A stretch of 64,000 nucleotides of DNA, from the NCBI RefSeq assembly GCF_041477585.1, contig NZ_JBGNYA010000001.1, forward strand, positions 62,001-126,000, read 5' to 3'. Positions 1 to 64,000 of this stretch are shown here, piece by piece. Below the pieces are notes generated by a model, which saw only the letters and a list, made by a program, of their open reading frames with translations, was not told the origin of the DNA and did no database searches. Position 1 is the stretch's first letter; each line of letters starts with the position of its first letter. The DNA is from Halobellus sp. MBLA0158. Lineage in GTDB: Archaea > Halobacteriota > Halobacteria > Halobacteriales > Haloferacaceae. Both the position numbers and the translations under genes were made by a program.

Positions 1-1057
1 CCGCGAGGCTCGCCTCCGTCGCCTCGAACTCGGCGTCGAGCAGGTCGCCGAGCGAGGAGCCGCCGAGGTACGAGAGGCCCGACAGGTCGGTCTCGGGGAT
101 GTCGCGGTCGACGCGCTCCTGCGGCCGGACGAGCGTGACGAGCTTGTCCCGCGGCCCGGCGCGGTAGAGCTGGAGCTGGGAGTGCTGGTCGGTCGCGCCG
201 AGCGCCCGCGCCGGCGTCTGTCCGAGCCCGTCCTTGCCCAGGCTCTCGGCCCACAGCTGCGCGAACCACTCGGCGAACGTCTCCAGGCGCTCGGCGTAGG
301 GCATCATCGCGTTCGTGAGCGCGCCGCGCCCGGCGAGCGCGTACGTGGTCGCGCCGTACGCGTAGGCGGACGTCTCGAACAGCGACCCGGAGAGCCCGTC
401 CGCCGCCTCGGCCGCGCCGTCCCTGATCGCGTCGAGGTCGTGGCCCTGGATCGCCGCGACGGCGAGCCCGACCGTCGAGAGCGCCGAGAACCGCCCGGGG
501 ACGCCGTCGGGGACCGGAAGCGACGGGAGGTCGTGTTCGGCCGCCAGCCCGCGGAGGTTCCCCTCCTCGCCGGTGGTGACGAACGTCCGTTCGGTCCAGT
601 CGACGCCCGCGTCCGCCATCGCGTCGCGGACGACGAGGAAGTTCGCGAGCGTCTCCGCCGTCGTCCCCGATTTGGAAACCACGTTCACGACCGTCCGGTC
701 GAGCGGCAGCGACGCCAGCAGTTCGGAGACGTGCTCGGGGTCGACGTTGTCGAGGAAGTACGCGTCCGGGTCCGACGGGGCCGAGAGCGCATCGGCGAAA
801 GTGGCCGCGCCCAGGGCGCTCCCGCCGATGCCGACCGTCAGCACGGCGGCCGGATCGTCGAAGGGCGCGACGGCGCTCCTGATCGCGTCGAGGTCGACGG
901 TGTCGGGGAGATTCAGCGCCGCGTAGCCGTGTTCGGCGTTCCGGCGACCGGCCTCGATCCGCTCGTGGGCCGTCGCCACCTGTTCGTCGAGCCGTTCGAG
1001 CGACGCCCGCGAGACGCCCGGGGTCGCATCGAGCGCGCTGCCGAGATCGACGTGCAT
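1..1057 (-). CDS. pgi: Glucose-6-phosphate isomerase (3' end outside window)
   Basis: Interconverts glucose-6-phosphate and fructose-6-phosphate in the cytoplasm. The reverse-strand frame opens with an ATG at 1057 (MHVDLGSALDATPG) and stays open to the window edge, so about 352 residues are visible and the C-terminus is missing. Diagnostic stretches are the SIS-domain segment VGIGGSALGAATFADA and the sugar-phosphate binding segment VNVVSKSGTTAETLANF, both typical of phosphoglucose isomerases. The later segment ALTNAMMPYAERLETFAEWF also fits. It is transcribed divergently from the small membrane-protein gene at 1170. A ROK-type glucokinase lies about 40 kb away and could supply its substrate, but the two are not linked in an operon. 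Confidence 0.93.
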   Translation of the reverse strand, partial: MHVDLGSALDATPGVSRASLERLDEQVATAHERIEAGRRNAEHGYAALNLPDTVDLDAIRSAVAPFDDPAAVLTVGIGGSALGAATFADALSAPSDPDAYFLDNVDPEHVSELLASLPLDRTVVNVVSKSGTTAETLANFLVVRDAMADAGVDWTERTFVTTGEEGNLRGLAAEHDLPSLPVPDGVPGRFSALSTVGLAVAAIQGHDLDAIRDGAAEAADGLSGSLFETSAYAYGATTYALAGRGALTNAMMPYAERLETFAEWFAQLWAESLGKDGLGQTPARALGATDQHSQLQLYRAGPRDKLVTLVRPQERVDRDIPETDLSGLSYLGGSSLGDLLDAEFEATEASLA

Positions 1058-1169
1058 ACGCGTCCACTACCGCGCCGGGCGAAAAAGCGGTCGGTTGGGA
1101 GCGCGCCGGGCGAGGTCGCGAGCGCGCCGGACCGGTCCGTTGAAACGCCCGCGCGCCCTACGGCGACCG

Positions 1170-1703
1170 ATGGCATCCGACTACGGCGGCGTCTTCGGGG
1201 CGTATCCCTACGCCTTCCGGGCCAGCGAGTCGCGGCTGTTCAAGCTCTACGTCGTCGCGAGCGCGCTCGCCGTCGCCCTCATCGGCCTCTTCGTCGGCAT
1301 CGCGCTGGTCGTCCTCATCGGCCAGACTGCGGCGGTCCAAGGCGGGTCGCTCACGCTCTCGCGGGCGTTCTACGTCGTGATCGGCCTGCTCGTCGTCCTC
1401 CCCGCCGTCGCGCCGACGCTCGTCGTCGCGCGTCGGCGGCGGAAGAACGTCGGGGCGTCGGCGCGCCACGAGGCCGCGCTCGCGATCGCGGGGTTCGTCT
1501 TCCTGCTGTCGCTGTACCTCGGCCTGGTCGCGTCGATGCCGGAGACGTTCACGCTGGACGGCGAGACGGTGGCCCGGCCGGCGCCGTCGGGGCTCTTCGC
1601 CCCGGTGATCGCCGCGCTGTACGCGATCCCGCCCGTCCTCTCGTGGATCGTCCCGCTCTCGGGTGCGTCGCTCGTCGGGATCGCCCACTGGCTCTTCCGC
1701 TGA
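1170..1703 (+). CDS. Small four-helix membrane protein, unknown function
   Basis: A 177-residue protein beginning MASDYGGVFGAYPYAFRAS. Four hydrophobic stretches are visible (about residues 25-50, 65-85, 105-125 and 145-175), with a basic cytoplasmic-looking patch VVARRRRKNVG between the second and third. An upstream in-frame start at 1095 would overlap the divergent promoter zone and add an arginine-rich, non-conserved-looking extension, so the ATG at 1170 is preferred. No catalytic motif is recognised. It stands alone between divergent pgi and the DUF5812 gene. It resembles short haloarchaeal integral membrane proteins of unknown role. Confidence 0.7.
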   Translation: MASDYGGVFGAYPYAFRASESRLFKLYVVASALAVALIGLFVGIALVVLIGQTAAVQGGSLTLSRAFYVVIGLLVVLPAVAPTLVVARRRRKNVGASARHEAALAIAGFVFLLSLYLGLVASMPETFTLDGETVARPAPSGLFAPVIAALYAIPPVLSWIVPLSGASLVGIAHWLFR

Positions 1704-1772
1704 CGTGAGCCGGCGCTCATCGTCGAGTCCGCGACGAAACCCGCAAGTGCGCCGGCCGTCTACCGGCGGGCG

Positions 1773-2264
1773 ATGACTGACGCCGATCCCACGAGCGAAG
1801 AGCGGATCGAGGGCACCTTCCTCGTGACCGCCGCGGACGACGCCTCGGCGGTCCTGAAGAACGTCGAGAGCGGACAGGTCCACACGCTGTCGTCGAACCC
1901 CGGCGTCGAGCGCAACGACGTCGTCGAGGGCGCCGTCTCGCCGGACCCGCCGATGAACGTCTCTTACCGGCTCATCGAGACGGTCTCGCGGCGGTCGCTG
2001 TCGGTCGAGCGGAGCGAGGAGCCGCCGACCGCCAACAGCGAGGAGATCGCCGCGTCCCAGGAGGTCGGCGAGCTCACGCGGAAGCCGCGCGCCGGAGACG
2101 GCGAGATCCACGTCATCACCGTTCCCGAGGACGACACCGAGGCGGCCGTCGACGACGTCCTCGACGACGAGGAGGGGCTGCTCTCGCGGGCCGCCCGGCT
2201 CGACGTGAACCGGGTCGAGATCCGCTCGTCGCCGGGCGTGCTCGCGGTGCGGTACATGCCGTAG
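1773..2264 (+). CDS. DUF5812 family protein
   Basis: A 163-residue soluble acidic protein (MTDADPTSEERIEGTFLV...). The first 60 residues look like a small beta-rich OB-like region (GTFLVTAADDASAVLKNVES, then a segment around NDVVEGAVSPDP). This is followed by an acidic linker and a C-terminal alpha/beta part ending GVLAVRYMP. I recognise it as the haloarchaeal DUF5812 type, commonly found just upstream of secF-secD, as here (91 bp from secF). Its function is unknown. The location suggests, as inference only, a link to export or translation-associated processes. Confidence 0.7.
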   Translation: MTDADPTSEERIEGTFLVTAADDASAVLKNVESGQVHTLSSNPGVERNDVVEGAVSPDPPMNVSYRLIETVSRRSLSVERSEEPPTANSEEIAASQEVGELTRKPRAGDGEIHVITVPEDDTEAAVDDVLDDEEGLLSRAARLDVNRVEIRSSPGVLAVRYMP

Positions 2265-2354
2265 TCGGGGCGGACACCGGACGGTCGAACCCGGTCGTGA
2301 CTCGCAGAGTCGAGCATAAGAAGGCTTATTCGGCGCGGCTCTCCACCGGCATCT

Positions 2355-3242
2355 ATGGTCGAGTTTACGGTACCGGAGGTCGATTACACCCGGTACACGA
2401 ACCGCCAGCTGGCGGCGATCCCGCTCGCCGTCCTGGTGGTGGCGCTCCTCGTCATCGCGGGCTGGTACGTGATGACGGGATCGCCGGTGAATCAGGGCAT
2501 CGCGTTCACCGGCGGGACGGAGGTACAGGTGGCGATCGACGGGCCACAGTCCGCGGCCGAACAGCAGATCAGAGACGCCTTCTCGGCCGAGCCCGAGTCG
2601 ATCCGCTCGGTGCCGGCACAGAGCGTCTACGTCGTGACGTTCCAGTCCGAGGCGGGGTCCGGGGGCGTGAGCGCCTCCGACCTGGAGCAGCAGGCCGAGG
2701 CCGCCGGACTCGACGTCCGATCGATCTCGTCGGTCTCGGCGAGCTTCGGCGCGAACACGCAGGTGCTCGCGCTCGGCGGCCTCGCGGTCGCCTTCCTCGG
2801 GATGAGCGTGCTCGTCTTCGCGATGTTCCGCGTGTTTGTCCCCTCGGTCGCGGTCGTGCTCTCGGCGTTCTCCGACATCGTCATCCCGGTCGCCCTGATG
2901 AACGTCCTCGGGATCGAGCTGTCGCTGGGGACGGTCGCGGCGCTGTTGATGCTCATCGGGTACTCCGTCGACTCGGACATCCTCCTGAATAACCACATCC
3001 TGCGCCGCTCGGGCGACTTCTACGAGTCGACTTACCGCGCGATGCGGACGGGTGTGACGATGACGCTGACGTCGATCGCCGCGATGATCGTGATGACGAT
3101 CACGGCGACGCTGTTCGGGATCCAACTCCTGGCGGCGATCGGGACCGTCCTCGTCTTCGGGCTCGCCGCGGACCTGATGAACACCTACCTCTTGAATCTG
3201 AGCCTGCTCCGCTGGTACAAATTCAAGGGGGTGTCCCGCTGA
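2355..3242 (+). CDS. secF: Protein-export membrane protein SecF
   Basis: Subunit of the SecDF complex that assists protein translocation through SecYE at the cytoplasmic membrane using the proton or ion gradient. The 295-residue protein has a first transmembrane helix at about residues 20-40, a short external domain with the family motif GIAFTGGTEVQVAI, and a helix cluster from about residue 135 to the end. That cluster contains the conserved segment LLMLIGYSVDSDILLNNHI, typical of SecF/RND proteins. A TATA-like element (GCTTATTC) lies about 25 bp before the ATG, suggesting a leaderless message. The stop codon overlaps the ATG of secD by one base, so the two are co-transcribed and probably translationally coupled. 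The order secF before secD is the usual archaeal arrangement. Confidence 0.95.
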   Translation: MVEFTVPEVDYTRYTNRQLAAIPLAVLVVALLVIAGWYVMTGSPVNQGIAFTGGTEVQVAIDGPQSAAEQQIRDAFSAEPESIRSVPAQSVYVVTFQSEAGSGGVSASDLEQQAEAAGLDVRSISSVSASFGANTQVLALGGLAVAFLGMSVLVFAMFRVFVPSVAVVLSAFSDIVIPVALMNVLGIELSLGTVAALLMLIGYSVDSDILLNNHILRRSGDFYESTYRAMRTGVTMTLTSIAAMIVMTITATLFGIQLLAAIGTVLVFGLAADLMNTYLLNLSLLRWYKFKGVSR

Positions 3243-4840
3243 TGGTCGACGTCCGCGACAACTGGCGGATCCTGCTCTTGGTCGTGTTCATCCTCGTCTC
3301 CGGGTTCGCGCTACTCTCGCCGACGCTCGCGCCCGACGACGGGGGCGCCGGCGGCGACGTCGCCGCCACGAGCAGCGTGACGAACCTCCAGTACGGTCTC
3401 GAACTCTCCGGCGGGACCCGCGTCCGCGCCCCGCTCGTGGGCGTCACCGCCGAGGGCGTCGAGTTCGGCGGCGACGACGCCCGGACCGTAGAGCAGGCCG
3501 TGGCCGCGGAGCTCGACGGCGCCGGTCCCGCAGACGTCATCGCCCGCGCCGGCACGGCGGCCGGACAGACGACCGCACAGCCGCAGTCGGGGTCGACCGC
3601 GACCGTCGAGGTGACCGCCGAGGGCGTCGCGACCGAAGACCTCGCGTCGGCCCTCGACGCCGCCGGCTACGGATACGAAGACGTCCGCGGGGGCGTCACC
3701 GAGGCGACCCGCCAGGAGGTCGTGCGGATCCTCCAGAACAAGATCAACGAGGCCGGCCTCTCGGGCGGGACCGTCCAGCAGGTGACGACCGCGCAGGGCG
3801 AGAACTACGTCCTCGTCGAGGTGCCGAACCAGGACGCCTCCCAGGTCCGCGAGCTGGTCGCCGAACGCGGGACCGTCGTCATCGAGGCGTACTACCCGAC
3901 CGACGGCAACTACACGCGAGAGGTCGCCCTCCAGCAGGACGACTTCCAGAGCATCGGAACGGCCCAGGAGGGCCAGAGCACCGGCGCCTACGTCCCCGTG
4001 ACCGTCCGGGAGTCGATCGCGCCGGAGTTCCAGCAATCGATGGTCGACACCGGCCTCGCCCAGCAGGGCGGGACCCGGTGTACCTACCAGCAGAACCCCA
4101 ACGGCACCGAGCCGTGTCTCCTGCTCGTCGTCAACGGCGAGGTGACGAACGCCTTCGGGATGAGTCCCGGCCTCGCTGACACGCTCCGGAGCGGTGCCTG
4201 GGCGCAGGACCCCGTGTTCCAGCTCCAGACCACGAACATCTCCGAGGCCCAGCAGGTCTCGATCAACCTCCGCGCGGGCGCGCTCCCTGCCCAACTGGAC
4301 TTCTCGCAGGACAGCGGCGGGACGGTCTCGTACATCTCACCGAGCCAGGGCGCGGACTTCCGCGTGAACTCGCTCATCACCGGGATCATCGCCGTGCTCG
4401 CGGTCAGCGGCGTCGTGTTCGTCCGCTACAGCGACGCCCGCGTCGCGGCGCCGATGATCGTGACGGCGCTCTCGGAGGTCGTCATCCTGCTCGGGTTCGC
4501 CGCCGGGATCGGCTACCCGCTTGACCTCTCTGTCATCGCCGGCTTCATCGCCGTGATCGGGACCGGCGTCGACGACCTGATCATCATCGCCGACGAGGTG
4601 ATGGCCGAAGGAGAGATCAACTCCAGGCGCGTCTTCCAGTCGCGCTTCCGGAAGGCGTTCTGGGTGATCGGCGCGGCGGCGGCGACGACCATCCTCGCGA
4701 TGTCGCCGCTGGCGATCCTCTCGCTCGGCGATCTCCAGGGCTTCGCCATCTTCACCATCCTCGGCGTCCTCGTCGGGGTGCTCATCACCCGGCCGGCCTA
4801 CGGCGACATCCTCCGGGCGCTGACGACGGTCGACCGCTGA
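3242..4840 (+). CDS. secD: Protein-export membrane protein SecD
   Basis: Partner of SecF in the translocase accessory complex. The 532-residue protein has an N-terminal membrane helix (about residues 9-27), the P1-domain hallmark YGLELSGGTRV near residue 55, and a large external domain of about 300 residues. A C-terminal bundle of membrane helices follows, with the segment IAVIGTGVDDLIIIADEV, in which the acidic residues match the ion-coupling position of SecD. Length and order of domains are normal for haloarchaea. It begins inside the secF stop codon (ATGA-type overlap). About 120 bp of non-coding sequence follow the stop. Confidence 0.95.
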   Translation: MVDVRDNWRILLLVVFILVSGFALLSPTLAPDDGGAGGDVAATSSVTNLQYGLELSGGTRVRAPLVGVTAEGVEFGGDDARTVEQAVAAELDGAGPADVIARAGTAAGQTTAQPQSGSTATVEVTAEGVATEDLASALDAAGYGYEDVRGGVTEATRQEVVRILQNKINEAGLSGGTVQQVTTAQGENYVLVEVPNQDASQVRELVAERGTVVIEAYYPTDGNYTREVALQQDDFQSIGTAQEGQSTGAYVPVTVRESIAPEFQQSMVDTGLAQQGGTRCTYQQNPNGTEPCLLLVVNGEVTNAFGMSPGLADTLRSGAWAQDPVFQLQTTNISEAQQVSINLRAGALPAQLDFSQDSGGTVSYISPSQGADFRVNSLITGIIAVLAVSGVVFVRYSDARVAAPMIVTALSEVVILLGFAAGIGYPLDLSVIAGFIAVIGTGVDDLIIIADEVMAEGEINSRRVFQSRFRKAFWVIGAAAATTILAMSPLAILSLGDLQGFAIFTILGVLVGVLITRPAYGDILRALTTVDR

Positions 4841-4961
4841 GCGGTCGGCCATCCCCGATCGGAGCGGGAGCCGAGTCGCCGGACGGCTCTCACCCTATGA
4901 GAATAGGCGTCTGTTTAAATGCGAACGCGCTCCAAGGCTGAACTGTACCGGGCGACGACTG

Positions 4962-5216
4962 ATGCCGGACGCTCCGACGAACCCAACGATGCCCACTGAT
5001 CCCCACCCCCTCGACGTCGATTCGCCCGAAGACGACCGCGGCGCAGCCGGCGAGCCGACGCTCTCCAGCCGGCGTTACGTCGCCCGAATCGAGACCTACG
5101 AGGACGCCCCCGACGAGTGTACGATCTTCCCGCAGGACGCGGACGCCGACGAGCTCCCGACGACGTGGGTGTCCGCCGAGGCGGGCTCGTACGTCTCGCT
5201 CGAAGCGATGCGGTGA
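4962..5216 (+). CDS. Small acidic haloarchaeal protein (DUF7511-like)
   Basis: An 84-residue acidic protein. After a disordered N-terminus comes a compact conserved-looking core RRYVARIETYEDAPDECTIF followed by AEAGSYVSLEAMR at the C-terminus. I associate this pattern with short haloarchaeal DUF7511-type proteins whose role is unknown. A TATA-like TTTAAAT lies at about 4914-4920, leaving a short leader before ATG 4962. An in-frame ATG at 4989 (MPTDPHPLD) is an alternative start. It converges with rnhB, with only 22 bp between the two stop codons. Confidence 0.6.
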   Translation: MPDAPTNPTMPTDPHPLDVDSPEDDRGAAGEPTLSSRRYVARIETYEDAPDECTIFPQDADADELPTTWVSAEAGSYVSLEAMR

Positions 5217-5238
5217 ATCGCTCCCGGAGCGGCGCCGT

Positions 5239-5949
5239 TCAGAACTCCGAGAGCCCCGACTGCTCGGCCGCCGCGAGGACGTCCTCGGACGTCGACCACG
5301 ACGCCCGGGCGCAGTCGGGGAGTTCGCCCGTCGCCTCGACGTAGCGCCGGAGGAACTCCCGCGTCGTCGGATCGCTCGGGTACCCGCTCCCGACGGGGCC
5401 GTACTCTGCGAATTCGTCGTCGAGCGCCTCGATTCTGGCGTCGCGTTCGACCTTCGCGACGACCGACGCGGCCGCGACGAGCGGATACGTCTCGTCGGCG
5501 CCGTGTTCGGCGTACACCGCGACCGACGGACCGCCATCGCTCGCGCGCTCGCGGACGCGGCGCGCGAACCGCGACTCGCTCACGTCGCCCGCGTCGGCGA
5601 CGACCCGGTCGCCCTCGCGAGCGACCGCCGCGACGGCCTCGGCGTGCGCCGCGACCGTCAGGGAGTTCATATCCGTCTCGGGGTCGTCGATGCGCTCGGT
5701 CGGGACGACGGCGACGCCGACGTCGACGTCGGGAGACGTCCGAAGCGCCTCGGCGAGGTCGCGTCGCGTCGCCGGCGAGAGCCGCTTCGAGTCGTCGACG
5801 TCGTCCGGAATCCGGGCGGGCGCGGCGCGGACGGCGGCGGCGACCATCGGGCCGAGCACGGGGCCCTTTCCGGCCTCGTCGGTGCCGATGGCGACCTCGT
5901 CGGGGTGTGCGTCCGTCGCCCCCTCCTCGTCGTCGCGGTCGTGGGTCAT
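5239..5949 (-). CDS. rnhB: Ribonuclease HII
   Basis: Cleaves the RNA strand of RNA-DNA hybrids and removes ribonucleotides from DNA. The 236-residue product has the RNase HII signature GTDEAGKGPVLGPMV near residue 23, the following acidic catalytic segment DDVDDSKRLSP, and the later DAGDVSESRF region. An acidic N-terminal extension of about 20 residues precedes the core, as is usual in haloarchaea. Its ATG overlaps the stop codon of the upstream pus10 gene in an ATGA arrangement, so the two are co-transcribed in the order pus10-rnhB. Confidence 0.93.
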   Translation of the reverse strand: MTHDRDDEEGATDAHPDEVAIGTDEAGKGPVLGPMVAAAVRAAPARIPDDVDDSKRLSPATRRDLAEALRTSPDVDVGVAVVPTERIDDPETDMNSLTVAAHAEAVAAVAREGDRVVADAGDVSESRFARRVRERASDGGPSVAVYAEHGADETYPLVAAASVVAKVERDARIEALDDEFAEYGPVGSGYPSDPTTREFLRRYVEATGELPDCARASWSTSEDVLAAAEQSGLSEF

Positions 5950-7310
5950 TCCGCGGCGTTCGGGGCGTCGGCGTCGCCCGCGTCGTCGGTGCTCTCGTCG
6001 TCCATTCCGTCTCCGCCGTCGACTGCCGATTCGAGGAAGTACGCCTCGTCCTCGAAGTCCCCCTCCTCGCCGTAGACGCCGACGACGTCCAGCGCCGTCA
6101 CCTCGGCGTCGACGCCGAGCAGGCCGGCGAGGCTCGGCTCGGTCCGCCCCTCGTCGCCGGAGACGAGCTCCTTGATGTAGAGGCCGCCCTCGCCGTGGAT
6201 TTCGACGGTGGCGTGGTAGGCGTCCTCGCGCTCGCCGTCGGCCTCGTAGACCGACCGTTCGCGGGTGAGATTCGCCCGGCGGTGATCGACGCGGTGGGGC
6301 GTGTACTGCTCGATCGTGGCGCCTTCCAGTTCCGCGAGCGCGTCGGCGAGGGCGTCGTCGTCGACGGCGTCGCCGAACTCGACCTCGGCGCGGTACCGCT
6401 TCGAGGCGTCCAGGCCCTTGACGCGCTCGACCATCTCGTAGGTCGCGAGCCGCAGTCCCTCGACCTCGACCTTCCCCCCGGCGAAGGCGTTGATGTCGCC
6501 CTCCAGGCGCTCGGTGTCGACCCGGCGGCGCCGCGGCTCCATCACCTCGATGACGAACGGCCGGCCGGTGCCGAGCATCCGCGCGTCGACGTCCTCGCGG
6601 CCGGCGCCGTGGAACTTCGCGTCGGTGCCGTCCATCACGTCGCGGACGACCGGCGCGGTCAGGCCCTCGACGCTGTCCTGGTAGAGGTAGCCGGTCCCCT
6701 CGCAGGTCTCACACTGCTGTTTGCCGACGTAGCCCGAGCCGTCACAGTCGCTGCAGGGCCACTCCGTCTGCGGGATGTCGCGTTCGAGCTTCCGGTAGCG
6801 CCCGTAGACGAACGCCGAGTGGACGTCGACCTCGACGCGATCGGCTTCCAGGTCGAGCGTGAACTGCACGTCCGGGCGCCCGAACTCCACGGTCGTGTCG
6901 GTGCGGCGGCCGACGCGCTTGCCCACCTCGCGGTTGAACTCCGACTTGAAGAGTTCGCCCGCCTCGGGGTCGAGGCCGGCGGTCTCCCGGAGGAGTTCCT
7001 CGTTCTCCTCGATCAGCGGTGGGGTCCGGGTGCCGACCTGGTAGGTGTCGAACGCCGTATCGGAAACGGCGTCGGCACAGCGCGCGGCCCACTCGTCGAA
7101 CTCGGCGCACCGGCCCTCGCAGACCCAGCAGGACTCGGTGTCGACCGGCTCGTGGGGCTCGTCGTCGTCGAGCGCGGCGGCGATCCGCAGGCTCCGGCCG
7201 CGGTCTTCGTTCGTGAGCCCGTGGCTCCGGTCGGCGAAGACCCGGCCGAGACAGGCGTCACAGACCGGGTCCTGCGCGGCGAGCGCGCGGGCGTCGTCGA
7301 GGATGCTCAT
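5946..7310 (-). CDS. pus10: tRNA pseudouridine synthase Pus10
   Basis: Makes pseudouridine at tRNA positions 54 and 55 in archaea. The ATG at 7310 (MSILDDARALAAQDPVCDAC) gives 454 residues. The reading frame is open further upstream, but that part is arginine-rich shadow sequence. The N-terminal THUMP-containing part carries zinc-binding cysteines (DPVCDACLGRVF and CWVCEGRC). A second cysteine cluster CSDCDGSGYVGKQQCETC follows mid-protein, and the catalytic domain includes GAGREDVDARMLGTGRPFV with the expected catalytic aspartate. The gene overlaps rnhB. TrmY, which methylates pseudouridine 54, is encoded about 4.7 kb away. Confidence 0.93.
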   Translation of the reverse strand: MSILDDARALAAQDPVCDACLGRVFADRSHGLTNEDRGRSLRIAAALDDDEPHEPVDTESCWVCEGRCAEFDEWAARCADAVSDTAFDTYQVGTRTPPLIEENEELLRETAGLDPEAGELFKSEFNREVGKRVGRRTDTTVEFGRPDVQFTLDLEADRVEVDVHSAFVYGRYRKLERDIPQTEWPCSDCDGSGYVGKQQCETCEGTGYLYQDSVEGLTAPVVRDVMDGTDAKFHGAGREDVDARMLGTGRPFVIEVMEPRRRRVDTERLEGDINAFAGGKVEVEGLRLATYEMVERVKGLDASKRYRAEVEFGDAVDDDALADALAELEGATIEQYTPHRVDHRRANLTRERSVYEADGEREDAYHATVEIHGEGGLYIKELVSGDEGRTEPSLAGLLGVDAEVTALDVVGVYGEEGDFEDEAYFLESAVDGGDGMDDESTDDAGDADAPNAAE

Positions 7311-7369
7311 ACCGCTACGAACGGGGCGCAGGGCTTCTGTCTTGTCCTTCGGCCCGTGAGGATCGGCGA

Positions 7370-7930
7370 TCAGACGACGCCCGCGACGCCCGAGAGCCAC
7401 CAGACGGCGGCGAGCCCGGCGGCGCCGACCGCGACCGTCAGGAGGAGTATGCCCAGACCGAGCGCGGCCACGACTCGGCGGTCCCGGCGCTCGCCCCGCG
7501 GGTCGTCGAGCCGCGCTTCCAGGAGGCGGACGTTCCGGTCGTTCGCGCGCCAGACCGCGTCGAACGCGTCGCCGACGAGCGGGAGCGAGCCGACGACGGC
7601 GTCGACGAGGACGTGGAGGCACATCCGCGCGAGCGTCGCCCGCGGGACGCCCAGCGCCGCGGCCTCGGCGATCACGTAGGCCGAGAGCGCGCCCGCGGCG
7701 GCGTCGCCGACGCCCGGGAGCAGGCCCAAGACGGGGTCGAGGCCGACGCGGACGTTCGTGCCCGGAATCGCGACCGCGCTGTCGAGCGCGCGGCTGAGGC
7801 GACGGACGCGGGCCAGCCGCACGCGCTCGGCCTCGGTCAGGTCGGCGGCTCGGGGTAGTCGGGCGTCGGCGTCCTCGTCGCGGACGGGAGCGGGGGCGTC
7901 TCCGGGCGGCGACTCGTTCGCGCGGGTCAC
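7370..7930 (-). CDS. DUF4112 family membrane protein
   Basis: A 186-residue protein with an acidic N-terminus (about 50 residues). The DUF4112 core follows: an amphipathic segment with LDSAVAIPGTNVRVGLDPV, the glycine-rich turn LLPGVGDAAAGALSAYVIAEA, and SLPLVGDAFDAVWRANDRN. A C-terminal membrane helix sits at about residues 155-180. This pattern is typical of DUF4112 proteins in bacteria and archaea, whose function is unknown. The gene ends 60 bp upstream of the pus10 start on the same strand, so it may be in the same transcription unit or simply adjacent. Confidence 0.85.
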   Translation of the reverse strand: MTRANESPPGDAPAPVRDEDADARLPRAADLTEAERVRLARVRRLSRALDSAVAIPGTNVRVGLDPVLGLLPGVGDAAAGALSAYVIAEAAALGVPRATLARMCLHVLVDAVVGSLPLVGDAFDAVWRANDRNVRLLEARLDDPRGERRDRRVVAALGLGILLLTVAVGAAGLAAVWWLSGVAGVV

Positions 7931-8085
7931 GGTCCATAGACGTCCGGCGGGGGCATCGGCGTTTCGCTCCGCCGGCGGACCCGCCGCTTTGATCGCTCGC
8001 GTCGCGCGCCCGCCGCTCCGCCGAGAGGCGGCCCGACCGGCCGCCTTCGTGGTCCTTAGGTCCGCCGAGCCCGAACCGGACGGTA

Positions 8086-9045
8086 ATGGGAACGCCCGCG
8101 ATCGAGATACGCGACCTGCGGAAGTCCTACGGCGACGTACAGGCGCTGGACGGGATCGACCTCACCGTGCCCGAGGGCTCCTTCTTCGGTCTGCTCGGTC
8201 CCAACGGCGCGGGGAAGACGACGTTCATCAACGTCCTCGTCGGCCTAGTCCGCAAGAGCGGCGGGACGGCGCGCGTGTTCGGCCACGACGTCGAAGACGA
8301 CTACCGGTCGGCGCGCGACCACATCGGCCTCGCGCCCCAGGAGTTCAACGTCGACCGCTTCTTTCCGATCCGCGAGGTCCTAGAGCACAAGGCCGGCTAC
8401 CACGGCGTCCCGCGGGACGAAGCCGCCGAGAGGGCCGATGAGGTGCTCAAGCGCGTCGGCATCTACGACAAGCGCGACACCCGCTTCGACTGGCTCTCCG
8501 GCGGGATGAAGCGCCGCTTTATGCTCGCGCGGGCGCTCATCACCGATCCCGACCTCCTGATCCTCGACGAGCCGACCGCCGGCGTCGACGTCCAGCTCCG
8601 GCGCGAGCTCTGGGAGACCATCGTCGACCTCAATCAGCGCGGGACGACGGTCCTGCTCACGACCCACTACATCGAGGAGGCAGAGCGGCTCTGCGACGAG
8701 GTCGCGATCCTGGATTCGGGCCGCGTCGTCGACGTCGCCAGCCCCGAGGAGCTGATGGACCGCGGCACCGACGACGTCGTGATCAAACTGCGCGAGGCGC
8801 CGACCGCCGTGCCCGACTTCGCGGCCGAGGACGACCGCGTCGAGGAGGTCGACCTCGACGGGGAGCGCCTCGTCGTCACCGCGCGGCAGGGCGGCCTCGT
8901 CGCGCCCGATCTCGTCCGACAGCTCGACCGCGCGGGACACGAGATCGTCGACCTGGAGATCCAGCGGACCTCCCTGGAGGAGGTCTTCGTCGAGATGACT
9001 CGCCCCGAGGAAGAGCGCGCGACCCCGGAGGTGGCGGTCGAATGA
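8086..9045 (+). CDS. ABC-2 type transporter ATP-binding protein
   Basis: ATPase subunit of an ABC-2 type exporter. The 319-residue protein shows Walker A GPNGAGKTT (about residues 40-48), a Q-loop in LAPQEFNVDRFF, the ABC signature WLSGGMKRRFMLARAL, Walker B LLILDEPTAGVD and the H-loop LLTTHYIEEAERLCD. The C-terminal DUF4162-like extension is typical of the DrrA/NatA class. A TTTAGG-like box (CCTTAGG at about 8053) lies some 30 bp before the ATG. The stop overlaps the permease start (ATGA), so the two subunits form one operon. The substrate cannot be deduced. Confidence 0.93.
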   Translation: MGTPAIEIRDLRKSYGDVQALDGIDLTVPEGSFFGLLGPNGAGKTTFINVLVGLVRKSGGTARVFGHDVEDDYRSARDHIGLAPQEFNVDRFFPIREVLEHKAGYHGVPRDEAAERADEVLKRVGIYDKRDTRFDWLSGGMKRRFMLARALITDPDLLILDEPTAGVDVQLRRELWETIVDLNQRGTTVLLTTHYIEEAERLCDEVAILDSGRVVDVASPEELMDRGTDDVVIKLREAPTAVPDFAAEDDRVEEVDLDGERLVVTARQGGLVAPDLVRQLDRAGHEIVDLEIQRTSLEEVFVEMTRPEEERATPEVAVE

Positions 9046-9851
9046 GCTCCGAGACGCGGAGCGATCGGGCCTCCGAGTCGGCCGGTCGCACGGGCCTCAC
9101 GGGCTTCGTCTCGCTCCTGCGGCGTGAGGTCCTGCGGTTCATCCGCCGGCCGCGCAACACCTTCGTCCCGCCGTTCATCACGAACGTCCTCTACTTCTCG
9201 GTGTTCGGCGTCATCCTCGGCGAGCGGATCGACGAGATCGCCGGCGTCCCGTACATCCTCTTCATCCTCCCCGGGCTGGTGGTGCTGGGCGCGATCTCGA
9301 ACGCCTTCGAGAACACCTCGTTCAACATCTTCCACGGCCGGTGGAACCGCTACATCGAGGAGGTGCTGACCTCGCCGCTCTCGTATCGAACGATGGTCGG
9401 CGCGTACGTGCTCGCGGCGGCGATCCGCGGCGCGATCGTCGGGGTCCTGATCGCGCTCATCGGCGCGTTCTTCACCTCCGTCGGCGCGGCCCAGCCGTTC
9501 TACCTCGTCGCGTTCGGCGTCGTCATCACGGTGCTCTTCGCGGGCCTCGGCGTCGTCGCCGGGCTCTGGGCCGACGACTTCGACGACCTGACGATGCTGA
9601 ATCAGTTCATCCTGCGTCCGCTGGTCTTCTTCGGCGGCGTGTTCTACTCGCTGAACGAACTGCCGGAGACGGTCCAGCAGGTGTCGCTCCTGAATCCGAT
9701 GATCTATATGGTCAACGGCGTCCGGTACGGCTTCCTCGGCGTCAGCGAGGTCGATCCGAACGCGTCCCTCGCGGTCCTGACCGGGCTCGCGGTCGCGGTC
9801 GTCGCGCTCGACGTCGCGCTCTTCCGGCGCGGGTACGGCCTGACCGACTGA
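9042..9851 (+). CDS. ABC-2 type transporter permease
   Basis: Membrane subunit partnering the ATPase encoded immediately upstream. The 269-residue protein has a cytoplasmic N-terminus and six hydrophobic helices. The family-typical region is LNQFILRPLVFFGGVFYSLN followed by LPETVQQVSLLNPMIYMVNG, the classic ABC-2 signature. It begins within the last codons of the ATPase gene. Its stop codon is the first part of an 82-bp long inverted repeat (9851-9932), which probably ends or protects the transcript. The transported compound is unknown. Confidence 0.92.
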   Translation: MSSETRSDRASESAGRTGLTGFVSLLRREVLRFIRRPRNTFVPPFITNVLYFSVFGVILGERIDEIAGVPYILFILPGLVVLGAISNAFENTSFNIFHGRWNRYIEEVLTSPLSYRTMVGAYVLAAAIRGAIVGVLIALIGAFFTSVGAAQPFYLVAFGVVITVLFAGLGVVAGLWADDFDDLTMLNQFILRPLVFFGGVFYSLNELPETVQQVSLLNPMIYMVNGVRYGFLGVSEVDPNASLAVLTGLAVAVVALDVALFRRGYGLTD

Positions 9852-9932
9852 TAGTGATTACTCTCGTCTCTTACCGCCGAACGCCGTTACCGGGGGTGGC
9901 GTTCGGCGGTAAACAGTGAGAGTAATCTCTAT
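9851..9932. repeat. 82-bp long inverted repeat after the ABC operon
   Basis: Two arms of 35 nt (9851-9885 and 9898-9932) flank a 12-nt loop. The inner 15 bp (9871-9885 with 9898-9912) are perfectly complementary. A 5-nt unpaired internal patch follows, then an outer 15-bp block with a single mismatch. The left arm begins at the last base of the permease stop codon. Transcribed, it would form a very stable hairpin, suggesting a terminator or mRNA 3'-end stabiliser. A short MITE-like relic is the alternative. No poly-U tract follows it. Confidence 0.85.
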
Positions 9933-10031
9933 GAGGCGCGAATGGGGTTCGCTCAGGTGGTCTGCTGACCTCCCGTTGGTGAAATCGCATTTTGTGCCAC
10001 ACGAACCCCTTTAGGGCGACACCCCTACCTC

Positions 10032-10037
10032 GGTGAT
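10032..10037 (+). promoter_or_regulatory. Possible Shine-Dalgarno site of the S49 protease gene
   Basis: GGTGAT stands five bases before ATG 10043 and is complementary to the 3' end of archaeal 16S rRNA. A TATA-like CTTTAGG lies at about 10009-10015, which would place the transcription start very close to the site, so the leader would be only a few bases long. The assignment is therefore tentative. Confidence 0.4.
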
Positions 10038-10042
10038 GCAGT

Positions 10043-10948
10043 ATGAGCAGTAACTCATCCGCGACCTCGGCGAAGGCGATATTCGTCGTCGCCGTCGTCG
10101 CGGCCGTCCTGGTGAGTGCGGTGCTCGCCCCCGTTGCCCACGACTACGCGACCTCCGCCCAGTCCGACGGGACGGTGTCGGTCATCACGGTCTCCGGCAC
10201 CATCTCGTCGACGACGGTGGACGGGATCGCAGAGGACCTCCGCAACGCGCGGACCAACGAGTCCGTCAAGGCGGTCGTCCTCAAGGTGGACAGCGGCGGC
10301 GGGGCCGTCGCTCCCAGCGAGCGATTGTACCTCGAAGTGTTACGAACAGCAGAAGAGATGCCGGTCGTCGCGTCCGTCCAGGGCGTCGGCGCCTCGGGCG
10401 CGTACTACGGGATGCTGCCGGCCGACGAGATCTACGTCCTCTCTTCCTCGCAGGTCGGGAGCGTCGGCGTGATCGGGACCGGCGGGACCACCCCGCTTCC
10501 GGACTCCGTCATCCGCACGGGGCCCGACAAGGCCCAGCCGACGACCGATCAGCGACGGCGGACGATCGAGTCGCTCAAGCGGCAGTTCGTCGGGCGCGTG
10601 ATGGAGCACCGCGGCGAGACCATCACCCTCTCGCGCGAGGAGGTCGCCTACGCGAAGACCTACCTCGGGCCGGAGGCCGTCCAGAACGGCTACGCCGACG
10701 ACATCGGCGCGCTCCCGACGGCGATCGACCGCGCGGCCGAGATGGCCGGGATGGACAACTACGACGTGGCCAGACAGGAGCCGCCGAGTTCGCTCGGCCT
10801 GATCCTCCTGGCCAGCGACACCGACAACGGCACGATGATCTACAAACGGAGCGATCGGACGAACGGGCTCGCCCCCGTCACGCAACCGCTGATGGTGGAC
10901 GAAATCCCCTACTACGACCCGGAGGTGTCGGCGAATGCAAGCGCGTGA
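10043..10948 (+). CDS. sppA: S49 family signal-peptide peptidase (SppA-like)
   Basis: Membrane-anchored serine protease thought to degrade cleaved signal peptides and other membrane-associated peptides. The 301-residue protein has one N-terminal membrane helix (about residues 12-32) and an external ClpP-fold domain. The motif GVGASGAYYGML carries the nucleophile serine. The lysine in RTGPDKAQPTTDQ aligns with the catalytic lysine of bacterial SppA, so the Ser-Lys dyad looks intact. The next gene overlaps by 14 bp, indicating an operon with the DUF4350 protein. Confidence 0.88.
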   Translation: MSSNSSATSAKAIFVVAVVAAVLVSAVLAPVAHDYATSAQSDGTVSVITVSGTISSTTVDGIAEDLRNARTNESVKAVVLKVDSGGGAVAPSERLYLEVLRTAEEMPVVASVQGVGASGAYYGMLPADEIYVLSSSQVGSVGVIGTGGTTPLPDSVIRTGPDKAQPTTDQRRRTIESLKRQFVGRVMEHRGETITLSREEVAYAKTYLGPEAVQNGYADDIGALPTAIDRAAEMAGMDNYDVARQEPPSSLGLILLASDTDNGTMIYKRSDRTNGLAPVTQPLMVDEIPYYDPEVSANASA

Positions 10949-11921
10949 CCTCACCCGTCCCGCGATCGCGTTCGTCGTCATCGTCGGACTGGTCGTCGGG
11001 GCCTCGGCGGTCGCCCCGCTCGTCCTCGGCGGCGGCACGCCCGAGGTGACGAACCTCGCCCAGCAGCAGACCGACGCCGACGCGGTCCGCGTCGCCGCCG
11101 CCGAGGAGAGCGGCGAGATCACGATGGACAGCGACGCCGAGAGCAAGACGATCCTCATCGATCAGGCCCACGGGAACGACCTCTCCGACGAGAAGCTCTC
11201 GACGCTCGTGAACACGCTCGTCGAGAACGGCCACGAGGTCCGCGTCGTGACCCAAGACCAGGCCCGCGGCGAGGCGTGGAACGAGTCGCTGCGGAGCGCC
11301 GACGCGTTCCTCGTCGCTAACCCGAGCCAGCCGTACACGCCGTCGCAGCTCGCGGGCGTCCGCGCCTTCAACGACGCCGGCGGCCGGGTCCTCCTGCTGT
11401 CGGATCCGCCCTCCTCCGGCGGCTCGGTGATCAGCCTGCTCGGGGTGGCCGTCTCCCAGCCGTCGAGCGGCGGCCCCAGCCTGAACTCGGCGTTCGGCGT
11501 CTCCGCGCAGTCCGGCTACCTGTTCAATATGCAGGAGTACGAGACCAACTTCCAGAGCGTCTACGCGACGCCCGGAAGCGGCTCGCTCTCGGAGGGCGTC
11601 GACCGGGCCGTCTTCCACGACGCGGCCGCGGTCTCGACCGCGGACGGCCAGACCGCGCTGTCGACGACCGAGGGGACGAAGCTCTCGACGACGCGCCGCG
11701 CCGACACCTACGCGGTGGCGGTGCAGTCCGGCGACGTCGCGATGGTCGGCGACACCGACTTCCTCGCGCCGACGAATGCCTACGTCGCGAGCAACGAAGC
11801 CTTCATCGGCAACCTCGCGGACTTCCTCGTGAGCGGCCAGAAGACCGGGAACGCCCCGGCGCCGCCGTCCTCGGGATCGCCGACGGGACCGACCGCGCCG
11901 ACGCGGCCGACGGCGGTCTGA
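10935..11921 (+). CDS. DUF4350 domain protein, membrane anchored
   Basis: A 328-residue protein with an N-terminal membrane helix (about residues 8-32). The external domain resembles a class I glutamine-amidotransferase-like fold used in DUF4350 proteins (KTILIDQAHGNDLSDEKL, then DAFLVANPSQPY and GGRVLLLSDPPSS). A serine/proline/threonine-rich low-complexity tail follows. No catalytic Cys-His-Glu triad is evident, so a binding or structural role is likely. It overlaps the S49 protease gene by 14 bp and is probably translated with it, suggesting that the two act together on the outer face of the membrane. That functional link is inferred from gene order only. Confidence 0.75.
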   Translation: MQARDLTRPAIAFVVIVGLVVGASAVAPLVLGGGTPEVTNLAQQQTDADAVRVAAAEESGEITMDSDAESKTILIDQAHGNDLSDEKLSTLVNTLVENGHEVRVVTQDQARGEAWNESLRSADAFLVANPSQPYTPSQLAGVRAFNDAGGRVLLLSDPPSSGGSVISLLGVAVSQPSSGGPSLNSAFGVSAQSGYLFNMQEYETNFQSVYATPGSGSLSEGVDRAVFHDAAAVSTADGQTALSTTEGTKLSTTRRADTYAVAVQSGDVAMVGDTDFLAPTNAYVASNEAFIGNLADFLVSGQKTGNAPAPPSSGSPTGPTAPTRPTAV

Positions 11922-12022
11922 GACGCGCGGTCGATTCGGACTAAGATCGCCGCTCCCGCGTTCTCCGTCCGCTCTCGGAGCGAAAGCGCGCGATTCTTGA
12001 CGGGGGCGCGTCGACACCGGCT

Positions 12023-12619
12023 ATGCGACAGTTCCTAATCGTCGGCCACGACGCGCCGACGACGCCCGACTTCTCGCTCGACGACGTCGCGGGCGGCGCC
12101 GGCCGCCTCGACGTGCTCTGCCGCTGTGTCACGAGCGCGTTCTTCCTCTCGCACGCGATCCGCGAGGACGTCCGGGTCCACCTCGTCCTCGGCGACGCGT
12201 TCACCGTCCGCTTCGACGGCGCGGACCTCCGCCGGCTCAACCCCGACGAGCGGAGCACGGCCGCGCTGATCCGCACGGCGTTAGACCACCGCGAGGACGC
12301 GATCGGCCACATACCCGCCGAGAGCACGCCCGGCGTCTCGATCCGCCGGATGGGATTCGAGGCGACGCTCGCCGACCTCGCCGACGAGGCGACCGTCGTC
12401 GAACTCCACGAGGACGGCGCCCCCGTCGCGGACGTCGACCCGCCCGCGGACCCGCTCTTCGTGCTCTCGGACCACCGCGACTTCAGCGACGCGGAGGCCG
12501 ACCTCCTGGCCGACGCGGCGGACGAGCGAGTGCGGCTGAGTCCCGAAGTCCTCCACGCCGACCACGCGATCACCGTCGCGCACAATTACCTGGACACCGA
12601 CGGCTACACCACCTACTGA
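12023..12619 (+). CDS. trmY: tRNA (pseudouridine-54 N1)-methyltransferase TrmY
   Basis: SPOUT-class methyltransferase that converts pseudouridine 54 in archaeal tRNAs to 1-methylpseudouridine, a thymine mimic in the T loop. The 198-residue length and the start [17 protein letters not shown] match the TrmY/DUF358 family. [18 protein letters not shown] and the C-terminal trefoil-knot segment [17 protein letters not shown] (SAM-binding region) are characteristic. Its substrate is produced by Pus10, whose gene is in the same region. Only 3 bp separate it from the following CHY zinc-finger gene. Confidence 0.93.
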
Positions 12620-12622
12620 GAG

Positions 12623-13045
12623 ATGAGCGACGCCGATGCTGACACCACCGCGGGAGACCGCCGGACTACGCACGCGCCTGACCGCGACGACCGTTTTGCG
12701 GTCCCGCTCGTCGGCGTCGCCGTCGATCCGGAGACGCGCTGTGCGCACTGGGACGACGCGGTCGACATCGTGGCGCTCCGCTTCGGTTGTTGTGAGGCGT
12801 TCTCGCCGTGCCACGCGTGTCACGACGAGGCCACCGAGCACGATCCCGAGCCGTGGCCGCGCGAGCGGTTCGACGAGCCGGCGGTGCTGTGCGGCGCCTG
12901 CGGAGCGACGCTCACGGCGCGGAGGTACCTCGACGGCGACGACGCGTGTCCCGCCTGCGGCGCGGCGTTCAATCCGGGGTGTCGGCGCCACCGGGAGCGG
13001 TACTTCGAGGTCGGCGGCGACGGCGAGCCGAACCTCGACGCCTGA
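12623..13045 (+). CDS. CHY zinc-finger protein
   Basis: A 140-residue cysteine/histidine-rich protein. The CHY-type pattern is visible in CAHWDDAVDIVALRFGCC followed by CHACHDE, then the treble-clef-like pairs CGACGATLTARRYL and CPACGAAFNPGC. All expected Cys/His ligands appear present. Small CHY proteins bind zinc, and the biochemical role of the haloarchaeal ones is not known. It lies 3 bp after trmY on the same strand and is very likely in the same transcript. That suggests an RNA-related role, but this is inference from position. Confidence 0.85.
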   Translation: MSDADADTTAGDRRTTHAPDRDDRFAVPLVGVAVDPETRCAHWDDAVDIVALRFGCCEAFSPCHACHDEATEHDPEPWPRERFDEPAVLCGACGATLTARRYLDGDDACPACGAAFNPGCRRHRERYFEVGGDGEPNLDA

Positions 13046-13110
13046 CGGGCGCGGCGCGGGCTCTGACGGTTCGGAAGCGTTAAAAGAACGAACGACGACG
13101 GTACGAGTGT

Positions 13111-13183
13111 GGGCCGGTGGGGTAGCTTGGTATCCTTCGGCCTTCGGGTGGCCGTAACCGCAGTTCGAATCTGCGCCGGCCCA
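13111..13183 (+). tRNA. tRNA-Pro (anticodon CGG)
   Basis: A 73-nt cloverleaf with a 7-bp acceptor stem (13111-13117 with 13176-13182) and a D arm with the typical AGCTTGGTA loop. The anticodon stem CGGCC/GGCCG carries loop TTCGGGT, giving anticodon CGG, which reads proline CCG codons. A 4-nt variable loop and the T arm CGCAG/CTGCG with TTCGAAT follow. The discriminator base is A and CCA is not encoded. There is no intron at the anticodon. A run of five T residues follows directly. Confidence 0.97.
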
Positions 13184-13188
13184 TTTTT
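13184..13188 (+). terminator. Oligo-T terminator after tRNA-Pro
   Basis: Five consecutive T residues directly follow the discriminator base of tRNA-Pro. Short oligo-T tracts on the non-template strand are the known intrinsic termination signal of archaeal RNA polymerase. Confidence 0.6.
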
Positions 13189-13249
13189 CCCCACTTCAGA
13201 ACGACGAGCCGCCGCTATGGACCGTATTCGCCTTCGGACGGAGGAACGC

Positions 13250-13594
13250 TCACAGCAGCGCCGCCACGATCACCGCGCCGTTCCACACCGTCACGACGAA
13301 CCCCAACATACAGAGCGCGAGCGGAACGCCGATGCTGTGCGGGTGAGGGACGATCCGGTACAGGCCATAAAAGCCCGCGACGACGGCGACCTTCAGCGGA
13401 ACGAGGAGCGGGAGCCCGTAGGTGTTGATCAGCCAGGCCACGAGCGGGCTCGCCTCGACGACCGTGTGCAGGTGATAGCCCGAGAGCGTCGTGACGACGT
13501 CGCCGACGAGAAAGAACACTATCGTCCCCTGCCACCAGAGGGGAGTCAGTCCGGACAGCAGTTCGATCGAGGAGTCCGAGTGGGTGTCAATCAT
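13250..13594 (-). CDS. Small membrane protein, DUF5658-like
   Basis: From ATG 13594 the product is 114 residues (MIDTHSDSSIELLSG). It has three to four membrane helices and the segment GDVVTTLSGYHLHTVVEASP, which resembles the D-x-x-T-T ... E-x-x-P pattern of DUF5658 small membrane proteins. The frame extends upstream to an ATG at 13738, but the extra residues are not hydrophobic and would read into AT-richer promoter-like DNA, so the shorter start is preferred. Function is unknown. It converges with tRNA-Pro. Confidence 0.65.
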   Translation of the reverse strand: MIDTHSDSSIELLSGLTPLWWQGTIVFFLVGDVVTTLSGYHLHTVVEASPLVAWLINTYGLPLLVPLKVAVVAGFYGLYRIVPHPHSIGVPLALCMLGFVVTVWNGAVIVAALL

Positions 13595-13744
13595 CGTCGG
13601 GAGGGGGCCTTCGGTGCGGCTTTCGGTCGCGGCGAACGACCACGCGGCGACTGACGCCGCCTGACGGATGGATGACGTGACGTTCGGAAATTCGATTAGA
13701 CTGACGTGTACTAAGTGTTTGGTTTGCGCCCCGGTCACACGCGA

Positions 13745-14755
13745 TCACACGGCGGCGTACGCGACGAGGTATCCGGCTGCGGCGACCGTGAGCGCCGTGA
13801 GCGCGCCGACGACCGCGACGAACCGCGGGTCGCGGTCGAGCCCGGCGGACGATCGGACGGCGTCGCCGCCGCGGGCGGACAGCCAGATCCACCCGCCCAC
13901 GAGGAGCGCAAGCGGAACGATCGTGAAGCCGAGGACGTGCGCGTCGGCGATCGTCGGCCGCGGGAGGACGAACGCGGCCGGCGCGTACACGAGTCCGAGG
14001 CCCGCACGCGGGTCGACGGCGTCGCGGAGGGCGGTCTGCGACCCGCCCGGGGAGGCCAGCTGCGCGTAGACCGCCACGGCGGCCCAGACCGCCGCGACCT
14101 CGACGAAGAGGATCCCGAGGAGGTTCAGCGTCGGATCGACCGAGAGGACGACGCGCTCGGTCAGGAGCGGTGGGCCGAACGGCGACAGCAGCGGCGGCGG
14201 CGACGCCAGGAAGACGTCGCCGAACGGGTGAGTCAGAAATCCGACGCCGGCGGCGAGCATCGTCGCGGTAGGTGGAAGAGGGGTTCGTCGGGCGACGGCG
14301 GCCCCGGCGACGGCCGCGACGAGGAGGAACGCGGCCGCGACGACCGCCGCGGAGAGTCCGACCGTCGAGCGGAAGCCCCACAGGATCGCGAGCCCCGCCA
14401 GGAGAGCGACGGCCGCGGTGACGACGGCGGACGGCGACGGGTCGGATCGGCGCGCTCGCCCGACGAGGTGGCCCGCGCCGAAGGCGAGCGTCGCGGCGGC
14501 GCCGACGGGGAGCGGATGGGTGACGACGCGGTGGACGCGGTTTGCGACGCCCCAGAACGCCTCCCAGCCGAGCGGGACCCCGCCGGCGACGGCGGCGGCG
14601 TACGTGGCGACGGCGTACGCGACGTCGAGGTCCGGGAGGAGCGCCGCGAGCGCGGCGACGCCCGCGAGCGCGAGCGCGGTCCGCGCGTCGCGGCCGGCGC
14701 GGCGCGCACCCCACCCCGCGAGGGCGAACGCGAGGCACTCGTGGCCGACGAACAT
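13745..14755 (-). CDS. YdjM-type metal-dependent hydrolase-like membrane protein
   Basis: From ATG 14755 (MFVGHECLAFALAGWGARR) the product is about 336 residues. The N-terminus carries the metal-ligand-like GHECLAF segment, followed by LLPDLDVAYAVATY and HRVVTHPLPVGA, the His/Asp pattern of the YdjM/LexA-binding membrane hydrolase family (PF04307). Several hydrophobic helices and a second His-containing loop FLTHPFGDVFLASP follow. The true enzymatic activity of this family is not established. The upstream part of the open frame is proline/arginine-rich and was excluded. It is divergent from the VOC gene. Confidence 0.8.
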   Translation of the reverse strand: MFVGHECLAFALAGWGARRAGRDARTALALAGVAALAALLPDLDVAYAVATYAAAVAGGVPLGWEAFWGVANRVHRVVTHPLPVGAAATLAFGAGHLVGRARRSDPSPSAVVTAAVALLAGLAILWGFRSTVGLSAAVVAAAFLLVAAVAGAAVARRTPLPPTATMLAAGVGFLTHPFGDVFLASPPPLLSPFGPPLLTERVVLSVDPTLNLLGILFVEVAAVWAAVAVYAQLASPGGSQTALRDAVDPRAGLGLVYAPAAFVLPRPTIADAHVLGFTIVPLALLVGGWIWLSARGGDAVRSSAGLDRDPRFVAVVGALTALTVAAAGYLVAYAAV

Positions 14756-14864
14756 CGCTCGTCTCCGCGCTGGCCGCCGGGCGAGATAGGTCTTGTCCTC
14801 GCGGGGCGTCTCCGCTGGCGCGGCCGGCGGCGGATCTTTGTCCGGCGAGCGCCAACGGGTGGTC

Positions 14865-15260
14865 GTGAACGGGACCGCCATCGACCACGTGAAACTGCAG
14901 ATCCCCGCCGACGGGATCGAGACCGCACTGGCGTTCTACCGGGACGGGCTCGGCTTCGAGATCGACGGGATGGACCTGTACGAGTCCGGCGAGAAGCCGT
15001 TCTTCTCGGTCCGGCTCGCGCCCGGCGCCGTGATCCACCTCGAACCGTCCGACGACTTCGCGGCGCCGTCGCGGACCGCCTACGACCACGTCGCCGTCCG
15101 CGTCGACGACACGATCGAGGGGGTCGAGGCGGCGCTCGACGACGCGGGGATCGAGATCGACCGCCGGCTCGACCCGCTGGGCGCGACGGGCGTGGCGCCC
15201 GCCGTGTACGTCACGGACCCGTTCGGCTACCGGATCGAACTGAAGGCCGAGCGGGCGTAG
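14865..15260 (+). CDS. VOC family (glyoxalase-fold) protein
   Basis: A protein of about 131 residues with the vicinal-oxygen-chelate fold: AIDHVKLQIPADG at the N-terminus (first metal-ligand His) and ALAFYRDGLGFEIDG. The second module is TAYDHVAVRVDDTIEGVEA, ending VYVTDPFGYRIELK (last ligand Glu). These ligands support a metal-dependent lyase or dioxygenase-type role, but the substrate is unknown. The start is taken as GTG at 14865. GTG 14859 is equally possible, and both lie about 25 bp after a TTTG-rich box near 14836. It is divergent from the YdjM-like gene. Confidence 0.85.
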   Translation: MNGTAIDHVKLQIPADGIETALAFYRDGLGFEIDGMDLYESGEKPFFSVRLAPGAVIHLEPSDDFAAPSRTAYDHVAVRVDDTIEGVEAALDDAGIEIDRRLDPLGATGVAPAVYVTDPFGYRIELKAERA

Positions 15261-15329
15261 CGCCGCGGCGACTCCGGCGGCCGACACCGAACGGTTTTTC
15301 TCGCTGTTGCCCCGTGCTACACCCAGTCG

Positions 15330-16634
15330 ATGCGATCCAAGGTCCCCGGACTCGGCGGCTCCCGCTCCGCGGAGCGCGCCGGCGCGCTGCTCGCACTCGC
15401 GGGCGTCGTCCTCTTCATCTCCTCGCTCGTCGTCGGCGCCGCGCTCGCCCCGGACGTCGGCGCCGCCACCGACGGCGAGACGCGGCAGACGCTCGTGGGG
15501 TCCCACGGCGGCGGCCCCGGTCTCCACGAGAAGGGCTCTGTCTACCTCCTCGACGGCCGCGAGATCCAGTGGCGCGCCGGCGACACGGACAGCTACTTCG
15601 ACGTCACGATGCTCCCGGACGGGCGGGTGATGGCCGGCTTCATGGACGGCGGCTACACCGACTGTGCCCCCTACGAGTCCCCCTGCACCCGCACCGGCTT
15701 CCGGATCATCGATCCGAACGCCGGGAGCGAGGCCGGTCCCGAGATCGTCTCCGAGTACTCCTTCCCGGTCCGGACGCCGAAGAACAGCGAGGTCCACGAC
15801 GTCGAGCGGCTGGACTCGGGCGAGTACCTCGTCACGGACATGGAGTACGAGCGGATCTTCACCGTGAGCGAGGGCGAGATCACCTGGCAGTGGAACGCCA
15901 GCGAGCGCTACGACGCGCCCGCGGATCCGACCCGGACCGACTGGCTCCACATCAACGACGTCGACGTCATCTCCGAGGACCGCTACCTGGTCTCGGTCCG
16001 CAACGCGCACCAGCTCGTGATCGTCGAGCGCGGCGAGGGCGTCGTCGAGGTGATCAACGAGGGCGACGGCGACGGCGGCAGCCCGAGCTCGAGGGGCGAT
16101 CCGACGGTGCTCCGCCAGCAGCACAACCCCCAGTGGCTCGGCAACGGGACCGTGCTGGTCGCCGACAGCCACAACGATCGGATCGTCGAACTGCGGAGAA
16201 ACGAGAGCGGCGACTGGAACGTCGCGTGGGCGCTCTACGAGGCCGAGGGCGTGACGTTCAACTGGCCGCGCGACGCCGACCGCCTCCCCAACGGCAACAC
16301 GCTCGTCACCGACTCGCTGAACAAGCGGATCGTGGAGGTGAACCGCACGGGCGCGACCGTCTGGAGTTACGGGACGCCGCAGGTGCCCTACGAGGCCGAG
16401 CGACTGCCGGCAGGCGAGCGGGTCGGCGGCGTCGCCTACGCCGACGGCGGCGGCGCGACGACGATCGGCGAGGGCCGGGACGTGCCCGTGCTGTCGTTCC
16501 TGCTCGTCGTCCTCCAGACCGGCCTCCAGACGCCGTTCTGGTTCGGCGAGGCCCACGTCGCGGTCGCGCTCATCTCGCTGGCGTGCGTGCTCGGCGGGGC
16601 GGGAACGGCCCTGCGGGGTCGGCTCCGCGGGTAG
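15330..16634 (+). CDS. Arylsulfotransferase-like beta-propeller membrane protein
   Basis: A 434-residue protein with an N-terminal membrane helix (about residues 17-40) and a large extracytoplasmic beta-propeller domain. A C-terminal membrane helix lies at about residues 385-425. The repeated blade motifs with H-N/D residues, such as DWLHINDVDVISEDRYLVS, RQQHNPQWLGNGTVLVADSH and RDADRLPNGNTLVTDSLNKR, match the arylsulfotransferase (ASST) family. Catalytic histidines of true ASST enzymes cannot be confirmed by eye, so an actual sulfotransferase activity is uncertain. It stands alone, 55 bp before the NUDIX gene. Confidence 0.8.
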   Translation: MRSKVPGLGGSRSAERAGALLALAGVVLFISSLVVGAALAPDVGAATDGETRQTLVGSHGGGPGLHEKGSVYLLDGREIQWRAGDTDSYFDVTMLPDGRVMAGFMDGGYTDCAPYESPCTRTGFRIIDPNAGSEAGPEIVSEYSFPVRTPKNSEVHDVERLDSGEYLVTDMEYERIFTVSEGEITWQWNASERYDAPADPTRTDWLHINDVDVISEDRYLVSVRNAHQLVIVERGEGVVEVINEGDGDGGSPSSRGDPTVLRQQHNPQWLGNGTVLVADSHNDRIVELRRNESGDWNVAWALYEAEGVTFNWPRDADRLPNGNTLVTDSLNKRIVEVNRTGATVWSYGTPQVPYEAERLPAGERVGGVAYADGGGATTIGEGRDVPVLSFLLVVLQTGLQTPFWFGEAHVAVALISLACVLGGAGTALRGRLRG

Positions 16635-16688
16635 GGCTCGACCGCGAGGACCCCCCTGCTTCTTGCCCGTCGAGGTGGAGACACGGAT

Positions 16689-17261
16689 ATGGTCGACAGC
16701 GAGCCTTCCAGCGGCGACGACCTGGCCTGGACGACGACCGGGAGCGACATCGACTACGCCTGCCCGGGCTTCGAGGTGCGGCGCGACGACGTGGTCCTGC
16801 CGGACGGCACCAAGACGGACTTTCACTACGTCGACGAGCCGCCCGCGGTGGTCGTCCTCCCCTTTACGCCCGACGGCGACGTCGTCCTCGTCGAGGAGTG
16901 GCGCCAGGCCGTCGGGCGCGTCAACCGCGGCCTGCCCGCCGGGACGGCCGAGTCCGACGACGCCGACCTCGACGACGCCGCACGCAGGGAACTCGGCGAG
17001 GAGACCGGATACGAGGCCGACGCCGTCGAGCACCTCTTCGCCGCCGAGCCGGCCAACGGCCTCCTCGACAGCGTCCACCACTACTTCGTCGCTCGCGGCT
17101 GTGAGCCGTCGGGCGAACAGGACCTCGACTTCAACGAGAGCATCCGCGTAGTCACCGCCGACTACGACGACCTCCTGACCGAGGTCCTCGACGGGGACGT
17201 CCGCGACGGCCGGACGGCGCTCGGGATCACCCGCTACGAACTCGCGGAGCGCTGGCGGTGA
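16689..17261 (+). CDS. NUDIX hydrolase
   Basis: Hydrolyses nucleoside-diphosphate-linked compounds. The 190-residue length is typical of ADP-ribose pyrophosphatase-like members. The Nudix box is visible as GLPAGTAESDDADLDDAARR continuing ELGEETGYEAD, with the REL..EE.G core intact. The preceding VVVLPFTPDGDVVLVEEWRQ strand is also characteristic. The substrate cannot be assigned. The CPBP gene follows on the same strand. Confidence 0.9.
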   Translation: MVDSEPSSGDDLAWTTTGSDIDYACPGFEVRRDDVVLPDGTKTDFHYVDEPPAVVVLPFTPDGDVVLVEEWRQAVGRVNRGLPAGTAESDDADLDDAARRELGEETGYEADAVEHLFAAEPANGLLDSVHHYFVARGCEPSGEQDLDFNESIRVVTADYDDLLTEVLDGDVRDGRTALGITRYELAERWR

Positions 17262-17308
17262 GGCCGGTCGGCCGACGATGACGGCGGCACGCCGACGGTG
17301 ACGGAGAG

Positions 17309-17358
17309 CGGAGAGACGAAGCGCTTTGACGAGAACGGAGAGACGAAGCGTTTTGACG
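17309..17358. repeat. Two 23-bp direct repeats, 27-bp period
   Basis: Units at 17309-17331 and 17336-17358 are identical except for one C/T change. Each ends with AAGCG(C/T)TTTGACG. The second copy puts its TTTTGA about 25 bp before the GTG at 17379, so the repeats may be a duplicated promoter module. Because the period is a multiple of three, they could also encode a 9-residue repeat (GETKRFD-) if translation began at GTG 17298. Confidence 0.8.
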
Positions 17359-17378
17359 CGGGGGTCCGTACTGCGGGT

Positions 17379-18194
17379 GTGTCCCCCGAAACCGATTCAG
17401 TCGGCGGCGCCGACGGGCTCGCGGACGGCGAACGGCTCCGGGCGGTCGTCCGGGCGCTCGCGGCCGCCGTGCTCCTGGCGGGCGTCGGCATCGCGGTCGG
17501 CGGGATCCTGGTCCTCGCCGCCGCGTTCGTCTTGGGCCTGTCCGGCGTCGATATCACGCCGCTCCTGAGTATCGTCCTCTCGCTTGCCCTCGCGACCGGC
17601 GTCGGCTTCGGCGGCGTCGCGCTCGCGTATCTCCGGTACCGCGGTCAGGGACTGGACTACGTCGGCGTGGCGGTGCCCTCCCTCCGCGAGGTCGCGTTCG
17701 TCATCGCCGGCTACGTGGCGGCGATGGGGCTCCTGGTCGTCGCGTCGGTGATCATCTCGACGACCGGCGCGGAGGCCGCGCCGAACACGGCCGCGGAGGT
17801 CGGGATGCAGAACCCCGAGATCCTGCTCCTCCTAGTGCCGGCGTCGCTGCTCCTGATCGGACCGGGCGAGGAACTGCTCTACCGCGGCGTCGTCCAGAAC
17901 CGCCTCGGCGAGGCGCTGCCCGCGCCCGCCGCGATCGTCCTCGCGAGCCTCATCTTCGCGTCGATCCATTACTTCTCGCTCGCTGGCGCGCCGCGGGCGC
18001 GACTGGTCAGCATCTCCGTGCTCGTGCTCCCGACGCTGGTCTTCGGAACGGTGTACGAACTCACCGACAACATCGTCGTCCCGGCGCTGATCCACGGGAT
18101 CTACAACGCGACGCTGTTCTCGATGCTGTATCTCACGCTCCAGTTCGCCGGCTCGGAACAGTTCCCGCAGGCGCTCGTCGCCGGGGTCTTCTGA
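17379..18194 (+). CDS. CPBP family intramembrane protease
   Basis: Integral-membrane glutamic endopeptidase of the CPBP/Abi family (PF02517). The 271-residue product from GTG 17379 (VSPETDSVGG) has about eight hydrophobic helices. The catalytic motif set is complete: EELLYRGVVQNRL (EExxxR), SLIFASIHYFSL (second motif with His) and HGIYNATLFS (third motif with H and N). The start is ambiguous. An upstream in-frame GTG at 17298 would add 27 residues containing the duplicated GETKRFD peptide. The substrate is unknown. Relatives process prenylated proteins or bacteriocin-related peptides. Confidence 0.85.
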   Translation: MSPETDSVGGADGLADGERLRAVVRALAAAVLLAGVGIAVGGILVLAAAFVLGLSGVDITPLLSIVLSLALATGVGFGGVALAYLRYRGQGLDYVGVAVPSLREVAFVIAGYVAAMGLLVVASVIISTTGAEAAPNTAAEVGMQNPEILLLLVPASLLLIGPGEELLYRGVVQNRLGEALPAPAAIVLASLIFASIHYFSLAGAPRARLVSISVLVLPTLVFGTVYELTDNIVVPALIHGIYNATLFSMLYLTLQFAGSEQFPQALVAGVF

Positions 18195-18300
18195 GCGGCG
18201 CGGGCGAGTTCGGGTCGATCCGAGTTCAGGTCGGTCCGAGTTCGGGCCGGATCGAATCCGAGTCAGAATCCGGAACCCGAATCGATCGACGGCGCGTACG

Positions 18301-18576
18301 CTACACCAACGTCCACGCGAAATAGAGGCCGCCGAGGAGGAACGCGACGCCGACGACCTGGACGAGTCGCCGCCAGCGGGTCGGGAACGCGTTCCCGGCG
18401 TCCGCGCCCGCATCCGCCTTTCCCGCCGAGGCGCCGTCCTCGCCGTACCGGCCGTATCGGTCGTCGGGCAGCCGTCCGGCGGCCTGGATCCGGACGACGG
18501 TCTCGGGCGAGGCGACGAACAGCAGTCCGAGCGCGACCCCGAGGACGGCGGCCGCGAGCGTGCGGAGGTCGACCAT
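18301..18576 (-). CDS. Small two-helix membrane protein
   Basis: A 91-residue protein with one N-terminal helix (about residues 5-25, LAAAVLGVALGLLFVASPE), a hydrophilic middle rich in Gly, Asp and Arg, and a C-terminal helix (VVGVAFLLGGLYFAWTLV). Its start lies 6 bp after the htpX stop on the same strand, so it is the second gene of an htpX operon. No family is recognised. Co-transcription suggests, without proof, an accessory role for the HtpX protease in the membrane. Confidence 0.7.
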   Translation of the reverse strand: MVDLRTLAAAVLGVALGLLFVASPETVVRIQAAGRLPDDRYGRYGEDGASAGKADAGADAGNAFPTRWRRLVQVVGVAFLLGGLYFAWTLV

Positions 18577-18582
18577 CGGCCG

Positions 18583-19407
18583 TTACCCGCGCAGGCGCTC
18601 GATCCGCTTTTCGATCGGCGGGTGCGTCGCGAACAGGCGGGCGAGGCCGCGCTCCTCGCCGAAGATGCAGAGGGCGTTCACCTGCGAGTCGACCGCGGAC
18701 TCCTGGGTCCGCTCGTTCCCGCGGCTGATCTTCTCCAGGGCGCGGGCGAGCGGGTCGCCGCCGCCGATGGCGTCGGCGGCGTCGCTGTCGGCGACGTACT
18801 CCCGGTACCGGGAGATGGCGAAGACGAAGAGCATCACGAGCAGTTGGGTGATCTGGCCGACGACGATCGCGAGGAAGAAGTCCGCGATGTCGTTGTCGCC
18901 GGTCAGGAGCACGGCCCACTGGGCGACGATGGCGACGATGGAGGCGACCCCCTGGCCGAGCACCATCATCACCACGTCGCGGTTGCGGATGTGCGCGAGC
19001 TCGTGCGCGAGGACGCCCTCGACCTCGTCGGCGCTCAGCCGCGAGAGCAGTTCCTCGCTGACGACGACCGTGCCCGCGCCCTTGCGACCGACCGCGAAGG
19101 CGTTGGGGACGCCCATCCGCGCGATCATCAGCCGCGGCTTCTCGATGCCCATCGACTCCGAGAGCGACTCGACGCGCCGGTGGATCTCCGGGTACCGGTC
19201 CTCGGGCAGGTCCTCGGCGCCGACGCTCCGGATCGCCATCCACTTGCCGACCTTGTACTGGACGCCGACGAAGAGCACGCTCCCGAGCAGCACGAGCGAG
19301 AGCGGCCAGCCGAAGACGCCCATCACGACCACGGCCGCGACGGCGTAGAAGGCGAACAGGATCGATCCGACGATCGCCATCCGCGCTTTCAGTCCGAGGT
19401 GTCTCAT
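18583..19407 (-). CDS. htpX: HtpX-type M48 membrane metalloprotease
   Basis: Membrane-embedded zinc protease involved in quality control of membrane proteins. The 274-residue product from ATG 19407 (MRHLGLKARMAIVG) has two N-terminal membrane helices (about residues 10-55). The zinc motif is VEGVLAHELAHIRNRDVVMM (HELAH = HExxH), two more helices follow, and the third zinc ligand lies in FAISRYREYVADSDAADAI. An in-frame GTG at 19434 gives a slightly longer alternative. Length and order are normal for the family. It is co-transcribed with the small membrane protein downstream. Confidence 0.93.
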   Translation of the reverse strand: MRHLGLKARMAIVGSILFAFYAVAAVVVMGVFGWPLSLVLLGSVLFVGVQYKVGKWMAIRSVGAEDLPEDRYPEIHRRVESLSESMGIEKPRLMIARMGVPNAFAVGRKGAGTVVVSEELLSRLSADEVEGVLAHELAHIRNRDVVMMVLGQGVASIVAIVAQWAVLLTGDNDIADFFLAIVVGQITQLLVMLFVFAISRYREYVADSDAADAIGGGDPLARALEKISRGNERTQESAVDSQVNALCIFGEERGLARLFATHPPIEKRIERLRG

Positions 19408-19514
19408 ACGGGGTTTTGTCGTCCGCGCGGACACAAGAATCCGGTGGTCGGCGGCGAGCGGGGAATCGGCTGACGGCGTCCGAGCTGTTGGCCGAGTGAC
19501 CGCTCGGACGTGCG

Positions 19515-19521
19515 TTTATAT
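19515..19521 (+). promoter_or_regulatory. TATA box of ncRNA element copy A
   Basis: TTTATAT is located 21 bp before the conserved CCGTGA that begins the repeated element. The same 21-bp spacing is seen at the other two copies, and the sequence between the box and the RNA is itself partly conserved (CGA..CCG.GGC). That fits an archaeal TBP/TFB promoter with its start site at or just after the CCGTGA. Confidence 0.75.
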
Positions 19522-19542
19522 GCGATGCCGCGGCCAGCGCCA

Positions 19543-19626
19543 CCGTGATCTGACGGTCGCCCCGCGCCGAGAGCGGGTGTTCGGCACAGCGGCGCGGGCT
19601 ACGGAGCAAGTGTGCCGACTGTACGC
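19543..19626 (+). ncRNA. Three-copy structured ncRNA element, copy A
   Basis: An 84-nt element lying between htpX and tgtA. It starts CCGTGATCTGA and has a 9-bp hairpin stem (19561-19569 with 19590-19598) closing a 20-nt loop. Loop bases 19581-19588 (TCGGCACA) are fully complementary to 19611-19618 (TGTGCCGA), giving a possible pseudoknot. The element ends CTGTACGC. Copies B (30630) and C (60207) share the spacing from box to hairpin and show compensatory changes in both helices. No good reading frame spans it. tgtA begins 71 bp beyond its end, apparently with its own promoter. The family is not recognised. It may be an independent small RNA or a leader element. Confidence 0.65.
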
Positions 19627-19697
19627 TATGCGGCCCGGGAGCGGCGGCGCCGACCGGAAAGCGACGGTTCTTACCGGCGGCTCTCCCTACCCGCGGT

Positions 19698-21176
19698 ATG
19701 CGCGATCACTTCGAGGTCCGTCGGGGGGACGCCGCCGGGCGGATCGGCCGGCTGTCGGTCCCCCGCGCGGGCGTCACCGTCGAGACGCCGGCGCTGATGC
19801 CGGTCGTCAACCCGAACATCCGGACCATTCCTCCGAGAGAGCTCGAATCGGAGTTCGGCGCGGAGATCCTGATCACGAACTCCTACATCGTCCACAGCAC
19901 CGACGACCTCCGCGAGCGGGCCGTCGAGGAGGGGCTCCACGACCTCCTCGGCTTCGACGGCGCGATCGTCACCGACTCGGGCTCGTTCCAGCTCGCGGAG
20001 TACGGCGAGATCGACGTGACGACGCGGGAGATCCTCGACTTCCAGCACGAGATCGGCTCGGACGTCGGGACGCCGATCGACATCCCCACGCCGCCGGACG
20101 TCGGCCGGGAGCGCGCCGAGCGGGAGCTAGAGCAGACCGAGGCGGCCCTGCGGGACGCCGAGGCCGCCGACACCGGCGAGATGCTGGTGAACGCGCCGGT
20201 GCAGGGGTCGACGTACCCGGACCTGCGCGAGGCGGCCGCCGGCCGCGCGGACGCGACCGACCTGGACGTGTTCCCCGTCGGCGCGGTCGTGCCGCTGATG
20301 AACAGCTACCGCTACGCCGAGATGATCGACGTCGTCGCCGCGGCGAAGCGCGGCCTCGGCCGCGACGCGCCGGTCCACCTGTTCGGCGCGGGCCACCCGA
20401 TGATGTTCGCGGTCGCGGTCGCGGCCGGCTGTGACCTCTTCGACTCGGCGGCGTACGCCATCTACGCGCGCGACGATCGCTACCTGACCGTGCGGGGAAC
20501 CGAGCACCTCGAAGACCTGGAGTACTTCCCCTGCTCGTGTGCGGTCTGCGCCGCGCACGATCCCGAGGAACTGCGCGGGTACGACGACGAGGAGCGCGAG
20601 CGCCTGCTGGCCGAGCACAACCTCCACGTGTCGTTCGCCGAGATCCGACGCGTGAAGCAGGCGATCCGCTCGGGGAACCTCCTCGAACTAGTGGAGTCGC
20701 GGGCGCGGTCCCACCCGGCGATGCTCGACGGCTACCGCGCGCTCCTGGACCACGCCGACCAGCTGGAGCGCGAGGATCCGATCTCGAAGGGCTCGTTCTT
20801 CTACCTCTCCGAGGAGTCGGCGCGCCGGCCGGAGGTGCGACGCCACCACGAGCGCGTGACGCGACTCGATCCGGAGGGCGAGGTGCTGCTGACCGAGGGC
20901 GGCATCCCCTCGGGCGACGCCTACGACGCGGCCTGGCGGGTCGTGCCGCCGTTCGGGCCGTTCCCGCGGGCGCTCTCGGAGACGTACCCGCTCACGGCCG
21001 AGGTCCCCGAGCGGAGCGACCGTCACGCGCAGGAGGCGGCCGCCGAGGGCGTCCGGGAACTGGTCGAAGCCAACCCCGGAACCGAGTTCGTCCTCGCTCA
21101 CGACGACTGGCCCGCGTCGGCGCTAGCTCGGGTCCCCGATCGGGTCGCAATCGAGACGCTCGGCGGCGGTCGGTAG
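19698..21176 (+). CDS. tgtA: Archaeal tRNA-guanine transglycosylase TgtA (archaeosine pathway)
   Basis: Replaces guanine 15 in the D loop of archaeal tRNAs with preQ0, the first tRNA-bound step of archaeosine synthesis. The 492-residue protein carries the catalytic-core segment [14 protein letters not shown] with the conserved Asp. [14 protein letters not shown] and [14 protein letters not shown] belong to the same core, and the zinc site is CSCAVCAAH. The start [15 protein letters not shown] is the usual one. A TATA-like GTTCTTA lies about 25-30 bp before the ATG, independent of the ncRNA element upstream. The ArcS gene, which acts next in the pathway, is 0.7 kb downstream on the same strand. 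Confidence 0.95.
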
Positions 21177-21185
21177 CCGACGCAG

Positions 21186-21707
21186 TCACCGCTCATCGGG
21201 CGCGACGTCGGCCATCCGCTCGGAGAAGTCCCACGAGTGGAGTCGCTCCGGCGACACCCGGATGCGGACCTCCTCGCGGTCGGGCCCGAGCAGGCGGTCG
21301 CCCAGTTCGTTGTCGGTCCCGCCCAAGTACCGCTCGAAGAGCGCCCGGAGCAGTCGCTTTTCGGTGTCCGGCTCGATCGACGCCGTCCCGCGGCCGCGGA
21401 CGCCGCGGTACGGGTAGTCGTTGGTCGAGACCTCGAAGGAGACCTCGGGCTCGTGTCGGAGGAAGTCCACGACGTCCGCGTCGGCGCTCGTGGCACAGAG
21501 GATCTCCCGGTCGCGATCGGCGTCGCCGAGGCCCTCTGCGGGCGACCACCCCTCGTCGTCGACGGCGTCGCCGTCGGCCCAGACGTACCACAGCGAGAGC
21601 ATCCAGGGGGTGTCGCCGGGCGTCCGGCAGCCGAGGCGAACGGGCACCCGGGCCGCCGTCAGGAACTCGTCGATCCCGGGGCGGGACCACGCGCCGGAGA
21701 CGTGCAT
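21186..21707 (-). CDS. Pyridoxamine 5'-phosphate oxidase family protein
   Basis: A 173-residue product from ATG 21707 (MHVSGAWSRPGIDEFL). The split-barrel flavin-binding fold is suggested by ARVPVRLGCRTPGDTPWMLS, followed by LWYVWADGDAVDDEG and ILCATSADADVVDFLRHEP. Members bind FMN, F420 or heme, and the substrate is unknown. It is transcribed against tgtA and arcS, lying between them with a tail-to-tail gap of only 9 bp to tgtA. It is an unrelated insertion in the archaeosine gene pair, at least by strand. Confidence 0.75.
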   Translation of the reverse strand: MHVSGAWSRPGIDEFLTAARVPVRLGCRTPGDTPWMLSLWYVWADGDAVDDEGWSPAEGLGDADRDREILCATSADADVVDFLRHEPEVSFEVSTNDYPYRGVRGRGTASIEPDTEKRLLRALFERYLGGTDNELGDRLLGPDREEVRIRVSPERLHSWDFSERMADVAPDER

Positions 21708-21860
21708 ACGCGGGGATGGGACGCGGGGTGGCAAAAGTGCGCGGGCCGATCCGGGTTCGGCGGAAACGGAAGCAGGAGCAGGAGCGGGGACGGGAGTGAG
21801 AGGCGAAATGAGGGCTCGCGAACAGACAGATAATTCACGCTCGACAGCGCATGCGGGTGT

Positions 21861-23696
21861 ATGACCGATTACTTTGAGGTACACAGGCGCGACGGGGCCG
21901 CCCGCCTGGGGGAGCTCCGACTCTCGGATCCGCTCCGGACGCCGGCGCTCGTCGACGGGAGCGTCGACGACGCGGGCAGCCTCTGGACGGACGAGCGCGG
22001 CGTCCCGAAGGGGTACAGGGAGATCCTGACGGTCCTCCCGCACCGGTCGTTCCCGGCGGGCACCGACGAGCGCGTCCAGGAGTCGTTCGCGGTCGACTAC
22101 CCCGACGTCGACTACCCGAGCGCGGCGGTCGTCACGCCCGAGACGGCCGACGACTACGGCGCCGACGCGTACATCCTCTCGAACGCGAGCGGGTTCGTCG
22201 GACACGCCGCGGCCTTCCGCGAGGAGCTCATCGCCGCGCGTGAGGCGCTGCCGGCCGATACGGCGATCTACCTCTCGGGTGTCGCGACCCCGCGCAACGC
22301 CGCGACGCTCGTCTACGCCGGCGTCGACCTCCTCGACGCCAAGCGGGCGCGCGTCCGCGGCCTCGAAGGCTTCTATCTCACCTCGGAGGGCGAGTACTTC
22401 CTCGAAGACCTCGACGAACTGCCGTGTTCCTGCCCGGCGTGTCGCGGCAAGCACGTCGGCGAGGGCGTCCGCGGCGACGACCCCACGTCGGATCCGGCCG
22501 CCTTCGACGGCGAGGACTGCGCCGACCACAACGAGTACGCCCTCGAATCGGAACTGGCGACGGTCCGTCGACGGATCCGCGACGGCCGGCTCCGGGACTA
22601 CATCGAGGGACAGGCCCGTCACGATCAGTGGCTCACGGCAGCGTTCCGGGAGTTCGACCAGCAGTACGGCTACCTGGAGGAGCGGACGCCCGTCGTCCGC
22701 GACACCGAACTCGCCGCCGCGACCGAAGACAGCCTCCGGCGCGTCGAGATCCAGCGGTTCGCCGAGCGCGTGACGACCCGGTACCGAAACCGGTTCTCGA
22801 ATCCCCTCGTGTTGGTGCCGTGTTCGGCCACGAAGCCATACAGCGAGTCCCAGAGCCACGCGCAGTTCCACGACGCGATCCAGTACCGTGGGCACGTCGC
22901 GTCGATGACCTCGCCGATCGGCGTCGTCCCGATGGAACTGGAGCTGACCTACCCCGCCCAGCACTACGACACCGTCGTCACCGGCCGGTGGTCCGAAGAC
23001 GAGAAGTCGTTCGTCGCCGACGTCCTCGGGCGCTACCTCGATCGCAACGACTACCCGCGGGTGATCGCGCACGTCCCCGACGAGGGCTACCGCGAGATCT
23101 GCGAGCGCGTCGCGGCCGACGTCGACGTCCCCTTCGAGTACACCGTCGAGGATCACCCGACTACGACCGATTCGCTCGCGAACCTGATGTCGACCCTCGA
23201 CGAGGAGCTGAAATACAGCCGCCGCGAGCGCCAGCACAACACCGTGAAGGCGCTCGCGGACTACCAGTTCGGTCCCGGCGCGGGCGACGACCTCTTCGCG
23301 GACGTCGACCTGCAGGTCACGAGCCGCTATCCGAAACTGCAGGTCCGCGACGGCGACACCGAGGCGGGAGACGGCAACGACGACGGCCAGCAGTTGGCGA
23401 CGATGGTCCCGCAGTACGGCGTCCTCTCGCTCACCCTCGACGGCGCCCGCGTCTGGGCGGAGTCCGACGTGCCGACGAAGCGCGTCGAGATCGACGAGTT
23501 CGTCCCGCACGGGAGCGTGCTCGCGCCGGGCGTCGTCGACGCCGACGAGGAGATCCGCGTCGGCGACGAGGTCGTCGTCGAGGGGCCGCGCGCCTTCGGC
23601 GTCGGCCGCGCGCAGATGTTCGGCGCGGAGATGGCCGAGTCGACCCGCGGCGAGGCGGTACAGATGCGGCACGTCGAAGAAGTAGAGGAGTCGTAG
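21861..23696 (+). CDS. arcS: Archaeosine synthase ArcS (TgtA2)
   Basis: Acts on preQ0-containing tRNA at position 15 to form archaeosine. In current models it attaches lysine to the nitrile, and a radical-SAM partner completes the reaction. The 611-residue protein has a degenerate TGT-like N-terminal half with cysteines CSCPACRGKHVGEG. A middle domain carries the ArcS hallmark LVPCSATKPYSESQSH, and a C-terminal PUA RNA-binding domain (about residues 530-605) contains EIDEFVPHGSVLAPGVVDAD. The ATG follows an AT-rich TATA-like GATAATTC by about 28 bp. A nitrilase-family gene starts 9 bp after its stop, so they are probably co-transcribed. Confidence 0.92.
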   Translation: MTDYFEVHRRDGAARLGELRLSDPLRTPALVDGSVDDAGSLWTDERGVPKGYREILTVLPHRSFPAGTDERVQESFAVDYPDVDYPSAAVVTPETADDYGADAYILSNASGFVGHAAAFREELIAAREALPADTAIYLSGVATPRNAATLVYAGVDLLDAKRARVRGLEGFYLTSEGEYFLEDLDELPCSCPACRGKHVGEGVRGDDPTSDPAAFDGEDCADHNEYALESELATVRRRIRDGRLRDYIEGQARHDQWLTAAFREFDQQYGYLEERTPVVRDTELAAATEDSLRRVEIQRFAERVTTRYRNRFSNPLVLVPCSATKPYSESQSHAQFHDAIQYRGHVASMTSPIGVVPMELELTYPAQHYDTVVTGRWSEDEKSFVADVLGRYLDRNDYPRVIAHVPDEGYREICERVAADVDVPFEYTVEDHPTTTDSLANLMSTLDEELKYSRRERQHNTVKALADYQFGPGAGDDLFADVDLQVTSRYPKLQVRDGDTEAGDGNDDGQQLATMVPQYGVLSLTLDGARVWAESDVPTKRVEIDEFVPHGSVLAPGVVDADEEIRVGDEVVVEGPRAFGVGRAQMFGAEMAESTRGEAVQMRHVEEVEES

Positions 23697-23705
23697 GAGG
23701 CACGT

Positions 23706-24509
23706 ATGCCGCCGACAGTCGCCGCGTGCCAACTCGACGTGAGCGACCTGGCCGTCGGAGCCAACCTCGACGCCGTCGAGCGCCGGGTTCGGGACCTTCC
23801 GGACCGCGTCGACGTGGCGATCTTCCCGGAGTACGCGCTCACCGGCTTCGTGGCCGACGACCGCATCCGGGACGTCGCTGTCGACCGCGACGGAGAGCCC
23901 GTAGACCGAATCGAGGCGTTGGCGCGGGAGTCGACGACGGACCTCCTCGTCGGCTTCGTCGAGCGCGACGGCGACGCGCTGTACAACGCGGCGGGCTACG
24001 TCGCGGCCGACGGGTCGCGGACAGTCTACCGGAAGCGACACCTCTGGGATGGCGAGCGGGAAGTGCTTGAACCCGGAAACGATCTGATGACGGTCGACTC
24101 GCCCGTCGGCGAAGCGGGAATCCTCACCTGCTACGACCTCAATTTCGTCGGCGACAGCGCCGCGCTCGCGCGCCCGGAGGTCGAAGCCCTGTTCGTGCTC
24201 GGCGCCTGGCCCGCGGCCCACAGCGAGAACTGGACCCTCCTGCTGCGTGCGCGGGCGCTGGACGGCGTCCGGTGGACAATCGGCGCGGGGCGAACCGGCA
24301 GGCGGAAGCTCGCCGACGCCCGCGAGGTCGCGTACGCGGGCCGGTCGCTGGTCGCGAGCCCCGACGGCGGGATCCGTGCGAGCCTCGACAGGCAGGAGAC
24401 CGACCTCGTCGTCGACCTCGATCCCAAGGCGCTCGCGCGGCAGCGGGACCTGGTCGGAGTCTACGACGAGGAGGGCGGACGCGGCGGCGAGTCGCGCGCG
24501 AGCGAGTGA
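23706..24509 (+). CDS. Carbon-nitrogen (nitrilase superfamily) hydrolase
   Basis: A 267-residue enzyme of the nitrilase/omega-amidase superfamily. The Glu-Lys-Cys catalytic triad is visible in VAIFPEYALTGFVAD (Glu), TVYRKRHLWDGER (Lys) and GILTCYDLNFVGD (Cys). Hydrolysis of an amide or nitrile C-N bond is expected, but the substrate is unknown. It begins 9 bp after arcS and should share its transcript. ArcS works on a nitrile-bearing tRNA base, so a link to archaeosine metabolism is tempting. The gene order alone does not prove it. Confidence 0.87.
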   Translation: MPPTVAACQLDVSDLAVGANLDAVERRVRDLPDRVDVAIFPEYALTGFVADDRIRDVAVDRDGEPVDRIEALARESTTDLLVGFVERDGDALYNAAGYVAADGSRTVYRKRHLWDGEREVLEPGNDLMTVDSPVGEAGILTCYDLNFVGDSAALARPEVEALFVLGAWPAAHSENWTLLLRARALDGVRWTIGAGRTGRRKLADAREVAYAGRSLVASPDGGIRASLDRQETDLVVDLDPKALARQRDLVGVYDEEGGRGGESRASE

Positions 24510-24557
24510 GTCGCCGATGCCCGCGACTTTTTCATCCTGGCCCCCCTCGGTCGAGGT

Positions 24558-24965
24558 ATGACGGACAACGCACCGGAGACGGACCGCGAGGTCTCCCTCG
24601 GCGTGCCGCAGGGCGTTCTCGAATCGCTCCCGGAGGACGGCCAGAACGCCGCGGCCGATATGAAAGAGGCCGTCGCAGGGCTGGAGCGCAGCCTCCAGGG
24701 GGCGATCGAGTCGGCCGACTCGGACTCGGAGGCGGCGGGCTACGCCGTCGACGCCATCGAGCACCTCGAAGACCGGATGGAGACCTACGACGGCTTCGTC
24801 CCGGAGCTCCGCGCGTGGGGCCAATCGCCGATCTACGCGATCGCGTGGCGGAACCTCTACGCCGAGGTGATCGCCCAGCTCTACGAGCACGAGTGGCTCG
24901 CGGACCACATCGACCGCGAGCGGAACTACCGGATGGTCGAAGACGGCATCCGGTTCGGGGACTGA
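24558..24965 (+). CDS. Conserved haloarchaeal hypothetical protein (helical)
   Basis: A 135-residue soluble protein, acidic and probably all-helical (MKEAVAGLERSLQGAIESAD, then AIEHLEDRMETYDGFVPELR and NLYAEVIAQLYEHEWLADHI). No cysteine or recognisable active site is present. The ATG lies 48 bp after the nitrilase gene and follows a TTTTTC-like box by about 25-30 bp, suggesting its own promoter. The family is not recognised with certainty. Confidence 0.65.
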   Translation: MTDNAPETDREVSLGVPQGVLESLPEDGQNAAADMKEAVAGLERSLQGAIESADSDSEAAGYAVDAIEHLEDRMETYDGFVPELRAWGQSPIYAIAWRNLYAEVIAQLYEHEWLADHIDRERNYRMVEDGIRFGD

Positions 24966-25044
24966 CAGGACCTCGGGACGGCGGCGACGTCTGCGACGCA
25001 CACCAGCGCGCATCTTTTTTGCCGGCCGCGCTCCAGATTCGAGT

Positions 25045-25332
25045 ATGTCGTTGCAACTGCGGTTCTTCGCCACCTTCCGGGAGGCGGTGGGGACGAAGAC
25101 GATCACCCGCGACTACGACGCCGACACCGTCGGCGACGTCCTCGTCGCGCTCGAACGCGAGTTCGAGGGGCTGGCCGGCGAAATTCTGGACGATGGCGCG
25201 GTCCGACCGCAGGTGAACGTCCTCCTGAACGGCCGGGACATCGAACACCAGTCGGGCGTCGAGACGCCGATCGAACCGGACGACACGCTGAGCATCTTCC
25301 CGCCCGTCGCGGGCGGGGCGGGGAACGCGTGA
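25045..25332 (+). CDS. Ubiquitin-like small archaeal modifier protein (SAMP/MoaD family)
   Basis: A 95-residue beta-grasp protein starting MSLQLRFFATFREAVGTKTI, closely resembling the SAMP3-type proteins of haloarchaea, which are conjugated to protein lysines and relate to MoaD. The core ends with the expected LSIFPPVAGG. Here the di-glycine (residues 90-91) is not terminal but is followed by AGNA before the stop. SAMP/MoaD proteins need a terminal GG for adenylation by UbaA-type E1 enzymes, so processing or loss of conjugation is implied. A TTTTTT box lies about 30 bp upstream. The next gene starts inside its stop codon (GTGA overlap). Confidence 0.85.
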   Translation: MSLQLRFFATFREAVGTKTITRDYDADTVGDVLVALEREFEGLAGEILDDGAVRPQVNVLLNGRDIEHQSGVETPIEPDDTLSIFPPVAGGAGNA

Positions 25333-25598
25333 GCGCCGAGTGGGAGACCCGCGAGCGGTCCTACCGGGGCATCTCGGTCCGGCTGGCTCGCAAGTACCTC
25401 GGAAAGCTCGGCGGCACCGCCGTCGACGACGAGCGCGTCGAGGCCGACGACTGGGCCGCCTCGCTGTCGGCCTCGAAGGTCTCGATCGGCCCGACGCTGG
25501 AGCTGACCGAGGTGACGGTGACGTTCGAGGGCGACCCCGACGCCCTGGACGACCTCATCGAGCGCTTCTCGCAGAAGGCGATGCGCGCCGGGGGCTGA
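25329..25598 (+). CDS. Conserved haloarchaeal protein downstream of SAMP gene, C-terminal Gly-Gly
   Basis: An 89-residue protein with GTG start overlapping the SAMP gene by 4 bp, hence co-translated. The predicted layout is alpha/beta: RGISVRLARKYLGKLGG (helix), ADDWAASLSASKVSIGPTLE, LTEVTVTFEGDPDALDDLIE (strand and helix). It ends KAMRAGG, so a di-glycine is at the very C-terminus. I cannot name the family firmly. It could be related to MoaD-associated C-terminal domains such as DUF1952. The position suggests a partner of the modifier. Confidence 0.7.
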   Translation: MSAEWETRERSYRGISVRLARKYLGKLGGTAVDDERVEADDWAASLSASKVSIGPTLELTEVTVTFEGDPDALDDLIERFSQKAMRAGG

Positions 25599-25607
25599 GG
25601 GGGGACG

Positions 25608-26039
25608 ATGATCGGCGACGGCGCCCCGCGCGGCGGTGACGAGCCCGAGGACGCGGACTCCGAGGGGCCGACGGTCCCGCTCGACGGCGACGTGCTCCTG
25701 TACGCGGGCGCGACCGCCAGCGTCGCGCCGGGACAGCTCGGACCGCTGCTCCGCCGGGTGCAAGCGGCGCTCGGCGGTCGGATCGACCGGTACCGACGGG
25801 CGTACGAGTGCGTCGCCGACGACGGGGCGCGCGCGGTGTTTCTCTGCCCCGAGGGTCACTGGGCGGAACTCGGCGCGGAGCTGGAACTGACCGACAAGGA
25901 AGCCGAGGCCGCCGAACGGGCGCACGCCCAACAGCTCCGGCGGATCGGCACCGAACAGGGTCGCCGGGACGAACTGGAGACGGCCTTAGAGATCAGGGAG
26001 GCGGTCGTGATCGGTCGCGACGAGGGGGCGAAAGAGTAG
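25608..26039 (+). CDS. Conserved haloarchaeal hypothetical protein
   Basis: A 143-residue acidic protein, third gene of the SAMP cluster (9 bp gap). The middle part LLYAGATASVAPGQLGPLLR and CVADDGARAVFLCPEGHWAE looks like a small alpha/beta domain. The C-terminal half is a charged helix (KEAEAAERAHAQQLRRIGTE) likely to be coiled coil. No active-site motif is recognised, and function is unknown. It may act with the modifier by gene order only. Confidence 0.65.
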   Translation: MIGDGAPRGGDEPEDADSEGPTVPLDGDVLLYAGATASVAPGQLGPLLRRVQAALGGRIDRYRRAYECVADDGARAVFLCPEGHWAELGAELELTDKEAEAAERAHAQQLRRIGTEQGRRDELETALEIREAVVIGRDEGAKE

Positions 26040-26069
26040 TGGCAGTAGAAATAACGCGCTGAGAGGACC

Positions 26070-26435
26070 TCAGGACTCGTTGCGCTCTTCTGCTGAGTTC
26101 GAGCGTTCCTCGACGGCCTCGTAGTACCGCGAGAGGAACTGCACGCGGGAGGGATCGGCGTCGTCGTCGCCCGGGCCGTCGATCGACTCGGCGTCGGCGG
26201 CCGTATCGAAGGCGGCCTCGCGTTCGAGGTCGACCAGGAGGGCTTCGAGGTCGCCCCGAGGCTGGTGACAGAGGTCGCGGTAACACTCCTTGCAGAGGTG
26301 TTCGAACGACTTGCCGTGTCGCTCCCAGCGGTTGCCGTGCTTGTCGTACTCGCGCGCCTCCGAGCGGGCGAGCGACGTCCCGCAGGCGATGCAGACCACC
26401 GTCGTCTCATCCCGGTTGTTCCGGGAACGCCACAT
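26070..26435 (-). CDS. Zinc-ribbon haloarchaeal protein
   Basis: From ATG 26435 (MWRSRNNRDETTVVC) the product is 121 residues. Two CxxC pairs, CIACG near residue 15 and CKECYRDLC near residue 50, with a nearby histidine segment GKSFEHLCKEC, form a zinc ribbon. The C-terminal half is acidic and disordered. Similar short zinc proteins (DUF7562-like) are widespread in haloarchaea with unknown role. The upstream extension of the frame is arginine/proline-rich and was rejected. It converges with the SAMP cluster. Confidence 0.7.
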   Translation of the reverse strand: MWRSRNNRDETTVVCIACGTSLARSEAREYDKHGNRWERHGKSFEHLCKECYRDLCHQPRGDLEALLVDLEREAAFDTAADAESIDGPGDDDADPSRVQFLSRYYEAVEERSNSAEERNES

Positions 26436-26578
26436 ACGGAAGCCCACGACCCACCCGCACTTAGCGTTTTTCCGCGCGGCCCGACGGCGGGGCCGAGTCC
26501 GTAGGCCGGGGCGGGGACGGGGATCACGAGTCCGGCCGTGTCGCGTCATTTATCGGCCGGCGCGCCGTTCGGCCGTGT

Positions 26579-27058
26579 ATGCAGGTCAAATCCCGACACC
26601 ACCTCCGCGCCGACGAGATCGACGACCTGGAGGCGACCATCGAGGCGGGAACGGGCGTCGAACTCGACGGCGACACCTACGAGATGGTCGAGCTCGCCGA
26701 CGAGTCGTTCGACGTCGTCCTCGTCGACGGCGAGCCCGACGTCGTCCGCCTGGAGGGCGAACCGTCGCTGACCGTCCGGGGCGCGAACCGCCACGAGCCC
26801 ACGAGGAACGTCGTCACCGTCGACGCGGGCGCGATCTCGTTCGTCAGCGACGGCGCCGACGTGATGCGGCCCGGCATCGTCGAGGCCGACGGCGAGATCG
26901 AGGCGGACGACCTCGTCACGGTCGCCGAGGAGACCCACGGGAAGGTGCTGGCGATCGGCCGCGCGCTCGTCGGCGGCGACGAGATGACGGGCGACTCCGG
27001 GAAGGTCGTCGAGTCGATCCACCACGTCGGCGACGACCTCTACGAGTTTTCGGTCTGA
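26579..27058 (+). CDS. PUA-domain RNA-binding protein (MCT-1/Tma20-like)
   Basis: A 159-residue protein with an N-terminal pre-PUA part (MQVKSRHHLRADEIDDLEAT) and a C-terminal PUA domain starting near residue 75. The PUA segment VVTVDAGAISFVSDGADVMR and RPGIVEADGEIEADDLVTVA contains the typical G-A-DVMRPGI core. PUA domains bind structured RNA, and eukaryotic relatives act in translation re-initiation. A TTTA box (ATTTATCGG at about 26548) lies about 25-30 bp before the ATG. It is a single gene upstream of sepF. Confidence 0.88.
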   Translation: MQVKSRHHLRADEIDDLEATIEAGTGVELDGDTYEMVELADESFDVVLVDGEPDVVRLEGEPSLTVRGANRHEPTRNVVTVDAGAISFVSDGADVMRPGIVEADGEIEADDLVTVAEETHGKVLAIGRALVGGDEMTGDSGKVVESIHHVGDDLYEFSV

Positions 27059-27108
27059 GGGGCCCGAGGCCGCCGCTCCGGCCCGCGCTCGCGGCCCAGC
27101 ATCCGAGG

Positions 27109-27128
27109 CGTCAGACGCGCGTCTGACG
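27109..27128. promoter_or_regulatory. 20-bp perfect palindrome upstream of sepF
   Basis: The 20 bases are exactly self-complementary, with half-site CGTCAGACGC. The palindrome lies 35 bp before the sepF ATG and 50 bp after the stop of the PUA gene. A second short symmetrical sequence TAACGTGTTA follows at about 27136-27145. The size and position fit a dimeric repressor or activator operator at the sepF promoter. As RNA it could also form a terminator-like hairpin for the PUA gene, although no T-run follows. Confidence 0.6.
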
Positions 27129-27163
27129 TAAGAACTAACGTGTTACTGGCGTTTGGGAGTGGT

Positions 27164-27523
27164 ATGGGGATAATGAGCAAGATCATCAGCGGGGGCGGAC
27201 AGCACACGACCGACGAGTACCTCGACCTCGATGTCGAGGGGATCGAGGGGTCGACCGGCGAGGCCGGCGCCGGGATGCGCGTCCGCATCGCGACGATCAG
27301 CGGGAAACAGGACGTCATCGACATCAAGGACGCCGTCTACGACGGCGACCTGGTGATCGCTGACATCACGCGCCACACGACGAGCGACAGCACGATGGAA
27401 CACATCATGGACGACCTCCGGCAGGTCGCCGAAGAGGTAAACGGCGACATCGCCCAGAAGGGCGACGACCAGGTCATCATCGCCCCCACCGGCGTCGGCG
27501 TCGCGCGGCAGAAACTGAACTGA
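27164..27523 (+). CDS. sepF: Cell division protein SepF
   Basis: Archaeal SepF anchors FtsZ to the membrane at the division site. The 119-residue product starts [12 protein letters not shown], an N-terminal amphipathic membrane-binding segment. After an acidic linker comes the conserved SepF core [20 protein letters not shown], then [20 protein letters not shown] and [19 protein letters not shown] 27173 (MSKIIS) is an alternative start that would shorten the membrane anchor by three residues. The gene is single, preceded by a 20-bp palindrome. Confidence 0.92.
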
Positions 27524-27631
27524 GTCGCGGCCGCGGTCGGTCCCGTTCGGCGGTCGGACCCGAGCGACGACCGCCGTGTCGACCGCCGGAACCGACGAAC
27601 TTTCCTCTCCGCTCTCCGTACCGCCGCCCAG

Positions 27632-30580
<2,949 letters not shown>

Positions 30581-30601
30581 TCGCCGTTTTCTGGGCGAGC
30601 G

Positions 30602-30608
30602 TTTATAT
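30602..30608 (+). promoter_or_regulatory. TATA box of ncRNA element copy B
   Basis: TTTATAT, identical to the box of copy A, again exactly 21 bp before CCGTGATCTGA. It lies in the gap after uvrA and cannot serve uvrA itself. The next start codon is about 180 bp away, which is far for a normal leaderless haloarchaeal gene. Confidence 0.75.
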
Positions 30609-30629
30609 ACGATCGCCGGGGCAGACGCT

Positions 30630-30714
30630 CCGTGATCTGAGAGCGGCCCCGCGTCGTACAGCGGTCGTTCGACACAGCGACGCGGGGTAGACGGGGCAGG
30701 TGTCGACTGTACGC
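30630..30714 (+). ncRNA. Three-copy structured ncRNA element, copy B
   Basis: An 85-nt element between uvrA and the BNR-repeat gene. The hairpin stem 30647-30656 with 30678-30687 is 10 bp, with a U-A pair where copies A and C have C-G. Loop bases 30669-30675 (TCGACAC) match 30700-30706 (GTGTCGA), and loop bases 30657-30661 (TACAG) match 30707-30711 (CTGTA). Together these make a nearly continuous downstream helix (potential pseudoknot). Relative to copy A the loop pairing has changed on both sides (G-C to A-U). This is strong evidence that the RNA structure is selected. The downstream gene begins 73 bp past its end. Confidence 0.65.
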
Positions 30715-30787
30715 CATTCACACGAGACAGCCGCGGCATCCCCCAGCTGCCGCTATCTCCAAGTGAGAACGCCGCGTCGTGACAGAT

Positions 30788-31822
30788 ATGAGCACCTGCT
30801 ACGCCGCCTCGCGGGCGGGCGTGCTGGTCGTCGACATCGGCGCCACGGAAGCCAACGGCGACGCGGCCGGCGTCGCCGCGGGGCCGGCGCTGACGGACCA
30901 CGACGTCGAGTGCCTCGACGCCGCGAGCGACGCCCCCGAACGGGCCTTCTGCGGGACGTTCGACGCCGGCCTCCACCGGACGGTCGACGGCGGTGAGTCG
31001 TGGGAACGGGTCGGGAGCGAGCCGCTTCCGGAGTCGGTAACGAGCGTGACGATCGCACCGCGCGATCCCGACGTCGTCTACGCCGGGACCGAACCGAGCG
31101 CCGTCTACCGCTCGACCGACGGCGGCGACACCTGGGAAGAGCTATCGGGGCTCACGGACCTCCCCTCGGCGCCGGAGTGGTCGTTCCCGCCGCGGCCCGA
31201 CACCCACCACGTCCGCTGGGTCGAGGTCGATCCCAGCGATTCCGACCACCTCTACGTCGCCGTCGAGGCCGGCGCGCTCATCCAGACCCACGACGGCGGC
31301 GACACCTGGGAGGAGCGGTCGCCGACCACGCGGCGGGACACCCACTCGATGGCGATCCACCCGGACGCCCCCGACCGCGTCCGCGCCGCCGCGGGCGACG
31401 GCTACGCCGAGAGCGACGACGCCGGCCGGAACTGGACGTTCCCGCAAGAGGGGCTGAAACACCGCTACTGCTGGAGCGTCGCGGTCGATCCCGGCGATCC
31501 CGAGCGGGTGCTCCTCTCGGCCGCGGCGAGCGCGCGCCGGGCCCACACGCCCGAGCGGGCGGCGTCGTACTTGTACCGACAAGACGGGTCGACGAGTGGC
31601 GGCGACGCCGCCTGGGAACGCCTCGACGACGCGGGCGTGCCGACCGGCGAGGGCGTGCTCCGGCCGACGCTCTCGGGCGGGACCGAAGCCGGCGAGCTGT
31701 TCGCGCTCACAGACCGCGGGCTCTACCGGACGGGCGACGGCGGCGACGCCTTCGAGCGGGTCGAAGTCGAGTGGCCCGAGTCGTTCCGCGAGCGGACGAC
31801 CCGCGGACTCGCGGTGGTGTGA
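30788..31822 (+). CDS. BNR/WD40-like beta-propeller protein (sortilin-type repeats)
   Basis: A 344-residue protein built of BNR/Asp-box repeats: HRTVDGGESWERVG, YRSTDGGDTWEELS, IQTHDGGDTWEERS, AESDDAGRNWTFPQ and YRTGDGGDAFERVE. These form a propeller fold. No signal peptide is apparent, so a cytoplasmic location is likely. Similar haloarchaeal glycosyl-hydrolase-like or photosynthesis-system-assembly-like propellers have no proven activity. Start ATG 30788 is chosen, and GTG 30779 is in frame. The gene stands alone, after ncRNA copy B. Confidence 0.82.
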   Translation: MSTCYAASRAGVLVVDIGATEANGDAAGVAAGPALTDHDVECLDAASDAPERAFCGTFDAGLHRTVDGGESWERVGSEPLPESVTSVTIAPRDPDVVYAGTEPSAVYRSTDGGDTWEELSGLTDLPSAPEWSFPPRPDTHHVRWVEVDPSDSDHLYVAVEAGALIQTHDGGDTWEERSPTTRRDTHSMAIHPDAPDRVRAAAGDGYAESDDAGRNWTFPQEGLKHRYCWSVAVDPGDPERVLLSAAASARRAHTPERAASYLYRQDGSTSGGDAAWERLDDAGVPTGEGVLRPTLSGGTEAGELFALTDRGLYRTGDGGDAFERVEVEWPESFRERTTRGLAVV

Positions 31823-31916
31823 AGCGAGCGGCGGCTCCGAGAGGAGTCGCGAGCGAGGACACCGATGCGACAGCGACAGCGAAGGTATTTGCCGCCGCAC
31901 CCGATAGGGACGGGTG

Positions 31917-33017
31917 ATGTACGATTTCGCGGTCGTGGGCGTCGGCCCCGCGGGGGCGCGCTTCGCGCGGGGCGCGGCCGAGGCGGGCTACGACGTCGTC
32001 GCCTTCGAACAGGGGACCGTCGGGACGCCGCTGGCGTGTTCGGGCCACGTCAGCACCGACATCTGGGGGTACGTCCCCGACGACGCGAAGCCCGAACTCC
32101 TCCAGAACCGCGTGTACGGCGCCCGCTTCCAAGTCGGCGGCCCGGGATCGACGGGCTACCCGTTCTACAAGCGCGAGGAGGTCTCGAACGTCATCGACCG
32201 CGTCGAGCTGGACCGGACGCTCGCCGACTGCGCCCGGGCGGCGGGCGCGGACGTCCGCGAGCGCCACACCGTCGTCGACGTCGACGAGCGCCACGACGGC
32301 GTCGAACTGACCGTCTCGAACGCCGGCGAGACCGAGACCGTCCGCGCGAAGATGGTCGCGGGCTGCGACGGGCCGACCTCGCGGGTCCGGCGCGGCTGTG
32401 ACCTCCCCGAGCCGGGCGAACTCATCCACGGCGTGCTCGCGTTCGATCCCGAGCCCGACGGCGGCGACTTCGTCGACGTCCACCTCACCGCGCCGCGCTT
32501 CTTCGCGTGGCGGATCCCCCGCGGCGACGCGGGCGTCGAGTACGGCCTCGCCGCGCCGCCGGGCGAGTCGGTGAACGACCTCTTCGACCGCCTCACCGAC
32601 GCCTACGACGTCGAGACCGAGCACTTCTGCTCCGGCGCGATCCCGATCGGCCCGCCGGAGCGCGTCCACGGCCGGCGCGTCTTCCTGATCGGCGACGCCG
32701 CGGCGCAGACCAAGCCCTTCACCGGCGGCGGGATCCTCTACGGGATGACCGCCGCCGACTGCGCCGTCGACGCCGTCGACCCCGACGACCCGGCGACCCT
32801 CCGCGACTACGAGTCCGCGTGGCGCGCCGAACTCTCCCGCGAGATCGCCCTCGGTCACTGGCTCCGGCGGGCATACTCGCTCCCGGAGCCCGTCCAGCAC
32901 CTCGGGCTGCGGACCCTCTCCGGCGAGATCGGGGTCCACATGGACAAGCCGTCGTCCTTCTTTTCGGCCGCGAACCTGCGGAAGATGCTCGGTATCGGGC
33001 GTAGCGGCGAACAGTAA
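31917..33017 (+). CDS. Geranylgeranyl reductase family flavoprotein
   Basis: FAD-dependent reductase of the family that saturates isoprenoid chains of archaeal lipids or related prenyl compounds. The 366-residue protein has the N-terminal Rossmann FAD motif DFAVVGVGPAGARFARGAAE, the substrate-pocket region CSGHVSTDIWGYVPDD, and the second FAD motif VFLIGDAAAQTKPFTGGG near residue 265. A GTG three bases upstream is an alternative start. A TATTT box lies about 30 bp before the ATG. It is not in an operon, and several paralogues usually exist per genome, so the exact substrate is not determined. Confidence 0.88.
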   Translation: MYDFAVVGVGPAGARFARGAAEAGYDVVAFEQGTVGTPLACSGHVSTDIWGYVPDDAKPELLQNRVYGARFQVGGPGSTGYPFYKREEVSNVIDRVELDRTLADCARAAGADVRERHTVVDVDERHDGVELTVSNAGETETVRAKMVAGCDGPTSRVRRGCDLPEPGELIHGVLAFDPEPDGGDFVDVHLTAPRFFAWRIPRGDAGVEYGLAAPPGESVNDLFDRLTDAYDVETEHFCSGAIPIGPPERVHGRRVFLIGDAAAQTKPFTGGGILYGMTAADCAVDAVDPDDPATLRDYESAWRAELSREIALGHWLRRAYSLPEPVQHLGLRTLSGEIGVHMDKPSSFFSAANLRKMLGIGRSGEQ

Positions 33018-33062
33018 GCGGCGGCGACAGAGATCAAGCACACGGGCCATAACTGACGGCGG

Positions 33063-34850
33063 CTACGCGTCGCTGTCCGTCTCACAGACCGTTCGGAACC
33101 GGAGTCGCACGGTCGCGGGCGCGGACGCGTCGTAGGAGATCTGACCGCCGACCCGCTCTGTGGTCCAACGGACGAGCCACAGGCCGACGCCGCCGGCGTG
33201 CTCTGTCGGCCGCTCCTCGTCGGTCTCGAAGACGTTCCGCTCCTCGGGGGGGATCCCCGAGCCCTGGTCGGAGACCGAAAGCGTCGTCCGGTCGTCGCCG
33301 GCGTCGATGCGGACAACGACCGGCGGCGCCCCGTGTTCGAGGGCGTTCTCGATGAGCTCGACGATTCCCAGGGAGACGCTCTCGTCGGCCTGGACGACCG
33401 CGCGATCGGGGAACTCCGTCCGGACGTCGGCGTCGGGAGAGGCGTCCAAGACCTCCTCGACGGCGTCGGTCGCGATCGCGACGAGGTCCCGGTGTTCGAG
33501 CGTCTGTGAGGACTCGTCGACGACGTTGCGGAAGCGCCGCGCGCTCTCGCTCTGCCTGACGAGGTCCTCGCCGGCGTCGGTGATCCGGTCGGCCACCTGC
33601 CGCACCGCCGGGTCCTCGTTATCGGCGAGCTGTTGCGCGTAGCCCAGCACGACGTTCATCCGGTTGCGGACGTTGTGGCGGAGGACCCGATCGAGCACCG
33701 AGAGGCGCTGCTGCTGGCGGACGGACTCGGTCACGTCGCGCTGGAAGCCGAGGTAGTTCGTGACCTCGCCGACGGCGTTGCGGACGGGCATCACGTCCAG
33801 CGCGTTGTGGAACGGATCGCCGTTCTTCCGGTAGTTCAGGATCGTCACCGACACGGGCCGCTCGGCGTCGATGGCCCGCCGGAGCCGGGCGACCGTCTCG
33901 TCGCTCGTATCCGCGCCCTGGAGGAACCGACAGTTGCGGCCGATGACCTCCTCGCGGTCGTAGCCCGTGATCTCGGCGAACCGATCGTTGGCGTAGATCA
34001 TCGGATTGTCCGGGAGCGACGGGTCGGTGATCGTGATGCCGATCGACGCCTCGTCCATCGCGCGTCGGTACAGGTCGAGCCGCCGCTCGCGTTCGATCCG
34101 CTCTGTCAGATCCTGCGCGAGGACGAGCCGCTCGTCGCCCTCGCCGGTCAGGACCGCCGAGAACTCACAGATCGCGGCGCCGGTGTCGGTCTCGAAGACG
34201 ACCGTCCGTGACCGCGCGCTGGACTGGGAGACGTGCGCCGGCGCATCTTCGAGGACGTGCCGGAGCGTCTCCCGGTCCTCGCCGGCGACGAACGACGCGA
34301 GCGACTCCCCGCGGACGGCCTCGCGGTCGCGGCCGAGCAGCCCCTCGGCGGCGCGGTTCATCGCCTTGATCGCGCCGTCTTCGACCAGGAACTTCGGGCT
34401 CGGCGCCAGCTCGAACAGCCGCCGGTAGCGCTGTTCAGTCTGCCGCAGCTCCTCGTCGAGGCGGCGGCGACGCGACAGCGTGTCGATCCGGAAGCGGAGT
34501 CGCCCCGGATCGATCGGCGGCGTCACCACGTCGTCGACCAGCTCGCGGATCTCGGGCGGGAGCCTGTCGAACGCGTCCGCCCGGTTCTCGACGAGCAGAC
34601 AGGGCATAAAGGGCTGCTGCCGCGACCGCCGTTCGCGGACCTCGGGCTCGATCGCCCGGAGCCCCGGGGCGTCGACGAGGCAGATGTCGAACTCGGGAAG
34701 GGAACCGTCGACCCCGATGTCCGGCGAGCACTCGACGAGGGCGTAGCCGGGGGAGTCGCGGACCCAGTCGACGAGGACGTCGCGGTTTCCTCGATTCGAG
34801 ACCGCCACGAGGACGACCGTGTCGTCGGTCTGCGGCGTCGGATCGGACAT
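33063..34850 (-). CDS. LOV-domain sensor histidine kinase (receiver-PAS-LOV-HK)
   Basis: A soluble 595-residue kinase, likely a blue-light sensor. The N-terminus (about 10-125) resembles a receiver domain (FDICLVDAPGL with a potential phospho-Asp). A PAS domain spans about 135-255. A LOV domain spans about 268-378, with the photoactive-cysteine signature GRNCRFLQG (Cys307) and the flavin-contact elements NYRKNGDPFHN and LGFQRDVTE. The haloarchaeal H-box VLRHNVRNRMNV, N-box ELIENALEHG and G-boxes DQGSGIPPEE and GGVGLWLVRW follow. All kinase motifs look intact. It starts 6 bp after a KaiC-like gene and is its operon partner. No DNA-binding domain is present, so output should go through a response regulator or KaiC. 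Confidence 0.9.
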   Translation of the reverse strand: MSDPTPQTDDTVVLVAVSNRGNRDVLVDWVRDSPGYALVECSPDIGVDGSLPEFDICLVDAPGLRAIEPEVRERRSRQQPFMPCLLVENRADAFDRLPPEIRELVDDVVTPPIDPGRLRFRIDTLSRRRRLDEELRQTEQRYRRLFELAPSPKFLVEDGAIKAMNRAAEGLLGRDREAVRGESLASFVAGEDRETLRHVLEDAPAHVSQSSARSRTVVFETDTGAAICEFSAVLTGEGDERLVLAQDLTERIERERRLDLYRRAMDEASIGITITDPSLPDNPMIYANDRFAEITGYDREEVIGRNCRFLQGADTSDETVARLRRAIDAERPVSVTILNYRKNGDPFHNALDVMPVRNAVGEVTNYLGFQRDVTESVRQQQRLSVLDRVLRHNVRNRMNVVLGYAQQLADNEDPAVRQVADRITDAGEDLVRQSESARRFRNVVDESSQTLEHRDLVAIATDAVEEVLDASPDADVRTEFPDRAVVQADESVSLGIVELIENALEHGAPPVVVRIDAGDDRTTLSVSDQGSGIPPEERNVFETDEERPTEHAGGVGLWLVRWTTERVGGQISYDASAPATVRLRFRTVCETDSDA

Positions 34851-34856
34851 ACGGGG

Positions 34857-36365
34857 TCACTCTGGCTCCGACCGGTCCGATCCGTCCCGCGCCTCGGGGT
34901 CACGGCTCCGCTCGAAGGGGTGGTCGTCCCCCCAGTCGGGCGTACCGGTGAGGATCCCGCGGAGCCCGGCCAGCGGGTCGCCCACGCGGATCCCCGCGCC
35001 CGTGATCTCGAACTCCCGGAGCGTCCGCTCGAAGTCACCGGTGCGCTTTTTGAGCACCCCGACGGCCTTGTGGAGTTCGCCGGAGACTTCGAGATACCGG
35101 AGGAACAGGATGTTGTCGGCGAGGTAGCTGATGTGGGTGCTCGTGGGCTCGAAGGTTCCCGTCACCGAATCGAGGTCGTCGATGAAGACGACCGTCACGC
35201 CCGTCCGCTTGAGGTAGCGGCCGAGCGCGTGGAGCTCGCGGACGAGGTCGTCCTCCTCGCCCCGGATCGAGAGCCGGTAGCCCGAGATGCCGTCGATCAC
35301 GACGAACTCCGCGTCCGCGGTCTCGACCTCGCGTCTGACCCGGTGGGCGAACTCGTCGGGCGAGATGGACAGGGGCTCGACCGCCTCGACGACGAGGTCC
35401 CCGGAGGCCTCCAGGTCCGCCACCGGCAGTCCGATGCTCGACGCGCGCCGGTGGAAGGTGTCCGGAGTCTCCTCGAAGAGGTAAAAGAGGGCGCGCTCGC
35501 CCCGCGCGGCGGCCTCGGTGGCGAACTGAGCGGCGGTCGTCGTCTTGCCGACGCCACTGGATCCGCTGATGACGGTGACCGTGCTCCGCTCGATCCCGCC
35601 GTGGAGGAGGTCGTCGAGCTCGTCGACGCCCGAGGGGAGCGTTCCCGAGCGCTCGCGCGGCTGGTGCGCGTCCGGCGAGAGCTTCGTGAACACCGCGATC
35701 CCGCCGTCCGAGATCCGCATCGTGTGCGCACCCGAGAAGAAGTCCGACCCGCGGAACTTCGTCACCTCGACCGTCCGGCCCTTGGCGGCGTGGTCGAGGT
35801 GGATGCTCCCGTCGCAGAGGTATTCGAGCGTGTGCCGCTCGCCTTCCAGCGCCTGTTGGCCGCTGAAGAGCACCGTCGCCGACTGGTCGGTGAGGTACTG
35901 GACGAAGCCCGAGACCTCCTGGCGGAACTGGTACTCGTCGGGCGTGAGATACTGGAGGTGCGTGAGGGGGTCGACGAACACCCGATCGGGCTCGTGGGCC
36001 TCGACGGCGTCGACGATCCGGGCCGCGACGTCGTCGCCCTCGACGACGTCCGGCTCGAACACGTCGTAGGACTGCTCGGAGACGAAGCGCTCGGCGCCCG
36101 GCGAGAGGTCCAGGAAGTCGATCCCGTCGGTGTCGAAGCCCAGCCCCTCGGCGTCGCGGCGGATGTCCTCGGGGTCCTCCTCGAAGGCGACGAACAGGGC
36201 GTTCTCGCCCGCGTCGACGCCCGCGGTGAGGAAGTGGAGCCCGACGATCGTCTTGCCGGTGCCGGCGCCGCCGGTCACCATATACGCTCGCTCCCGGAAG
36301 AGCCCCCCGCAGAGGATCTCGTCGAGCCCGTCGATCCCGGTCGAGACGCGAGCGCGTTCGCTCAT
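34857..36365 (-). CDS. Double-domain KaiC-like ATPase
   Basis: A 502-residue RecA-superfamily ATPase with two KaiC domains, close to the length of cyanobacterial KaiC. CI: Walker A GGAGTGKT (32-39), the paired glutamates FEED (62-63) and Walker B DRVFVDPLTHL. CII: Walker A GSSGVGKT (268-275), FEET (298-299) and FVVIDGISGY. The C-terminal segment THISYLADNILFLRYLEVSG aligns with the KaiC phosphorylation site region. The position of Ser431 is kept (Ser413), but Thr432 is replaced by Tyr (Tyr414). No KaiA or KaiB is in the window. The downstream LOV kinase gene follows after 6 bp. An inverted repeat surrounds the TATA element. Confidence 0.92.
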   Translation of the reverse strand: MSERARVSTGIDGLDEILCGGLFRERAYMVTGGAGTGKTIVGLHFLTAGVDAGENALFVAFEEDPEDIRRDAEGLGFDTDGIDFLDLSPGAERFVSEQSYDVFEPDVVEGDDVAARIVDAVEAHEPDRVFVDPLTHLQYLTPDEYQFRQEVSGFVQYLTDQSATVLFSGQQALEGERHTLEYLCDGSIHLDHAAKGRTVEVTKFRGSDFFSGAHTMRISDGGIAVFTKLSPDAHQPRERSGTLPSGVDELDDLLHGGIERSTVTVISGSSGVGKTTTAAQFATEAAARGERALFYLFEETPDTFHRRASSIGLPVADLEASGDLVVEAVEPLSISPDEFAHRVRREVETADAEFVVIDGISGYRLSIRGEEDDLVRELHALGRYLKRTGVTVVFIDDLDSVTGTFEPTSTHISYLADNILFLRYLEVSGELHKAVGVLKKRTGDFERTLREFEITGAGIRVGDPLAGLRGILTGTPDWGDDHPFERSRDPEARDGSDRSEPE

Positions 36366-36377
36366 TGATAGATCGGG

Positions 36378-36409
36378 GGACCGCGAGATATTGATTGTTT
36401 GGGCGGTCC
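36378..36409 (-). promoter_or_regulatory. Promoter of the KaiC/LOV operon with flanking inverted repeat
   Basis: GGACCGC at 36378-36384 and its exact complement GCGGTCC at 36403-36409 are separated by 18 bp. On the reverse strand, the sequence between them contains CAATCAATATC, an AT-rich TATA-like box about 25 bp from the kaiC-like ATG, as expected for a leaderless haloarchaeal gene. A dimeric regulator binding the two half-sites would cover the TBP/TFB site, suggesting repression. Confidence 0.5.
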
Positions 36410-36445
36410 GCCGGGTCGTGTTTAGTTAAGCGCCAGAGTAATATT

Positions 36446-36469
36446 CGACGTAGAAAATCTACAACGTCG
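36446..36469. promoter_or_regulatory. Interrupted palindrome upstream of the KaiC/LOV operon
   Basis: An inverted repeat with inner arms GTAGA (36450-36454) and TCTAC (36458-36462) and outer arms CGAC (36446-36449) and GTCG (36466-36469). It sits in an AT-rich gap of about 270 bp that separates the KaiC operon from the gcvT-like gene. The center is about 90 bp upstream of the kaiC-like ATG. The rest of the gap (36470-36638) is unusually AT-rich, with GTTAC/GTAAC repeats, and holds no gene that I can support. Confidence 0.45.
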
Positions 36470-36638
36470 ATAATTGCTAGGTGAACTGATTGTCCGGTTA
36501 CGGTTAGTAACTTAATCAATGTCAAACCCAGAACGGAACGCAGACGTGTGAGATTACTCAAAACCTCACGGATCAGGTGTTACACAAAACAATTACTCAC
36601 AGTATTAACTAAACACGGCCGTCCGCCGTCTGTCCCGG

Positions 36639-37739
36639 TCAGCCGTCCGAGTAGTCGGGGAGCCGCGCGGACGTCGCGCTCCCCTCGACGAAGGGAAGCG
36701 CCGCCCGGTCGGCGTCGACCGCCCCGTCGCCGGCGGGGACCGAGACCCCTTCGGCGAGGTCGGCGTCGAAGTCGACGAGCGCGAGCGCGATCGGCGCATC
36801 GAGCAGCGGACTCGCCGTCGCGCGCGTCACCGCGCCGACGACGTCGCCGTCGGCGCGGACGTCGGCGCCGGAATCGGGAACAGCGTCGCCGTCGATCCGG
36901 AGGCCGACGAGGCGCTGGCTCGGCCGGCCGCGATTTTCGACCTTGGAAATGACCTCCTGGCCGACGAAACAGCCCTTCTCGAAGTCGACGGCGTTGCGGA
37001 GGCCGAGGACGTTCGGGATCCGGTCGCGGAGTTCGGTCGCGAACAGCGGCGTCCCGGCCTCGGCCGTGAGCGTCTCCCAGGTGCGGTAGCCGAAGGGGAC
37101 GGCGTTCATCCCGAAGGTGAGGAGCGTCTCGAAGACCCGTTCTGCGGCGTCGGCCGAACAGACGACCTCGTAGCCCTCCTCGCCGGCGAGGCCGTCGCCC
37201 GCGACCACGGTCACGCCCTCGCCGCCCATCGACCCGCGGACGAACGACAGCGGCGGCTCCGGCGCGCCCGCCTTGTTGAGGACGCTCGCGACCTTCTCGG
37301 TCGACTTCGGTCCGTGAACGCCGAAGACGGCGAAGTCGGTCGAGGCCTCCCGCACGTCGACGTCCTGGATGAAGACCTTCTCGCTCCAGTCGTCGACGAG
37401 CGGCCCGGCCCGCGTCGGCGGCGTGAAACAGAGGAGGCGCTCGCCGGCGTTGTAGACGTAGAGGTCCGTCTCGATCCGCCCTTGGGGATCGAGGAGGAGC
37501 GCGTAGACTCCCTCGCCGTCGTCGCGGGGGACCCGATTCGAGACGGTGTCGTCGACGAACTCGATCCGGTCGTCGCCCTCGACGACGACGACGCCGTAGC
37601 CCATCTCGATCACGCCCGCGCCGTTGCGGACGGCCCGGTGCGTCCGCTCGGGGCGGCCGTAGTGGCGGACGAGCTTGCGGCCGTCGCGCTCTTCGAACGT
37701 GGCGCCGTGGTCTTCGTGTTGCTCCGTGACGACGGTCAT
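36639..37739 (-). CDS. YgfZ/CAF17-type folate-binding protein (GcvT paralogue)
   Basis: A 366-residue protein of the aminomethyltransferase fold. The hallmark KGCFVGQEVISKVENRGRPS near residue 260 is the K-G-C-x-x-G-Q-E signature of the YgfZ/CAF17 branch, which helps assemble or repair certain iron-sulfur enzymes with tetrahydrofolate. The glycine-cleavage T proteins lack it. The N-terminal VIEMGYGVVVVEGDDRIEFV and the C-terminal barrel domain fit. A NifU-type scaffold is encoded about 4 kb away. It is a single gene, with a start at ATG 37739 (MTVVTEQHEDHG). Confidence 0.85.
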   Translation of the reverse strand: MTVVTEQHEDHGATFEERDGRKLVRHYGRPERTHRAVRNGAGVIEMGYGVVVVEGDDRIEFVDDTVSNRVPRDDGEGVYALLLDPQGRIETDLYVYNAGERLLCFTPPTRAGPLVDDWSEKVFIQDVDVREASTDFAVFGVHGPKSTEKVASVLNKAGAPEPPLSFVRGSMGGEGVTVVAGDGLAGEEGYEVVCSADAAERVFETLLTFGMNAVPFGYRTWETLTAEAGTPLFATELRDRIPNVLGLRNAVDFEKGCFVGQEVISKVENRGRPSQRLVGLRIDGDAVPDSGADVRADGDVVGAVTRATASPLLDAPIALALVDFDADLAEGVSVPAGDGAVDADRAALPFVEGSATSARLPDYSDG

Positions 37740-37852
37740 CGTGCGTCCGTGGGGGCTCCGATGGGAAAACCGCAGCGTCCCGGATCGCTCGGTCGGCCTG
37801 ATCGCCCGGATCGCCGAGGCCCTCGGAGGCGGCGATCGGACCGATCTGGGCG

Positions 37853-38155
37853 CTAGAGGCCGAACTTCTCGCGCAACGCCTCGACGAACCCCCGCTCGTC
37901 GTGGCGCTCCTCCTCGGGATCGGGGACCACTTTCTCGTCGACGAGGATGACGACCCGGTCGTCGTCACCGTTCTGGACCGAGATCAGCCCGTCGCGCTTC
38001 AGGGCGGCGAGCGCCTCCTCGATGCCGTCGATGTCGGCGTCGACGGCGGCCCGCACCTCGAAGACGGTCATCCCCTCTTCGGCACGGTCGACGAGCGCGT
38101 CGAGCACCGCTACTTCGACCTCGGGGCGATCTCGGAACTCGCGCCGCGCTCTCAT
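37853..38155 (-). CDS. DUF6432-like winged-helix protein
   Basis: A 100-residue protein from ATG 38155 (MRARREFRDRPEVEVAVLD). A winged-helix layout is evident: helices VAVLDALVDRAEEG and TVFEVRAAVDADIDGIEEAL, a recognition helix and wing LKRDGLISVQNGDDDRVVIL, then a charged tail ending EALREKFGL. It probably binds DNA as a small regulator, and the target is unknown. Haloarchaeal genomes carry it as DUF6432. The gene is divergent from the DUF7093-type gene. Confidence 0.75.
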   Translation of the reverse strand: MRARREFRDRPEVEVAVLDALVDRAEEGMTVFEVRAAVDADIDGIEEALAALKRDGLISVQNGDDDRVVILVDEKVVPDPEEERHDERGFVEALREKFGL

Positions 38156-38299
38156 AGGCGGACGTTCGCCCCCATCGGGTATACGCTTACCGCCGCCAGC
38201 GCCGCGGGCGGCCTCGGCGGCACGCGCCAGCGGGCTCCGTCTGCCGCCCGTCAGACGCAGGAGGTACACTTTTGGCGCTGACTGCCGGAACAGCGGGTA

Positions 38300-39520
38300 A
38301 TGGGACTCAAGTGCCGTCTTCTCGGGCATACGTACGGGGAGCCCGAGGTCGAACGCAACCGGGAGGAACAGGGCGACGAGGTCGTCGTCACGATCCGCGA
38401 GATCCAGGCGTGCGAGCGGTGCGGCGACGAACAGGTCGTCAGTCAGAACAAGGAGGTGACGGCGATCCGCTCGCCCGAGGAGGTCGGGCTCGACGGGGAC
38501 GCCGGGAGCGAAAGCGGCGCCGCCGCCGCGGCGGCCGACGCGGCCCCACAGGACGCCACCGACGGCGAGGCGGCAGAGCAGCCGACCGTGACGCCCGCGG
38601 AGTCGACCGCCGACCCGGCCGCCGACGAGGGAACGACCGCGGACGCGACGCCGGAGGGCTCCGAAGCGGAATCGACGGCCGCCGACACGGCGTCGGCCTC
38701 GGCGCCGGCCGCGGACGACGGCGGCGTGATCGACGAGGCCGAAGCCGAGACCGGCGGCGCGAGCGACGGCTGGGAGACCGGCAGCGACGATTGGGAGGAC
38801 GTCGAGCCGGACGGGGACGCCGACGACGCGGTCATCCTCGACGACGCCGAGACCGAGCGCGACGAGACGCAGTGGCCGGAGGAGACCGACACGGACCCCC
38901 AGCGGGCCGCCCGCGAATCGGCGGCGCGCGAGGAAGGGGCCGCCGGCGCCGAGCCCGACGCCGACAACGAGGTGACGAACGACGCCGAGATCATCGACGC
39001 CGACGACGGGCAGTCGGGCGCCGGCGCGAGTGCGGACGCGAGCGCGGACGCGGACACCGGTCGCGAGCGCGGCGAGTGGGCCGGCCGCGACGCCGGGTCG
39101 GCCTCGAACGGCTGGCCCGACCACGAGGGCGAAGACGAGGGCTACGCGGCGACGCCCGGCGGCGACGCGGACGTCGAGTTCGACAGCGGCGGCGGCCTGA
39201 CGCCCGAGGTGAACGGCCACGCCGACGCCGACGACGACGCCGACGCCGAGACGATCGAGGGGATCGCGGCCGGCGCCGACGACGCGCGGGCGGCCGCCGA
39301 GCGGAACGCGGGGGTCCGACCGGAGGCCGCCAGCGAGGGCGAAGAGGGCTTCGCACGCGCCGGGGAGTCCACGACCCTGGAGTCGGACGTGCCGGACGAC
39401 CGGGTGGAGTTCTACTGTCCGAACTGCGGGCACAGCCGCGTCGCCGGGGCGTCGTCGATGCGCGCCGGCGACATCTGCCCCGAGTGCAAGCAGGGCTACA
39501 TCGCCGAGCGCGAGCGGTAG
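38300..39520 (+). CDS. Zinc-ribbon protein with long acidic linker (DUF7093-like)
   Basis: A 406-residue protein. The N-terminal 60 residues (MGLKCRLLGHTYGEPEVER, then QACERCGDEQVVSQNKEV) contain a first zinc motif. About 300 residues of highly acidic Ala/Asp/Glu/Gly-rich, probably disordered sequence follow. A C-terminal zinc ribbon ends it (VEFYCPNCGHSRVAG and DICPECKQGYIAERER). The two-ended zinc arrangement suggests a scaffold or nucleic-acid-associated protein, but no function is known. It is transcribed divergently from the DUF6432-like regulator. Confidence 0.8.
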   Translation: MGLKCRLLGHTYGEPEVERNREEQGDEVVVTIREIQACERCGDEQVVSQNKEVTAIRSPEEVGLDGDAGSESGAAAAAADAAPQDATDGEAAEQPTVTPAESTADPAADEGTTADATPEGSEAESTAADTASASAPAADDGGVIDEAEAETGGASDGWETGSDDWEDVEPDGDADDAVILDDAETERDETQWPEETDTDPQRAARESAAREEGAAGAEPDADNEVTNDAEIIDADDGQSGAGASADASADADTGRERGEWAGRDAGSASNGWPDHEGEDEGYAATPGGDADVEFDSGGGLTPEVNGHADADDDADAETIEGIAAGADDARAAAERNAGVRPEAASEGEEGFARAGESTTLESDVPDDRVEFYCPNCGHSRVAGASSMRAGDICPECKQGYIAERER

Positions 39521-39580
39521 CCGACCGACCCCTCGATCGGTGACGAAACAGGTAAACCGCCACCTACCGAACCACGGCCT

Positions 39581-39961
39581 ATGAAGGAGTACAAGATGCG
39601 TCGCGGGGAGACCCTCGAAGAGCGCATCCCGGATATGGAGGCGACGGTCGAGGAGTACTTCGGGCCGATCACGGGCACCACCGAGTACAAGGGCAGCGAC
39701 CTCTACGTCGTCGACGAGCCGGACAACCCCGTGTTCGAGCGCGTCGTGGCGGGCGCCGTTTCCTACGGCAGTAAGAAGGACCGACTCGGCGTGGAGTTCG
39801 AAGAGCGCGATCCCACCGAACTTGGCCCCGACGACCTCGAAGCCGCGGGCGACGCCGTCGACGCCAAGAACGACTTCCTCCTGGAGGCGACCGGCCGCGA
39901 CGCGAAGTCCCGCCGCGACTCGATGAAGCGCGCCGTCGAGGACGACGCCCCGGATTACTGA
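39581..39961 (+). CDS. DUF5611 family protein
   Basis: A 126-residue acidic protein MKEYKMRRGETLEERIPDME. The compact core EATVEEYFGPITGTTEYKGS with DLYVVDEPDNPVFERVVAGA and YGSKKDRLGVEFEERDPTEL identifies the archaeal DUF5611 family. The fold probably contains a small alpha/beta domain followed by a C-terminal helix (AKSRRDSMKRAVED). Function is unknown. A TAAACC box lies about 25-30 bp before the ATG, so it likely has its own promoter. Confidence 0.82.
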   Translation: MKEYKMRRGETLEERIPDMEATVEEYFGPITGTTEYKGSDLYVVDEPDNPVFERVVAGAVSYGSKKDRLGVEFEERDPTELGPDDLEAAGDAVDAKNDFLLEATGRDAKSRRDSMKRAVEDDAPDY

Positions 39962-40092
39962 GCGTCGAGCGCGCCAATCGAAATTCCGCGCGCTCGCGAC
40001 CCCGCGAGCGTTCGCCGTCGCCGCGATCGGGGACGCGAGACGGACGCCCGGTCCCACTTTTAATTCGGTGCGCCGAGTAGGTCCACGGAGAG

Positions 40093-40551
40093 ATGGCGAT
40101 CGAAACGATCCTACTAGCCGTCGGCCCGGACGAGAGAGAACGCATCGACCGACTCGTCGAGGCGGCGATCGACGTCGCCGGACCGACGGGAGCGAGAGTG
40201 ATTCTCGGACACGTGTTCACAGACGAGGAGTTCGAGCGGGCGGTCGGGAACCTCGACCGGGACGTCGAGGTCGGCGAGATCAGCGCCGACGACGTCGCCG
40301 GGCGGTTCGTGAATGTCCGCGACGCCGCGGACCAGCTGGAGGCGGCCGGAGTCGACTACGAGATCCGCGGCGCGATCGGCGAGCACGGGCGGGCGATCGT
40401 CGAGCTCGCCGACGACGTCGCCGCCGACCGGATCCTCGTCGGCGGCCGCCAGCGTTCGCCCGCCGGCAAGGCCGTCTTCGGGAGCACCGCCCAGGAAGTG
40501 CTGCTCAACGCCCCCTGTCCGGTGACCCTCGTCAGGTCGGATACGCGGTGA
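40093..40551 (+). CDS. Universal stress protein (UspA family)
   Basis: A 152-residue protein with the alpha/beta Usp fold. The start IETILLAVGPDERERIDRLV and the C-terminal nucleotide-binding motif GGRQRSPAGKAVFGSTAQEV (G-2x-G-9x-GS) indicate an ATP-binding Usp. NAPCPVTLVRSDTR ends the protein as usual. A TTTTAATTC box lies about 30 bp before the ATG. Haloarchaea have many Usp paralogues with individually unclear roles. Confidence 0.9.
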   Translation: MAIETILLAVGPDERERIDRLVEAAIDVAGPTGARVILGHVFTDEEFERAVGNLDRDVEVGEISADDVAGRFVNVRDAADQLEAAGVDYEIRGAIGEHGRAIVELADDVAADRILVGGRQRSPAGKAVFGSTAQEVLLNAPCPVTLVRSDTR

Positions 40552-40634
40552 CGCGCGCCGGAGACGGGGCGGGAACGCGGGGCGGCGGTCGGGCCGCCAC
40601 GCCCGGTACAGCGGCTCCGAACCCGCTTAGTTAA

Positions 40635-40660
40635 GTGTCGCGGTCACACGTATTCGACAC
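40635..40660. promoter_or_regulatory. Inverted repeat directly before the glucokinase gene
   Basis: GTGTCG (40635-40640) and CGACAC (40655-40660) are exact complements separated by 14 bp. The repeat ends 1 bp before ATG 40662. A TATA-like CTTAGTTAAG lies at about 40625-40634. If the transcript is leaderless, the repeat covers the transcription start region, a good place for a repressor. Confidence 0.4.
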
Positions 40661-40661
40661 G

Positions 40662-41630
40662 ATGGCCTACTACGTGGGCGTCGACCTCGGGGCGACGAAC
40701 GTCCGGGCGGTCGTCGCCGACGGCGACGGGACGGTTATCGGATCCGCAGACGACGGCACGCCGCAGGGGCCGACCGGGATCGCGATCACCGAGGCGGTCC
40801 TCGGCGTCGTCCGCGAGGCGTGCGGTCACGCGGGCATCGATCCCGAGCAGGCGAACGCCGTGGGGATCGGCTCGATCGGCCCGCTCGACCTCGCGGAGGG
40901 GACCGTCGAGGACCCCGCGAACCTCCCCGACACGATCGATCGCATCCCCCTCACCGGGCCGCTTTCGGTCCTCTGTGAGACGGATCGGCTCTTCCTCCAC
41001 AACGACACGGCCGCGGGCGTCATCGGCGAGCGGTTCTACTCCGAGCGCAACCCCGACGACATGGTCTACCTCACGATCTCCTCGGGGATCGGCGCGGGCG
41101 TCTGCGTCGACGGCCACGTCCTCGCGGGCTGGGACGGCAACGCCGGCGAGGTCGGCCACCTGACGCTCGACCCCGAGGGCCAGATCACCTGCGGCTGCGG
41201 CCACGACGGCCACTGGGAGGGCTACTGCTCGGGCAACAACATCCCGAACTACGCCGAGTACCTCGCCGAGAAGGAGGACGCCGAGACGGCGCTTCCGGTC
41301 GGCGATCCCGACTTCTCGGCGGTCGACGTCTTCGAGCACGCCGACGACGACGCCTTCGCCGCGCACGTGGTCGAGCGCCTCGGCCACTGGAACGCGATGG
41401 GCGTCGCCAACATCGTCCACTCCTTCGCGCCGATCATCATCTACGTCGGCGGCGCGGTCGCGCTCAACAACCCCGAACGGGTGTTGGAGCCGATCCGCGA
41501 GCGGATGGACGAGATGGTGATGACGAACGTCCCCGAGATCCAGCTGACAAACCTGGGCGACGAGGTCGTCGTCAAGGGGGCGCTCGCGAGCGCGATGACG
41601 GAAGGAACGGGCGACCGCACGCGGATGTGA
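40662..41630 (+). CDS. ROK family glucokinase
   Basis: ATP-dependent sugar kinase, most likely for glucose. The 322-residue protein has the phosphate-binding [19 protein letters not shown] and catalytic-Asp region [16 protein letters not shown]. The ROK signature [15 protein letters not shown] is followed by the zinc site [15 protein letters not shown], with a partial cysteine set plus His. The ATG at 40662 ([10 protein letters not shown]) is preferred over an upstream GTG because ROK proteins begin close to this motif. The enzyme would feed glucose-6-phosphate to Pgi, encoded at the beginning of the window. Confidence 0.9.
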
Positions 41631-41760
41631 GTGGAGGGGGTCGCCGGCCGCGGGACGGCCGCGGCCTCCGGAATGGAAGATCGTGACACACTTTTCTCGG
41701 CTCGCGGCGGCCGCGAGCACAACCGCAAAGTTCCAAACCCTCGAACGCGAAGGGCGTGCA

Positions 41761-42093
41761 ATGAGCGAATCCGAAGGGCCGCTCCGCGAGCGCATCGAGA
41801 CGTGGATGGTCGGACAGATGCCGATCATCCGGATGCACGGGGGCGAAAGCGTCGTCCGGAAGGCCGACCCCGAGACCGGCGAGGTCGTCGTCGAACTCGG
41901 CGGCGCCTGTGCGGGCTGTGGGATCTCCAACATCACCGCCGACAACATCAAGGCCGACCTCATCACGGACTTCGAGGAGGTCGAAGACGTCCGGGTGAAG
42001 GTGCCGAGCGCCGGCGACCACACGAACAGCACCGTCGAGGGCGGTCGCGGCGGCGAACTCCAGTACGGCTCCGAAGACCCCGGCCACTTCTGA
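41761..42093 (+). CDS. NifU C-terminal domain protein (Fe-S scaffold)
   Basis: A 110-residue NifU-like protein. The core [19 protein letters not shown] and [20 protein letters not shown] shows the CxxC cysteine pair that binds a labile iron-sulfur cluster. The following [16 protein letters not shown] completes the domain. A glycine-rich tail ends SEDPGHF. It acts as scaffold or carrier in Fe-S cluster assembly. The start is ATG 41761, and an upstream in-frame codon at 41683 is less plausible. Confidence 0.9.
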
Positions 42094-42142
42094 TACCGAC
42101 GCCCGCGGACAACGTTTAGTCCGCCGAGACCGAGTGAGGACC

Positions 42143-43138
42143 GTGGCCGACGCCGATCCCGATTCCGACCCCGGCGCGAGACGGGAGTTCGCCTTCGAGC
42201 TCGGGCTCTGTGCGCACCTCGAAGCGGCGACCGACTGGCTCGTCGGCCGACAGCTCGGCGCGGCGGTCGAGCGCCCCGGCCGGCGCATCGTCGACGTCGT
42301 CGGCGTCGCGCCCGGGCCGGCGTTCGACGACCGCGCACGGATCACCGCCGAGACGGTCCCCGTGCGCGCCGTCGAGAGCGACGTCGGCGTCGGCGAGGCC
42401 GTCCCCAGGCGGCGAGCAGTCCGCGAGACCACGGGGCTGACCGACGCGCTCGTCGACCGGGCGATCGAAGTGGGCTTTTTCGCGACCGAGCGCCGCAACG
42501 GGCGGGAGTACCTCCGGCAGACGACGCGCTACCCCGACGAGTGGTTCGACCGCCTCGTCGGCATCGAGAACAAGCCCGACCTGGGCTCGCCGGGCGCGCT
42601 GGAGCGCCAACTCCGCACGGACGTCTCGCTGGGGCTCTTCGAGGCGGTGATCCTGGCGACGGAGAGCCACGTCACCCGCGCGCACCTGAACCGGATCCCC
42701 GACGCCGTCGGCGTCTGGCGGTTCGATCCCGACGTGGGCGAGCGGACCGTGGTCCGCGAGCCGACGGCGCTCGCGACCGACGAGGGTGGCGTCGAACTCG
42801 TCGAGCGACGCCCGCTGGAGACCGAGATCGCGATCGTCGCGGCCGACGCGAAGGCGCGGGCGCGGCGGCGGATCGCCGAGCGCGCCTACGGGAAGGGCTG
42901 GCGCACCTACGACCTCCCGGCGTGCGAACACGCGGCCGCGACAGACGACGGCCGCCCGTACTGCGCGCGGTTCGAGCGCGTCGTCGACCCGAGCCGGACG
43001 TGCCGCGACTGCGACGCCCGAGAGCCGGGGCGCGCGCCGGCGGTCGACGTCGACGCGCTCCGAGCGTCGCGAACGGCCTGGGAGCCCGACCCGTCGGGCG
43101 TTCGGCGCCGGCAGTCCGGGCTGGACCGTTTTCAGTGA
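42143..43138 (+). CDS. DUF5787 family protein
   Basis: A 331-residue protein from GTG 42143 (VADADPDSDPGARREF), which lies about 26 bp after a TTTAG box (42115-42119). GTG 42134 is an alternative. The conserved regions are FAFELGLCAHLEAATDWLVG, IENKPDLGSPGALERQLRTD (nuclease-like E-x-K with acidic residues) and the Cys cluster CEHAAATDDGRPYC with RTCRDCDARE near the C-terminus. I recognise it as haloarchaeal DUF5787. The IENKPDL strand resembles PD-(D/E)xK nuclease folds, but a nuclease role is inference. Confidence 0.78.
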   Translation: MADADPDSDPGARREFAFELGLCAHLEAATDWLVGRQLGAAVERPGRRIVDVVGVAPGPAFDDRARITAETVPVRAVESDVGVGEAVPRRRAVRETTGLTDALVDRAIEVGFFATERRNGREYLRQTTRYPDEWFDRLVGIENKPDLGSPGALERQLRTDVSLGLFEAVILATESHVTRAHLNRIPDAVGVWRFDPDVGERTVVREPTALATDEGGVELVERRPLETEIAIVAADAKARARRRIAERAYGKGWRTYDLPACEHAAATDDGRPYCARFERVVDPSRTCRDCDAREPGRAPAVDVDALRASRTAWEPDPSGVRRRQSGLDRFQ

Positions 43139-43207
43139 CTGAGAATTTTTAGGAATAGCGCCTCGAAGTTGAGATCGCGGTTCTTAGTTGCTGAAAATCG
43201 GGCCGTG

Positions 43208-43213
43208 TTTATA
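43208..43213 (+). promoter_or_regulatory. TATA box of the DoxX gene
   Basis: TTTATA at 43208-43213 in an AT-rich gap between the DUF5787 gene and the DoxX gene. The ATG is 42 bp downstream, leaving an untranslated leader of about 17-20 nt that contains a ribosome binding site. Confidence 0.6.
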
Positions 43214-43241
43214 CCGTATTCCTCCCGCCATATGCAAATGT

Positions 43242-43248
43242 GAGGTGA
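43242..43248 (+). promoter_or_regulatory. Shine-Dalgarno site of the DoxX gene
   Basis: GAGGTGA is fully complementary to the 3' end of archaeal 16S rRNA and lies 6 bp before ATG 43255. Most genes in the window look leaderless, so this is a comparatively rare SD-led gene. Confidence 0.65.
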
Positions 43249-43254
43249 AGGACG

Positions 43255-43785
43255 ATGGCAACTTCAACCCGAACGACGCTCGGCAATCCGCTGGACTTCG
43301 ACCTGCAGGGGACGATGGCGGGCTACTGGGTCGCGGTCCTGCGCGTGATCACCGGCTACTGGTTCCTCCACGCGGGGATCACCAAGTTCGCCTTCATCGC
43401 GGGCGAGCCGTTCAGCGCGCAGGGGTGGCTGGCCAACGCGCCCGCCGCGAGCCCGATCCAGGGCTTCCTCATGTGGGCGGGCCAGACCCCCTGGATGCTG
43501 GAGTTCACGAACTTCATGATCCCGATCGGTGAGACGCTCATCGGGCTCGGCCTCGTCGTCGGCGCGCTCGTCAGGCTGGCGAGCTTCTTCGGGGCCTTCC
43601 TGATGGTGTTCTTCTACCTCGGGAACGCCGCGTGGAGCCACGGCCTGGTCAACGGCGACCTGATGGGCCTGCTGCTCTTCGTGACGATGGGCGTCCTCGG
43701 TGCCGGTCGCGTCCTCGGCCTGGACGCGATCATCGAGGACATGGACTTCGCGGACACCCGGATCGCGAAGTACCTCCTCGGGTGA
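43255..43785 (+). CDS. DoxX family membrane protein
   Basis: A 176-residue integral membrane protein with four helices. The N-terminal YWVAVLRVITGYWFLHAGIT (R-x-x-x-G..F...G) and the central FTNFMIPIGETLIGLGLVVG with GALVRLASFFGAFLMVFFYL match the DoxX family, relatives of terminal thiosulfate:quinone oxidoreductase subunits. No partner subunit (DoxA/D or FixH-like) is near, so electron-transfer function is not supported here. It has a TATA box and an SD site of its own. Confidence 0.88.
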   Translation: MATSTRTTLGNPLDFDLQGTMAGYWVAVLRVITGYWFLHAGITKFAFIAGEPFSAQGWLANAPAASPIQGFLMWAGQTPWMLEFTNFMIPIGETLIGLGLVVGALVRLASFFGAFLMVFFYLGNAAWSHGLVNGDLMGLLLFVTMGVLGAGRVLGLDAIIEDMDFADTRIAKYLLG

Positions 43786-43860
43786 CCCGAGGGCCCGATT
43801 CCGGCGCCACCAGTTTCCGTCCGTCTCCGGTGCGGAGCCGCGTTCTGCGTTCGTCGCTCG

Positions 43861-44955
43861 TCACGCGCTGTCGACGCCCCTGAACTCGAAGCGGGCGCCG
43901 CCGCCGTCGCTTTCGGCGACCGTGACCGTCCAGCCGTGCGCCCCGGCGATCTGTTCGACGATCGCGAGACCGAGGCCGCTCCCGGAGTCCCGCGAGGTGT
44001 AGCCGGCTTCGAGGACCCGGTCGCGGTCGCCCTCGGGGATCCCGGGGCCGTCGTCGGCGACGAAGAACCCCGAGCCGTCTTCGAGCGCGCCCACGCGGAC
44101 GGTCACGTCGTCGCCGGCGTGTTCGATCGAGTTCCGAAAGAGGTTCTCGAAGACGTGACGGAGCCGGTCCGGATCGGCCCGAACCGCCGCGTCGGTCTCG
44201 ACCGCCAACTCCGCGTCGGCGGTGTCGACGGCGGCCCACGACTCGGTGGCGACGGAGGCGAGTTCGACCCGGCTCGTCTCGCCGACCGCCCGCCCCTCGC
44301 GGGCGAGCGTGAGGGTGTCGTCGATGATCGTCTCCATCCGGTCGAGCGACGACTGGATGGTCTCGATGTGGTCCTCACAGCCGTCGCAGTCGGGCAGTCG
44401 CTTCTGTTCGAGCAGGGTCACGTGGCCGCTCGCGACGTTCAGCGGGTTCCGGAGGTCGTGGGAGACGACGCCGGCGAACTCCTCGAGGCGGTCGCGCTCG
44501 CGCTGGAGTTCCTCCTGCTTGAGCCGGATTCGCTCGGCCGCGAGCTCGCGCTCGATGGCCCGGGCCTCGAACACGCCGACCAGGAAGCCGACGCCGGCGC
44601 CGATGGCGAGCGCCCACCGCGCCCAACTGAGCGCGACGATCACGAGGTCGGGCGGGAGGGCGACCATCAGCCCGACGTTGATGAGAAGGAAGATCGCGCC
44701 GCCGCCGAGCGTCCAGCGGACGATCCGCCCGTACCGGCGCTCGGACACCGTGCTCGCGGCGAGCCGGTAGCTCCCGTAGACGAGGCCGACAGCGAAAGGG
44801 AGGGACGTGACCACGCCGACGATGAAGCCGTCCGGGAGCGGGCCGCCGCGCGAGAGCAGGGCGACGACCTCGATCGCGGCCAGGAGGACGAACGCGGCGC
44901 CCAGACCCGCGACCGTGCGCAACGCACCCAGATCACGATCGGGAACCCCCGGCAT
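43861..44955 (-). CDS. Membrane-bound sensor histidine kinase
   Basis: A 364-residue kinase with four N-terminal membrane helices (about residues 13-130, e.g. AGLGAAFVLLAAIEVVALLS) and no large external domain. A coiled-coil linker (AIERELAAERIRLKQEELQR) follows. The H-box is FAGVVSHDLRNPLNVASGH, the N-box is NLFRNSIEHAG, and the G-boxes are DDGPGIPEGD and GSGLGLAIVEQIAG. The motifs are intact. The architecture resembles haloarchaeal membrane-sensing kinases, and the signal is unknown. No response regulator gene is adjacent. Confidence 0.9.
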   Translation of the reverse strand: MPGVPDRDLGALRTVAGLGAAFVLLAAIEVVALLSRGGPLPDGFIVGVVTSLPFAVGLVYGSYRLAASTVSERRYGRIVRWTLGGGAIFLLINVGLMVALPPDLVIVALSWARWALAIGAGVGFLVGVFEARAIERELAAERIRLKQEELQRERDRLEEFAGVVSHDLRNPLNVASGHVTLLEQKRLPDCDGCEDHIETIQSSLDRMETIIDDTLTLAREGRAVGETSRVELASVATESWAAVDTADAELAVETDAAVRADPDRLRHVFENLFRNSIEHAGDDVTVRVGALEDGSGFFVADDGPGIPEGDRDRVLEAGYTSRDSGSGLGLAIVEQIAGAHGWTVTVAESDGGGARFEFRGVDSA

Positions 44956-45022
44956 CGATACCCAGGGCTTGCGCGGCTACCGGAAAGGTCTTTCCACTAC
45001 CCGAAGGCGATCCCGAACCCGC

Positions 45023-45847
45023 TCACAGCTCGTAGGTCTCGCCGTCGACGGCGAGCGGTTCGGCGAACGCTTCCTCGGCCGGATAGAAGTGGGCGGTGTG
45101 GACGATCCGCGTCTCCGCGGCAGCGAGGTCCTCGGCGAGGTCGATCGCGCCCTCGCGGGTCATGTGCTTCGAGCCGAACGTCCGGGGGACGCCGCGGTCG
45201 TCGTGGTGGTCGCCGCCGAGCGGGTGGTGCTCGCAGAGCGCGGCGGGGACGATCCCGTCGGCGAGGAACAGGTCCGGATCGCGCAGGACCGCCCGCGACG
45301 CCTCGGGGACGGCGTAGTTGGTGTCGCCCGACAGCGAGAGCTTCGCGCCCGTCTCGGGGTCCTCGATCGCGAGCCCGTAGCAGACGAGCGGCGGGTGTTC
45401 GACGGGGACGAGCGTCACCTCCAGCCCGCAGACCTCGAAGGGCTCCAGCGGCGTCCGGGGGTGGACGCGCACCCGGTCGAGGTAGTCGTACTTCCGCGTC
45501 ACGGTCTCGGCGACGCTCTCGCCCGTCTGCGGGTCGGTCTCATCGGCGGCGTAGACCGGGAGGTCGTCGAGCAGCCGGTATGCGTTGCCGAGCCCGTCGA
45601 GGTGGTCGAAGTGAATGTGGGTGACGATGCCGGCGTCGGGGAGCGGCACCTCCTGGGTGAGAAACTGATGGCGGAAGTCGGGGCTGAAGTCGACGAGCAG
45701 CGACTCGCCGGTGCGCTCGTTCTCGACGTGGACCGAAAAGCGCGTGCGCTCGATCCCCCGGCGCCGCGCCTCGGCGCAGGTGTCGCAGTCGCAGCCGACG
45801 GTCGGCGTCCCGGTGGTGTCGCCCGTTCCGAGGAGCGTGACCCGCAT
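45023..45847 (-). CDS. MBL-fold metallohydrolase (PhnP/RNase Z-like)
   Basis: A 274-residue product from ATG 45847 (MRVTLLGTGDTTGTPTVGCD). The metallo-beta-lactamase motif VTHIHFDHLDGLGNAYRL (HxHxDH) and later ligands in SLSGDTNYAVPEAS and IVHTAHFYPA are present. An N-terminal cysteine cluster CDCDTCAEARRRG as in PhnP-type phosphodiesterases is also seen. It probably hydrolyses a cyclic phosphodiester or related ester, and the substrate is unknown. The upstream extension of the frame lacks conservation and covers the promoter region. It is divergent from the small lipoprotein gene. Confidence 0.87.
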   Translation of the reverse strand: MRVTLLGTGDTTGTPTVGCDCDTCAEARRRGIERTRFSVHVENERTGESLLVDFSPDFRHQFLTQEVPLPDAGIVTHIHFDHLDGLGNAYRLLDDLPVYAADETDPQTGESVAETVTRKYDYLDRVRVHPRTPLEPFEVCGLEVTLVPVEHPPLVCYGLAIEDPETGAKLSLSGDTNYAVPEASRAVLRDPDLFLADGIVPAALCEHHPLGGDHHDDRGVPRTFGSKHMTREGAIDLAEDLAAAETRIVHTAHFYPAEEAFAEPLAVDGETYEL

Positions 45848-45933
45848 CGCCTCGGAGTGAGAACCGAGCGGGCATATATTGTCGCCTCTCCGGTCGACGC
45901 CGGCCATTGAAATGCGACGGCGACGGAGGGCCG

Positions 45934-46221
45934 GTGGTCCCCACCCGACGTGGATACCTCGCGAGCGCGGTCGTCTGCTGCGGCCTCGCGGGATGCATCG
46001 GCGGCGGCGAGCCGGAGCTCGTCGTCGCGAACGGCTTCGGCGAACGGATCACCGCCGACGTCACCGCGACGCGCGAGTCGGACGGGCGCGTCGTCGTCGA
46101 CACGCGGGAGTCGGTGTCGGCAGACGGGCGGGCCGCGTTCCGGTTGGCGACCGACGGCGTCGCGGCGTACCGGATCCAGGTCGTCGCCGTCGACCGCAAC
46201 GCGGGCGGCAGCGCGACCTAG
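45934..46221 (+). CDS. Small Tat-type lipoprotein
   Basis: A protein of about 95 residues from GTG 45934 (VVPTRRGYLASAVVC). The N-terminus has twin arginines and a lipobox-like CCGLAGCIGGGEP, as in many haloarchaeal lipoproteins exported by Tat and anchored by the lipid-modified cysteine. The rest, VVANGFGERITADVTATRES and ending AVDRNAGGSAT, looks like a small beta-sandwich (Ig-like) domain. Function is unknown. A TTG codon at 45907 would add nine residues and is less likely. The PQQ-propeller gene, another lipoprotein, follows. Confidence 0.6.
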   Translation: MVPTRRGYLASAVVCCGLAGCIGGGEPELVVANGFGERITADVTATRESDGRVVVDTRESVSADGRAAFRLATDGVAAYRIQVVAVDRNAGGSAT

Positions 46222-46358
46222 CGCGTCGCCGAGAGCGACGGGGTCCGAGCCCGCCTCCGTCCGAGCGGCGGCGACTTTTCGGAGCGGTGAGCGCGAGGCG
46301 CGGTTCGGCGGCCGGGGAAGCGGAAAGCACTTTCCGTCGGTGGCGGAAGCCCGAGAGG

Positions 46359-47594
46359 ATGGTCCCCTCCGATTCGCACCCGCGGCAGTCAGATCTCGGG
46401 CGGCTCTCGCGGCGTCGGCTCCTCGCGCTCGCGTGTACCGCCGCGGCCGGCGGCCTCGCCGGCTGCAACGCCGTGACCGGCCGCGACGACCCCGCCGACC
46501 TACACGCCGGCGACTGGCACGCCTACGGCAACGGCCCCGAGAACGGAAATCGCGTGAGCGGCGGCGCGCCCGAGCCCACCGAGCACGCGCCGCTGTATCC
46601 CGCAGACTGGTCGTACGCGCCGCCGGTCGTCGACGGCGAAATCGTGTACTTCGCCGCGGAGCGGGAGGCCGTCGCGATCGGATTCGACGGGAGGGAGCGG
46701 TGGAGCCGACGGCTCGGCGGCGAGGCGTTCGGGGCGCCCGCGCTCGATCCCGACCGGGGGCGCCTGTACGTGCCGACGCGCGGCGGCGAACAGGGCGGTT
46801 CTCCGAGCGACGGCGCGGACGCGGCGTCGGTGGTCGCGCTCTCGGTCGACGGCGGCGACGTCATCGACACCCACCGCGTCGGCGACGGGGCCACCTACGG
46901 CGTCACGGTCGTCGACGGCGACGTCTACGCGCGGAGCGCGACGGCCTGCGTCCGGCTCGGCCCGGACGGCACCGAGCGCTGGCGAGTGTCGCTGGAGCCG
47001 CTCGTCTACGACGAGTACAACCTCGGCGACTCGACCGCGACGCAGATCCCGCCCGCCGTCGCGGACGACGGGGTCTACGTCCCCGACCGGGACGCGCTCG
47101 TCCGGCTCGACCGCGAGAGCGGCGAGGAACGCTGGCGGGTCTCCGTCGACACGCCGTACGCCGCGTCGGTCGTCGACGACCGCGGCGTCGTACAGACGGG
47201 GTGGCAGGAGACGGTCGCGGTCGACCGCGCCGGCGAGGAGCGGTGGCGTCGCGACCTCCACAGCCGCGCCGCGGCCGCAGTCGACGGCGACGACGTCTAC
47301 GTCGTCGCGGGTGACCTCTACGAACTCGACGCCGAGTCGGGGGAGTCGAACTGGCACGCGCACGTGCCGAGCGAGGGCACCGCCGCCCCCGTGGTGACAG
47401 ACGACAGCGTCGTCGTCGCGGGGAGCGGCGTCCGGGCGTTCCGCCGGGACGCCGGGGGCATTCTCAGCCCGGAGCGACTCCGCTGGCGGGCGGACTCGGT
47501 TCACGTGACCGCGTACGCATCGCCCGTGATCGCGGCCGGGGGGCTGCTCGCCGTGGGACCGTTCGGATTGCAGGTGCTCGATACCGGAGACTGA
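46359..47594 (+). CDS. PQQ-like beta-propeller lipoprotein
   Basis: A 411-residue protein from ATG 46359. The signal region SDLGRLSRRRLLALACTAAA contains the Tat twin-arginine motif and is followed by lipobox GGLAGCNAV, so it is exported folded and lipid-anchored outside the cell. The rest is a PQQ/YVTN-type beta-propeller with repeated outer-strand motifs such as ERWSRRLGGEAFGAPALDPD, GTERWRVSLEPL, GEERWRVSVDTPYAASVVDD and SGESNWHAHVPSEG. No cofactor site is obvious, so it may be a binding scaffold like BamB rather than a dehydrogenase. Confidence 0.87.
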   Translation: MVPSDSHPRQSDLGRLSRRRLLALACTAAAGGLAGCNAVTGRDDPADLHAGDWHAYGNGPENGNRVSGGAPEPTEHAPLYPADWSYAPPVVDGEIVYFAAEREAVAIGFDGRERWSRRLGGEAFGAPALDPDRGRLYVPTRGGEQGGSPSDGADAASVVALSVDGGDVIDTHRVGDGATYGVTVVDGDVYARSATACVRLGPDGTERWRVSLEPLVYDEYNLGDSTATQIPPAVADDGVYVPDRDALVRLDRESGEERWRVSVDTPYAASVVDDRGVVQTGWQETVAVDRAGEERWRRDLHSRAAAAVDGDDVYVVAGDLYELDAESGESNWHAHVPSEGTAAPVVTDDSVVVAGSGVRAFRRDAGGILSPERLRWRADSVHVTAYASPVIAAGGLLAVGPFGLQVLDTGD

Positions 47595-47615
47595 GCGGCG
47601 AAACGTCGCCGCGGT

Positions 47616-49010
47616 TTAGTGGTCGTGGGCGTGATCGTGATCGTGCGAGTGGCCGTCGGAGCCGCCGCCGTCGCCCGCGACCAGCTGTTCGCCGTCGGAC
47701 ATCATATCCATATTCTTGAGGTTGTCGCGCTCTTCGAAGTCCTCGACGGCTTCGACGATGTCGTCTTGGGTGAGCGTCGTCCGCTCTTCGGTCAGCGCCT
47801 CCAACACGGCCTCCCGGAGGACCATCCGGAGGTCCGAGCCGGTGAGCCCCTCGGTCAGTTCGGCCGCCTCCTCGGGGTCGAAGTCGGCGATGTCCATCCG
47901 CTTTGTGATGATCCGGAGGATGTCCGCACGCATCTGCTCGTCGGGCTTGGGGAAGTTCACGATCTCGTCGAAGCGCCGCCACGCCGCCGAGTCCAGTTGG
48001 TCGGGGTGGTTCGTCGCGCCGATGAGGATAACCTCGTCGCGGATGAGCGAGATGTCGTCGATGCTCTTGAGCAGCGTGTTGACCGCGCGCTTCAGCGCCG
48101 CGTGCTCGTCGGAGCGGCGCGTCTTCGCCACGGAGTCGAACTCGTCGATGAAGAGGATGCACGGCGAGAGCCGCTTCGCCACCTCGAAGGTCTTCTCGAC
48201 GTTCTTCGCCGTCTCGCCGAGGTACTGGCTCGTGATCATCGAGAGCTTCACCTCGACGAAGGGGAGGCCGAGTTCGTGCGCGAGCGCCCGCGAGACGGTG
48301 GTCTTGCCCGTTCCGGGCGGCCCGACGAAGAGGATCTTCCCGATCTCGCGCAGGCCGATCTCCGCGAGGTACTCGCGGTGTTCGATCGCCTGCATCAGCT
48401 TCTGGATCTCGCCCTCCTGATCGGTCGTCAGCACGAGGTCGTCGAGGGTCATCTCGATCTCCTCGGGGGCGCGGACCTGGACGAGGTCCAGCATCTCGGC
48501 GTCTTCCTCCTCGTCGAAGTACTCCTCCAGCAGGCTGTCGATCCAGACCCGGTCGGCCTGGATCGGGCGGGTGTGCTCGCGCGCCTCGGCGTGGGTCACG
48601 TCGACGTCGTCGCGGTCCTCGACGGCCGCGGCGATCGTCGGGTTCGTCTCTATCCGTTCCCTATCGGCCCGGTCGAGGAACCACTCGATCGCCATCTCCG
48701 GCTGCGTCAGAGAGATCCGGCCGGAGAAGTCCTCGCGCTGGGTGAACAGCAGATCCGAGACTGCATCCCAGGGGTGTTCGACGCCGGTCGCCTTCCGGGC
48801 GACGCTCTCGGTGACGACGAGCGGTCGCTCGATCCCGACGACGCCCGAGTCGGGGTCGTCGGCGTCGTCGTCTTCGTCGTCGGCATCGGGGTCGGACCAG
48901 AAGACGCGGCGGTAGCGGGGCGGGAGATCGTTCTCGTCGAGGTCACGGTCGTCGGTGTAGAGGTGTGCCGTGAGGAGGAACTCGACAACTTCGAGAGCCC
49001 GGTTACTCAT
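47616..49010 (-). CDS. AAA-family ATPase with histidine-rich C-terminal tail
   Basis: A 464-residue protein with an acidic N-terminal domain (about 1-200) and one AAA module. Walker A is GPPGTGKT (230-237), Walker B CILFIDEFDSVAKTRR, sensor 1 ILIGATNHPDQLD and the arginine-finger region SAAWRRFDEIVNFPKP. The closest relatives are haloarchaeal AAA ATPases of the proteasome-ATPase/FtsH/Cdc48 type. The C-terminus DGHSHDHDHAHDH has six histidines in eleven residues, a likely metal-binding tail. It is divergent from the thiolase gene, with no operon partners. Its substrate is unknown. Confidence 0.9.
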   Translation of the reverse strand: MSNRALEVVEFLLTAHLYTDDRDLDENDLPPRYRRVFWSDPDADDEDDDADDPDSGVVGIERPLVVTESVARKATGVEHPWDAVSDLLFTQREDFSGRISLTQPEMAIEWFLDRADRERIETNPTIAAAVEDRDDVDVTHAEAREHTRPIQADRVWIDSLLEEYFDEEEDAEMLDLVQVRAPEEIEMTLDDLVLTTDQEGEIQKLMQAIEHREYLAEIGLREIGKILFVGPPGTGKTTVSRALAHELGLPFVEVKLSMITSQYLGETAKNVEKTFEVAKRLSPCILFIDEFDSVAKTRRSDEHAALKRAVNTLLKSIDDISLIRDEVILIGATNHPDQLDSAAWRRFDEIVNFPKPDEQMRADILRIITKRMDIADFDPEEAAELTEGLTGSDLRMVLREAVLEALTEERTTLTQDDIVEAVEDFEERDNLKNMDMMSDGEQLVAGDGGGSDGHSHDHDHAHDH

Positions 49011-49139
49011 CCCAAAGACGTTGCCGGGTCACCCGCATAAGCGCGTCGAAAAGGCCCGACACCGAAGCGGCCCGAAAACTCCGCGCCCGGACCTTCGGGT
49101 TCTGTGAGCTTTATGCCCACGGCCCGCCCAGGGTGTGGT

Positions 49140-50273
49140 ATGCCGACACCTGTGATCGCCGCCGCGCGCCGAACCCCGTTCGGGAAGGCCGGCGGCGTCT
49201 TCGCGGACGTCCGAAGCGAGGACCTCTCTGTGGCGCTCGTCGACCATCTCCTCGACGAGCACGGACTGGAGAGCGACGACATCGACGACCTGATGTGGGG
49301 CGTCGCCCAGCAGCGGGGCGAACAGGACAACAACGTCGCCCGCGTGATCGCGCTACTTTCCGACCTCGGAGAGTCGGTCCCGGCGACGTCGATCAACCGC
49401 TGGTGTGCCTCCTCGATGCAGGCGATCACCTCCGCGGCGGACGCGATCGCGGCGGGCAACCGCGAGTGCATCATCGCCGGCGGCGTCGAATCGATGTCGC
49501 GGGTGCCGATGGACGGCGACTCCTACCAGCACCTCCACCCGGAGCTCTCGGAGCGGTACAACGTCTTCCAGCTCCAGATGGGGATGACCGCCGAGAAGGT
49601 CGCCGAGGAGTACGACGTCTCCCGCGAGGCCCAAGACGAGTACGCGCTCCGCTCGCACCGGCGGGCCGCCGAGGCCACCGAGTCAGGGAAGTTCGCCGCG
49701 GAGATCGTCCCGTTCGAGGTCGACGGCGAGACGGTGAGCGAAGACGAGGGGATCCGTCCGGACACCTCCCTGGAGGCGCTGTCGGGCCTGTCGCCGGCGT
49801 TCACCGGCGACGGGACCGTCACGGCGGGCAACTCCTCGCAGATGACAGACGGCGCGGCCGCGACGCTCGTCACCTCGCGGGCGTTCGCCGAGGAGCGCGG
49901 CCTCGACGTCCTCGCCGAAGTGGGGACCAACGCCGTCGCGGGCGTCGATCCGACGGTGATGGGGATCGGCCCCGTTCCCGCCACGCGGGCGCTCTTGGAG
50001 CGGGCCGGCACCGACATCGACGACTACGGCCTCGTCGAACTGAACGAGGCGTTCGCGAGCCAGTGCGTCTACGCTCGGCGGGAACTCGGGATCGACGAGG
50101 AGCGGTACAACGTCAACGGCGGCGCCATCGCCATCGGACACCCGCTCGGCGCCTCGGGCGCGCGGCTGCCCGTGACGCTCCTCCACGAGATGGAGCGGCG
50201 GGACGTAGAGCGCGGGCTGGCGACGCTGTGTGTCGGCTTCGGACAGGGCCAAGCGATCGAGTTCCTGCGGTAG
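49140..50273 (+). CDS. Thiolase (acetyl-CoA C-acyltransferase)
   Basis: Catalyses thiolytic cleavage or condensation of acyl-CoAs in beta-oxidation or polyhydroxyalkanoate/ketone metabolism. The 377-residue product from ATG 49140 (MPTPVIAAARRTPFGKAGG) shows the acylated cysteine in TSINRWCASSMQAI, the catalytic histidine in NGGAIAIGHPLGASGAR, and the second cysteine in TLCVGFGQGQA. It has bacterial-type thiolase II features and all catalytic residues. No DUF35 zinc partner, as found with archaeal thiolases of the mevalonate pathway, is adjacent. An acyl-CoA synthetase is encoded nearby on the opposite strand. Confidence 0.93.
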   Translation: MPTPVIAAARRTPFGKAGGVFADVRSEDLSVALVDHLLDEHGLESDDIDDLMWGVAQQRGEQDNNVARVIALLSDLGESVPATSINRWCASSMQAITSAADAIAAGNRECIIAGGVESMSRVPMDGDSYQHLHPELSERYNVFQLQMGMTAEKVAEEYDVSREAQDEYALRSHRRAAEATESGKFAAEIVPFEVDGETVSEDEGIRPDTSLEALSGLSPAFTGDGTVTAGNSSQMTDGAAATLVTSRAFAEERGLDVLAEVGTNAVAGVDPTVMGIGPVPATRALLERAGTDIDDYGLVELNEAFASQCVYARRELGIDEERYNVNGGAIAIGHPLGASGARLPVTLLHEMERRDVERGLATLCVGFGQGQAIEFLR

Positions 50274-50282
50274 GCGGTCGTC

Positions 50283-52151
50283 CTACTTGTCGGGGTGGAC
50301 GAACTCGATCGCTTCCTGGACCTCCTCCTTGCCGCCGATGATCGTGATGCGGTCGCCCTCTTCGAGCGTGCAGTCCGCGTCGGGGACGCGGGTGACGCCG
50401 TCGCGCTGGACGAGCGTGATCAGGCAGTCGTCGGGGAGTTCGGGGCCGATCTCGCGGACCGTCCGGCCGATGATCTCCTCGGAGGTGACGTCGATCTCCT
50501 GGACGTCGCCAGAGCGGCCGATCTCGCTCATCCAGTCCATCATCGACGGGCGCTCGATGTAGTTGTCCATCGCCTGGGCGGTCGCGAGCGTGGCCGAGAT
50601 GGGCCGGACGCCCAGCTCCTCGAACGCCTCGGCGTTGTCGGGGTTGTTCACCCGCGCGAGGATCGTCTCGGGGTCGAACTTCGAGCTGGCGAGCTGTGAG
50701 ACCAGCAGATTCACGTCGTCGTTGCCGGTCGCGCCGACGACGATCCGGGCGTTTTCGGCGCCCGCAGACCGGAGGACGTCCGTGTCGGTCCCGTCGCCGT
50801 GGTGGACGGTGAAGCCGGCGTTGCGGGCGGTCTCGACGGTCTCGGGGTCCTGTTCGATGAGCACTACGTTCTCTCCGCGGCCTTCGAGGCGTTCGGCGAG
50901 CGTCCGGCCCACCGTGCCGCCTCCGATGATGAGTACGCGCATTGGGATGATGTCCAGGTATTCGGCTATCTGACGGGCGAATCCGCCTTCGACGACGACC
51001 GTGACGAGGATGACGAGAAAGACCGTCCCGACGAGGGTGTCGGCCGCCTCGGTGAACCCCGCGTTCCGGAGTTCGATGGCGAAGAGCGTCGCGACCGACG
51101 CGGGGATGATCCCGCGGGGGCCGACGAGGCTCATAAACCACTTCTCGCCGGTGCTGAAGCGGTCGCCGTACGCAGAGAGGAAGACGAGCGCCGGGCGGAG
51201 CACGAGCGCGACGACTGCGGTGACGAGCAGGCCTCTGGGCCCGATCGTCCGCAGGATGTCGAACTCCAACAGCGCCGCGAGCGCGATGAAGACGAACGAG
51301 AGGACGACGAGCGTCACGTCGCCTTTGAACGCCGAGATCTCCTCCTCGTAGGGGATCTCGGCGTTGCCGAGCAGGATGCCGGCGGTCGCGACCGCCGCGA
51401 TCCCGGCCTCCGTCGCGATGGCGTCGGCGGCGCCGTAGGAGACGAGCGCGCCCGCGAGGACGAGCAGCCGGGCGTTCTGCGGCGCGTTCCCCGGCGACAG
51501 ATCGACGTAGCGGATCCCGTACAGGAGGACGCCCGCCACGAGGCCGCCGACGAGGATGCCGATGCCGAGCCGCTCGGCGAACAGCCGGAGGAGTTCGGTC
51601 GGCGCGGTGACGTCCGTGACGATCGCCTCGAAGATGACGACCGCGAGGATCGCCGCCGTCACGTCGTTGACGATCCCCTCGGTTTCGAGGGCGGCCTCGA
51701 CGCGGTCCCGCGCGGGGACGACCTCCAGGATCGGGGTGACGACCGTCGGCCCGGTCGCGACGAGCAGGGCGCCGATCAGGAACGCCAGCGGCCACGACGC
51801 CCCGAGGAGGACGTGAACGGCCGCGGCGGTCCCGAGGAGCGCGATGGCGGCGCCGACGGTGATGAGCTTCAGCGTCGCCGCCGGGGCCTCACGAAGCTTC
51901 GCGATCCGCAGGTGGAAGGCGCCCTCGAAGACGATGATCGCGACCGAGAGCCCGACGATGGCCGACAGCGCGTTCCCGAAGGAGTTCGGACCGACGACGC
52001 CGAGGACCTCCGGGCCGAGGAGGATCCCCGAGGCGATGAGGAACACGACGCTCGGGACCCGGTACCGGTCCGAGAGGATCTGCGCGATCACGCCGATCCC
52101 GATGATCGCCGCGACGATGGGGATGAGGTTCGCCCCGCCGCCAGTCGCCAC
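50283..52151 (-). CDS. Cation:proton antiporter with TrkA-N/TrkA-C domains
   Basis: A 622-residue KefB/NhaP-like transporter. The first 400 residues form about 12-13 membrane helices (e.g. IPIVAAIIGIGVIAQILSDR and FLIGALLVATGPTVVTPILE) of the CPA1/NhaP type. They are followed by a RCK/TrkA-N NAD-binding domain starting MRVLIIGGGTVGRTLAERLE and a TrkA-C domain near the C-terminus (CTLEEGDRITIIGGKEEVQE). The RCK part gates the ion pathway by ligand binding. The start is GTG 52151, supported by a GGAGG sequence 7 bp upstream and a TATA box further up. It likely exchanges Na+ or K+ for protons, important in high-salt media. Confidence 0.92.
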   Translation of the reverse strand: MATGGGANLIPIVAAIIGIGVIAQILSDRYRVPSVVFLIASGILLGPEVLGVVGPNSFGNALSAIVGLSVAIIVFEGAFHLRIAKLREAPAATLKLITVGAAIALLGTAAAVHVLLGASWPLAFLIGALLVATGPTVVTPILEVVPARDRVEAALETEGIVNDVTAAILAVVIFEAIVTDVTAPTELLRLFAERLGIGILVGGLVAGVLLYGIRYVDLSPGNAPQNARLLVLAGALVSYGAADAIATEAGIAAVATAGILLGNAEIPYEEEISAFKGDVTLVVLSFVFIALAALLEFDILRTIGPRGLLVTAVVALVLRPALVFLSAYGDRFSTGEKWFMSLVGPRGIIPASVATLFAIELRNAGFTEAADTLVGTVFLVILVTVVVEGGFARQIAEYLDIIPMRVLIIGGGTVGRTLAERLEGRGENVVLIEQDPETVETARNAGFTVHHGDGTDTDVLRSAGAENARIVVGATGNDDVNLLVSQLASSKFDPETILARVNNPDNAEAFEELGVRPISATLATAQAMDNYIERPSMMDWMSEIGRSGDVQEIDVTSEEIIGRTVREIGPELPDDCLITLVQRDGVTRVPDADCTLEEGDRITIIGGKEEVQEAIEFVHPDK

Positions 52152-52158
52152 TATGGTC

Positions 52159-52163
52159 CCTCC
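52159..52163 (-). promoter_or_regulatory. Shine-Dalgarno site of the antiporter gene
   Basis: GGAGG on the reverse strand stands 7 bp before GTG 52151, supporting the GTG start of the antiporter. The TATA box lies about 30 bp further upstream, giving a short leader. Confidence 0.55.
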
Positions 52164-52190
52164 ATTATCTCGGGATGGATCCTAGAGCGG

Positions 52191-52196
52191 TATAAA
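52191..52196 (-). promoter_or_regulatory. TATA box of the antiporter gene
   Basis: TTTATA on the reverse strand about 40 bp before GTG 52151, which gives a leader of about 15 nt containing the SD-like GGAGG. The surrounding gap (52152-52286) also contains a CGGATATCCG palindrome at 52254-52263. Confidence 0.55.
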
Positions 52197-52286
52197 CCCA
52201 CACATTCCGGAGGGTTTTATCCCGTCTGATGCTGACGAATAGCTAAGCGAAAGCGGATATCCGTGGACAAATGTGGGGTTATCGGG

Positions 52287-54248
52287 TCAGTCGTCCTCGT
52301 AGAGCATCTCGATCTGGTCGCCGTATCGGTCGAGGATGTTGCGGCGCTTCTTCTTCATCGTCGGCGTCAGCGTGTCGCTCTCGGCGGAGAACTCCTCGGC
52401 GACGAGCCGGAAGCGCTTGATCCGCTCGTGGGATTCGAGGCCCTCGTTGACGCCGTCGACCTCCCGCTCGATGCGCTCGCGGACGCGGTCATCGCGGACG
52501 ACGGCCTCCGGGTCCTCGGGGAGGTCGACGCCCGCGCCGTCGGCCCACTCGCGGAGCCCCGCGAAGTTCGGGACGATCAGCGCGGAGACGAACTTCCGGC
52601 CGTCGCCGAGGACGAAGCACTGCTCGACGACGGGACTGGCGGCGAAGGCGTCCTCGATCGGGCCGGGCGCGACGTTCTTGCCCGTCGAGAGGACGATGAG
52701 CTGCTTCGCTCGCTCGCGGAAGGCGAGGTAGCCGTCCGGACGCAGTTCGACGATGTCGCCGGTGCGGAACCACCCGTCGTCGGTGAACGCGCGCTCGGTG
52801 TCGTCGGGGCGGTTCCAGTAGCCCGAGGAGACGTTCGGCCCGCGGACGAGCAGTTCGCCCACGTCGCCGCCGGCCGCGCCGGTCTCCTCGGGGACGAGGC
52901 TCGCGTCGAGATCGACCTCGATGTCCTGGAGCGGCGGGCCGATCGTGCCCACCTTCGGCGCCTCGGGCGGATTGACCGAGACCACGGGGGCGGTCTCGGT
53001 GAGGCCGTAGCCCTCCAAGATCGGGAGGTCCATCGCGTGGTACAGCCGGCAGAGCTCCGGCGAGAGGCTCCCGCCGCCGCTGATGAAGAACTCGACGCGC
53101 CCGCCGAGGGCCTCGCGCACCTGCGAGAACACGAGCCGGTCCGCGAGGTCGTGTTTCAGCGAGAGCAGCGCGCCGGGGTCGTCCGCCGCTTGGTGTGCCG
53201 TCCCGACGTCGACCGCCCACTCGAAGATGCGGCGACGGAGCGGCGACGACGACGCCTGCGACCGGATCGCGTCGTAGAGCTTCTCGTAGACGCGCGGGAC
53301 GCTCGTGCCCACGGTCGGCCGGACCAACTGGAAGTCCTCCCGAAGCGTGTCCGGGCTCTCGGCGTAGGCGACGGTCGCGCCGGCGGCGAACATCAGGAAG
53401 TGGCCCGCGAGCCGCTCGAAGACGTGCGCCAGCGGCAGGAACGAAAGCGTCGTCGAGGCCGCCGACACCGAGGGCGTCGGACGGTCCGGCCGCGGACCGA
53501 ACCGCCGGTAGCACTGATTCACGTTCGCGCGGAAATTGCGGTGTGTGAGTTCGACGCCCTTCGGCTGGCCAGTCGTGCCCGAGGTGTAGATCAGCGACGC
53601 GAGGTCGTCGGGACCGCGGGCATCGAGCCACGACTCGTAGGCGTCGGAATCGAAGGTCTCGGCTCCGCGTTCGTACACCTCGCCGAGCGAGAGGACGTCG
53701 TCGCGGTCGCGGACCGCGCCGGCCATCCCGCTCCCGTCGGGGAGGTCGTCGACGACGACGACGAAGGAGAGATCGAGATCCTCCTCGACCGCGAGGACGC
53801 GCGAGAGCAGCTCGGCGTTCTCGACGACGACGCCGGCGGCGTCGGGGTCCGAGAGGAGGTACTCGACCTGGGACTCCGAGGAGGAGGTGTAGACGGTGGT
53901 GACGACGGCGCCGGCCGCGAGCAGCGCGAAGTCGGTCTGGGCCCACTCCATCCGCGTGTCCGAGAGGACGCCGACGCGGTCGCTGGCGCCGACCCCGAGC
54001 GACCGGAAGCCCGCGGCGAGCGCGCGGACGATCTCGCGCATCTCGGCGTAGGTCAGTTCGGCGAACTCGCCGTCCGGCGCCGCCGCGACGGCGCCGCTGG
54101 AGACGAGCGATCGGTCGTAGATTCCGCCCTTGTACCGCTGTGCGCCCGACGCCGCGTGCCGCTCGGCGCTTTCTTCGAACATCCGGCCCAGCGTCTCCTC
54201 GCCGAGGGCGTCGTCATCAAACGCCGCCTCGGCCTCCCGCCACGACAT
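52287..54248 (-). CDS. AMP-forming long-chain acyl-CoA synthetase
   Basis: Activates fatty or other carboxylic acids to acyl-CoA via an acyl-adenylate. The 653-residue protein has the AMP-binding P-loop SLIYTSGTTGQPKGVELTHR (about residues 215-235), the substrate motif ILEGYGLTETAPVVSVNP, and the adenylation hinge DDGWFRTGDIVELRPDGYLA with LIVLSTGKNVAP. The size matches haloarchaeal long-chain FadD-type enzymes. It lies downstream of the antiporter gene with a gap of about 135 bp. A thiolase gene is 2 kb away, consistent with lipid or acid degradation. Confidence 0.92.
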   Translation of the reverse strand: MSWREAEAAFDDDALGEETLGRMFEESAERHAASGAQRYKGGIYDRSLVSSGAVAAAPDGEFAELTYAEMREIVRALAAGFRSLGVGASDRVGVLSDTRMEWAQTDFALLAAGAVVTTVYTSSSESQVEYLLSDPDAAGVVVENAELLSRVLAVEEDLDLSFVVVVDDLPDGSGMAGAVRDRDDVLSLGEVYERGAETFDSDAYESWLDARGPDDLASLIYTSGTTGQPKGVELTHRNFRANVNQCYRRFGPRPDRPTPSVSAASTTLSFLPLAHVFERLAGHFLMFAAGATVAYAESPDTLREDFQLVRPTVGTSVPRVYEKLYDAIRSQASSSPLRRRIFEWAVDVGTAHQAADDPGALLSLKHDLADRLVFSQVREALGGRVEFFISGGGSLSPELCRLYHAMDLPILEGYGLTETAPVVSVNPPEAPKVGTIGPPLQDIEVDLDASLVPEETGAAGGDVGELLVRGPNVSSGYWNRPDDTERAFTDDGWFRTGDIVELRPDGYLAFRERAKQLIVLSTGKNVAPGPIEDAFAASPVVEQCFVLGDGRKFVSALIVPNFAGLREWADGAGVDLPEDPEAVVRDDRVRERIEREVDGVNEGLESHERIKRFRLVAEEFSAESDTLTPTMKKKRRNILDRYGDQIEMLYEDD

Positions 54249-54385
54249 ACCGGCGAGACGCGCCGGGTGGAATTAAATCTACAGTCCTTCGGCGCCGGCC
54301 CGTTGTTCGGCGTTGAACGGCGCAGAACGGACGCGCCGTTTACGACGCGGCGGTGTCGTATCGGATCGGATCGCCAATGCCGTGA

Positions 54386-54721
54386 TTAGACGACGAACCG
54401 CAGCAGCCACAGCGTCGCCATCCCGGCGACGATGGTCGCGAAGACGTCCTCGACGTACCAGGTGGCCGCGGCCGCGACGATCCCGGCGAGGAGGCGCTCG
54501 TTGCCGACGAGCGCGACCGTCCCCCCGGGCGCGACGATCGCCGGGACCGCCAGCGCCGCGAGCACGGCGGGCGGCACGAACCGGAGCGCGTGGACGAGGC
54601 GGTCGGGGACGTCGTCGATCCGGCCGAACAGGTAGATGAACGACCCCCGGATCGCGAAGGTACAGACGCCCAGCGCGACGATCGCGCCCCAGACCGCGAG
54701 CGGACCGTACTCGGCGGGCAT
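54386..54721 (-). CDS. azlD: AzlD family branched-chain amino acid exporter subunit
   Basis: A 111-residue protein from ATG 54721 with three to four membrane helices (YGPLAVWGAIVALGVCTFAI, FVPPAVLAALAVPAIVAPGG, ATIVAGMATLWLLRFVV). The conserved GTFAIRGSF-like start (CTFAIRGSFIYLFGRIDDVP) matches AzlD, the small subunit of the AzlCD branched-chain amino acid efflux system. Its ATG shares a base with the azlC stop codon (TGATG), so the two are co-translated. The function is from family knowledge, as the haloarchaeal substrate is untested. Confidence 0.88.
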   Translation of the reverse strand: MPAEYGPLAVWGAIVALGVCTFAIRGSFIYLFGRIDDVPDRLVHALRFVPPAVLAALAVPAIVAPGGTVALVGNERLLAGIVAAAATWYVEDVFATIVAGMATLWLLRFVV

Positions 54722-55464
54722 CAGTGCCCACCTCCCGGCTCCGAATCCGCCTCGTCGTCGGCCGATCCCAGGACCGCGTCGGTGGCGACGCCGGCGACGA
54801 CGCCGACGACGCCTCCGGCGATGAGGCCGAGGTTGAACGGCGCGGCGAAGACGCTCCCCGCGAGCGCGACCGTCCCGCCGACGATCGCCGCGACGGCCTT
54901 CGGCGGGGAGGTGACAGTCGGGACCAAGAGACCCAGGAAGACGAGCGGGACCGCGAACTCCAGGCCCCACGAGTCGGGGACGCGCGCGCCGACGACGATT
55001 CCGAGGATCGTACAGACCTGCCAGAGGAGCCACAGCGACACCGCCACCGTGAGGTAGTAGTTGCGCCGCTCCGAGGGGGAGAGGTCCTCGTCGCTGTACC
55101 GGGCGATAGAGAGCGCGTAGGCCTGGTCGGTCAGGACGTACGCGCAGGCGGTCTTCCACCACGCCCGGAGCGGCCGGAAGCGCGGCGCGATCGACGCCGA
55201 GTACATCAGCATCCGGAGATTGATCACGACGCCGGTGAGGACGACCACCAGCAACTCGGCGTTCCGTCCGAACAGGTCGATCGCGGCCAGTTGGGACGCG
55301 CCGGCGAAGACGACGACCGAGAGGCCAATCGTCTGGAGGGGCGTGAGGCCGGCGTCGACGCCCGCGGCGCCGGCCACCAGCCCGAACGGGACGAATCCGA
55401 TCAGGACGGGACCGGCGTCGCGGAGGCCGCGGGCGACCTCTGGCGGGAGCGAAGCGCGGGACAC
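54721..55464 (-). CDS. azlC: AzlC family branched-chain amino acid exporter, large subunit
   Basis: A protein of about 247 residues from GTG 55464 (VSRASLPPEVARGLRDAGPV). It has about seven membrane helices, and the AzlC core DAGPVLIGFVPFGLVAGAAG with VVVFAGASQLAAIDLFGRN and VVINLRMLMYSASIAPRFRP. The GTG start is supported by a TTTAG box 26 bp upstream on the reverse strand. The longer in-frame start at 55554 would read through that promoter. It forms the efflux channel together with AzlD, whose gene overlaps its stop. Confidence 0.9.
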   Translation of the reverse strand: MSRASLPPEVARGLRDAGPVLIGFVPFGLVAGAAGVDAGLTPLQTIGLSVVVFAGASQLAAIDLFGRNAELLVVVLTGVVINLRMLMYSASIAPRFRPLRAWWKTACAYVLTDQAYALSIARYSDEDLSPSERRNYYLTVAVSLWLLWQVCTILGIVVGARVPDSWGLEFAVPLVFLGLLVPTVTSPPKAVAAIVGGTVALAGSVFAAPFNLGLIAGGVVGVVAGVATDAVLGSADDEADSEPGGGH

Positions 55465-55487
55465 GGCGGGAAGTCGAAGCGGGACGG

Positions 55488-55492
55488 CTAAA
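55488..55492 (-). promoter_or_regulatory. TATA-like box of azlCD
   Basis: TTTAG on the reverse strand, about 26 bp before GTG 55464. It supports the chosen azlC start and a leaderless transcript. Confidence 0.5.
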
Positions 55493-55585
55493 CCGCTACC
55501 GTTTCGGGCGCGAGCGGGGCGCCGACGGCCTCGGTCCGTCGTACCGTGCGACACCCCTAACTACCTCTCCCGAGTAGGGGCCGCT

Positions 55586-56923
55586 ATGTCGAACGACGCG
55601 CAGTCGCAGGCCGGGACGGCCGAGGGGCAAGGCCCCGTCGAGGTCTCTATCGAGGTCGCCCGGCAGTTGGAGGAAAAGCGCGAGGAGCTCTTCGAGGAGT
55701 TCGAGATCCGGGACCGGTTCCCGTCCGAGGTTCGCTCGGAGGCGCGCGCGCGGACCGAGGGCATCCAAGCGGAGATCGAAGACGAGATCGACGAGCGGGC
55801 GGACCTCCGCGACCTCACGACCTGGACGACCGACCCCGTCGACGCCCAGGACTTCGACGACGCACTCAGCATCGAGGAGGGCGAGGAGACCTACACGCTG
55901 TGGGTCCACATCGCCGACGTCACCCACTACGTCCACCCGGGCTCGGAGATGTGGGCCGAGGCCGTCGAGCGCGGCAACACCGTCTATCTGCCCGGCTACA
56001 CGATCCATATGCTCCCGCCGGTGCTCGCAGAGACGGTCTGTTCGCTCGTCCCCGAGGAGGACCGCCTCGCGCACACGGTCGAGATGGAGATCGACAAGGA
56101 GACGCTCTCCTTCGAGAACGTGGACATCTACAAGTCGGTCGTCCACTCCGACGAGCGGCTGACCTACACGCAGTGCGAGCGCCGCCTCGACGACCCCGAG
56201 GCGCCGCTCCACGAGGAGAACGCCCTGGTCTACGAGCTCGCCGACCAGCTCCACGAACAGCGCAAGGAGGACGGCTCGCTCGTGTTGAATCCGAGCCGCG
56301 ACCGCGCCCACACGATCATCGAGGAGTGCATGCTGAAGGCCAACAAGGCCGTCACCCACGAGCTGATGTGGAACCGCGGCGTGGAGGCGATGTACCGCGT
56401 CCACCCGCAGCCGACCCCCGATCAGTGGGACGACGCGCTCAGAGAGATCAACGACCTCGACGGCGTGAACATCTCCGGCGCCAACTGGGACGACCCGCGG
56501 AAGGCCGTCAACGACGCCTTGGAGAACTCCGAAAAGCGGGCGCTGAACAAGATCCAGCGCGCCGTGCTGAAGGTGATGCCCCGCGCGAAGTACATGAACG
56601 ACCCCTTCGGCGGACACTACGCCCTGAACTTCGACATCTACGGGCACTTCACCTCGCCGATCCGGCGGCTCTCGGACCTCATCAACCACTGGATCGTCCA
56701 CGAGAACGACGTCCCCGAGGACCTCGTGGAGCTGTGCGACCGCGCCTCCGAGCGCCAGAAGGACGGCGAGACGGCCGAGCGGCTCTACAAGCAGTTCCTG
56801 GAGGAGGTCGGGCTCGACCCCCACGCGGTCAACAACCGCGGGATCGTCACCGTCGACGAGGACGGCGCCGTCGTCAACGAGGAAGGCCTCCCGCCCGAGC
56901 GGATCGACCTGCGGGACGAGTGA
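55586..56923 (+). CDS. rnr: RNase R-like ribonuclease (RNB domain only)
   Basis: 3'-to-5' exoribonuclease. The 445-residue protein from ATG 55586 (MSNDAQSQAGTAEGQ) consists of an acidic, helical N-terminus and a single RNB catalytic domain with the metal-binding motif TTDPVDAQDFDDALSIEE. The substrate-path region GHYALNFDIYGHFTSPIRRL sits near the end. The flanking cold-shock and S1 RNA-binding domains of bacterial RNase R are absent. Haloarchaea are known to use such minimal RNase R enzymes in place of an exosome. An upstream extension of the frame crosses the azlC promoter region and was rejected. Confidence 0.93.
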   Translation: MSNDAQSQAGTAEGQGPVEVSIEVARQLEEKREELFEEFEIRDRFPSEVRSEARARTEGIQAEIEDEIDERADLRDLTTWTTDPVDAQDFDDALSIEEGEETYTLWVHIADVTHYVHPGSEMWAEAVERGNTVYLPGYTIHMLPPVLAETVCSLVPEEDRLAHTVEMEIDKETLSFENVDIYKSVVHSDERLTYTQCERRLDDPEAPLHEENALVYELADQLHEQRKEDGSLVLNPSRDRAHTIIEECMLKANKAVTHELMWNRGVEAMYRVHPQPTPDQWDDALREINDLDGVNISGANWDDPRKAVNDALENSEKRALNKIQRAVLKVMPRAKYMNDPFGGHYALNFDIYGHFTSPIRRLSDLINHWIVHENDVPEDLVELCDRASERQKDGETAERLYKQFLEEVGLDPHAVNNRGIVTVDEDGAVVNEEGLPPERIDLRDE

Positions 56924-56976
56924 GCGGGCGCGTCGGCGGCCCCCTCACCGCCGGGCGGCGGTGACTGCCGGTCGAC

Positions 56977-57210
56977 TCAGTGTTTGTGGGTGAAGAGGAG
57001 GACCTCGTCCTCGTGGGTGGTCACACAGAGGTCCAAGAGCATACTGAGTTCGAGGCTGTTGTACTCGTCCTCGCAGATGACCAGGTCGTCGAACGGCTCG
57101 CCGCAGGCGGGACAGGCGATGGCCACGGTGTTCCGGTACGTCGTCACCCCGCCGGCCGACTCGTGGGGCGTCAGCGACGAAGTGAGCTCCTCGTACTCTT
57201 CGTCTTCCAT
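56977..57210 (-). CDS. Small zinc-binding haloarchaeal protein (DUF7385-like)
   Basis: A 77-residue protein from ATG 57210 (MEDEEYEELTSSLTPHESAG). It has a CPACGEPFDDLVICEDEYNS segment with a CxxC pair and a downstream Cys, suggesting a zinc site. Its C-terminus ends LLFTHKH. Short proteins of this kind occur in haloarchaeal genomes, and some are annotated near archaellum genes, but no archaellum gene is in this window. Function is unknown. ATG 57219 is an alternative start. It converges with rnr. Confidence 0.68.
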   Translation of the reverse strand: MEDEEYEELTSSLTPHESAGGVTTYRNTVAIACPACGEPFDDLVICEDEYNSLELSMLLDLCVTTHEDEVLLFTHKH

Positions 57211-57298
57211 CGTTCCCACGAACGAGACGATCCATCATAATTCTACTCCTCGCGTCGGGCGCCGCGGCGCCGACACCAGCGGCCGGCGACGCCCCGAC

Positions 57299-59386
57299 TC
57301 ACTCCGCGAGCGGGAGTTCGACGACGAACACCGCGCCCTCGGGCTCGTTGTCCTCGACCCAGACCGCGCCGCCGTAGGCGTCGACGAGCGACTGGACGAG
57401 GTAGAGCCCGAGGCCGGTCCCGCTGCTTTCGAGCCCCTTTTCCCCCTTCCCGAAGATGGCTTCCTTTCGGGAATCGGGGACGCCCGGCCCGTTGTCGGCG
57501 ATGCGGACCCGGGCGACCGCGTCCCCGTCGTCGACGGTCGCGGAGACGACCACCTCGGCGACGTCCTCGTCGTTGTGCTGGACCGCGTTCGAGAGGAGGT
57601 TCCCGAACACCGAACTGAGGAGGTCGTCGCCGCGCACCGAGACGTCGGGGAGCGACCCCTCGACGGAGACCGCGGCGTCGGTCGTCGCCGAGCGCAGTTT
57701 CTCGATCTCCCCGGAGAGGACGGTCCGGAGGGCCACCGGTCGCGGCTCGTCAGCGTCGGTCAAGAGCAGGTCGGCGATGTTCCGGGCGGTCTCTGTGAGC
57801 TCGACCGCGTGGCTCGCGCTCTCGCGGATCTTCTCCAGGTACTGGCGGTTCTGCCGGGTCGTCTCGTCCATCTCCGCGTCCGCGTCCGCATCCGCATCGG
57901 GGAAGGACTCCGCCAGGAAATCGGCGTAGGCGGTCACGAGCTGGAGGTCGTTGCGGATGTCGTGGCGGACCACCTGATTCAGGACGTCGAGGTTGTCCCG
58001 CTGCTTGCGGAGGCGCTTTTCGTACTCCTTGCGGTCGGTGATGTCGATGTAGACGCCGAACTGGCGCGAGACGCTGCCCTCGGGGTTGATGGGTGCCGAC
58101 CGGAAGAGGAAGTCGCGGACGCCGTCTTCCGTCCGTCGGCGGACCTCCCGGGTGAGCTGTTCGCCCTCTGCGGCCCGCTCGTCGATCCGCGCGGCCTCGG
58201 CGCCGATCTCGTCGTCGTCGGGGACGATCAGGTCGTTGACGTCCCGTCCGATCACCGCTTCGGCGTCGTAGCCGAAGGTCTCCTCGAAGGCCGCGTTGAC
58301 GTCCCGGAGGTACGTCCCGTCGTCAGTGAGCTCGACGCTGACGATCGGCTCGGGGACGCCCTCGAACAGCGCCTCGAAGCGGTCGCGTTCGCGTCTGAGC
58401 GCCCGCTCGCGCGCCCGACTCTCGGCGCGGGACTGCTCGATCGCCCGGCTGACGCGGTTGAAACTGCGCTCGATCTGCTGCCACTCCTCGGCGTCGTCGA
58501 GGCTGATCTCGGAGCCGTAGCGCTCGGCTTCCAGCGCCTCGAACCCCGCGAGGAGGCGCTCGATCTGCTGGATGTTCGAGCGGTAGATCCACAGCCCGAA
58601 TCCGAACAGGACCGCGAGCACCGCCACGATCGAGGCGGCCTGGAGGACCGTCACCGTCCGGATCGTCGACTCGACGTCGGCCCGGTTCTCGCGGACGCTG
58701 ACGGTCCAGCCCGTCTGTGAGACCGTGACGTTGTGGGCGAATCCGACCGTCTCGATCGGGCTGGAAGTGTAGATCGCCTCCCCCCGCTGTGCGTACATCG
58801 TCAGCTGCTGTCCGTCGTCCAGCGTCGACGCGAACGACGAGAAGAAGGCGTGCTCCGAGAGGTGGAAGGCGGCGTTCAGCGTGCCGACGACGCGGCCGTC
58901 GCGGGTGATCGGCGTGCTGACCGTGATGATGTAGTTGCCCGAGTCCGCCTCCACGGGGTCGCTGATGTACGTCTCGCCGGCGAGCGCGCGCCGGAAGTAC
59001 GTCCGGTCGCCGAAGTCCGAGCCGATCAGTTCGCGGCGCGTCTCGGGGGAGACGTCCGAGACGATGTTCGTCATCGTGCCGTTGGCGGCGATGACCGAGG
59101 CGCCCGAGAAGTCCGAGCGGTTCCGAAAGCGCGCCAGCGCCCGGCGCTGGGCCGCGGACCCGTGCCGCGCCAGGTCGGGGTTGTCGGCCGCGACCGCGAC
59201 CGTCCGCTCCAGGGCGGCGAGCTGCCGGTCGAGCGACGAGCCGACGAACTCGGCCGACCGTTCGACCTCCGTCTGCTCCTGGGCGTAGAGCGTCCCCTTG
59301 TACTCCTGGAAGCCGACGAAGACGGCCCCCGCGAGCACGACCGCGACCAGCAGGACCGACAGGAGGAAGGCGCGCTTGATCCTCAC
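57299..59386 (-). CDS. Cache-PAS sensor histidine kinase
   Basis: A 695-residue transmembrane kinase. It has an N-terminal helix (about 7-30), an extracellular Cache-type sensor domain (about 35-260, with ESDFGDRTYFRRALAGETYI-like ligand-pocket residues), and a second membrane helix (VTVLQAASIVAVLAVLFGFG). A HAMP-like linker and a PAS domain (about 335-455, YDAEAVIGRDVNDLIVPDDD) follow. The H-box is VLNQVVRHDIRNDLQLVTAY, the N-box NLLSNAVQHND and the G-box GPGVPDSRKEAIFGKGEKGL. The PAS domain lacks the LOV cysteine motif. It probably senses an extracellular small molecule. No response regulator is adjacent. Confidence 0.9.
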   Translation of the reverse strand: MRIKRAFLLSVLLVAVVLAGAVFVGFQEYKGTLYAQEQTEVERSAEFVGSSLDRQLAALERTVAVAADNPDLARHGSAAQRRALARFRNRSDFSGASVIAANGTMTNIVSDVSPETRRELIGSDFGDRTYFRRALAGETYISDPVEADSGNYIITVSTPITRDGRVVGTLNAAFHLSEHAFFSSFASTLDDGQQLTMYAQRGEAIYTSSPIETVGFAHNVTVSQTGWTVSVRENRADVESTIRTVTVLQAASIVAVLAVLFGFGLWIYRSNIQQIERLLAGFEALEAERYGSEISLDDAEEWQQIERSFNRVSRAIEQSRAESRARERALRRERDRFEALFEGVPEPIVSVELTDDGTYLRDVNAAFEETFGYDAEAVIGRDVNDLIVPDDDEIGAEAARIDERAAEGEQLTREVRRRTEDGVRDFLFRSAPINPEGSVSRQFGVYIDITDRKEYEKRLRKQRDNLDVLNQVVRHDIRNDLQLVTAYADFLAESFPDADADADAEMDETTRQNRQYLEKIRESASHAVELTETARNIADLLLTDADEPRPVALRTVLSGEIEKLRSATTDAAVSVEGSLPDVSVRGDDLLSSVFGNLLSNAVQHNDEDVAEVVVSATVDDGDAVARVRIADNGPGVPDSRKEAIFGKGEKGLESSGTGLGLYLVQSLVDAYGGAVWVEDNEPEGAVFVVELPLAE

Positions 59387-59427
59387 TACCGACGCTCAGC
59401 GACGGTAGCGAATTGAATGTACTGATT

Positions 59428-60129
59428 CTACGGCGCCGGGCCCTCTACCCGTCGGTCGGTCTCGGCGCGCCCTCGAACCGGCGTTCGCGCGGCCACCGCG
59501 ACGCCGACGAGGACGCCCGCGGCGTGGCCGACGTTCGCGACGCCGGGAGTGCCGAGAAGCGCCGCCGCGAGGAGCTCGGCGGCGACGAGCGCGACCGCAC
59601 ACGCGCCGAACAGCGTCGCGAGGAGTTCGAGGTCGCTCACGCGGCGGCGGCGCGGAAAGTACGCGACCGCGAAGCCGCCGGACGCGAAGACGACGCCGCT
59701 GATCCCGTAGACGGCGATGGTGGGATCGGAGCCGAAGAGCAGGCTCCAGCCCGCCAGCGCGGCGATCGAGCCGGCGGCCGAGACCGCGGCGAGGACGGCG
59801 AACCGCCGCGTCGCGAGCGTCGCTTCCGCGACCCGCCCGAAGGCAAAGAGCGTGAGCGCGTTCGGCACGACGTGGGTGAGGCCGCCGTGCAGGAGCGGCG
59901 ACAGCGGCCACGCGAGCCACGGTGCCCGGAGGTAGACGTAGTTCGTCGTCGCGAAGACCGACGGCGCGTCCCACAGGACGGTCTGGAACGCCTGGAGGGC
60001 GTACACCGCACAGACGGCCACGACGAGGAGGTCCGTGATCGGCGCCGACAGCGCGCGGTGCTGGGCCACCACCGGCCGCAGGCCGTTCTCGAACGGCGTG
60101 AGCAGATTCGACACCGAGACGCGTCGCAT
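59428..60129 (-). CDS. Rhomboid family intramembrane serine protease
   Basis: A 233-residue product from ATG 60129 (MRRVSVSNLLTPFENGLRPV) with six to seven membrane helices. The catalytic serine lies in AVYGISGVVFASGG (GxSG) and the catalytic histidine in NVGHAAGVLVGVAVA. The conserved HGGLTHVVPNALTLFAFGRV segment provides the oxyanion-site His and Asn. All active-site residues are present. It cleaves transmembrane substrates, not identified here. The longer upstream frame overlaps the ncRNA copy C promoter region and is unlikely. It is divergent from the ncRNA. Confidence 0.9.
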   Translation of the reverse strand: MRRVSVSNLLTPFENGLRPVVAQHRALSAPITDLLVVAVCAVYALQAFQTVLWDAPSVFATTNYVYLRAPWLAWPLSPLLHGGLTHVVPNALTLFAFGRVAEATLATRRFAVLAAVSAAGSIAALAGWSLLFGSDPTIAVYGISGVVFASGGFAVAYFPRRRRVSDLELLATLFGACAVALVAAELLAAALLGTPGVANVGHAAGVLVGVAVAARTPVRGRAETDRRVEGPAP

Positions 60130-60178
60130 CGGCGCGCTAGTGCGGCCCGCGGGAGTATGAGTGCTTGGGCGGCGAGGG

Positions 60179-60185
60179 TTTATCA
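60179..60185 (+). promoter_or_regulatory. TATA box of ncRNA element copy C
   Basis: TTTATCA lies 21 bp before CCGTGA, the same spacing as at copies A and B, although with two changes from TTTATAT. It lies in the divergent gap between the rhomboid and DUF389 genes. Confidence 0.6.
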
Positions 60186-60206
60186 CCGAAACCGAGGCCA
60201 GGGTCG

Positions 60207-60287
60207 CCGTGACGTAGCACCAGCCCCGCGCCGAACAGCGGGTGTCCGGCACAGCGGCGCGGGCGAGGGCGGGTGTCGGCTGTTCGC
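60207..60287 (+). ncRNA. Three-copy structured ncRNA element, copy C
   Basis: An 81-nt element between the rhomboid and DUF389 genes. The hairpin stem (60225-60233 with 60255-60263) is the same sequence as in copy A. Loop bases CCGGCAC (60246-60252) pair with GTGTCGG (60273-60279), with one G-U pair, and AACAG (60234-60238) pairs with CTGTT (60280-60284). Compared with A and B, the first pair of the loop helix has changed from U-A to C-G, a compensatory change. The 5' CCGTGA is kept but the following CTGA is not. The spacer before the 3' strand is 3 nt shorter than in A and B. The DUF389 start codon follows 76 bp past the end. Confidence 0.6.
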
Positions 60288-60363
60288 AACCGTCCGAGCG
60301 GAGTGGCCGCGCCGCCACCCGCGGACCCGCCGGATTCTTGTCGCGTCGGCGTGAGCGACCGAC

Positions 60364-61680
60364 GTGCGACTCGTACAGGTGATGGTCCCGACCGGAAAGC
60401 GCGAGGCGGTCCTCGACGTCCTCGACGACGAGGAGGTCGACTACGCCGTCTCCGACGAGACCAGCGGCCGCGACTACACCGCCGTGGTTACGTTTCCGCT
60501 CCCGACGGCCGCCGTCGAGCCGGTCCTCGACCGCCTGCGGGGCGTCGGGATCGAACGGGACGCCTACACCGTCGTCGTGCAGGCCGAGACCGTCGTCTCC
60601 GAACAGTTCGAGGCCCTAGAGGAGCGCTACGAGAGCGACGAGGAAGAGACCGGCAACGGCGACCGGATCGCCCGCGAGGAGCTCGTCGCCCGCGCCGACG
60701 AGATGGCTCCGACGGTCCGGCCGTACGTCCTGATGACGGCCGTGAGCGCCGTCGTCGCGACCGCGGGACTCCTGCTGGACTCGCCCGCGGTCGTCGTCGG
60801 CTCGATGGTCATCGCGCCGCTCATCGGCCCGGCGATGGCCACGAGCGTCGGCACCGTCGTCGACGACAGCGAGCTGGTGCTCCGCGGGGTCAAGCTCCAG
60901 GCGCTCGGCGGCGCCCTGGCGATCGGCGCCGCCGCCGTCTTCGCGTTCCTGCTCCGGATGACGAACGTCGTCCCGCTCACCGCCGAGGAGGTCTTCGCGA
61001 TCGGCGAGGTCCGAGAGCGGCTCGCGCCCGACGTCCTCTCGCTCGTGATCGCGCTCGGCGCGGGGGCCGCCGGCGCGGTCTCGCTGTCCTCGGGCGTCTC
61101 CTCGGCGCTCGTCGGGGTGATGATCGCCGCGGCCCTGGTGCCGCCGACCGCGGTCGTGGGGATCGGCATCGCCTGGGGCGCGCCGCAGACCGTCGTCGGC
61201 TCGGCGGTGCTCGTCCTCGTGAACATCCTCGCGATCAACCTCGTCGCGCTCGTCGTCCTCTGGCGGCTGGGCTACCGGCCGAAGCTGTGGTTCCGCGAGG
61301 AGGAGGCGCGCGCGGCGACGCTCAAGCGGATCGCCGCCCTCGGAGCGGTGCTGCTCCTTCTGACGGGGCTGCTCGGCGCGTTCACCTACAGCGCCTACCG
61401 GACCGCAGACTTCGAGGAGGAGGCGACGGCCGCGATCGAGGCCGAACTGCCGCCGGAGGCGACGCTGTTGGATATGGAAGTCGTCTACGAGGGATTCCCG
61501 CTCCAGACGCCGCAGCGGATCGTCGTCACCGTTGGATACCCGCCCGGGGCCACCCCGCCAACGGCCGCGAGCGCCATCCGCGACCGAGTGGCGACGCTCG
61601 CGCCGGACCCCATCGGACCGTTCGGCCACGCGGACGTCAGCGTCCAGGTCCGGTACGTCGGCGTCGACGCCGCCGCGTAG
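60364..61680 (+). CDS. DUF389 (TIGR00341) membrane protein
   Basis: A 438-residue protein with GTG start (VRLVQVMVPTGKREAVLDVL). The N-terminal cytoplasmic ferredoxin-like domain spans residues 1-85. About six to seven membrane helices follow from residue 115, with the DUF389 core DSPAVVVGSMVIAPLIGPAM and GVSSALVGVMIAAALVPPTA. A C-terminal soluble domain begins near residue 355. Members are widespread in bacteria and archaea and are possible transporters, but function is not established. An ATTCTT box lies about 25 bp before the GTG, so it does not need the ncRNA promoter. Confidence 0.88.
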   Translation: MRLVQVMVPTGKREAVLDVLDDEEVDYAVSDETSGRDYTAVVTFPLPTAAVEPVLDRLRGVGIERDAYTVVVQAETVVSEQFEALEERYESDEEETGNGDRIAREELVARADEMAPTVRPYVLMTAVSAVVATAGLLLDSPAVVVGSMVIAPLIGPAMATSVGTVVDDSELVLRGVKLQALGGALAIGAAAVFAFLLRMTNVVPLTAEEVFAIGEVRERLAPDVLSLVIALGAGAAGAVSLSSGVSSALVGVMIAAALVPPTAVVGIGIAWGAPQTVVGSAVLVLVNILAINLVALVVLWRLGYRPKLWFREEEARAATLKRIAALGAVLLLLTGLLGAFTYSAYRTADFEEEATAAIEAELPPEATLLDMEVVYEGFPLQTPQRIVVTVGYPPGATPPTAASAIRDRVATLAPDPIGPFGHADVSVQVRYVGVDAAA

Positions 61681-61758
61681 GCGCGGGTCCGAGGCGAAGA
61701 CGCAAATCTGCCTTTGCGCTAAGCGCGCGTTCAATACCTGAGCCGTCGTTAGAGCGGT

Positions 61759-62499
61759 ATGAATCGCCGATTTGGGCTCGTCACGATCGCCGTCGCAGCA
61801 CTGGTACTGTTCGCGGGCTGTGCCGCACCGCTCCAGGCCGACAACGGAACTGCAACAGCCGCGACTGACGCGAGCGGGGATCGCACGATCTCGACCGCCG
61901 GGACCGGCGAGGCGTCGGCCGACGCCGACCGCGCGATCGTGACGATCGCCGTCAGCGCCCACGCCGAGACCGCCGAAGCAGCCCGGGACTCGGTCGCCGC
62001 GGACGCGGCGCAGTTGCGCGAGGCGCTCCGCGAACTCGGAATCGCGGACCAGGCCGTGCGGACGGTCTCCTACAGGCTCTCGCCCCGGTACGAGTCGCTC
62101 GACGGGCGGAGCGGCGGCGAGGTCGCCGGCTACGAGGCGGTCCACGCCTACCGGATCGAGACCGCGCCCGCCGAGGCCGGGCGCGTCGTCGACACCGCCG
62201 TCGGCAACGGCGCCAGCGAGGTGTACGGCGTGTCGTTCACGCTGAGCGACGAGGCCCGCGCCGAACTCCGCGCACAGGCGCTGGAGCGCGCGATGGCGGA
62301 CGCCAGAGCCGACGCCGACGTCGTCGCCGGCGCGGCCGGGCTGTCGGTGACGGGGGTCCAGTCCGTCTCCGTTGGCAGCGACTACGGCCCGATCTACGAG
62401 AGCCGAGTCGCGGCCGACGCCGGCGGGGCGGGGACGCAGTTCGACGCCGGTCCCGTGACGGTGACCGCGCGGGTCGACGTCACCTACACCGCGGCGTGA
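61759..62499 (+). CDS. SIMPL domain lipoprotein
   Basis: A 246-residue protein with a signal peptide MNRRFGLVTIAVAALVLFAG ending in a lipobox-like FAGCAAPL (anchor Cys near residue 21). The SIMPL domain begins RTISTAGTGEASADADRAIV and contains VSYRLSPRYESLDGRSGGEV, AYRIETAPAEAGRVVDTAV and a final strand VTVTARVDVTYTAA. SIMPL proteins are periplasmic or surface proteins of unclear function, in some bacteria linked to oxidative stress. It is a single gene with a TATA-like element about 25-30 bp upstream. Confidence 0.9.
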   Translation: MNRRFGLVTIAVAALVLFAGCAAPLQADNGTATAATDASGDRTISTAGTGEASADADRAIVTIAVSAHAETAEAARDSVAADAAQLREALRELGIADQAVRTVSYRLSPRYESLDGRSGGEVAGYEAVHAYRIETAPAEAGRVVDTAVGNGASEVYGVSFTLSDEARAELRAQALERAMADARADADVVAGAAGLSVTGVQSVSVGSDYGPIYESRVAADAGGAGTQFDAGPVTVTARVDVTYTAA

Positions 62500-62530
62500 G
62501 CCGTCGAAAAAGCGTTTTCCGCGGCGCCCG

Positions 62531-63505
62531 CTACTCCTGTCGCGACGGCGGGATGTCCGGCTCCCAGGCGACGGCTTCGACCGCGGCGTCGAGGACCTCG
62601 TCCACCCCGTCGCCGCCCTCGACGCTCATCTGGTAGTCGGCGTCGATGTCCGTCGAGCGGTCGCTCTTGTTGTTGATCGTGAGGACGGGCACGTCCCGCT
62701 CCCGGAAGCGCGTCGCGACCGCGTCGCGCAGCTCCAGTTGGGCCGAGAGCGGATAGCCGCAGGCCTCGCTGGCGTCGACGACGAAAAGCACCGCGTCCGC
62801 GAGGTGTTCGAGCGCGCTCACGGCCTGGCGCTCGATGTCGTTTCGGTCCTCCTCGGGGCGGTCGAGCAGCCCCGGCGTGTCGATGATCTGGTACCGGATG
62901 CGGTCGCGCTCGAAGTGCCCCACGTGGACGCTCTTGGTCGTGAACGGGTAGCGGGCGATCTCGTTGTGCGCCCGCGTCACCTGATTGACGAACGAGGACT
63001 TGCCGACGTTCGGGTAGCCGGCGACGACGATCGCGGGCTCGTCCGGCCGGATGTCGGGCAGCGTCTTCAGCGAGTCGCGGGCCTCGCCGATGCGCTGGAG
63101 GTCCTCGGCGACCTCCTCGACGACGTCGGCCATCCGCGCGAACGCCTGCTTGCGGTGCTTCCGGGCCGTCTCGGCGTCCGTGTTCCGGAGCTTGGGCTGG
63201 TACTCGCGTCGGAGTTCGCTGATCTGTCGGCTCGCCCAGGTCACCTCCGAGAGGCTCTGTCGCAGTTCGTCGACGTCGACGATGGCGTCCGCGAGTTCGT
63301 AGTAGAAGGGGTCGACGGTACCGAAGTCGGGCCACTGCGTCACGACGTTTTCGAGGTTGTCCGAGAGGATCGACGAGGCCGTCTGCAGCATCGACTGCTG
63401 GGCCTCCAGCCCGGACTTCGCTCGCCCCGCGCGCGCCGCCCGCGAGAACGCCTTGTCAAGAAGCTCCTCCGACCGGGGCGTCGTCGGAAGGGACTCGAAA
63501 ATCAT
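62531..63505 (-). CDS. Nog1-type GTPase (ribosome biogenesis)
   Basis: A 324-residue GTPase from ATG 63505 (MIFESLPTTPRSEELLDKAF). The N-terminal helical domain (1-155) is typical of Nog1. The G domain has G1 VVAGYPNVGKSSFVNQVTRA, G3 YQIIDTPGLLDRPEEDRND and G4 LTINNKSDRSTDID. In eukaryotes Nog1 acts in 60S maturation, and archaeal relatives are assumed to act on the large ribosomal subunit. The in-frame start at 63556 would add an unrelated 17 residues. It converges with the SIMPL gene (31 bp between stops). Confidence 0.92.
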   Translation of the reverse strand: MIFESLPTTPRSEELLDKAFSRAARAGRAKSGLEAQQSMLQTASSILSDNLENVVTQWPDFGTVDPFYYELADAIVDVDELRQSLSEVTWASRQISELRREYQPKLRNTDAETARKHRKQAFARMADVVEEVAEDLQRIGEARDSLKTLPDIRPDEPAIVVAGYPNVGKSSFVNQVTRAHNEIARYPFTTKSVHVGHFERDRIRYQIIDTPGLLDRPEEDRNDIERQAVSALEHLADAVLFVVDASEACGYPLSAQLELRDAVATRFRERDVPVLTINNKSDRSTDIDADYQMSVEGGDGVDEVLDAAVEAVAWEPDIPPSRQE

Positions 63506-63624
63506 TACCACCCCGTACTCGGCCGAGGGGTAAAAGCGCGTCCGTTCGGCCGCCACGCGCGGGATCGCCGATTCGGGAGGCGTCGGCCCGGACCGTTTTA
63601 GTCCCGCGGCCCGTCGGCGGCGGT

Positions 63625-63990
63625 ATGGAGACGGACTGGCGCGCGGTGGGGATCGGGTTCGTGGTGATGATCGTCGGATCGATCGCCGGGATCGCCATCC
63701 CGCCGATCGGACAGCTCGGCGCCGGGTTCCTCGGCGGCGTCGCCGCGGGCTATCTCGCCGGCGGCGGGATCGGCAACGGCGCGTGGAACGGCCTGCTCGC
63801 GGGGTCGATCTCGGGGATCGTCGTCTCCGTCCTGATCGGGCTGATCGGCGGCCTGATCGGGCTGGCTGGCGGCCCGCTCGGCGGACTGCTCGGCGGGGCC
63901 GGCGCGTTCCTCGTCGGCATCGTCGTCACGGTTCTGTTCGCGCTCGACAGCGCCATCGGCGGCGCGATCGGCGGGTTCGTCGCCGACTGA
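63625..63990 (+). CDS. DUF5518 family membrane protein
   Basis: A 121-residue glycine-rich membrane protein METDWRAVGIGFVVMIVGSI. Four hydrophobic segments with GxxxG-type packing (AGFLGGVAAGYLAGGGIGNG, GLLAGSISGIVVSVLIGLIG, LGGLLGGAGAFLVGIVVTVL, IGGAIGGFVAD) fit the haloarchaeal DUF5518 family, of unknown function. A TTTTAG box about 25-30 bp before the ATG supports the start. The stop is close to the window end, and the last 10 bases are non-coding. Confidence 0.85.
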   Translation: METDWRAVGIGFVVMIVGSIAGIAIPPIGQLGAGFLGGVAAGYLAGGGIGNGAWNGLLAGSISGIVVSVLIGLIGGLIGLAGGPLGGLLGGAGAFLVGIVVTVLFALDSAIGGAIGGFVAD

Positions 63991-64000
63991 GCCGACAGCC

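Follow-up and report, generated by a model that had tools for sequence, protein, structure and literature searches.

In Halobellus sp. MBLA0158, a two-domain KaiC-family ATPase forms an operon with a histidine kinase that carries a pseudo-receiver, a PAS and a LOV domain; the catalytic and flavin-binding residues of both proteins are intact, and KaiC and the pseudo-receiver are inherited together and co-evolve in haloarchaea. The operon probably encodes a two-protein signalling unit, driven by light, in which the kinase is docked on KaiC and the output runs through a response regulator. Judged from its sequence, the pair is best filed as a genuine, conserved light-sensor/KaiC module, a variant of the KaiC/special-kinase module, for which light-gated signalling would be likely and a clock function possible. 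The pair bears on two wider questions, the existence of an archaeal clock and the route by which light might reach KaiC without KaiA, KaiB, SasA and RpaA (PMC5520375, PMC3941300).

All positions refer to the window, i.e., the whole stretch of 64,000 nucleotides that was analysed. For comparison, 181 two-domain KaiC loci from ten haloarchaeal families (122 from the same family and 59 from nine others, the window included) were collected with flanks of about 5 kb. A profile of the pseudo-receiver was grown from the first 130 residues of the kinase, and an ORF was accepted as a KaiC partner under a strict rule, namely when it lay in tandem downstream or divergently upstream of KaiC within 300 bp.

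Gene arrangement and promoter

Both genes lie on the minus strand, with the KaiC gene upstream of the kinase gene and an intergenic gap of 6 bp. The same order, KaiC followed by kinase, is found in five other Halobellus genomes, where the kinase start overlaps the KaiC stop by 4 bp. A promoter-like element upstream of KaiC is kept in 6/6 intact Halobellus operons, and its spacing just before the KaiC start fits a likely leaderless transcript. A palindrome spotted by eye upstream of KaiC was dropped, as it is not conserved in other Halobellus.

34857 to 36365, minus strand: first operon gene, a two-domain ATPase of the KaiC family, 502 aa (PF06745 twice, 254.9 bits; full-length alignment to solved KaiCs)
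33063 to 34850, minus strand: second operon gene, a histidine kinase of 595 aa with pseudo-receiver, PAS and LOV domains (Pfam, NCBIfam, PDB, AF2)
36389 to 36403, minus strand: likely basal promoter CCCAAACAATCAATA (very similar element at equal distance in five other Halobellus loci)

The KaiC protein

KaiC contains two PF06745 domains (7.6e-76, Pfam) and can be aligned over almost the full protein with two-domain KaiCs of known structure (6e-62). Each of its two P-loop domains has Walker A and B motifs and catalytic glutamates.

35676 to 36365, minus strand: CI domain, residues ~1-230, with Walker A GGAGTGKT, catalytic E62/E63 and Walker B D132 (homologue alignment)
34935 to 35675, minus strand: CII domain, residues ~231-477, with Walker A GSSGVGKT, E298/E299 and Walker B D358 (homologue alignment)
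35124 to 35129, minus strand: S413-Y414, counterpart of the cyanobacterial S431/T432 phosphosite dyad (S-Y in 162/181 homologues)

The key residues of CI are kept in 177 to 181 of the 181 KaiC homologues, with the exception of E62 (156/181), and those of CII (Walker motifs, catalytic glutamates) in 179 to 181. The clock-type S/T dyad is replaced by S-Y, the serine being retained and the threonine not. Similarity to solved KaiCs stops at residue 477-487 of 502, and the remainder, judged by eye only, is unlike the cyanobacterial tail. No match to KaiB (PF07689) was found in the organism's own genome and none above the cut-off in 99 genomes of the family; KaiA has been reported from cyanobacteria only (PMC5520375).

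Architecture of the kinase

The AF2 model of the kinase (52-sequence alignment; mean pLDDT 90) consists of receiver-like, PAS, LOV, DHp and ATPase domains.

34410 to 34823, minus strand: pseudo-receiver, residues 10-147, with a receiver fold that lacks both the Mg-binding acid pair and the lysine (beside 176/181 KaiC genes; model pLDDT 90)
34110 to 34406, minus strand: first PAS domain, residues 149-247 (Pfam PAS in two stretches; AF2)
33708 to 34082, minus strand: LOV domain, residues 257-381 (48% identical to Meiothermus LOV, rmsd 0.8)
33930 to 33932, minus strand: codon of the photoactive cysteine Cys307 in GRNCRFLQG (direct reading; Cys in 76/88 LOV-type partners)
33675 to 33677, minus strand: candidate phospho-accepting histidine His392 in LRHNVRNRMN (invariant in 52 LOV-type partners)
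33090 to 33497, minus strand: HATPase_c catalytic domain, residues 452-587 (PF02518, 6e-14)

The LOV domain matches models of YtvA (3e-45) and of LOV kinases (4e-41) as well as LOV proteins in the PDB (1e-36 to 1e-40), and in the AF2 model it superposes on the solved Meiothermus LOV with an rmsd of 0.8 Å. It has the GXNCRFLQ motif with the photoactive cysteine and all six flavin contacts (N/R/Q/N/N/Q, 6/6). The candidate phospho-accepting histidine is followed by an HATPase domain with N and G boxes, for which PF02518 scores above its cut-off.

An earlier note on this DNA had described a kinase gene 6 bp downstream of a two-domain KaiC gene, an operon with an intact kinase (His392 and the PF02518 domain are both present), a LOV domain with Cys307 and flavin-binding elements, and a module without KaiB; all of this was borne out, the location of the genes included, and the LOV fold is canonical. 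Its N-terminal "receiver" survives as a fold and not as an ordinary receiver: the residues corresponding to the CheY D12/D13 pair and K109 are missing and no Pfam Response_reg match was found at the kinase N-terminus, so the domain is termed a pseudo-receiver here. The nearest solved structures to its model are receivers such as PhoB (Foldseek, TM ~0.6-0.66), and 158/176 partners retain an Asp at the position of CheY D57. Across the partners, position 12 is mainly aliphatic and position 109 mainly A/L/T/V, and ordinary receivers encoded in the same loci keep D12 and K109. In the genome of this Halobellus, the only strong match to the profile is this kinase (120 bits, against 33 for the next).

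Two other identities were considered for the N-terminal domain and ruled out, an ordinary receiver by the missing pocket residues and a SasA-style KaiB-like sensor domain by the receiver-like fold. Since the pocket residues are absent, phosphotransfer to the pseudo-receiver would be unlikely, and a role in docking is the simplest reading. In the LOV partners, distances between KaiC genes correlate with those between pseudo-receivers at r 0.85, vs. 0.64 for KaiC and LOV, and over all partners the Mantel value for KaiC and pseudo-receiver is 0.68 (permutation maximum 0.08), figures that are inflated by relatedness. They would fit docking through the pseudo-receiver combined with LOV swapping, with shared descent contributing too.

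Partners of KaiC across haloarchaea

The profile matches an ORF in 179 of the 181 loci, and under the strict rule a partner is present in 176/181. Of these, 139 lie in tandem, with a median gap of 2 bp and a gap of ≤ 50 bp in 119, and 37 lie divergently, the latter arrangement being found in Halorubrum and two other genera. A two-domain KaiC occurs in 105 of 148 family genomes; all 105 also have the domain, 37 genomes have neither, six have the domain only and none has KaiC only (Fisher 6e-29, a value that ignores relatedness). Because of this adjacency and genome co-occurrence, the constant unit in the loci compared is KaiC plus pseudo-receiver, with a variable sensor. Several further copies of the pseudo-receiver adjoin KaiC fragments or a single-domain KaiC (L258, L264, L266, L267, L270, L271).

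The remainder of the partner varies, with LOV, PAS or GAF sensors; most partners are kinases and a few are short proteins, of which five (L183, L189, L199, L205, L214) look nearer to ordinary receivers. A LOV-type domain is present in 88 partners, with the photoactive position occupied by Cys in 76, Pro in 11 and Phe in one. The 11 partners with Pro for Cys show that the module can do without light sensing. LOV as the defining trait of the partner was ruled out, given that 79 of the 176 are longer proteins in which no LOV-type domain is present.

In a KaiC tree (FastTree), the KaiC of the window falls in a clade of 37 members that has a support of 97. Every partner in this clade is either LOV-type (24 with Cys, 11 with Pro) or short (2). 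Another clade of 37 members, in which the partners are divergent, has LOV with Cys almost throughout. The LOV pairing is thus phylogenetically stable, and the loss of the LOV cysteine is limited to a few lineages close to the window's own.

The conservation of the gene pair across haloarchaea, which the earlier note had set as a check, is evident from the adjacency in 176/181 loci. Its coupling of KaiC to a LOV kinase has to be recast: the pair recurs and LOV is found in 88 partners, but the constant partner is the pseudo-receiver and LOV is one of several sensors. Likewise, the LOV domain that it called intact does have Cys307 in the window, but some close relatives have Pro in place of the photoactive Cys.

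The variation in outputs bears on an alternative in which KaiC is the downstream effector: the light-driven kinase would control the KaiC ATPase directly, and KaiC would act on a transcription factor, as is thought for GvpD/CirA, with no need of a response regulator. In five sampled partners, none of them LOV-type, a BAT/HTH_10 DNA-binding output replaces the kinase and the pseudo-receiver is retained, as this alternative might predict, and it would also agree with the gvpD label given by NCBI to some relatives and with the influence of CirA on transcription (PMC13286277). It is nonetheless unlikely, as the HATPase domain is intact in most partners (49/52 LOV, 41/50 non-LOV) and REC-HalX genes adjoin several of the related KaiC genes.

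Gain and loss at one Halobellus site

The operon site in Halobellus lies between ygfZ and a geranylgeranyl-reductase-family (GGR) gene. Both operon genes are found there in six genomes, neither in eight and the kinase alone in one. In the eight empty-site genomes (G005, G033, G053, G068, G088, G104, G109, G122) the flanking genes are adjacent, and the interval contains no match to KaiC or the kinase. The genome with the kinase alone, G094 (83% LOV identity), has neither a KaiC nor a trace of one at the site; other KaiC copies remain elsewhere in this genome.

Chance neighbourhood of KaiC and kinase was ruled out by adjacency, co-occurrence and these Halobellus site data. Mere co-transcription, with both proteins answering similar conditions and never interacting, could explain why the G094 kinase persists without its KaiC. 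It would have to account as well for two gene orders (tandem and divergent) in ten families, for a domain that stays constant despite changing sensors and outputs, and for gain or loss as a unit, and we regard it as very improbable.

Proposed mechanism

In the preferred reading, the light-driven two-protein unit, KaiC would form an ATP-driven ring, probably hexameric, that is able to autophosphorylate on Ser413, and the kinase would dock on this ring through its N-terminal pseudo-receiver. Under blue light, Cys307 of the LOV domain would be expected to form an adduct with the flavin, and the resulting change could travel along a coiled-coil helix to the His392 core and alter autophosphorylation of the kinase. 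Either the state of KaiC would gate the kinase or the kinase would set the state of KaiC, and the phosphate would then pass to a response regulator encoded elsewhere, with presumed effects on the genes that it regulates. Such a unit sits less well with the kinase-only site of G094, with the six genomes in which the domain occurs but a two-domain KaiC does not, and with the 11 partners that have Pro for Cys.

The analysis assigns a single protein as candidate partner to almost all two-domain haloarchaeal KaiCs sampled. Natural experiments are offered by the partners with Cys-to-Pro changes, the kinase-only genome and the empty sites, and a genetically tractable archaeon exists. No functional study of archaeal pseudo-receivers is known (PMC12632262), and these domains would gain a first suggested function.

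Comparison with known systems

In Haloferax volcanii, cirC is a two-domain KaiC that adjoins "fixL" and has orc2 directly upstream, and cir deletions disrupted the light-dependent rhythmic expression of cir (PMC3941300). In the Haloferax genus group of our sample, assigned through L068 (98.7% identical over 11 kb to a H. larsenii plasmid), a LOV kinase with intact Cys lies downstream of KaiC in 8/15 genomes, and orc1/cdc6 stands directly upstream of KaiC in the one representative inspected. These loci thus share with cirC-"fixL" a two-domain KaiC, an adjoining PAS-type kinase and an orc gene directly upstream. The matching layout, and not the sequence of "fixL", suggests that the gene beside cirC probably encodes a blue-light kinase; "fixL" was published as an oxygen sensor, unlike a LOV kinase (PMC3941300).

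The cir results also count in favour of a light-entrained KaiC timer, either an hourglass or a circadian oscillator, with the LOV kinase setting the phase of KaiC and no need for KaiA or KaiB: light-dependent rhythmic expression was lost in cir deletions, cirC adjoins orc2 and "fixL" (PMC3941300) much as in the Haloferax orc1/cdc6-KaiC-LOV-kinase loci, and a KaiC/kinase hourglass has been proposed for Ramlibacter (PMC3164672). Many KaiC partners, however, are not photoreceptors, no KaiB was detected above the cut-off in the 99 family genomes, and the dyad is S-Y instead of S-T, which makes such a timer quite improbable; the timing module of the earlier note is not supported yet by a KaiC that keeps the Ser and not the Thr.

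Cyanobacterial KaiABC with CikA and SasA shares the two-domain KaiC ATPase with Halobellus, and in CikA and KaiA a pseudo-receiver participates in clock input (PMC12632262). Halobellus differs in the lack of KaiB, of the S/T dyad and of a SasA-type KaiB-like domain, and its pseudo-receiver is N-terminal in the kinase. That haloarchaeal KaiC timing is set by blue light through a LOV kinase docked via its pseudo-receiver, one protein replacing KaiA, KaiB, CikA and SasA, seems rather far from probable.

Archaeal LOV histidine kinases from Lake Diamante share REC/PAS/LOV/kinase architectures in haloarchaea with the window; one LOV was expressed and characterised and Pro and Phe variants were noted, but KaiC goes unmentioned (PMC12202551). 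Makarova et al. 2017, as far as represented in PMC5847659, treated archaeal KaiC-like ATPases as signalling hubs linked to two-component parts, a view that applies here as well. The literature search, which did not cover Makarova et al. 2017 itself, found no paper joining KaiC and LOV in archaea.

The closest parallel is bacterial. In the genome paper of Ramlibacter tataouinensis (PLoS ONE 2011), the gene behind a bacterial KaiC of the S-Y type was reported to encode, systematically, a kinase whose receiver-like N-terminus is conserved; in Ramlibacter the two genes are co-transcribed, and a family of KaiC-interacting kinases was proposed along with the hourglass (PMC3164672). The Ramlibacter KaiC/RtaNt-histidine-kinase operon resembles that of Halobellus in its S-Y-type KaiC, in the kinase with a receiver-like N-terminus that is encoded directly behind it, and in the lack of KaiB. 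A plasmid of the cyanobacterium Acaryochloris encodes a KaiC 44% identical to that of the window and, divergently, a kinase whose N-terminal domain is the same pseudo-receiver (1e-24). This kinase links the archaeal set to the bacterial one, and the comparison of RtaNt with the pseudo-receiver was made through it only. The Ramlibacter module differs in that no LOV has been reported in the KaiC partner, whereas the Halobellus kinase has a built-in LOV and belongs to an archaeal branch. A module of KaiC and a special kinase is therefore known from bacteria, and the LOV-bearing haloarchaeal branch, the identity of the pseudo-receiver and the class-wide coupling appear to be new.

LOV variants and outputs among the KaiC partners

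In 11 KaiC partners, the genes that adjoin KaiC and encode an N-terminal pseudo-receiver domain, the photoactive cysteine of the LOV domain is replaced by proline, e.g., GRNPRFLQT (loci L059, L060, L061, L063, L064-L067, L079, L098, and L100). All six flavin-contact residues are kept in 10 of these 11, which suggests from sequence that the proline-type partners may be flavin redox sensors occupying the same operon slot. Elsewhere in the genome that carries the window, three more LOV-type domains were found (L253, L254, and L255), with 50–55% identity to the window LOV domain.

Behind the same N-terminal domain, a BAT + HTH_10 DNA-binding output takes the place of the kinase in 5 of the 50 KaiC partners aligned (alignment A2). 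Some KaiC genes have REC-HalX response regulators, together with a HalOD1 protein, encoded a short distance upstream; these are candidate targets of phosphotransfer:

L190, 4234-4818, REC-HalX or HalOD1 gene near KaiC
L243, 2424-3393, REC-HalX or HalOD1 gene near KaiC
L276, 1982-2587, REC-HalX or HalOD1 gene near KaiC

Kinase loci that lack a complete KaiC

In another Halobellus genome (G094; L045, L277), the same site holds the kinase most closely related to the one in the window, but its KaiC is cleanly absent; a different KaiC in G094 (L090) has no partner gene beside it. Five further loci (L264, L266, L267, L270, and L271) have a pseudo-receiver kinase but no full-length KaiC; the kinase is instead adjoined by short fragments of KaiC, which may be remnants or inactivated copies.

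Comparison with known systems

A haloarchaeal-type KaiC with a divergent pseudo-receiver kinase is present on the cyanobacterial plasmid pMB01 of Acaryochloris sp. 'Moss Beach' (L275). In Haloferax, a LOV kinase is located downstream of KaiC at L084, L101, L107, L109, L110, and L112-L114, and orc1/cdc6 lies directly upstream of KaiC in L084. Haloferax KaiC-LOV-kinase loci such as L084 fit what has been published on cirC of H. volcanii, which has a gene annotated as fixL next to it (PMC3941300).
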